Shown piece by piece: positions 1 through 64,000 of a stretch of 64,000 nucleotides of DNA (position 1 is its first letter; each line of letters opens with the position of its first letter). The stretch lies in the NCBI RefSeq assembly GCF_019320115.1, contig NC_089581.1:72337155-72401154 (forward strand). The letters are read 5' to 3'. The notes under the pieces were generated by a model. It was given only the letters and a program-made list of their open reading frames with translations, was not told the origin of the DNA and did no database searches. The position numbers were made by a program, and so were the translations under genes. Origin of the DNA: Miscanthus floridulus. Taxonomy: Eukaryota > Streptophyta > Magnoliopsida > Poales > Poaceae.

Positions 1-1043
1 TTGAGATTCTATGGGATGATGTGTTCCCACTTTCAGAATTTGAAACCTTTTCTTAAGAATCCCAATAGCCCTCTCAATATGGTTTCTAAGAAGTGCATGA
101 TGATGATTGAAAAGCTCTTTGTGATCAGCATATTCTCTTCTTCGAGATGAGCGCCGCCGAAACTCAGCAATGTGATATCTAACTCCTCGATAAGGCGCCA
201 GGAATTGTGGTGCATTTGCATACCCACCATCCACAAGATAAAACTTTCCCTCAGGAACTTGGAAACCCTTGGAAATAGCTGATCGAAGAACTCCAGCATC
301 TGAAGCAGACCCTTCCCACCCACAAGAGATAAATGTGAAGTTCAGGTTGAAGTCACATGCTACCATGACATTCTGAGATAGTGTGCCTTTCCTATTCCTA
401 TATGGAGGGGCTTTCTCTTCTGCAATTGTGATAGGCACATGTGTGCCGTCGATAGCACCAATACAATTCTGTAAAAAAATGAAACTTAAAAACAGAGCAA
501 AATGTTGGAGAGACAGTAAGGTAGAGTGTTATGCCTTACCCGAAAAAAGGGCCAAAATCTAGGATCCGTAGCGATCTTGGGGTGAGTTTGGTTGGAAGTA
601 GGAAGCTTCACAAATCTATAGGTGAGAGTGGGAATGATATTGAAAACTGCCCTTATGTGCCTATGGACAGTTTCACCACTATGCTGAAATATTTTCTTCA
701 GTCTATCATTGCTAGCATTGTGTGAAATCATATACATAAACATCCCTAGCTGCTCCTCAACGGTAACACCTCGTGTGTCACGCAATAGACCCTCACACCT
801 AAGATAGTTACATGTCTCCTTAAATATTCGTGTCTCCATACGAAACTCAGATTTACACCAATTCTCGTGCCCCTCCAGAATTTCCTTCACCTTCTTAGCA
901 CCAGTATACTCGGAGGTATGCTCTGGCCTCTTCTCTTCATTCAAACATTCAAGTATTGCAGGAACAATGACAAGAAACAATTCATCATCATCTTCTTCTT
1001 CCATCTGTATGAATTTTCTAATTTTCTCCTTCCTAGAGCCCAT
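1..1043 (-). CDS. PIF/Harbinger-type transposase (HARBI1/ALP1-like nuclease), 3' end outside window
   Basis: Two exons are readable on the minus strand: 1043-540 and 468-1, joined by a short GT-AG intron (469-539) in phase 0. The first exon (168 codons) begins with an acidic N-terminus after ATG at 1043 and carries the helical region that usually precedes the nuclease in this family. The second exon carries the DDE nuclease: the first Asp in GAIDGTH right after the splice, the second Asp in LVDGGY, and the catalytic Glu in NHIERAIGILKKRF. The reading frame is open to the window edge, about 324 aa seen of a usual 400 or so. In known PIF/Harbinger elements this protein cuts and integrates DNA together with a Myb-like partner; domesticated ALP1-like copies also exist. 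I saw no Myb-like partner, terminal inverted repeat or 3-bp target duplication, so active element, relic and domesticated gene cannot be separated here. Confidence 0.88.
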
Positions 1044-2580
1044 TATCTAAAAGTTGCAAATAGAAACAAGCTGAGATATTATCCTACTTGTGTATTTATA
1101 ATAAAGTACGTGTTAGTACTTTATTTTTCTCTCTGAACCGAACAAGATCACAGATAGCAGTACTAATTCTGCAAGCATATTCATAGTGTGACCCTTATAT
1201 TTGACATTAGCATCAGCTCTATACCAGCTGAGATATAATTAGTAAAAGTCACATATGCCAAACAAACAAGAATGCATAGTCATAATTTTTGCAGAAATCA
1301 GCACAAAAAAATAATGCTGAGCAGACCAGCATCGCTTGAAATTACATAACAAATATATAAAATAGTATAATCTACGCATAGTTAACTGAAGATAGGCATT
1401 AGAGTTCCAAAATGTCTCACAGAGCATCATCTCAGCTTAGTTAACTATGCTTATCCTTTTTTGTGTTAGTCTTAGTCTCCTCTTTGCTTATCCTTTTTTG
1501 TGTCCTGTCCTGGCCTACCCCAATTTGTCGCTGGTATAGCAACATCAATTCATTAGCTAGACTCGCGGATAGTTTATTTACTACTGTTTATTTACTAAGG
1601 TTGCTCTTTAGACTTCATCACAACTGAAATATATACAACCATACTCATATATGTGTAATAAGATGTCATGTTTATACTTGTTTCCCAAACGTGTAAATTT
1701 CAAAGGAGCTCAGTACAGTTGACAGTGCATTCTAGGGGATTTTGCTTGCTTTCATGTCAATTTACCGTTATCACTACATTGTTCTAACCACTGTTTGTTT
1801 GACTATTAGATCTACTGCCACTTGTCCTAGCATAGAGTTGTCACATGCTTCTGATACAGAATTACGGAAACACTAGGATGCAAAGTGACGAGAAACCATT
1901 GATCCCAGATTTTGTCAGGACTCAGGACAAAGAAAAATCGTGTTTCTCAGCTAAAATACCATTTGGTTCTCTGGCTGTAGTTTTATCTTTGCCCTCAATT
2001 CTATGACTCTCGTTTTTATTGTACTCATACATCTCGTCAATTCCTTGATGGATTAAAGTAAAGTGAACTCGTACAGGATTGGTAAAAAAAGATCATGGAA
2101 ACGATTCGTACTTTAATATTAGAAAAAATATATATAGATGGTATAACTGTGAGTTGTTATGGATTTTAATTCTATATAAGAAAATACTCAATTAAAGTAA
2201 AGTGATGAATTCAAGTAGTTTAGGCCAACTTATTTTACTCGCAACTTGTTTTACGCGTATGTTTTTGGTTTTAAGCTTCAGAAAGTATATATAGGTATAC
2301 ATAGTTAACTGAACTACACTACTACTAATGAACACAGAGCACTATCGTAGGAAATGTCTCCTGGAAAAAGCTTACTAACACCTGACCAAGGTGTTTTTTT
2401 TAAAAAAGAACAGCAGTGTGATTATTGGCACTCGACAAAGACAGTGATGCTACTGGTGATTGGTGACATTCAGACTTTGGTTACACTATCAGTCCAAAAA
2501 TACAACTCTGAACATAAGATTCAGAACTCAACCAAATAATATGCACACCCTATACTACACTGCATGTAATCCACGATGGA
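1044..2580. other. AT-rich spacer without recognised gene
   Basis: No convincing coding region on either strand. A short stretch at about 1508-1530 (tggcctaccccaatttg) matches the end of a common grass repeat also seen in inverse orientation near 48980. The rest looks like ordinary AT-rich intergenic sequence, possibly including the upstream part of the Harbinger element. Confidence 0.5.
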
Positions 2581-3917
2581 ATCAGAAATTCCAGAATAGT
2601 CTAGAAGAGAATAGCGTGCAATCTGAAGTACTGTAGGAGCAGGCAAGTCCAAGAAGCAAGAACGGGAACAGGAACCGAGCCGGGTACTCACCTCTCCTTT
2701 CCCCTTCTCCCTCGTTGCTCCTGCTGCGCCTTATCGGTCGTCCCAAACTGCTCCTCCAATTCTTCGACGGGAGTGCAGAGAAATGAAGACCAACAGATCT
2801 AACAAGAAATAATATTTTGCAGTTGCAGATCAACTTCTCCCACGACAGATCTAACAAGAAACAACGGAGCCAAGATTGGGAAAGACAGAGGGGAAAGGGA
2901 CATGGAGACTCACCACGACGACGGACGGCAGGACAATTGGCGAAGACACGGCCCTGGAGAGTGACGACGTGCTCTAGGACGATGGTACCTGGGCGTTCTT
3001 GGCGAGACAGAACGGGGGCGGCCGCTGCAGATCCACTTCTCCCTGCAGATCTCCCGCTTCTTGGAGGGCTCGCGCTTCTTCGAACAGATCTAAAGCGGCC
3101 TGGTGACGCAGGGAGCAAGCGAGACGGGGAAGGAGTGAACGCCATGGGCGAGAAGAAAGCAAGCGAGACGGGGAAATAAATCGACGAGTGCCTCAACGGG
3201 AAAGGACCTACAAGGCGCGAAGACAAGTAGGATACGGGAGCAGCGGCGGCGGCACCATGACGGGCTGGGACGACAACGGCTAGCGCAAGCGATGGAGGCG
3301 GCGGCGCTCAAACCCTAGCCGCCATGCTTTCCTGGGCGAGGAGACACGGGAGGGCGAGGACCGAGCGAGTGCCGAGGAGACGGGGAAAGAAATAAACGGG
3401 TGCGGAGGAGTTTTTTCTTTTCCCCGTCGATTGATGCGGATAGAGTACAGAAGCCACGCGCTTTTTGTGGCTCGCGATGATTCCAAATGGGCACCGGGGA
3501 TCGACGGGAAAGCAAACGCACGGGCGCTTCTCCACCCGCGGATTGGACGGGGATCCCTGCGGGTATTGGGTACCCAAACGAGCCCTCAGTCGCCTTCTAA
3601 CCCCTCCGCTCGCGAGTCGCAACTGGTTTTGCCGTGATGCCGTCCGTTCCGTTCCACCACCTAGTCCCACTGAAGCTGGGCCCCGCACCCTTCGTTTCTC
3701 ACTGTCACATGGTCCCATTGATTCCGGGAGCCACTGACTGGCAGGCCCCACGTTCTCCCGCCCGCTTCCTCTCCATTACACCCTCTCTCCTCCGTGCCGC
3801 CGCGCTTTTCTCCTCCCGCGCCCCTCCGCGAGCTCCCTGCCCCTCGCGCTCCCGCCGGCGACAAGCTCCCGCCAGAGTTTGGTAGATCAGGGTGCTGTGC
3901 CGGCACGCGTGGAAGGG
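2581..3917. promoter_or_regulatory. GC-rich upstream region of the PP2A gene, possibly a bidirectional promoter
   Basis: Base composition turns sharply GC-rich from about 2640 up to the PP2A start codon, as is usual for grass promoters and 5' untranslated regions. Small internal duplications are visible: gatctaacaagaaa occurs twice between about 2793 and 2865, and gcaagcgagacgggga twice between about 3113 and 3175. The minus strand shows donor-like GGTGAGT sites near 2690 and 2915, so a divergent minus-strand transcript is possible, but no protein family was recognised in any frame. The long open frames here look like by-products of GC content. Confidence 0.4.
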
Positions 3918-27813
<23,896 letters not shown>

Positions 27814-28615
27814 GTTATTCTACATACTATTTTGGATTTTGTCCAATATTGCAATAGTGATGCTGGTCAGTAACATTTTTGTTGGATCTATATGATAACC
27901 GACCAGCAACAGTAAGAAAATGCGGAAGCTGCATATCCACGTTTGTCATTTAAAGAGGTGCGTCAGATCGACCTACATCTCAAGCTGTCAAAAGATCCGC
28001 TTGTTCTACCCAGTGGTGAATTGGCACCTCCCTTGGGCTTTTGGCCCCATAGACCTACTGTTTCGAAGGGCGTTGGGACGTCGGAGCTTACATTTTCAGC
28101 TTAAGTTGCCTCAGTTCTGTCTTCGGCGTCAGGCTAGTTTTGTGGTTGTGTGATTGATAGTTGTAACTTCTGTGATTAAATGACAACAGACAAGCTGATC
28201 TTGTTGCAAGAATTGGAAACAATTCAATGAATTCTGCTAGCTCTTCCTTTGTTTCTTTATCCATGCCCTTGATACACGAGTGTTAGCCACTCTTCTCATG
28301 TAGCAGTCACACGTTACAGTCAAGTTGTTCGCATCTCATTTTTGTCATGTTAATGCTCGTGGTAGTTAAATGAACAATGTTTGATTCTCATGTTTCTTGC
28401 ACTATCTTTTCTGAGCTCAACGGAAACTGCGACAGCAAAACGATGGCTTAATGTGGTACAGATGTATGGCCTAAATTCCAGAACAATGTGGGTCGCCTGC
28501 GCTTTGAAATTTTAGTTGTTCATTACACAAGTGATCTCAGTCTAGCTACTGCTCACCATCATCCAGGGCTTTCAACTCAAGGATATTTCCTTGCGTCTGC
28601 CTGTTGCTAGTATGC
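27814..28615 (+). other. PP2A 3' untranslated region and downstream flank
   Basis: Follows the PP2A stop codon directly. No coding potential was seen. The end of the transcript could not be placed; an A/T-rich stretch near 28165-28240 is the likeliest 3' end. Confidence 0.45.
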
Positions 28616-28628
28616 AGAATGGTTGCAA

Positions 28629-28899
28629 CTCGAGAATGGGCCTGTGGTCCAGCCACTAGGGTTCAAACCCCGGTGATAGCACCTTTTTTTGGATTTTTTT
28701 CATCATTTTCTGGATTTTTTTTTCTAGAATTTCCAGGGTATACACACACGTGCATATTCGGTAGTGCTACGCGTTTCCCACGCACTGGAGGTGATGCCTC
28801 CCAATCTCTTCTTTATGTGTGTACGGGCGAGCACGCGTGTTTGTGCTTATGGTGTGAGTGTGGAGTGCGTGAGTTATGTGAGTTATACCTGATAAAAAA
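28629..28899 (+). mobile_element. SINE with 13-bp target duplication
   Basis: The 13-bp direct repeat AGAATGGTTGCAA flanks the insertion (28616-28628, 28900-28912). The 271-bp insert has a B-box-like GGTTCAAACCC (28660-28670), a T-rich and CA/GT-rich body, and ends in a short A-run (gataaaaaaa). This is the form of a tRNA-related SINE; the family is not identified. Confidence 0.78.
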
Positions 28900-28958
28900 A
28901 GAATGGTTGCAAGTCTTTTCTTGTGTCGATACATGAGCCAAACAACAAAGATGTTATT

Positions 28959-29263
28959 TACTCGCCACCTCACTGGAACATCAGATATTACACACAGACT
29001 TTCCTCAACTACTACTCTACAAACAATTGCAAGGTTTACAAGGTTGCAAGAAACCAGAATTGCACGGTACACTCGTTATCTTCTCAAGCTCTTCAGTCTA
29101 CAAATAGGTCTGCAAATGAAGTATTATTTCAGTGTTCAAACTTGTCTCGTGTAAACAGATGCCCTCTAAGAGAGGCTCTGAACTCTCTAACCTGGGAGTG
29201 CTTCTCCCTCTTAACAGCATCATGCTGTTGAAATAAATAAATTGCCTGTTATCAAAAAAAAAA
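28959..29263 (+). mobile_element. Poly-A retroposon (truncated LINE or processed transcript)
   Basis: Direct repeats AAAGATGTTATT at 28947-28958 and 29264-29275 flank about 305 bp ending in a run of 13 A. A polyadenylation-like aaataaataaa lies at about 29231-29241. No protein was recognised, so a 5'-truncated LINE tail and a processed non-coding transcript remain equally possible. Confidence 0.68.
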
Positions 29264-29275
29264 AAAGATGTTATT

Positions 29276-30612
29276 GAGATGTTAGGCACTGTTACATTTG
29301 GTAACCACTACTATACCACAACAGAAAGGGCGACAAATTCTTGAGATTGTCTGGCAATGTACTGACTGAATCAGTGCAATGCAAGCAAAACGAAGACTCA
29401 AGTGCAAAAGTTAAACATCACTTTTACTTTTATCCCGAGAGATTAGGTCCAAGAGTCACACCACTTCTGTTGTAAAAAAGGATGGTTAAGAACGACGCGC
29501 GGGAGTGTGTTTTTGAAGCGTACGTGAAATCCAGATCCATGTATGTTTGCAACGAACTCATTCACTATTGCAGCAAAACAAGATGCTGTCGGATCCTTCG
29601 ATTCATCAGTATTTTTGGCCCTTCTACTCCAGCTGCGCAGTTTATCGACATTTGCCCATTCAAGAACAAAAAAGACGTGATAAGTTATTAACTTATCTTG
29701 GCTTAAATCTTTCTTCATCTATGGACATGGCAACTCATGAGATAAATGTGAATACAAGGGTTAGATTACTACTGCTAGTTAGGCTTAAATCATTCTTCAT
29801 CCATGGACATGGCAGGTAATGAGATAAATGTGCAGAGTTCAGATCACTACTACTATATTTTTTTTCTCTCAGCAAGCACTTTCCAGCTACAGATTAACCA
29901 AAAAAAGGTTCATTGTTTCGGGTAGCCTTCCACACTGAAAAAATTTGACGAGCGTCGATATTCTCTAGAAAATCACAACAATTTTGTTCTTGGCTGGAAA
30001 ATACAATCACCTATTCCAGATCGGATCTTAATTAAAACAATACACATGCCTCTTCTGTATTTCACAGTGCGTAATCCGTTTGCAACAAAAGATAGAGCGG
30101 AGCAGAAGCCTCAATCACCTGCCTGCTTCATTAGTAATATTATAACGAGTACTCTTAATTCTGATGCACACCAGTTCTCCTAATCCTTCTATGCACATGC
30201 AGGCCGGGCACCCGACACTACCTTGCTTTAGTAGACATATTTATATGTAATGCTACCCCAACTATAGCTACAAAGTCTCCTGATATTCAAATGATCTGAG
30301 TATTAATCAAAATTTTATTTGACATTAAAGACTGAAAAAGAAGCAAAACAAAAACGGCTACAACATTTACAACACAACTTTCAGCACTTTCAAGTAAATA
30401 AATCAGCATTTCTGGCTTTCTAGCATGTCGTGGTAGGGAAGTGCAAAAGCCAAAGTAATGCTTAACCACAAGAATTCAATTGGCGTGGCTGTAACTAGTG
30501 TACAGAAGATTGCAATTCTGTAAGATTCTGCAAGATGGTTCTCAGCACCAACCTCAAGCTGCTTCAATCAAAGACAATCTCCTCATGATCTGGGAGAAAG
30601 TAAACATGATTT
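29276..30612. other. Intergenic AT-rich sequence between PP2A and the ATXR4-like gene
   Basis: No gene recognised. A short imperfect duplication is present: gttaggcttaaat(c)attcttcatc...atggacatggca occurs near 29698-29732 and again near 29776-29815. The part next to 30613 is presumably the 3' untranslated region of the minus-strand gene. Confidence 0.5.
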
Positions 30613-31158
30613 CTAGTCTCCAGACAAGCACCGAAGGCAATGGCACTTGAAGCCAAATCCATCAGCAAGAATCTTCTGTCTAGCGTCGGCGTCTAAGGCT
30701 AGTATCGATGTAGCAGATGCGCAGCTCCTCGCCTATAACAGATGCAACAACTCAATACAACAATTTTGTTAGCATCTATGACTTTTGTTTTTGTTTTTAA
30801 TTGTGCACAAGGTTGCCAGTGTAACAGAACTCCTGTATAGCCATAAAGGTATCACTGCATTTCTCCATACCTTCTTCAATGTCACGGAGGGCCTTCAATT
30901 TCGCATCCGCATTATCCAGCCAAACTATGTGAGCACTTGGATCTGATAGTCAACACAAACAATAGTGCATATTTGAATCATTAATGCATAATGAAAAAAG
31001 GGTTATATTAAGCAGCCTAAAAATTTCTGCCATTGTATCAAATAGTATACTCCTGTCACTATAACATTACCATACATACAAAAGCTTAACTAAATATGTT
31101 CTTATATTGAGAGTAGTTTAGCAGAGACATCCACTATCAAATGCAATAGAAGCTAAGG

Positions 31159-31375
31159 GCGTGTTTGGTTGGTTCCCACACTTCGCCAGATTTCGCCACA
31201 TCTCCGATGCCGCACTTCCAGCTGCTGTTTGGTTGCTTCCCAGACGTCCGGCGCAGCCGCATCTTCTGAACTGCACGTAAGTCATTTTCCACGCCTGAAC
31301 TCGCCAAAAGTCAGGAGACGAAATCGGATGCCGCGCTTTCGGCGCGGCCGCTGCTGCGGCTGGGCGCACGTAGCA
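31159..31375. mobile_element. Probable MITE fragment in the ATXR4-like gene (intron F-G)
   Basis: Begins gggcgtgtttggttgg, a start shared by many grass hAT- and PIF-type MITEs, and is GC-rich within an AT-rich intron. No matching right end or target duplication was found; the right side abuts the Stowaway MITE at 31378. Confidence 0.4.
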
Positions 31376-31377
31376 TA

Positions 31378-31630
31378 CTCCCTCCGTCCCTATTTAAGTG
31401 TCGCCGCGCGATTCATGCCAGTCAAATTTTCTCAAGTTTGAAAGTTTGTAGAAAATATTATCAACATTTATCTCTAAATAAATTTATTATGAAAATAGAT
31501 TCAACGATCTATCTAATGATACTAATTATGTACTATAAATAATAATATTTTATTTTATATATTTAGTCAAATTTAAATATGTTTGACTTCTCGGAAAGTG
31601 AGAACGACAGATAAAAAGGGACAAAGGGAG
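31378..31630. mobile_element. Stowaway (Tc1/mariner) MITE, 253 bp
   Basis: Terminal inverted repeats CTCCCTCCGTCCC (31378) and GGGACAAAGGGAG (31618-31630) are flanked by the TA target duplication (31376-31377, 31631-31632). The AT-rich interior can form a hairpin. It lies in the intron between exons F and G of the ATXR4-like gene. Confidence 0.92.
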
Positions 31631-31878
31631 TAGTGAACAAGCACCATACCACAAGGATGGTGACAAATCCTGGAATTTGGCTGGTCAAGCTATCAACTAA
31701 ATCACTGCTAGCAAAACGAAATTTAAATAGCGAAGATGATAAAAAAAATGCATTCATTCCAAATGTATAGGTGAAGAGCGTACCACAGTCATGGTTGTAG
31801 AAAGAGGGGAGCATATAAACTGCATTGCCAACTGATGAATCACATGATATGGAGGCTGCCGCTGAGGATAAGAGATCT

Positions 31879-31963
31879 GTTGGAGTATGTGTGTATTAAG
31901 GCCCATATATGGCCCATGTATGACTCCCATATAGCTACCCTTCCAGGGTTAGCCCAAGAGTAG
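31879..31963 (+). repeat. Truncated 5' LTR of the exon-borne Copia element
   Basis: Matches the first ~84 bp of 37057-37161 and then departs after CCAAGAGTA. The last ~20 bp of the LTR and the primer-binding site are absent, which should prevent normal reverse transcription of this copy. Confidence 0.8.
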
Positions 31964-34900
31964 GTGGCCCACCACCTCCTCCCCCTCCCTCCTACTTCCA
32001 CTGCTTCCCCCCTCTTCCTTCCACCTGGGCGCAAATCGCGAGCCGCGCGCGCCCCGGAGACCCAGCCGCCGCCGCCGCTTCTCTTCTCGCCGCCGTGGCC
32101 CTTCCCGGCGCGGATGCGGGCCTCCCCGGCGCGGTTGCGGGCCTCCCCGGCGCGGATGCGGGCGGCGCGGCTGCGGACGGCGCGGATGCGGCGGCGCGGA
32201 TGCTCGCGCGGCTGCGGGCCTCCACGACGACGCCGCACGCGCGCGCGCGGACTTCCAGGCTCCTTTCCCGCCCCGCCTCCTCTGCCGTTTCACGCAGCGC
32301 CTCCACCGGACTCCGCCCTCGCAGCGGCTCTCGTCACCGCCCGGGCCGCTGCCGCGGAGGGCCAGGCACGCCTGCGCGCGGCGGTCCAAGCCTGGGAGCG
32401 GGAGCGCGATGCGGCCGATGTTCTGGCCCGTCAGATCGCCGAGGCGGAGCAGCTCCTCGTCCATCCGTTGTACCACGACACCACTGCCACCTCGTCTGCT
32501 TCACGTCCGTCCCCTACAGTGGTTCTCTGGCCCAACTCGGCTGATCCCCTCGTCGCGCAGCTGCACTACCAAGCCGGTGGTGTCCAGAACATCCGAAGCC
32601 TGGTTCCTGTCGTCCTCGACCCTGAGTCGCCCTCCTACGCCCGCTGGCGGGACCTGGTCCTTCTCATCCTCCGCCGCTACGCCCTCGACGACCACGTCCT
32701 CACCGACGCCCTGCCTGCGGCTCGAACCCCTTCATGGTTGCGTCTCGACAGCATCGTCCTCTCGTGGATCCTGGGGACCATCTCCCTCGACCTTCACGAC
32801 CTCGTCCGCAGCACCCCTGAGAGCACCGCCCGCCGGGCCTGGCTGGCGCTCGAGGGCCAGTTCCTGGGCAACGCCGAAGCCCGGGCCCTGCGTCTCGACG
32901 CAAGCTTCCGCACCTTCGTCCAGGGCGACCTCTCCGTTGGCGAGTACTGCCGGAAGATGAAGACCATGGCAGACTCCCTCGGTGACCTTGGCTGGGCCGT
33001 GGAGGACCGGATCTTGGTCCTCAACGTCCTTCGCGGCCTCAACGAGCGATACAGCCACCTCCGCACCTGGATCACCCGGCAGTGGCCCTTTCCCACCTTC
33101 CTCCAGGTCCGTGACGACCTTGTCATGGAGGAGCTCACTCAGGGCATCACGCCTGGGTCACTACCCGCGCCGGGGTCCTCGTCTTCCTCGACTGCTCTTG
33201 CCGCCACTCCTCCGCCACGTCCTTCCGCTCCACCAGCGTCGTCCCTTCTTGGTCCTCCTCCCGGGCCGAGCGGGGGTGGGGGGGGGCCGTGGCGGCCGTC
33301 GTCGACGCGGGGGGGGGGCGTGGTGCGGGCCCTGGCCGTGGGAGTACTCCGACGCCTCCACGGGGTACACCCTGGCCCTCCTTCAACAACCCTTGGTCAG
33401 GGCGCATCTCCATGTGGCCCTTCCGGGCTCCCGGGGGCGAGCCTGGTCCACCGGCGGCCATGCTCACTGGCGCCGTCCCAGTCGCCCCGTTCTCGTCGCC
33501 GTGGGCTCCACCTACCTGGACCACGCCAGGGCCTGTCGGTTGGGACCCGACGGCTTTGGCCCGCTCTTTCGGCACCATGACCCTGACTCCTCCAATCGGC
33601 CCAGACTGATCGCCGACTCGGGTGCTACCTTCCACACCACCCCCAACCCTGGTATACTCTCTTCTGTTCATCCTCCTTCTTCCTCCCACCCTTCGTCCAT
33701 CATGGTCGCCAATGGTTCGTGTCTTCCTGTCACTTCCGTGGGTGCCGCTCACACTCATGGCTCTTTTCGTCTTCCTGATGTCCTTGTTGCTCCCTCTATG
33801 GTTCACAACCTCCTTTCTATTCGTCGTTTTACAGCTGACAATTCCTGTTCTGTTGAATTTGACTCATCTGGTCTTACTGTGAAGGATTTGGCTTCCCGGC
33901 GTCCTCTTCTCCGATGTGACAGCACGGGGCCCCTTTACACCCTTCGGTTTCCTGCGTCTGCTTCTTCCGCTTCGCCCTCCGCTTCGTCAGCTGCTTTTGC
34001 CGCCACCACTTCATCCACTACATGGCACCGGCGTCTTGGGCATCCTGGCCGTAATGCTTTGACCCAGCTTAGTCGTAGTTCCGACATACCATGTACTCGG
34101 GCTCACGATGAGCACTTGTGTCAGGCATGCCAACTGGGCCGTCATGTTCGTCTTCCTTTCCCTACCTCCTCTTCCCATGCGACCCATATTTTTTATCTTG
34201 TACATTGTGACCTATGGACGTCTCCTGTTATGAGCATTTCTGGCTATAAATACTATCTTGTCGTGCTTGATGATTTCTCTCATTATTCTTGGACTTTTCC
34301 CTTGCGTGCTAAGTCTGATGCATTCCCCACGCTTCTCCACTTTTTCGCCTGGGTGTCTACTCAGTTCGGCCTCACCATCAGGGCCGTTCAGTGTGACAAT
34401 GGGCGTGAGTTCGATAACTCCAACTCTCGTGCTTTCTTCCTCTCTCACGGTGTGCAGTTACGCATGTCATGTCCCTATACCTCCTCCCAGAACGGTAAGG
34501 CTGAGCGCATGATTCGCACCACGAACGACACCATGCGCACCCTTCTGTTCCAGGCTTCGCTTCCTGCTCACTTCTGGGTTGAGAGTCTGCACACCTCCAC
34601 CTACCTCCTTAACCGCCTACCTTCCGTTGCCTGTCCGGCTCCCACTCCACACCACGCTCTCTTCGGTACCCCCCTCGTTACGATCACCTTCGTGTCTTCG
34701 GGTGTGCATGTTACCCTAACACCACTGCCACTGCTCCCCACAAGCTGGCTCCCCGTTCGACTCAGTGTGTCTTCCTCGGGTACTCCCCGAATCACAAGGG
34801 GTACCGTTGCTTTGACCTCACCTCTCGTCGGATCCTCATCTCTCGCCACGTGGTGTTTGACGAGTCCGTCTTCCCTTTCTCCACCACCTCCCCACCCCCC

Positions 34901-36969
34901 TCCACCCCCGACCTTGACCTCTTCTCCCTATTTCCCACTGACACGGTGGACCAGCCACCATTGCCGTTGTGTCCTGCAGGTACTACTCCACCGTGCCCTT
35001 CGCAGGCTCCGTGCTCCGGCTCGACGCCCTCCGGTGCGGCCCCTGACCCTGCGCCCAGCGCGGGTCCGGCGGCGCCGGACTCCGGTGCTGCTCCTGGCCC
35101 TACGGCCTGCGCGGGTCCGGAGACCTCGGCTTCAGCACCTGCTGCGCGTTTCGCACAGCCGGTGCGTGTCTACCACCGCCGAGTGCGGCCAGCTCCGCTG
35201 CATCCGGAGCCGGCCCCGCCACCACCGTCGCCGCCTCGGTCACCACCGGTGGCCTCTTCTCCACCGTCGACACCTACGCCGCCACCTCCGCCCCCGGTTG
35301 CCCGTGTCGCGTAGTCGGTGTACCACCTGCCTCTCCTGCACCGACACCCACGTCATGTCCACCCTATGGTGACGCGGCACGCGGCTGGTACCCTGCGGCC
35401 CCTGGCTCTCGCAGCGAGATGCCAGGCGAGCCGCAGGTCTCTCCTGTACCCTCTTCCGTTCGCGCCGCCTTGTCGGATCCTCACTGGCGTTGCGCGATGG
35501 AGGAGTACGCGGCACTCCTCGCCAACCAGACATGGGATCTGGTGCCCCGTCCGCCTGGCTCCAACGTTGTTACCGGCAAGTGGATCTGGACACACAAGCG
35601 GCGGGCTGATGGTTCCCTTGATCGGTACAAGGCTCGCTGGGTTCTCCGGGGTTTCACTCAACGCCCTGGCGTCGACTACGATGAGACGTTCAGTCCAGTG
35701 GTGAAGCCGGCTACCGTCCGCACGGTTCTCTCACTGGCTCTCTCTCGCTCCTGGCACGTGCACTAGCTGGACGTCAAGAATGCCTTTCTGCACGGTACTC
35801 TGACTGAGACAGTCTACTGCAGCCAGCCTGCGGGCTTCGTTGACTCTTCTTGTCCTGATATTGTCTGCCGGCTCAACAAGTCCCTCTACGGCCTCAAGCA
35901 GGCCCCTCGGGCTTGGTACTCTCGGTTTGCTGCTTACCTGCTGACATTGGGATTCGTGGAGGCAAAGTCAGATACTTCTCTGTTTATCTATCACCACGGC
36001 GCTGAGACTGCCTATCTGCTGCTCTATGTTGATGACATTGTGCTCACAGCCTCCAGTCCGTCACTCCTCCGGCGTATCATCACCTCTCTTCAACAGGAGT
36101 TCGCTATGAAGGATCTTGGTGTGCTCCATCACTTCCTCGGAGTCACAGTTCAGCCTCGTCCCACCGGTCTCCTTCTTCACCAGCGACAGTACACTCTTGA
36201 TATCCTAGAGCGAGCTGGGATGACTGACTGTAAGCCCTGCTCCACTCCAGTTGACACTCAGGCCAAGCTGTCAGAGGCAGCGGGCACCCCAGTACCAGAC
36301 CCCACTGCGTACCGGAGCCTTGCAGGAGCACTTCAGTACCTCACCTTCACCAGGCCAGACATCACCTATGCAGTTCAGCAGATATGCCTCCACATGCATG
36401 ATCCCCGAGAGCCCCACCTCACTGCTCTCAAGCGCTTCCTCCGCTACCTCCGAGGCACTGTCGACTACGGCCTGCTACTCCACCGGTCTCACTCCACCGA
36501 CCTCGTCGTCTACACTGACGCCGACTGGGCCGGGTGTCCAGACACTCGGCGCTCCACTTCCGGCTATGCTATTTTTCTGGGCGGCAACCTGGTGTCCTGG
36601 TCGTCCAAGCGCCAGCCGGTGGTCTCCCGTTCCAGTGCCGAGGCGGAGTACCGCGCTGTCGCTAACGGCGTGGCGGAGGCCTCCTGGCTCCGCCAGCTTC
36701 TTGCCGAGCTCCACAGTCCCCTCTCCCGGAGCACGCTTGTTTACTGCGACAACGTCAGTGCGGTGTACCTCTCCACCAACCCTGTTCAGCACCAGCGGAC
36801 TAAGCATGTGGAGATCGACCTTCACTTTGTCCGCGATCGGGTCGCCATCGGCGATGTTCGGGTCCTCCACGTCCCGACCACCTCCCAATTTGCCGACATC
36901 TTCACCAAGGGCCTCCCGTCCTCCACATTCTCCGAGTTTCGCTCCAGCCTCAACATCACCGGTGGCTAG
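31964..36969 (+). pseudogene. Copia gag-pol polyprotein, frameshifted and with an in-frame stop
   Basis: Gag occupies about 32200-33250 (capsid-like region around YARWRDLVLLILRRYALDDH, then EYCRKMKTMADSLGDL). Pol continues in a different frame: protease LIADSGATFHTT (33607), pre-integrase HRRLGHPGRNAL...CQAC (34027-34130), integrase core Asp in HCDLWTS, Asp in QCDNGREF and Glu in NGKAERM (to about 34515). A 1-nt shift in the C-run near 34672 moves the end of integrase to another frame; RT and RNase H lie in a third frame (from about 35410), with TAG at 35764-35766 inside RT. RT has YVDDIVLTA (36025) and RNase H has YTDADWAGC (36511) and AEAEYRAVA. It ends with TAG at 36967-36969. Well preserved overall but not translatable as one product. 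Confidence 0.9.
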
Positions 36970-37056
36970 TTGCGTCTGTGGGGGGGCTCGTGTGTGTTCT
37001 TCTTTTCATGTCCAGTCTGCAACTCCGCTGTGCCGGTAGTTCAGACTGCGGGGGGG

Positions 37057-37161
37057 TGTTGGAGTATGTGTGTATTAAGGCCCATATATGGCCCATGTAT
37101 GACTCCCATATAGCTACCCTTCCAGGGTTAGCCCAAGAGTAAGGGAATCACAATTCTATCA
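37057..37161 (+). repeat. 3' LTR of the exon-borne Copia element
   Basis: A 105-bp LTR with TG...CA ends, preceded by a G-run polypurine tract and followed by the AGATC duplication. Confidence 0.88.
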
Positions 37162-38684
37162 AGATCCTCATATGAGCTTGCAACCAATTCAATACGAAAT
37201 GCATTTATGCGTATTCTTGCCAATACATTGATGTACCAATCTATGGTCAAAACTAATTTTGTCAAAGACAACCAAATTTGAAGAGGACTGAGACAAGAAC
37301 TCTATGAAAGACCCAATTTTCTCAACATTCAGTTGTAAGAAACTAAGAATAGTCGCAATGAGAGGAAACAAAATTTGAGGATACAGTTTGTTACTTCTTC
37401 CTGAAACCCAGCTTTTCTAAAAGTGGACCCCAACAACTCAAATTCCTCCTCCATCTGTAATATAACATCGCTACAATAAGCATTGAACCAAATAACTTTG
37501 TGATTACTGTATTAGTATTATGATGTGACAATAACAACAACAACAATAATACAAGAACTGAGTTCAGGGTGACCTGGAAGGAGAGGAGTCACTACCTCAA
37601 TCAATGTCCCCTGGTGCAACCGAGCTGGCTGAAGTATGTTAAGACAATCTGCATTAGCAGCTCCTGATATAACCATGCAAGCAAGGCGCTTGGCCATGTA
37701 TGGGTACTTCAGACCACGTGAACTTTAGAACAGAAAAACACAAAATGAAGAAGTCAAGAGGTGCACATCTGCAGAAAGATGAAAGGCGAGTACTATCATA
37801 CCTGCAGTGGTAATCGAATAAAGACCAATCTACGTTCTTGTCGATGTCATGGAAACCCTAGATTGGTGGAAACCACACGAATTGTTAGCAAAATCCAGCC
37901 TCAAATGCTGAATTTTTTTTCTTTCTTTTATCTTACTGCAGGCAAATAAGCAGCATTATTCAATATTTCTGACATGTAAAGGAAAATTAACATGTCTCGT
38001 TCAAAGATCCATGAGGTAGAATCCACATTGCATTTCCACAAACGCAACACATAACTGGAAACACGTACTATCACCTAGTGTTCGAACTTAGAACACACTA
38101 TTATACTACGACCTATTGAATGTTGAGACATGAACACTTGTAGACAGAACAGATTTCACTCGCCACTAACAGTTAGTAAGTCGAAGAGGGCAGACTAAGA
38201 ATCACAAGAATATGCACCAAGGTGAAACACACGGAGATATGCAAAAATCGCTAAGGAAATGGGCAGAAAGGTATCACCTTGGCGTTGTCCCTGCAAGCGT
38301 CGCTGCAGAAGTAGTAAACCTCGCTTGAAGCGCTCCCTTCCCCGGGCTTCCTTCTGAGGCAATTGTAGCAAACCTGAGCCCAGAACAGTCCAGTTGGTTT
38401 GGTTCCATTGGCAGGGGCAAGGAGCGGTCACCTCACCTCGTGGAGCAGTGAGTGGGATGGGTGGGAGACGAGGGGCTGCGCCAAGTGGAGGAGCTCGCCA
38501 GAGGAGACTGGGCGGGTGGCGAAAACGCCGCGGCCCGAGGACTCCGTTAGGGACACGCGTATCGGCGGTGGGCCGCGGGCGGCGGCGGCGGAGGAACATG
38601 AGCTATGTCTGTCAGGTGTGGGCTGTGCGAGAAGAGGAGTGGCGAAGAGATCAAGGCCGTTGTGACTTGTAAGCCTGTCACCGG

Positions 38685-39209
38685 CGACGTTTTTCTAAAC
38701 GGTAGCGTTTAGACTGTTTATGCAGTGTTTAAACGAAGCTAAACGCTCTAAACGGTTTTGTATTTTAAAAAAATATATATAATTATATATGTGCATATAA
38801 AAAATCAAGTATTCTAGCATTTATATATATTTATTCGAGTAAAAATCAATTATTTTGATATGTATATATATTTATGCATGTGAAAAGAACTGAATATAGA
38901 TACTTATGCATGTAATATATCAAGTGTACATATTTATAAATATAATAAACTTAAGTATACAAATTTATTCATACAAAACTAAACTAGATTTACTTCGTGT
39001 TCGCCTAAATAACTATTTAAACAGTTGTTTAGCCCGTTTAATGTGGTTTATCTCCGTTCCATTTAGTCCGTTTAGACCGTTTTTTCCTTTTTTGACTGTT
39101 TAAACAGTCAACCGTTTAATTTTCATTTACCCCCTAAATAAAATAGTTTACCACCGTCTATCATTTACTGGCCCTTTAAACGGCCGTTTAATCCGTTTAG
39201 GTGACATTG
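38685..39209. mobile_element. hAT-like MITE (525 bp) at the 5' end of the ATXR4-like gene
   Basis: A perfect 8-bp duplication GTCACCGG flanks it (38677-38684, 39210-39217). The termini are imperfect inverted repeats (CGACGTTTTTCTAAACGG left; CCGTTTAGGTGACATTG right), and TAAACGG/CCGTTTA motifs repeat in both subterminal regions. The centre is strongly AT-rich. Its left edge lies some 50 bp upstream of the first SET-protein exon as drawn, so it may affect promoter or 5' leader. Confidence 0.82.
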
Positions 39210-39217
39210 GTCACCGG

Positions 39218-40006
39218 TTCTTTCACTACGAATGTGGGGCTCTCAATGCTAGGTGTCAAACCACAAGTCAACGGCATAGCTCCCAGCTATCTGAGCTGGA
39301 ATTTAGCCGACGTGGAAAAAAGAGAAAATAAAAAACACCCACGCTAGTGACGAACACCTCGCTAGTCTATTTGTGCGCCTTAAGAAAACTTAGTCAAAGG
39401 AAGAGAGTTGCAGAGTCATACAATCTTGCTGACGGAAGAGAGCGTCCCCACAAAAAGGTACAATGAGAGAAAGTAGAATAAAAAAGAACACATATATAGG
39501 GTTCTCCTGAGATGGCATCCAAATCGCCTGATAATATTATTGGGGACGTCCTAATACTACCTCTGTTCTCTACGACTAAAAAAAAAAGCATATGATCCCT
39601 CCTCCCTACGACGCGTGGCCCTCCCATTCTCCCATGTCCCTTGGTTTTCTAAAAAAAACACCTATCCAACACATACTTGTACAATTTTCTCTGTATTTCT
39701 CTCCATCCCCAATTTATGAATTGACATCCAATTTCTCTCCCACCCACCTCTATGAACCACGCAGTCATTGCCGGCTAGGCAAATGTGACAGCTGCAAGAA
39801 ACATGACTTTATCTATTTTTTCATGTGTTTACCTACATTATCAATTGGTACTGCAAGCACATCCTCGTCAAAAACATAATCAGCATTGTCATCTACATGT
39901 AGGCGGCCTAGGCAAATGTGACATATTGTAGTTAAATTAACAAGTTTATAAAGCTCAATACACATGATTAGTTTCTAAATTGATTGTCATTAACCAACCA
40001 AAAGTC
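39218..40006. other. Intergenic sequence, no gene recognised
   Basis: AT-rich with several A-runs. This stretch presumably held the promoter of the ATXR4-like gene before the MITE insertion. Confidence 0.4.
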
Positions 40007-40013
40007 ACTAGGA

Positions 40014-40195
40014 CCAGAGGCGGAGCTAGAACTTAGGCTTGGGAGGGAGCTAGCTCTATTGTCACCTCCAACATGTGTTAATTCCAAACATAAGAAACAA
40101 TATTTTAGCAGCCGGAGCAAAAAAAAGTATAAAGAAAATTTATGATTAGGACCGGTGTTGCAGTGCCGACAACATTGGTCATGTCTCCGCCCCTG
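40014..40195. mobile_element. Short MITE (182 bp) with ACTAGGA duplication
   Basis: The direct repeat ACTAGGA (40007-40013, 40196-40202) flanks inverted ends CCAGAGGCGGAG and CTCCGCCCCTG. The size and the near-8-bp duplication suggest a hAT-like MITE. Confidence 0.62.
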
Positions 40196-40913
40196 ACTAG
40201 GAGACCATATTCACTTTCATAGCCTTTTGATCTAAACATGCAATTGCATGGTCGACTTTAGGTTGAAGTACTATATTTGCGAAGTGTGTAAAAACTTATT
40301 TAACGTTAACCTAAGGGCATGTATGTATCCATCAGCACTATAAATTAGCACCTACAATTAATACTAGTCGATCCAAACAAATGTGTTAACTAACCTGATA
40401 ATTATTAGTTGGGTTTAATTTCATAGCTGGTTTGGAGTTTCCAATAAATGCTAATAGTTTATGGGCCCGGCGACCTGCATGAGGGTGACTGCCCGGGCTC
40501 CCCGGTCGCTGCAACTACACAAAAGAGCCAGAGAGATCACGCACATGACACACCACACAAATACTAGATGCTAGCAGCTTTTGTCTTCTGCCTTGGCAGA
40601 GTAACATACGTACGTGTTGCCCAACTTGGATGCTAAGAGTAGTTCCAAAATGATGTGTGAAGGAAGAAAAGCCTAGTGAATGAAGGTCATTAATTAAGTG
40701 AAAAGCGGGTGCTTAAATTAGATCAATAGAGCACACTATATTGTGTGCGTGCTATTTCGCTATACAAGGAGAATAGTAAAATGATGTATTGTTAGGACAA
40801 TCTCAACTCAAAAATTATGATATAGTTTTCATACTCAAGTTACGTGGCATTGCACACAAAAAAATATACTCCAATGTATGGTTTGAATAGTTTTTTTTTA
40901 TCAATATCACTAT

Positions 40914-42483
40914 TGTCGGGTACCATAAAAAGGAGCCCCCTAAGCAAGAACCGAAAAAATCGCTTAGACCTTGTAAATATCGAAGCCAAGAGACAACCGC
41001 CGGCAAACCCCCACCTTATCTGAGGCCAGGCTGGACCACCCGGCCCACCTCGAACAATATCCGGGCTCACCCAAAGCGGGCTCAGCCCAGAACGAAACCA
41101 TGAGGCCTCGGACGAGGTACGGTTTTCCGACTCACCCGAGGCCCCGCGCCACAAGGCCTCGGACGAGGTAGCGATTCTCCGACTCGCCCGAGGCCCCGCG
41201 CCACAAGGCCTCGGACGAGGTACCGATTCTCCGACTCGCCCGAGGCCCCGCGCCACGAGGCCTCGAACGAGCACCCAGTTACCGACTCGCTCGAGGCCGG
41301 CTCGGCATCAACCCCGTCACCGCCGCCTTGACCAACTTCTCTGACGGGACGTCGCATCCAACTAACGCGTCCAACCACTCCTGCGACGTCAGCCGAACGA
41401 CGGCACGATACAGCGGAGTGGCCGACAAGACGGGAGTCACATTGACGCCATGCCGTCCGGGACAGGACGGGGCAGGGGTTACCGGCCGCTGTGCTCGGCA
41501 CTGTGCCCACGGCTGACACCCGTGCTACACTGTGCTGCCTAACCCCTGCTCCAAGGACAGCGCGGCGTGAAAAGTCAAGTCCGGGTCCCTGTACCCTCGG
41601 AATCGACGTACAAGACCAACTGCTCCCTCCGAGCCTTGGCTATCCGCTTCTGGGCTCCTGTAGCCTCGGGACTCGCGCCCGCCGAGCCCCCCACAATGGT
41701 TCAGCCTCTACACCGACTGGGCCTCGGCTCTCCACGTTGTCAGCACTCTGGGACCGGCACGTCATCCGCAGTACGCGCCATGCCCTGCGTAAAGCCACAG
41801 GAGCTCCCACATCGTGCATAGGGCCAAGCTCCTATAGTCTCGGAATCAGCGCACCCGCGCCGTCGCATCTACCCAGCCTCGGCTCTCCGCGCCGGTCAAA
41901 CATACAGTGACCAGCACGCCTCCAACAGAAGAAGGAATGCATGCCACCACAGGAGCTCCCACGTCGCACAGGATCAAGCGTGACCGACGCGTCGCTCCAG
42001 TGCACCGAGGACAAGACCGCTCCACCGACCATACCGCCACAGTGACGAGCTGCAGGGCTCGGACATACCGCCTCTGTTCACAAAATGCCACGTAGCAAAT
42101 ACATGTACCGCCCATGTGCCTCCCTTCAACTATAAAAGAGAGTGACCAGGGCCGCTTCTAGGATCGAGGACACACACGTGCAAGCAACGCACAACGCTCT
42201 GTAACACACGCGCTCCCTCACTGCAAGAGATCAACATCTCAAGCAACCCACGCCACTCTACGCAGAGACCTAGGACTAGCTCCATCTCTCGCTCAGCTTG
42301 TAAGCCCCTACTACAAGCACCTCGGTGCAAGGAATACAAGATCGCTCTCTCAGACTGGACGTAGGGCACCTATTGCCTGAACCAATATAAACCTTGTGTC
42401 TCTTTGCATCATCATCCGGGATTAGGGGCACGCAATATACTTTCACTAGTCGGTTGAGGACCCATCGGACCAAAACACCGACA
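40914..42483 (+). mobile_element. Solo LTR of a large Ty3-type retrotransposon (1,570 bp)
   Basis: Starts TGTCGGGTACC and ends CAAAACACCGACA, with the 5-bp target duplication ACTAT at 40909-40913 and 42484-42488. There is no internal region, so the element was removed by LTR-LTR recombination. A TATA box (TATAAAAG, 42131-42138) marks the promoter. The terminal TGTCGG/CCGACA and large size are usual for grass Ty3 Tat-type families; family is inference. It is much richer in GC than its surroundings. Confidence 0.9.
41103..41300 (+). repeat. 51-52 bp tandem repeat inside the solo LTR
   Basis: The motif AGGCCTCGGACGAGG recurs at 41103, 41154 and 41206, with a degenerate copy at 41258, giving about 3.8 units with GAGGCCCCGCGCCAC in each full unit. 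Confidence 0.88.
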
Positions 42484-42488
42484 ACTAT

Positions 42489-45179
42489 CAAAATGGTGAA
42501 GTTCTCCTAGTGTTTTTAAATATTAATAAAACGCTACCGCTAGTCATATCACATGGGAATCCTCACTATGAGACATTTGGTAGGGAAAGTTTATACTAAA
42601 TGTTGAATGCTAAAACACTAGAAGAATCCCACATCACTAGAAGAAATTAAAACAAATCTGGTTGTATATATCTTGAATCGTTTTTGTAAGCATGTATCGA
42701 TGCAAATACTAGAGTCCATTCTTGTGTGAGTGCAAGGTTTGATTGTTTCCATTGCTGAAGAGTGGAATCATGAGATGCCATGTTGGCTCATGAGTCAGCT
42801 AATGGAGATGGCCATATGCCTCCCTTGGTGAATGACAAAACTAAATTCACCTGTATATATTAGCTTTCAGTTGGTTTACAACTTTGTCTCCAACCCTATA
42901 AACCATTTAAGGTTTGCGTAGGCTCTGTTCAATCTCTAGGTTCGTCACTATAGCTATTTTTTTCTCGATCATGCAAAAGGTTTGCGCATTATATTAAGGT
43001 AGAGAAACAGTTCAATACAACACGCCTTCGGACGCCCTAGGGGTTAGTAAAGATTTACACGAAAGCTCACTCTCTCGAGTGTACTACTAGCTAGATTGTT
43101 ACATCGGACAGAGATCAGCCCAAATTTTTAGTACTACGGCTAATTTTTATTACTAATGGATCTAAATGTGCTATGCTCTAAAACCCTGGGTGGCATGCAT
43201 TGCTGCAGCCGATCGAGCTGTATGATCCAGCGTGCAATTCTTTTTAATGCTAAGAAAATCCAAGGACAGCAAAGCGCGTAACTGGGATGGTTGACTGCAG
43301 CATGCTGTACGGCTAGCATGTACGGCCGTGTACGTGCGTTCCGGTGATGGATTGCAGAATCGGATCTGCCTTCCGACGCCTTGCCAGCTGGCCTTGTCTC
43401 GCTTTTTGACTCCTGAGTCCTGGCCGGCCGTCCATCTCAGTCTGGGCCATTTTTAAATTCATTATTTATTCGTACAAGACTTTGCGAGCTCTTGTTTGTA
43501 CAGGAGTGGTTTTTTCTACTCCATTTCTAATATTCTGTCATTACATATGCTCTTTCTTCATATATACAGCGACTTTTATTCTACAGTGATTATTACTTTC
43601 TCTAGAATACAAACGTCTATATATACTTCATCTATTTTAAATTATAAATTGTTTTAACTTTTTAGATACTTAGCATTTTACTATGTATTTAGACATAATA
43701 TATATCTAGAAAAAACTAGAACGACCTATAATTTAAAGTGCTGGAATACTCGAGAACGTAACGTGTGGGTCATTCAGTTACTTTGTGTCTGAGAAGTCGC
43801 TGTCCAGTTGTGATGGGCAAAAGTTAAATTAGCAATGGGCTAAAATGTTGAGCTGGATCCTTTTTAAAAAAGAATTAGAAAGCTAGGCCTCATGATATTT
43901 CAGCTCAAGATTGCCCTGTCATGGAGTTGGTCATGGAGAGCTGGCTGGAGCAGACTTGTGGACACCTTTTTAATCAGCTTATTATTGTTTTCCCGTGCTA
44001 ACATTTGACAAAGGGTTAATGGCTCTCTTCATGAGATTCAAAACAAAAATCGAGACACGATGCTACGCACAAATTGTCAGGTTCTATACAGGTATTTATT
44101 TGGACCGAAAATGCTAATATCGCCCTGAAATAATGTAGAGACGACTACAGTACAAACCTCCATCATTTTCTTTATTATCTACAAGTAAGCAAGCAGTAGG
44201 ATTCATTCACTTGAACCCTTTTTAGTTTTTAGAGAGGAGGAACAAACAGGGCAAAAAAAAAAGACAGAATAGACCGGCCATCTGTTGCCAGCACACTCTT
44301 GATCCCCTTTTCAATTCTTTCAGAACGCATTCTTCAAGGCAAGGAGGACCAGCGTGAAAGCTCCTTGTATCAGACAATAACCTGTGTGTTAACCTGTAGT
44401 TATGTAGTATTATTTTTTATAACTCATCAAATCTGTCAGTGACAGACTTTTGATCAGGGAACTAGCTAGGATAGGACACCGCAAGTTTTGTTTGTTATTT
44501 ATAGAGTGCAGGGGCTTTTGGGCTAGCTCCTGCCACCTGCCTTCCCCGTATGGCCACCGCCCCATTTAGATGCTGTTCCTCCTAAATCTCCTCTCCATTG
44601 GCCGGACCCTATGCTTCACAAAATAGCTTTCTGCCTCACAGCAAGCCTGTCTGTCTCACAATCAAGGAGCCTGCCTCTGAGGTGGTTGCAATTTGCTTGG
44701 CACGAGGATTTGGATTTTGGAGGCAAGGTCTGTTTCTTGATTTCTTGGTTTATATATGTTTGTACCATTTAGTTTTCTAGATAGATAATAGGTCCTTCAG
44801 ATTTTACAAGGAAGAAACAAAGTTTGAAGGAGATGGAGGATATGTTCTTGTTGAGTTGCATGGTGTATTTCCCTTCCTTGATTGTTCTCTACTCCTTGCA
44901 TCCTGACCTGCAATCTGTTCCTGAACATGGGAAATTGTTTGCAAAGAGCAGTATGAACCCAACCCCAAAAGGGATTCAAATGTGTTCTTCTGAAACAGTT
45001 CTTGCCCATTCACAAAACTTGAACTTGGTGTCCATTCTTTCTTGGCACATGCAGATTGGCTGAGACGGACCGCAGATTGTGAGATCCAACAACCGAATCC
45101 AATCTAATCCAATCAGAGAAAAAGGAAAGACGGCGAAAGGCCTTTGTGTGTGTGGCACCACATCTTGGCATCAGGGGAA
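42489..45179 (+). other. Upstream flank and probable 5' leader of the IQM gene
   Basis: AT-rich and without a recognised protein gene. A MITE relic lies at about 43628-43745. The segment from about 44500 becomes richer in GC and pyrimidine-rich near 44580, and the IQM transcript may start there; a donor-like GGCAAGGTCTG near 44722 would allow a 5' leader intron. No TATA box was assigned. Confidence 0.4.
43628..43745. mobile_element. Stowaway-type MITE relic
   Basis: The arms catctattttaaattataa and ttataatttaaag are inverted, with internal tagatacttagca-type motifs common to grass mariner MITEs. The outer CTCCCTCCGT ends are decayed, so no TA duplication can be scored. Confidence 0.5.
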
Positions 45180-48051
45180 ATGGGGTTGTCAATCTCATAC
45201 CCACCGGACGACTACCTGCCAGCAGTGGAGGACAACATGGGCCGGCTGTTCATCCGGTCTCATAGCTTCGACGACATGGAGGCCGACGCTGAGTCACCTT
45301 TGTCTTCGCCTTCGGCATTGCCCCCCGCCTTTGGCTCCGGGAAGCTCATCATAGAAGGCTCCCTGAGCTTCAAAAGGAGAGAGGCTGACAGCATTCAGAT
45401 GCAGAATGTGTTGTCCATCAGGAGTCCTAAACCTCCTGATAGAGAAGCTTGCAACATCATCAGTGCCGGTGCTGCTACTTCTGGGTCATCAAGATTCGGG
45501 CCAATCGGGGACCGTCCACCAGATTATGATTACCCCATGGTCGGAATGGACAGCCCCAAGCACCAGGCCGCGGCCGTCAGGCTGCAGAAGGTGTACAAGA
45601 GCTTCAGGACAAGGCGGCAGCTTGCGGATTGTGCTGTTCTTGTGGAACAACGATGGTAGGACACTGCCTTGTTCTATGCTATTTATTGGGTTGGGTGTGC
45701 TTGTTCTTGTCATCAAGCCATCAAGGTGGTGCTTTTCTGAATTTTATTTATGATGATCCTATATAAAATGCAGGTGGAAGTTGCTTGATTTTGCACTGCT
45801 CAAGCGGAATTCGGTGTCATTCTTTGATATAGAGAAGCCTGAGACTGCTGTCTCAAAATGGTCCCGGGCAAGAATGAGGGCTGCCAAGGTACCAATTGTA
45901 TTCTTCTGTTTAGATATACCATCATAACTTCAGCAATCAGCATTATGAATTTTGTACAGTGCAATACCAACTTTGTATCAGCAGTCTTTCTTTTCTTGTA
46001 ATATACTGCATTCCTGACAGAGGTGTAGTGTTGCTGTCGCATTTAGGTTGGCAAAGGTCTCTCCAAGGATGAAAAGGCCCAGAAACTTGCCCTGCAGCAC
46101 TGGCTCGAGGCGGTATGTTATGTACCAAGAACATAAATGTCTCCATAAATATAATGCTGGTCAGATTATGCTCTGAGCAATCAAAAACTGCATTTTGATC
46201 CATTTCTGATTGTCAGATTGACCCTCGACATCGGTATGGCCACAACCTGCACTTCTACTACCACCGCTGGCTCCACTGCCAGAGCAAGCAGCCATTCTTC
46301 TATTGGTACACACACACAGCAAAAGTCATGTGTCTGAACCAATGAACAACATAGTTACTGATCGAGTACTGACGGTTCTGTAATTCTTTGGACAGGTTGG
46401 ATGTAGGAGAAGGGAAAGATGTCAACTTAGAGGAACATTGCCCTAGATCGAAGTTGCACAAGCAATGTATCAAGTACCTTGGCCCTGTAAGTTCCACTGT
46501 TTGTTCCTCCTCTGATTCAAAGTGAAAAAAGAAACATTCAGGCAGTAGAACCTGCTAGGTTGCATATGTCATATTATCACATTAACCAAATATGTCGTCT
46601 CATGCTCGTGCAGAAAGAAAGGGAAAATTATGAAGTGATAGTCGAGGATAAGAGGCTGATGTACAAGCTGAGCCGTCAGATAGTCGACACAACCGGAAGC
46701 GCCAAGGGGACCAAGTGGATCTTCGTGCTCAGTACATGCAAGACTCTTTACATAGGCCAGGTGAATGATGATTCCCTGACAAGTTCGGATGGAATTCTTT
46801 TGAACACCGAGAGCAATTCAGTGACTGAAGTGAGACCGAAACTTTGACATGTTTGCAGAAGCAGAAGGGCGTATTCCAGCACTCAAGCTTCCTTGCAGGG
46901 GGAGCCACATCTGCTGCAGGAAGACTGGTTGTGGGGGATGGAATTCTCAAGGTGTGGCATAGAAATTTGTACTGTGGGATTCATTCATCCCAACATTACT
47001 GTTTTTTTCTCTCCTGCTCAAGTTAGAGATGTGTTCATTTCAGGCTGTGTGGCCTCACAGTGGGCATTATCGGCCGACGGAGCAGAACTTTCAGGAGTTC
47101 ATGAACTTCCTCAAGGAGAGGAGTGTGGATCTTACCAATGTGATGGTAAGGAGCCTAATATATTGTGAATCCTATGTAAGTAGATTAGCTAATGATCCCA
47201 GACGCTTCAGCTGATACTGGTATTCTGCTGGCATTTCGGTTTTGGTACAGTTGAGCCCATCAGAAGGTGAAGAAGACGGCGATTTCAGCCTCAGGGGTAG
47301 CCACTCTCAGCTGGACCTGACCCAACTCTGCCAGCAAGAAGAGGAGAGCCAAGAACAGGAGGCGCAATCTGCGCAACGCCATGGCAAAGACGAAGCCGAA
47401 GCCGAGACCTGCAGCCACGAACCCACCGTGCCAACATCTACAGAGACCTGCAGCACGCCGACGACGACGATCAGGAAGACCTCCTCAGACAACAGGCTGA
47501 AAGGGAAGCGGCCGCCCAGGCTGTTGATCAGCTCCAACAACATAGCACCGCTGCCGCCCGCCACGCACAGCAGCAACGCCAGGCCGTCGCCCGGCGTGAA
47601 GGACGTGGACCCGGACTCCGCCATGCTGGGCGAGTGCCTCGACTTCTGCAAGCGGAACCTGTTCGCGGAGGACGGGTACGAGGACCACTACCTGGACGAC
47701 CTCGCGGAGGTACCGGAGGCGCTGATCCTGAGCCGCATCAACTCCAAGCGGGCCATGCACTCGTACCAGCTCGGGAAGCAGCTGCACTTCCACTGGAGCA
47801 CCGGCGCCGGGCCCCGGATCGGCTGCGTCCGCGACTACCCGTCCGAGCTCCAGTTCCGGGCGCTGGAGGAGGTCAGCCTGTCGCCCCGCGGCGGTGGCGG
47901 CAGGCCGGCGAGGTTCCCGTCGCCCAGGCCGGGCGCGCTCACGCCCAACAGCATCCCTGCGGCCAAGTGTGGCTCTCTTATGGCGGACGGCGACGGCGTG
48001 CGCGCGTCGCTCAAGCCCAGGCAGAGGAGTGCAACTTGGACCGCGTTTTGA
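45180..48051 (+). CDS. IQM: IQ-motif calmodulin-binding protein of the IQM family, 9 exons
   Basis: Coding exons: 45180-45655, 45774-45888, 46047-46112, 46217-46305, 46396-46486, 46614-46760, 46859-46951, 47044-47145, 47251-48051. All junctions are GT-AG with matching phases; the product is 659 aa. The start at 45180 ([11 protein letters not shown]) was chosen over an in-frame ATG 36 nt upstream because IQM proteins begin MGxS. An IQ calmodulin-binding motif lies at about residues 130-147 ([18 protein letters not shown]), followed by the family's conserved region ([87 protein letters not shown]). The last exon adds a 266-aa, Ser/Glu/Pro-rich, probably disordered tail. IQM proteins bind calmodulin without calcium and act in stress and stomatal responses in Arabidopsis; which member this is was not decided. 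No lesions seen. Confidence 0.95.
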
Positions 48052-48957
48052 CTTTTGAGATAGCATGCATGCTTCCTTCAGTTTTTTCTTGCTTCTTCAC
48101 TTTCACGGCAGAATGATGCTGATGCTGACTGTGCATACTTAACTGAGGGAAATGTGAGATAGCATGCTCCTTCACGTAGACGAGGATAGAAGGATCAGCA
48201 TTAACATTTGGCAAACACTGGGTAATGCCGTTGTAATGGTACTGATAGGTTGATGGGCAAGCTCTTGCTGTTTTATAAGTGCATGGAAAGAGCAAATATG
48301 AGGTATCACTTCAGTGAAACCATTCTCAGATTGCACATAAATCAAAAGCAAATCATGTTAACCAACTGAATGAAAAAAAAAGATTTGTTTTGACAGTGAA
48401 GCAACAATCATGCAGCTAGTCCATTCCAGGGCATAACCAAACAAAATATTTGGATTTGTTGTGACAGTGAAACACATCAATTTGGCTCATGTTGGCAATG
48501 CAGCAAGCATTCAAACAACTCATGTAACTAGTTCCCAATGTGACAGCATATCCTAATTCAGATACAGATGTACCAAAACTGTAACCAGATGAGAACTCAC
48601 ACTACATTTCCATTGCTCTTAACCATACTTCTTAGCCAAATCAAAGATAAAGCAGTGTCGGATAACTTGATAAGCAGTACACAACCAAGACCGTTTACAT
48701 TTTAAAGGCAGCAACTGCAGAGGACAGACAGCCAACAGCAGCCTCATGAGACTTCGCTATTTTAGGCCCCTTCGTCTTCTTAATAAAAAGGTTTTAGGCT
48801 GAATGTAAACAATTCTATTCCTCTCGAAAGAATCAAAACGAATTTGCCCCCCATAAAAAAATTCAAGAAAAACTGAAATTGTCCGCTCAAAAGAAAATAT
48901 AATAGTATTGTTCTTATTTTGTTATTTTTTTTCTTCGTGCAAAGGGTAGGAAAAAAA
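48052..48957 (+). other. IQM 3' untranslated region and downstream spacer
   Basis: AT-rich sequence after the IQM stop codon, with no recognised gene on either strand. Confidence 0.45.
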
Positions 48958-49090
48958 AACAATAACAACGTAGCGTTTCAGTCCCAAACAAATTGGGGTA
49001 GGCTAGAGTTAAAACCCACCAAGAGCCCCAACTCACGGTTTAGACACTTCAATAGCTGTTTTTCAAGCACTCCTATTCAAACATAGATCT
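48958..49090 (-). repeat. Fragment of a common grass repeat, possibly an RTE-like LINE tail
   Basis: Contains acaataacaac followed by tcagtcccaaacaaattggggtaggctagag, a dispersed motif of grass genomes. The inverted short form tggcctaccccaatttg also occurs near 1513. Assignment to RTE-like LINEs is from memory of the motif and is uncertain. Confidence 0.4.
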
Positions 49091-49097
49091 CTACGTA

Positions 49098-52000
49098 TGT
49101 AACACCCCGGTGTTATGCCAGCATTTAGGCACTGCAAATCATGCATATTATGCATCATCAAGCATCCTAATCATACATGCCTAATCATGTAAATAATAAC
49201 TGAAACAATGCTTCGAAACATATGAAACATGCTCGTGAAACATGAATGTTGCATACACTTGTTTAGAGTTGTTTTTGCCCTAATTATGCTGGCTAGGTTA
49301 GTAAAACATGTTTGGCTATAATTGTAAATCATCTATAATTATTTAGCACAATTTTTGGAGCAAAGTTTGTATTCAAACTTTTGACAAAATATGCTTTTGA
49401 AATTATTATTGAAAATGGTCAAAAATCCTCTCTATTTAGCTTTTGCTTCCCAATTCAAAATCTATGCAAAATTTTTAGTTGGTCCCTAAAGAAAAGTTGT
49501 AGAGGATTAAATTCTAAGTAACTTTTATTTTTGGGCCATTTTCAAAAGAAGTCATTTTCTTGCTCAAAAGGGTATTTGAAAACTGATATTTGAAAATTCC
49601 TTGAAAATAGAAATTGAAAAATGGTTTCTCTCCTTTCACGGGCCGCCGCCTCACTTCTGGCCCGCCAGCCAAAGCCGGCCCAACGATCCACCCCGCGCCG
49701 CGCCTTCGCCTCGGCCCAGCCCACCTCGCGCGCGCTGGCTTCCTTCTTCCCCCGCGCGCGTACGCGTCCGACCGCGTCAGGCACGCCGCGCCGCGTGGCG
49801 AGCGCATGCCGGCGACGCCGGCCGGGTGGCGTCCCGTGGCCCCCGCAAGCGAGCGCGCCTCACCGTTTTCAAGCCACCGCAGCTCCGTTTCTCTCTACGC
49901 TTCTCATTTTTCTCTCCCGCACTGCCTCTCTGCCTCGCCCCGCACCGAGCTCCGCTCGCGCCGCCGTCGCCACCGCAGCCCCGCCGGCAAAATTGGCCGC
50001 CGGTGCTCCACCATTGCCCGCAATCGAGCACACATCGCTCCGCCTCGCTCCTCGGCACCTGGTGCTCACTGTAGGGACACCATTTGAGCAAGGTATAGCG
50101 GTCTTGCGCGTTTCGCCGCCGTCGGTCATGGCGTCGCCGCGCTTGACCCCGCCGTGGAAAGCTTCCCCCCGTCCCTTCTCCATCCCTTTGTGTAGCCTGC
50201 TCGGGTTCGCCACCTTCTTGCGGACCCCGCGCACACGCCCGCTTGCCCGAACATGGCCGGCAACGGCCGCCGGCCCGCTGGCAGCGCCCGCACCGCCGTA
50301 ACGCCGGCGTGGCGTGGCGTGGCGTCTCGCCTCGACCGAGCTGGGCCAGGTCGGCCTTGGGCCGAAGCCCCGAGCCAGGCCGCCGCCCTTCCCCTTCGCT
50401 CGGTTGCGCAGGCCGAAAGTGGCCGTGGGCCAGTTGTTCCCACGGGCCGGCCCAATAGTAATAGGAAAAATTGATTTCGGTTTTCGTTTATTATTTGGGA
50501 AGAGAAATACTTTGAAAAATGTTTGTGTACTCATTTTGGCTCCAAATTTGTTGAAATAAATTTTGCTAGGTTCCTTGTCACCAGATCTATATGATAAAAA
50601 TATTGCATGTCATTTTTGAGATACTTTTATGTAGAGCTTTATTTAATCCATGATATTGCTGATATCTTGTAAAATGTGTAGTAAAACCTATATGTTTCAG
50701 AAAAATATGCTTCCAAGTGTGTTATTCTTTTTGTGTAATGTACTTCCTAGGAAAAATATATGCCATGCATTTCCTGTAGAAAAATTGTGAGATGTAGTTC
50801 AAGTGCCTTTAATGGCTGATTTTTGTTATTTTTGCTAGAGAGCAAAATTTGTATAAAACATGCATGTGATAATTTTTGTACAGTGATTAATTGCTGTGTA
50901 GAACATAGGAAAAATATTACATCTGTTGTTTGACATTTTTCACAGTACAAAGTATTTTCATATTCAAAATTATGCCCTAGCTTGTCATTTTTGTGTAGGC
51001 CATTCCACTTATCCAAATGCCATAAAAATCTGATGGTAGACTACTTAGGGTAGTACTGTGCTATGGTAATTTTCTAAGATTTTTCTAAGCTATAAAAATA
51101 GATGTTGCTATTCAAACCTATTATTAATTTGGGTTTAATCAAATGTTGCCTTATGTATGAATAAGAAATTAGTGAAGCTTTGGTGTATCTTTGAAGCATT
51201 TAATGAGATGTGTTGACTCAGCATATTAGTAGTAGAAGAGAATGCAGTAGATGACATGTGCTTGTAGTATATGTTCTTGGATGATGTTGACTACCTTGCA
51301 TTAAAGCATATCCATTGTGTTCATTTCATCCGATGCACTTTTTGCATAAGCACTTACGCACATGCATCATATAGGATTGCAAACCGAGAGCCCAGTCGTC
51401 ATACCTGAGGAGCCTGAGGAGCAGCTCGAGGTGCAGCCGCAGGAAGTGACCGAAGCAGACGAGGAGGACGTTGAGAAACTTCCGGAGTGCCCCGATCACC
51501 GCCCGAGCTCCTTCGAGAGAGGCAAGCCCCAGAGCATTTTTCTCCCCGGTTTGCAATTATTAATTAAATGCTTTACTTTAATTGATGCATTACGTTCAGG
51601 AGTTGTTTGCAACCGTTGCTGCATTATACCTTGTCTACCTTTGTTATACTATATCCTTGTTACCCTGGTATCCGCAGTCGAGTCAATGCTTAGCTGGCTT
51701 AGATCGGTAGAAGTCGGGTGATTTCCTGTCACCTGCGAGCTATAGGTGGTTATCTGGATCTGCTTGGATAACTATATAGTCTTGGTATAACTAAGTGTTA
51801 ATTTGAAGTTGAGACCGGACGGAGACTTACAGAGTTTTTGACTGTAGTGCTTTCCATCTGTGTCGATTAAGGACCGACCGTTGTTGGGCCTCAGGTCATG
51901 TTGAACGCATGCCTTACATTTAGCTGGCCGAATAAAGTACCTTTCGACCACAAAGCTGGGAGATTATTCAGGCCGAGTAGATTGCCCGCAGCGTACTATG

Positions 52001-52994
52001 CCGGAGCAGGTGTGGTAGGACACGGGGGCGCGAAGATAAGACCAAAGAGCAGTCGGTCGGCCCCCGGGTACATGTGGTTCCTGGCAAACTCGAGATTCCT
52101 AGATAGTTGACTCGGTGACCGATACCTCACTTTAGCGGGTGAGTGAGGTTTGTGTAAGGAATAAATCACCAGCTGGTTAGGAATCGATTTGAGTCGCCAT
52201 CGCTCCTAGATAGTGAGCACTTGACTTGAGTGACTTCATCGTAGTAATGTTAATGGAACACTTGGACAGTTATAATGAATATGACATTATGAAAGTTGTT
52301 AATGATCATTGGTTATTATTATTTGCTTAATCACATGCTTGCTCTAGTATAGGTGCAAATGTAGTCGATAGGTTAATAATAATTAACTTGACAATAATGC
52401 TTTTGTAAAGGTTCTTGAAATGCTAAAAATGCCTCTTTTTGCAAATGAGTTAGCTACCCTACTATAAAGCCCTTCATAATCCTTGGTGTCACCTTATTTT
52501 CGGTTATGTCGGGTAAGTCTAGCTGAGTACCTTCTCGTACTCAGGGTTTTATTCTCACTTGTTGCAGATGGGCAGATGTATTACGGCTATTGTATCAACT
52601 GCCTTTATCCAGCGATGGGTGATGCTTAGGACCATGGGCATGGCCATTCCATACATCTTGTCTGATGCTTTTGTTAGAGATGATCATTAGCTGGCACTGT
52701 ATTTGAACTCCGTGTGAGTGTGTGTGGTTTTGAACAAATGGCTTCCGCTACTTCTATTTGAACTCGTTTTGTAATAACTATGTTTAAACTCTGATGTATC
52801 TGTGATGCGAACTTTTATGTAATATGTGATGGTGACCGCTAAACTTATTACGATCTGGGCTGGTATGTGAGTTGGTTTAAAATCCTTCGTGATTTCATGG
52901 ACTATCGGGTTATACGGGCTTAAGTTTGCTAAATCGTCTGCTCTAGCGGATGATTTTCTTACTTAATTTCGTATAATTGGTCGGTTCTGTTACA
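49098..52994 (+). repeat. 5' LTR (about 3.9 kb) of the Ty3 element
   Basis: Ends TGTAACACC and GTTACA. A GC-rich island at about 49640-50460 is open in several frames at once but resembles no known protein. The region 52440-52980 holds short transcript-like pieces. No second LTR is present to confirm the right border, which was set from the TG...CA ends and the adjacent primer-binding site. Confidence 0.8.
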
Positions 52995-52996
52995 CC

Positions 52997-53008
52997 TGAC
53001 ATCAGAGC
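52997..53008 (+). other. tRNA primer-binding site of the Ty3 element
   Basis: TGACATCAGAGC agrees at 10 of 12 positions with the initiator-methionine tRNA complement commonly used by plant LTR retrotransposons (TGGTATCAGAGC), and begins 2 nt after the LTR end. Confidence 0.78.
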
Positions 53009-53784
53009 ATGGTTTAGCGTGTTACTGTTCACAAGTGTATTTAAAACAAAAAGGCAATTGAAAAACGTGATTTCCAAACTAAAAAGTGTGCCCGTGGTCA
53101 TATCCTTTATGCCCAGTTAAGGACTCTAGGTAGCTTAATTAAGTACTAACTTGGGGTTCTTGCATCATATTTCTCTTTCATCACTCGTACGGTGTGCTAT
53201 TGTATGAGTGCCACTTGTTTGAGTGGTAATGTATGGATCATTTGCCTCTACGCCTCGGTAAGTGTGAGTTGTGAGAGCATGATCGAATACACCGCCGATC
53301 TAGGGTGAATGCTTATATGATGCTGGAGTAATTACATGTTCTACGCATGTTTTACAAAGGTATCTCATGTGTGGGTATTCTGTCTATTGAGGCGATGCCG
53401 TCAATAGGACGATGGTTCGGGTAGTTACTACCGTTGTACACGTATCTGGGGATTCGTGTAGAGCGTGTAGATAAAACTTACTGCTTTTATGCATTCATTG
53501 GGAATTGGGCTGAAATGAATCTTCTGTAGGTACATAACAACGTTATCGTGTAGAACGTATTAGATACGTATTTGAGAGATCGTTTGTATGCCACCGAATT
53601 CGTCGCTAGAAATTATTTATTTCATAAGTTTGTGAGAACGTACGGCACGTACATACATCATATTACTTGTGCATTTCATTCATGTCATGCATTCCTCCCC
53701 TTATAAATTGATTATCTCATTTTGATAAAAGTTGTATCACCTAAAATATGTTCCCACGGGGTAATAAAAGAACTTTTGTTACAG

Positions 53785-54771
53785 ATGGCCCGCACAAAGC
53801 AGACTGTCCGTAAGTCCACCGGAGGAAGAGCACCTCGATGTTCATTGGCCCTGAGGGAGCACCACACCACGGACACCTTCTTGAGCGAGTTTAGCATGCC
53901 AACCTTACTTTGGAGAGTGCTCCATGATGTGGGGTACCCAGAGGGTCAAGAGTCGGTGTACTCTTGGAATGAGAGTCAGTTAGTAGAGGATGGACTTGCA
54001 GTGGTAGAAATCATGGTTCCTGCTCTTGGTGATGCTCCAGAGTGGGATGGTTGGCACTTGGAGTTTGAGGGTCGCACTCCTATTGAGGGTGCAGAGGGAG
54101 CAGCTTTCCGTGTCATCAGGGATATCATGAGCAGATTTCCCAGTGAGCTTGCAGTAGCTCTAGCTGGCACCTTTCCTAGGGATGATCCTCGTGATGCTAT
54201 TTGGGTTCAGCCTCAGGGAAGTGCCTTGGTCAGAGGTCCAGCTGAGGGACAGGCTAGCGACAACCATGCTATGAGTGCTATGTTCACCGCCATCAGAGCG
54301 TATGAGGGTCTTGAGAGTACCTACTAGACTTTGACTGGCTTACGTAGTCATGATAAGCTCAAGGTAGGAAAGCAGAAGAAGCAGGCATGTGCTATAGCTG
54401 GTTTGTAGGAGCAGTTGGCTGATATGAGTTTACAGCGGGACCAGGCGGTAGAGAGAGGTGATAGAGCTATGCAGCGGGTGCATACATTGACTTAAGCCAA
54501 CAACAATGCAGACCGCATGATTGGACAGTTTGTTCAGGAGAGGAATGAAGACTGGGACGAGAGGGACCTTCTGCTGCAGAGGGTCGATGAGCTAGAGGAG
54601 TACAACGTCAACCTACATGAGGAGTTTCACGCGCTCTACAATGGGGTTGGCCCATATGCTCCTCCAGACGTTGCTGGCATGGACATCGACGACGACAATG
54701 AGGATGAGCCTATAGTTTCACCTAGGGGCGATGGTGACGTCTCTAACCCCGATGATGGCCTCGAGGAGTAG
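53785..54771 (+). pseudogene. Extra retrotransposon reading frame with a histone H3 tail-like N-terminus
   Basis: ATG 53785 opens a frame whose first residues read MARTKQTVRKSTGGRAPR: 15 of the first 17 positions after Met equal the histone H3 tail (V for A7, R for K14). K4, K9, S10 and T11 are kept. Similarity ends at about residue 21; there is no histone fold. The body (residues ~22-180) is acidic and of unknown family, and the C-terminal third after 54409 is coiled-coil-like with an acidic end (DIDDDNEDEP). Three in-frame stops (54325-54327, 54406-54408, 54493-54495) break the 328-codon frame. The ATG directly follows an acceptor-like ttttgttacag. It is not a histone gene: it sits between the primer-binding site and gag of the element. 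Function unknown; a chromatin-reader decoy or tether is conceivable. Confidence 0.8.
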
Positions 54772-55134
54772 GCTAGTTGCCTTGCGCTAGTGTTTAGGTC
54801 CTGTCGTGATGACCTTTCTTTTGTTGGCATGTAACCTAATGTATCTTGCTTCGAACTTATGAGACTTGGCATGTGATTGGAACTTGGCTAGTAATGTGAT
54901 ATCTGAACGCATAAAAGTCCAGTGTATGTATGCTGGCAATTTGGTTGTATGGATGCGATGTTTGCTTTTGAAGTAATTTAATTAGTAATGTTGTTTTAAT
55001 TGGGATGCGATTATTGTGCCTCTGTTTTATTGTATGAATTTATTCTCTCTAGTAAATTCAGTTTGGCATAATTTTTCATTCACTCACAATTATTACAGCT
55101 TCACTCAATCATTACTTGTTGCTGAAATATGCAG

Positions 55135-55815
55135 ATGACAAATACTCGTCGTACCACTTATGAGGCTGCTGAGACCGGTGCTAACGGTGCGGGGACCAGT
55201 GGTGGTGGTGGAAACCACGACAACAACAATGAGCCTCCCCATGAGCCGCATTTGCCACTTCCTCCCCCGTTTACCCTAGAGGTGTTCCTCGCACAGTTGC
55301 TCGGGAGTCAGCGCAACACGAAACAATCCTAGAAGAACATGGAGGATTTTCTGCGTACTATCACCAACAATGTTCAGCGCAGTAACAATCAGGGTGGTGG
55401 CATTAGGGTGAATCAATATAGCAGCTTCAAAGATTTTATGGACACCAGGCTGCCAATATTCAAGGAAGCAACAGAACCACTCGATGCTGAAGAATGGATC
55501 AACACTATGGAAGATAAATTCCATGTGTTGAGGATGACTGAGGTATTGAAAACTGAGTATGCTGCACATTAGTTGCAAGGACCAGCGGGAATGTGGTGGA
55601 AGCACCATCGCATAACCTTCCCTCCAAATGCTCAGATTACGTGGAGTTTATATTCCACCTGGGCTGACCAAGATGAAGTTGGGAGAGTTCTTGGTGTTGA
55701 ATCAGGGCACCAAGACTGTGACACAATATTTGCATGCTTTCAATAACTTGTGTCGTTATGCTCCCGACATGGTTGACACCGATGTTAAGAGAATCGCTAG
55801 ATTCAAGAGAGGACT
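55135..55815 (+). pseudogene. Ty3 gag relic, broken and truncated
   Basis: The frame starts at ATG 55135 (MTNTRRTTYEAAE) directly after an acceptor-like aaatatgcag. In-frame TAG occurs at 55330-55332 and 55570-55572, and a frameshift lies between 55573 and 55628. The capsid segments FKDFMDTRLPIFKEATEPLD, EEWINTMEDKFHVLRMTE and LTKMKLGEFLVLNQGTKTVT place it with Tekay/Del-type Gag. It is cut off at 55815 by the TRIM-like insertion. Confidence 0.85.
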
Positions 55816-56600
55816 TGTAACAACCAGTTCCGACATACATGGCCCAGGCCCACTCTTCCGAGGAGTGGTCCCACCCGCGTAGCAACCCGCTTGAACTTTC
55901 GTCCTCGCTTTGTTCAAAACGATTAACCGAAGGTTACTATGCGTCCCTGGCCCTGGTATTTAAGTCAATCCAGCGATTCCTCAGTTTCCAGTATGGTACT
56001 AAACTGGTTGCGCAGTGTTTTTTCGCGGTGATACAGTAACAGTGAACAGTACCTTGAATTTGGTCGGTCCATTTCCGGGTGAACAGTACTCGGTCTACAG
56101 TACCCCCCCCCCAAGCCTGGATTCTACAGTAACCGCCCATTTCTCTGCTGCAGTACCACCGGCCCATGACTGGATTGGATTGGGCCCACTTTGGCCCATT
56201 AGGATGTTACAATCATCCCCCTTAAGGATTTGACGTCCCCGTCGAATGCCAGATCAGCTTACCCTTTTGGGACATTTATTCCCAGGATCCGCCTCTCTTC
56301 AACACGTTTGTGTGGCCCCGTGCCGGTACATGTGCATGCCATGCCGTGTCCACGACGGGTCCATGCACATGCACACAACATCCCCACGCAGTTGTCCCCA
56401 CATGCCCGTGAAACCTCGAGAGTCAGCTCTGATACCAAATGTAACAACCAGTCCCGACATACATGGCCCAGGCCCACTCTTTCGAGGAGTGGTCCCACCC
56501 ACGTAGCAACCCGCTTGAACTTTCGTCCTCGCTTCGTTCAAAACAGTTAACCGAAGGTTACTACGCGTCCCTGGCCCTGGTATTTAAGTCGATCCGGCGA
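55816..56600 (-). mobile_element. TRIM-like non-autonomous LTR element, minus strand, running into the gap
   Basis: Two direct copies of a sequence starting TGTAACAACCAGT lie at 55816-56211 (ending GGATGTTACA) and from 56440 into the N gap. Between them is only 228 bp. On the minus strand the sequence next to the second copy is TGGTATCAGAGC (rc of 56426-56437), an exact initiator-tRNA primer site, and AAGGGGGATGAT next to the first copy is a polypurine tract. Full size would be about 1.02 kb with 396-bp LTRs and no coding region. Its far border and target duplication are hidden by the gap. Confidence 0.85.
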
Positions 56601-56700
56601 NNNNNNNNNNNNNNNNNNNNNNNNNNNNNNNNNNNNNNNNNNNNNNNNNNNNNNNNNNNNNNNNNNNNNNNNNNNNNNNNNNNNNNNNNNNNNNNNNNNN
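56601..56700. other. Assembly gap (100 N)
   Basis: Exactly 100 undetermined bases, the conventional length for a gap of unknown size. It lies between the second TRIM LTR and the middle of a Copia gag, so sequence is certainly missing and the join may be wrong. Confidence 0.99.
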
Positions 56701-59700
56701 TTGAGGATGTGACAGGCCATCTGTGAGTGGTGGACGAGCGCTTGGAGCAGGCGACAGCAATGAAGGACAGCAGCAAATTGCTACTGACGGAACAAGAGTG
56801 GGCTGCTCAGAGGAACTTCGGAAAGGCAGCCTCCTCCAGCAGTGGTGGCAATGGCAAGCGCCGCGGCAAGGCTTCTTCGGAGAAGAAGAAGCAGGTCGAC
56901 CCCAACGCCTATTGGCGTTGTGGGAAGATGAGCCATTGGGCACGAGAATGCCCAAATTACAAGCAGGAGAAGAAGGCTGAGGCTCATCTAGCGCAAGCTA
57001 ATGATGAGGATGAGACCACTATCCTGATGGCAATGTTCTGTGCACTACACGACATTGAGGCCAAGGAGAGGGAAGAGGCGACAATAGTGGAAGGACCTGG
57101 GAGGGCCCTGAAGTTTGTCAACCTCGATGAACCACGTGCCCAAGTCCACCTTGAACGTGTGGGCGCCAACTAGGAGCAACGGTGGTATTTGGACTCTGGT
57201 GTCAGCAACCACATGACAGGCTCCAAGGCATCCTTCTCCGAGCTCGACGATGATGTTACCAATACGATAAAGTTTGGTGATGGCTCAAGGGTGGCTATCC
57301 AAGGGCGCGGCACCATCATCTTTAGGTGCTAGAACAGGGATCACCGCATGCTAACGGATGTATATTACATCCCGCAGCTACGTTCCAGCATCATCAGCAT
57401 TGGTCAGTTGGATGAGTGCGGTAGTGATGTACTGATCAAGGATAGAGTCCTTAGGATCAGGGACTAGGAGCAGCGACTTCTTGCCAAGGTGAAGAGGTCC
57501 CTAAACTGGTTGTACCTACTCGACCTGAAGGTAGAGTAGCCGGTGTGCCTAGCGGCAAGGCACTCTGAGGAACTGCGGATGTGGCATGCCCGGTTCAGAC
57601 ATCTTAGCTTCGATGCGCTTGGTCGGCTAGAGAAGATGGTATGAGGGCTACCCCACATCAAGCACGGAGGTGAGCTATGTGATAGCTGCTAGGACGAGAA
57701 GCAGAGGAGGCTACCATTCCCAAAGGCGGCCAAGTATCGCATGAAGGACACTCTCGAGCTCATCCATGGAAACCTATGCGGTTCCGATCACGTCTGCTAC
57801 AAACGGTGGTCGGTGATACTTCCTCCTGCTCATGGATGATTGTAGTCGCTACATGTGGCTACAACTCCTGACGAGCAAGGATGAAGCGGTGGCGGCAATC
57901 AAGAAGTTCAAGATGTGCGTGGAGGCCAACAGCGGCAAGAAGCTCTACGTGCTGAGGACTGATCGCGGTGGTAAATTCACTTCGGTGGAGTTTGCTGCAT
58001 ACTGCATGGATCAGGGTGTGGGGCGACACCACACTACGTCATACTCGCCATAATAGAATGGCATGGTGGAGAGGCAGAACCAGATGGTGGTCGGCATGGC
58101 TCAATCCATGATGAAGGCCAAAGGCATGCCGGCAAGGTTCTGGGGTGAGGCGGTGACCATAGCGGTGTCCATCCTCAACCGTGCTCTGACCAAGGCCCTG
58201 ATGAGCAAGATGTTGTTCGAAGCTTGGTATGGGCGCAAGCTGAGCGTGTCCTTCCTCTGGACATTTGGCTGCATCAGCCACGTCAGGAAGACGAAGCCAA
58301 ACCTCACCAAGCTGGAGGATAGGAGCACACCGATGGTGTTCCTAGGCTACGCAGAGGGTGCCAAGGCGTATCGGCTCTATGACCCACACGGAGACAAGGT
58401 GCTTGTCTCGTGCAACATTGTATTCGATGAGAAGGCAGCTTTGGACTAGAGCAGTCCAAGCATGGGGGAAGCTGGCGGCTTCACTAGCACCTTTGTCGTC
58501 GAGCACCTGGTCATCCACGACGGTGGAGACGCTGGGGAAGAGGTGTCGAGCACTCTAGGAGGGGTGCCAAGCACTCCAGCGGTAGAGCCAAGCACTTTGG
58601 GAGGGATGCCAAGCACTACGGGAGGAGTGTCGAGCACTCCTGGAGGGATGCCAAGCATGCCAAGAGTGGCGCCGAGAGGTTCTACAGTGGTGGCAACCAC
58701 TCTAGGACAGGTGTCAAGCACTCCCATGGCAAAGCCAAGAGGTCCTACAGTGGTACCGACCACTCCAAGACTGAGGCTGAATGCTCCTACAGTGGTGCCG
58801 AGCACTGCAGGAGTAGTGACGAGCTATCCAGAAGTAGTGCCAAGCACTACAACTAGGGTGCTGAGCACTCTAGGTGTTGTGCCGAGCACTCTGGTGGAAC
58901 AGGGAACTCCATCAACACCGATCGAGTTCGCCTCACCTCTAAGTGACATCACTGAGTTTGTGGATGCCTTCTACGAAGGAGAGGAGGTGCGGTTTCGCAG
59001 GCTGGACGACATCGTCGGCGGCACAGGGCCCTCAGGACTAGCTAGCCGGCTGCTCAATGACACAAAGTTGCTTCTCATCAGTGTAGAAGAACCACCCATG
59101 TTTGCTCTAGCCGAGCAGGATGGAAACTGGTGATGGGCGATGCTGGAGAAGATGAAGGCGATCGAGGAAAATGAGACATGGCAACTCATCGATCCACCTC
59201 CAGGATGTCGTCCGATCAGCCTGAAGTGGGTGTACAAGGTCAAGCGGGATGAGTTCGGCGCCATTATCAAGCACAAGGAGCGCCTCGTCGCCTGAGGCTT
59301 TGTTCAGCGCGAGGGCATAGACTTCGAGGAGGTCTTTGCGCCAGTAGCGCGCATAGAGTCAGTCCATTTGCTACTAGCTTTGGCAGAAGCAAAAGACTGG
59401 TGTGTCCATCACTTGGACGTTAAATCGACCTTCCTCAACAGCGAGCTGGCGGAGACGGTCTTCGTCAGGCAACCTCCAGGTTTCGCCGTCAAGGGAGAGG
59501 AGCACAGGGTGCTCCGACTACGCAAGGTGCTCTATGGGCTATGGTAGGCCCCACGAGCATGGAACGCCAAGCTTGACGCCATGCTGGGTAAGCTTTGGTT
59601 TCAACGGTGCACAACTGAGCACGCGCTCTACACACGGCGATGGAGGAAGGAGGAGCTCGTCGTTGGCATGTATGTGGATGACTTGATCGTCACCGGCGCG

Positions 59701-60620
59701 CGCACGGAGGACACAATGGCTTCAAGTGCGAGATGGCGGCTTGTTTTCGAATGAGCGATCTCAGCGCACTCTCCTACTACCTCAGCATGGAGGTGAGACA
59801 GGGGAAGGAGGAACTCACGCTCAGTCAGAGCGCGTATACCTCCAAGCTATTGGAGAGGAGTGGCATGGCTGAGTGCAAGCCATGCGTGACTCCGATGGAG
59901 GAGCGGCTGAAGCTGACAAAGGCCAGCACCGTGGCGAAGGTGGATGCAACACTCTACCAGAGCATCATCGACGGTCTGCGCTACCTAGTCCACACGAGGC
60001 CGGACATTGCGTTCGTTGTGGGCTACCTCATTCGCTTCATGAATGATCCCAGAGAGGATCACTGGGCTACAGAGAAGCGGCTACTGCACTACGTCAAGGA
60101 GACGGTGGATCAAGGGATCATCTTTCCCAAGACCGGCGGGAGTAGACTGTAGCTCACTATGTTCAGCGATGCAGACATGGTAGGGGACATCGACGGACGA
60201 CGGAGCACCTCTGCGGGTCAGTTCTAACTTCATGGTTGTCGCTGAAACAGAAGGTGGTGGCGCTATCTACGTGCGAGGCAGAGTACGTAGCGGCGGCCAT
60301 AGCGGTGTGCCAAGTTGTGTGGCTGCGCTAGTTGCTGGGTGAGCTGACCAGTGTGGAAGCTCATCCACCAGCACTGATGGTGGACAACCAGCCCGCCATT
60401 ATTCTCATGAAGAATCTGGTTCTGCATGACCGGAGTAAACACATCGACATGAAGTTCCACTTCCTTAGGGACTGTGTCGATAGAGGGCAGATAGTCATCG
60501 AGTTCGTCAAAACTGGTCGGCAAATCGCGGACATCCTCACTAAGCCGCTCGGACGTCTTCGACTCACGGAGCTGAAGGAGATGATCGGCACGGAGGGGGT
60601 ACAAGGGTTAGCAGTAGAAT
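56701..60620 (+). pseudogene. Copia gag-pol relic, related to the intron-6 copy but with the integrase core
   Basis: Begins inside gag (IEDVTGHL), then a knuckle region (RCGKMSHWAREC), a protease-proximal HMTGSKASF, a pre-integrase WHARFRHLSFDALG, the integrase core (MDDCSRYMWLQL 57832, RTDRGGKF, GMVERQNQMVVG), a repetitive Ser/Thr-Pro linker, RT (WVYKVKRDEFG 59226, YVDDLIVTG 59671) and RNase H (NQPAIILMKNLVLHDRSKHI 60385, ADILTKPL). Stops or shifts occur near 56724, 57171, 57330, 57466, 57537, 57643, 57690, 58051, 58447, 59132, 59295, 59547, 59720, 60150, 60226 and 60329. It is far more decayed than the other Copia copies. The first Cys of the zinc knuckle is Tyr, as in the intron-6 relative. 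Confidence 0.9.
58549..58890 (+). repeat. Degenerate 27-30 bp minisatellite in the Copia IN-RT linker
   Basis: The short phrases gccaagcactc, gtgtcgagcactc and gtgccgagcact recur about a dozen times, coding for S/P-S-T-x-G-G-V/M-like units between integrase and RT. The intron-6 relative has lost this stretch in its deletion. Confidence 0.75.
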
Positions 60621-60631
60621 TAGAGAAAGAT

Positions 60632-61056
60632 TGTTAGATAATCTACTGCTGCCTTGTGTGAATACAATAAGGAAAGGCGGCGGCTCACCTGCAGCACTGT
60701 AGCCACATGCAGAGGCCGACGCAGAGTCAACCCTGTATGTTATCTAGTTACTGTTACAGCATGTGTGCTGTACTAGGATTAGATAGATAAAGTTGTATAA
60801 ATAGACTACCACGGCAACTCAGTAAAGAGAGTTCAGATTTGTCATCTCTTATACAGGGCTTCGTCCAACGCTGGTGTCTTGTACTATGTGTATACTCTGT
60901 TCTCCCTCTTCTTCAACCTCTAGCCATAGTGTGTGGGGACGGACAACACTTGTTCATAGTCGACTTAGCTAGTAGGCGCTCGGCAACACTAACAAGTGCT
61001 CGACAACACTGGTGAGTGATTCACTCACCTGAGCCGATGATCCTGTGGACTAACAA
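60632..61056 (+). repeat. 3' LTR of the second Copia element
   Basis: Starts TGTTAGATAATC and ends GGACTAACA (425 bp). It contains a TATA box TATAAATA (60796-60803) and an A/G-rich tract just upstream. The 5' LTR is not in the assembled sequence. The right flank is LINE sequence, so the element landed in a LINE. Confidence 0.8.
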
Positions 61057-63932
61057 ACTCCCCCTCATGATCATGAATTATAAAGCCCCAACTACCTTGC
61101 AAGGTCTCCGAGATAAAGGAACCATCCGCATTAATCTTCAGCTGATCTGGTGGTGGCGCACACCATCTAGGCATGGACAGGTTCGAACTGGCCGGCTGCT
61201 GCTGCTCCTTTCTGCCCAGATCGCCAATGAGCTGCATCACTACAGCTGCTACTTCCTCCCCCGTCAGTCCCTTCTCTCCTTTATTTATTTTATTTCTCAC
61301 ACTCCATTTCCAGAGCAAAAGCAAAGTCTTGATGCAGACATCCTCCTCATCTGAAGCACTTCTGTAATCACCTCCCAGGCTGATTGTTTCGTTAACAACA
61401 CTTGACAGACTGGTTCAAGCGAAAGACTGGACCAGCAGCGCCCGACCAATTTACATTTGAGGAAGCAACGTCCCCCATCCTCATCTTGACGATTACATAC
61501 AGGACATCTTGTATCGATCGAGTAGTATCCCCCGACGACGGATGTTCATCTTCAGAGCCAGGCTATTATGCGCCAGGAGCCATGTGAATTGTTTCACCTT
61601 TGGCGGGCATTGGAGTCTCCAGATCTTACGCTAGATCGCCCCATTCTCCTTTTCTCCCTGCCACAGCTGCTAGTCTCGCCAGCCTGACGGACCTTCGCCC
61701 GGTGTTTTGCATCATCAAGCATATGGTAAGCACTCTTAACCGAGAACTGGCCCCTACGATCAAAATGCCAAGCGAAAGCATCTTCGTGTCCTGGACTTGT
61801 AGGGGTTGCCAGGATGTGCCGCACATCTTCAGTCCAAAAAATATCACGTACCATCTCTTCATCCCATGTGCCCGATTCCGGATGCAGTAGCTCCGCAACT
61901 TTTGTCACCAACGTGGCCTTCTAGAGACTCCATTGTGTATCCATGGATCCTCCCAGATTTTGATTTGAGATCCATCTCCTACTCGCCATATTAGTCCCTC
62001 TTGCAGCGCTTGGAGGCCTCTCACAATGCTGCGCCAAGAATAGGATATGCCCGGCCCTTCCCTGGCTTGCAACAAGGATATGTTGGTACAGTACTTCGCC
62101 GTCAACAACTGCGCACACAAGGAGTCCGGGTTCTGTAGAATCCTCCATCCTTGACGTGCCAACATAGCTAAATTGAACAAATGCAGATCTCTGTATCCCA
62201 GCCCGCCTTCCTCTTTCCTTCTGCACATTTCCTCCCAAGAAACCCAATGCATCTTGTTTTCTTTGTCTTGCTGTGCCCACCAATATCGACAAACCATTTT
62301 ACTCATCTCATCACATAAAGATTTTGTCAAGTCAAAGCAGGACATAGCGTAGGAAGGAATTGTTTGCGCCACTGCTTTTGTCAAGGTTTCCTTGCCTGCT
62401 TTTGATAACAATTTCTCCTTCCACCCCTGAATGCGTTTCCATAGCCTCTCCTTTAGATATGCAAATAAGCTTGCCTTAGATCTCCACATATAGGTTGGCA
62501 AACCCAAATATCTCGCATTCAAAGACTCCTGCGTGAGCTCCATAATTTGCATAAACTTTCTTTTATCCTGGGATTTTGTGTTCTTGCTAAATACGATGGA
62601 TGATTTGTCCTTGTTAATTTTCTGCCCCGAGCATGTCTCATAAATTTGTAGCACTTGTCGCAAATGGGCTGTGTTCTCTTCATTTGCTTGCAGGAGAATC
62701 AGCGAGTCATCAGCGAACAAAAGATGAGTGATGCTTGGGGCTCCAGCACATATAGTCACCCCTTGTATACTTCCTCCTCAGCGGCGCTGATCAAGCCAGA
62801 AAAACCTTCAGCACACAACAAGAAGAGGTATGGGGAAAGTGGGTCCCCCTGTCGTAGCCCCCGGATGCTATAATTATATTTGCTCTGTTAAACTCCCATT
62901 AACCTTTATACGGTATGTAACCGTTGAGATGCATTAATTAGGCTGATCCATCTTTCATGGAACCCCATCTTTCTCATTATCTTTCCATGAACGACCATTC
63001 CACTCGATCGTATGCCTTGCTCATATCAAGCTTGAGCGCCACATAACCATCAACTCCACTCCTTTTATTCTGCATGAAATGATTCATCTCATAGGCAATG
63101 AGCACGTTGTAAGTAATCAGACTGGCACAAAAGCACTCTGATTTTGAGAGATAATCTCTGGCAATATAATCTTCATGCCATTTGCAAGAACGTCGAAGCA
63201 ATTTTGTATACCACGTTGCATAGGCTAATCGGACGAAGGTCCTTGAGTTTCTTCGGTAATTGCACTTTAGGGATAAGCACCACCACTGTGTCATTCCATG
63301 AATCTGGCATCAGCCCCCCTCTCAGAAAATTCCTCACTTCTCTGATAACATCATCTCCTATTGTCTCCCAAAAGGATTTATAGAAAATAGCGGGCATCCC
63401 GTCATCACCTGGTGCCTTCAGGTTGCCAATACTATCCAGTCCTTGTTTAATTTCTTCATCCGAAAACTCCTTCAACAATATATCATTCATCTCGGGCGTG
63501 ACACGAGCATCAATACAACGCAGCAGCTCATCTGTGTCGCCACCTGCATGTGAAGTAAACAAGTCACGGTAAAAATCAGTCACCGCCCCCAACAAACCTC
63601 CATCCTCCTCCATTACACGCCCGTCATCCAAAACTATTCTCCGGATTCTGCTTCTACGCTTCCTCTCAATGGCATATTGGTGGAAAAAATTTGTGTTTCT
63701 ATCCCCCTTGTCCACCCAATGTACTTTCGCCCGCTGTCTCCAATACAAATTTCTCTGCTCCTCCAACCTTTCTAACTTAAATTTCAGCAGCTCGCTAGAT
63801 TTCCCTCAATGGCCCCCCGACGCTTACGAGCTCTCTTTATTCTCTTCTCTAGGTCGCCCAGAATATTTCTACTCCAATCTTGAAGACCAAGAGCTACACC
63901 TTGCAGGGCATCCCACACCTTACCCCCACCCC

Positions 63933-63967
<35 letters not shown>

Positions 63968-64000
63968 CCTCCATCGACAATTTCCAAGAATTATTTACAA
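61057..64000 (-). pseudogene. L1-type LINE with RT and RNase H, broken, 5' end outside window
   Basis: Read from the right edge on the minus strand: a linker with a Gly run (63930-63970), the pre-RT region (EEQRNLYWRQRAKVHWVDKG, near 63700-63766), RT core motifs (LKAPGDDGMPAIFYKSFW, KLDMSKAYDRVEW near 63000, LLFADDSLILLQ near 62710), the thumb/zinc region (GLPTYMWRSK; YWWAQQDKENKMHW), the zf-RVT segment (GQFSVKSAYHML, near 61760) and an RNase H start (LKINADGSF, GSWGFIIHDHEG, 61075-61140). The added RNase H marks plant L1 families. Several stops and frameshifts separate these blocks (near 61330, 61590, 61905, 62765, 63170). RNase H is cut at 61057 by the Copia LTR. Confidence 0.92.
63934..63964. 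repeat. Poly-C run (about 31 C)
   Basis: An uninterrupted C homopolymer inside the LINE coding region, coding for Gly on the minus strand. Length is probably not reliable in the assembly. Confidence 0.9.

Follow-up and report, generated by a model that had tools for sequence, protein, structure and literature searches.

An open reading frame between the primer-binding site (PBS) and gag of a Ty3 retrotransposon in Miscanthus floridulus begins with a close copy of the histone H3 N-terminal tail, joined to a body that resembles a dsRBD. Judged from its sequence and surroundings, the frame is the 5' extra ORF (aORF) of a grass chromovirus of the Tekay kind, the clade name being taken from the literature. 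Our first, still tentative, choice of explanation, held with somewhat less than even confidence, is that the aORF encodes a nuclear accessory factor whose H3-like tail docks on, or distracts, the silencing machinery of H3 marks and small RNAs.

The window, that is, the whole stretch of DNA analyzed, comprises 64,000 nt of M. floridulus (GCF_019320115.1, NC_089581.1:72,337,155-72,401,154, forward strand). The following features were located in it:

49098..52994, plus strand: 5' LTR of a Ty3 chromovirus copy, approximate, from blastn of two separate sibling stretches against the window
52997..53008, plus strand: PBS-like site TGACATCAGAGC, found by reading; siblings have TGGTATCAGAGC or TGGCATCAGAGC
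53773..53784, plus strand: CTTTTGTTACAG, which as read from the sequence resembles a 3' splice site and abuts the ATG
53785..54771, plus strand: aORF of 328 codons plus stop, from ORF reading, broken by stops
53788..53838, plus strand: H3-tail-like residues 1-17, ARTKQTVRKSTGGRAPR, with weaker similarity up to A21 (53850)
53878..54135, plus strand: dsRBD-like domain, alpha-beta-beta-beta-alpha, from an AF2 model, structural neighbours and a sister-family model
54331..54768, plus strand: coiled-coil-like region and acidic C-terminus of the aORF, by eye, here behind the first stop
55135..55815, plus strand: gag, with stops and a frame shift; sibling similarity stops at 55815

The initial annotation had placed the frame between the PBS and gag of a Ty3 element, and the PBS-like site at 52997, which we take to be of the initiator-Met-tRNA type, together with gag from 55135 bears this out. 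The frame (53785-54771, plus strand) starts with MARTKQTVRKSTGGRAPR, or MARTKQTVRKSTGGRAPRCSLALREHHTTDTFLSEFSMPTLLWRV in a longer N-terminal reading, and ends with DDDNEDEPIVSPRGDGDVSNPDDGLEE. The copy is dead, as had been claimed, owing to stops at codons 181, 208, and 237 (54325 TAG, 54406 TAG, and 54493 TAA). Sibling sequences matched the window by blastn at 49098-49172, 49174-49828, 50109-55815, and 50109-52994, giving a 5' LTR of about 3.9 kb. PF03732 was found in the gag piece at 55616-55879 (E 5.5e-8). This is a truncated Ty3 element that kept only its 5' LTR: no 3' LTR was found within 46000-64000, the sole long direct repeat found was one of 161 bases, and neither pol in the truncated copy nor a chromodomain in the window was found.

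Three sibling elements of the same family show what the complete arrangement looks like. Their LTR pieces are 97.3, 97.6, and 99.2% identical, and the LTR is followed by the PBS (TGGTATCAGAGC or TGGCATCAGAGC), the extra ORF, gag, and pol, suggesting that the family moved recently. In the sibling L063, the domain order was Retrotrans_gag, RVP_2, RVT_1, RT_RNaseH, Integrase_H2C2, and SH3_Tf2-1. The initial annotation had also noted that Tekay/Del-type elements carry an integrase chromodomain; all three siblings examined gave a weak Chromo (PF00385) match below the curated cut-off (E 0.0006-0.002).

Directly after the initiator Met, 15 of 17 residues in the window are identical to the H3 tail (ARTKQTARKSTGGKAPR), the differences being A7V and K14R, and K4, K9, S10, and T11 are all present, exactly as first reported. 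A phmmer search against PDB sequences placed histone H3 tails at the top (E 1.7e-5), with similarity confined to residues 2-23. No histone Pfam match was obtained in the window frame or in family members, and the modelled fold is alpha-beta-beta-beta-alpha, in agreement with the claim that a histone fold is absent. A histone pseudogene was considered and rejected, because the fold is absent and the context is that of a retroelement.

Relatives were sought among predicted proteins using the window piece 5' of the first stop, which gave 105, and in two further searches using only the body of distant relatives, which gave 152 matches (the best 120 listed) and 119. Because these later queries held only the body, the tail could not have drawn the matches; a search of this kind had been proposed initially. 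Sorted by eye, the relatives form four groups: A (that of the window), B, and C are tailed, and D has a related body without a tail, its proteins beginning MAAPAG or similar. Fifty-three proteins continue upstream of the body for 20 residues or more; the tail is in frame in 25, in a shifted frame in two, and absent from 26, all of which come from the D search. Where frames continue 5' of the start, the residues leading up to it are ..VQM or ..LQM, both in the tailed frames and in most of the tailless ones, which places the tail at a shared start codon.

In the genome of the window (2.68 Gb), candidate places at first look numbered 8038 in family A, 8447 in family B, and 9942 in family D; they are loosely defined, some may belong to more than one set, and 150 were scored per family. 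C is rare, with 6/150 scored rows set apart at 86-90%. Loci fetched were the top 30 for A, 20 of 150 for B, four of six for C, and 30 for D, with starts located in 26 of the latter. YAG precedes the ATG in 28/30 A, 20/20 B, and 24/26 D loci. The tail is carried by all 30 top A loci; four of the 30 have uninterrupted frames of at least 320 codons, and four have a stop inside the tail. ARTK is absent from all 26 located D starts (four of the 30 D loci had no located start), and one of the 26 D frames reaches at least 290 codons. The tail is therefore optional in this lineage, since D has the related body without it. The initial annotation had reckoned that its proposal would fall if related elements lacked the H3-like start: D does lack it, and A, B, and C keep it. 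Its hint that living siblings may exist, and its question whether intact copies sit between LTR and gag, are both answered favourably by the thousands of candidate places, the four long A frames, and the LTR-PBS-ORF-gag order of the sibling elements. A chance fusion in a single copy was rejected, given the tail in all 30 A loci and in 24 relatives besides the window.

The starts of B and D were also compared at the nucleotide level. The common ORF start is ATGGCAGCACCA in D and ATGGCACGCACCA in B, and the common first 12 bases of D equal the common first 13 of B minus one C. The leaders directly 5' of the ATG, commonly TTAATGGTGCAG in B and TTGATGGTACAG in D, are nearly identical, although the bodies are about 41% identical. 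Either tail loss or joining at a short shared sequence could have produced the D start. One B-type place, G000:C8:4801539-4802000, lies in an open frame of 917 residues, longer than those of the other 149 listed. A scan of a collection of viral contigs gave no relative of the frame.

Conservation within the tail was assessed in an alignment of 25 proteins including that of the window, with the frame-shifted P0204 and P0214 left out. A1, K9, R14, and L20 do not vary at all, K4 is present in 24/25, and the most variable early site is Q5 (Q in 15, L in eight). No aligned tail has lysine at position 14 or 18: position 14 is R in 25/25 and position 18 is H in 18, R in five, and another residue in two. 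Position 23 is R in 22/25. The arginines at 14 and 23 fit an H3 import signal as well, and the tail might be just that, the element having taken an H3 exon to bring its accessory protein into the nucleus, an explanation that we consider rather unlikely. Kap123-type importins would then recognise H3 residues 1-28 as a nuclear localization signal, with K14 and K23 as their contacts, and the K-to-R changes would hold the charge and prevent acetylation. The accessible portion of PMC5677370 describes Kap123 holding H3 K14 and K23, and an acetyl mimic at K14 that strongly lowers reporter import, with a minor effect of K14R; nuclear localization is predicted for other grass 5' aORFs in the part of PMC11728184 (Kazancev et al. 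2024) available to us. However, the best-kept residues include A1, R2, T3, K4, T6, R8, and K9, which according to that same portion of PMC5677370 are apparently not needed for Kap123 contact, its importer evidence comes from yeast Kap123, and family D does without the tail altogether.

The body, which had been called unknown, turned out to be dsRBD-like by model and structural neighbours. An AF2 model of P0001, 91% identical to the window piece, has the order alpha-beta-beta-beta-alpha with a mean pLDDT of about 64, and the model of a D-type protein has the same fold. The best Foldseek E was 0.013, with many non-dsRBD rows among the matches; among the structural neighbours are the dsRBDs of DRB7.2, DCL4, and TRBP, which bind partner proteins, and RNA-binding dsRBDs score level with protein-binding ones. 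No Pfam dsRBD was found in the body of the window frame or of family members, a PDB profile search gave five rows, all with E > 0.1 and mostly coiled coils, and Pfam PAF matched weakly in 2/89 members (best E 0.2). In dsRBDs, the lysines of the KKxAK motif at the start of helix 2 contact dsRNA. At these three positions, placed by eye on the alignment of 89 rows, lysine occurs in 0/81, 3/81, and 0/78 of the rows with a letter there. The body is predicted to fold as a dsRBD but lacks the lysines that normally touch RNA. The acidic, coiled-coil-like C-terminus claimed initially also found support: in the stop-free relatives P0003, P0005, and P0009 this part is helix-like and acidic, the coiled coil itself being judged by eye.

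Whether the tail-like residues are under purifying selection had been raised as a question, and between families they look constrained at the sequence level. We compared 29 A copies with 20 B copies, leaving out L028 for its frame shift. Between A and B, the tail gave a dN of 0.055, a dS of 1.08, and a dN/dS of 0.05, as against a dN of 0.86 for the linker, 0.147 for alpha1, and 0.49 for the rest of the dsRBD, where dS was saturated. Majority residues differ at 1/17 tail, 6/12 linker, 1/15 alpha1, and 37/73 remaining dsRBD positions (Fisher p 0.0007 for tail vs rest of dsRBD and 0.011 for tail vs linker). The copies had been chosen by their rank in protein similarity, and this depresses dN in the body and, for B, in the tail too; the linker is the inner control. 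Within B, dN/dS was 0.06 for the tail and 1.04 for the linker. Within A the tail value was 0.57, CpG decay making up 25/33 variants. With three C copies (L028 and L107, whose start was not recognised, left out), tail dN was 0.132 for A-C and 0.131 for B-C, and C-type tails vary more. Per-site rates on the protein tree, computed without P0218, did not separate tail from body (1672/20000 permutations, p 0.084). Recent sharing of a single tail sequence between A and B was rejected because of the high synonymous divergence.

As alpha1 is conserved like the tail and the fold is common to A-type and D-type models, the functional core could instead be the dsRBD-like body, modifying small-RNA silencing, with the tail a minor add-on in some families. 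We regard this as a possibility of some weight, though doubtful: modulation of RNA silencing by such aORFs is proposed in the available part of PMC11728184, but the body has no RNA-contact lysines and the tail is kept wherever it is present.

The initial annotation had left it between capture and evolution of a tail mimic; the sequence comparisons favour capture from a host H3 gene. Twenty of the 97 host H3 matches were fetched. Nine of these have an intron-like GT after K23 and match exon by exon, and in three of the nine TGCAG, resembling a 3' splice site, abuts the ATG. The similarity of the retrotransposon tails to H3 stops at A21, two codons short of that exon end. B tails are nearest to the intron-bearing genes, with L093 and L094 best (mean identity 0.845 over 51 bases) and each of the nine ahead of all eleven remaining genes. 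For A tails, with L028 left out, the intron-bearing L100 and L101 come first (0.811), but of the other seven two rank 8th and 9th and five fill the bottom of the list of 20; for C tails the best genes reach 0.758. With the exon-by-exon matches and the end of similarity near the exon end, this points to a host H3 gene with introns, presumably of the H3.3 type, whose first coding exon is the likely donor, clearly for B and more weakly for A and C.

The R14 codon is AGA in A, B, and C alike, which together with the common junction favours one capture. A tree of 66 bases, without L028, made no decision between one and two captures (lnL -734.0 vs -736.9; free -732.4). The number of captures matters because two would mimic a low A-B dN: with repeated capture, part of the A-B contrast would be due to donor conservation, and the within-B contrast would stand. 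Alternatively, the tail would be a relic, an H3 exon caught once or repeatedly that adds nothing, its conservation coming from donor genes or recombination. This seems improbable to us. The different nearest genes of A and B codons, the rate test, and the within-A value agree with it, as does P0218, in which a D body carries a B-type tail behind a leader reading common to P0197 and D, indicating that the tail region recombines. The shared AGA codon and junction, the low A-B dN beside a high dS, and the tail-linker contrast within B nonetheless speak against it.

We return to the docking or decoy reading. Initiator Met is removed when residue 2 is Ala, and the ART-K4...K9-S10 part of H3 is recognised by PHD fingers and H3K9 enzymes. 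If the aORF protein is made, it would lose its Met and expose a flexible H3-like end displaying ART-K4...-K9-S10, in which positions 14, 18, and 23 could no longer be acetylated. Binding by H3-tail readers, writers, or importers may be what has preserved the residues, above all most of A1-K9. The dsRBD-like body would bind proteins rather than dsRNA, as the missing RNA-contacting lysines suggest, and the coiled coil could make the protein oligomeric. Such a protein might dock the products of the element on the host machinery that couples H3 marks with small-RNA silencing, or distract that machinery. The good conservation of most of A1-K9 is our ground for putting this reading first, and import can be true together with it. 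Points against it are the tailless D starts, the within-A dN/dS, the stops in A tails, the greater variation of C-type tails, the rate test, the lack of a decision from the capture tree, the low ranks of most intron-bearing genes for A, the fit of R14 and R23 to import, and a dsRBD assignment made by fold. A more specific version is a two-ended adaptor, in which an acetylation-poor, methylatable H3 tail engaging readers of the H3K4/K9 state and a Dicer-partner-like, protein-binding dsRBD jam or redirect the coupling of H3K9me and RdDM; we hold this joint proposal to be a long shot.

The initial statement that no description was known has to be withdrawn, as the H3 and DRBM likeness of grass chromovirus 5' ORFs is at least partly in print. 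Steinbauerova et al. (2011) reportedly state in their abstract that some of these grass chromovirus ORFs resemble histone H3 in part. PMC11728184 describes two grass Tekay 5' ORFs, those of maize Tekay and sorghum Sb7, as weakly DRBM-like (TM 0.35-0.37); the word histone is absent from its main text. An in-text search of PMC7264820 gave no mention of histone, and PMC6317226 mentions it once, concerning chromodomains. A literature search that excluded the 2011 full text, most subscription papers, and supplements found no description of H3 tails in these ORFs, nor any account of a protein that combines tail and dsRBD, of tail selection, of tailless sisters, or of the donor exon. The Poaceae Tekay aORFs (RIRE3, RIRE8, Retrosat-2, maize Tekay, and sorghum Sb7) share the place between PBS and gag, the orientation, and the C-terminal helix, and the dsRBD likeness is common to them, as far as the available text for maize Tekay and Sb7 goes. 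What is new here against the texts searched is the tail and dsRBD in one protein, the tailed and tailless sisters, the estimate of tail selection, and the proposed donor exon.

Three known systems invite comparison. PAF15/PCLAF likewise has a short H3-like N-terminus on a non-histone protein, one much less H3-like than the aORF tail. It is read by the UHRF1 PHD finger, as a crystal structure described in the accessible part of PMC7060239 showed. PAF15/PCLAF is cellular and its binding is known from that structure, whereas the aORF is element-encoded and known from sequence and models. Influenza NS1, a viral histone mimic, copies a few H3-tail residues at its C-terminus; it is likewise a parasite protein with an H3 tail stretch, but in the aORF the copied stretch is some 17-21 residues long, sits at the true N-terminus, and probably stems from a host exon that was captured. 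Vandal DNA transposons encode an anti-silencing protein, VANC; the aORF product would likewise be an element-encoded accessory protein that may counter silencing. Anti-silencing proteins of these transposons are mentioned in PMC11728184.

Should the tail be read as H3, this abundant plant retrotransposon would encode a histone mimic of its own, derived from a host exon that selection has maintained, within a protein that is also similar to Dicer partners; if the import reading is true, a transposon would have turned a histone exon into a nuclear signal. One genome holds sister families with the tail (A and B) and without it (D), each with thousands of candidate places, and this natural comparison could ask for effects of the tail on insertion sites, chromatin marks, and small-RNA coverage.

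Beyond the Ty3 copy, the window contains other repeats. The 161-base direct repeat lies at 55816-55976 and 56440-56600 (94% identical); its first copy starts exactly at the end of Ty3-sibling similarity, and its second adjoins a 100-base N run (56601-56700). Downstream, at 56727-60637, lies a degenerate Ty1/copia element with SH3_retrovirus and RVT_2 Pfam matches and, by eye, a zinc-knuckle-like gag piece, which was probably inserted into or beside the Ty3 copy. Reverse transcriptase pieces on the minus strand at 61905-63805 (RVT_1, weak, E 7.1e-6, below cut-off) were judged by eye to belong to a non-LTR retrotransposon.
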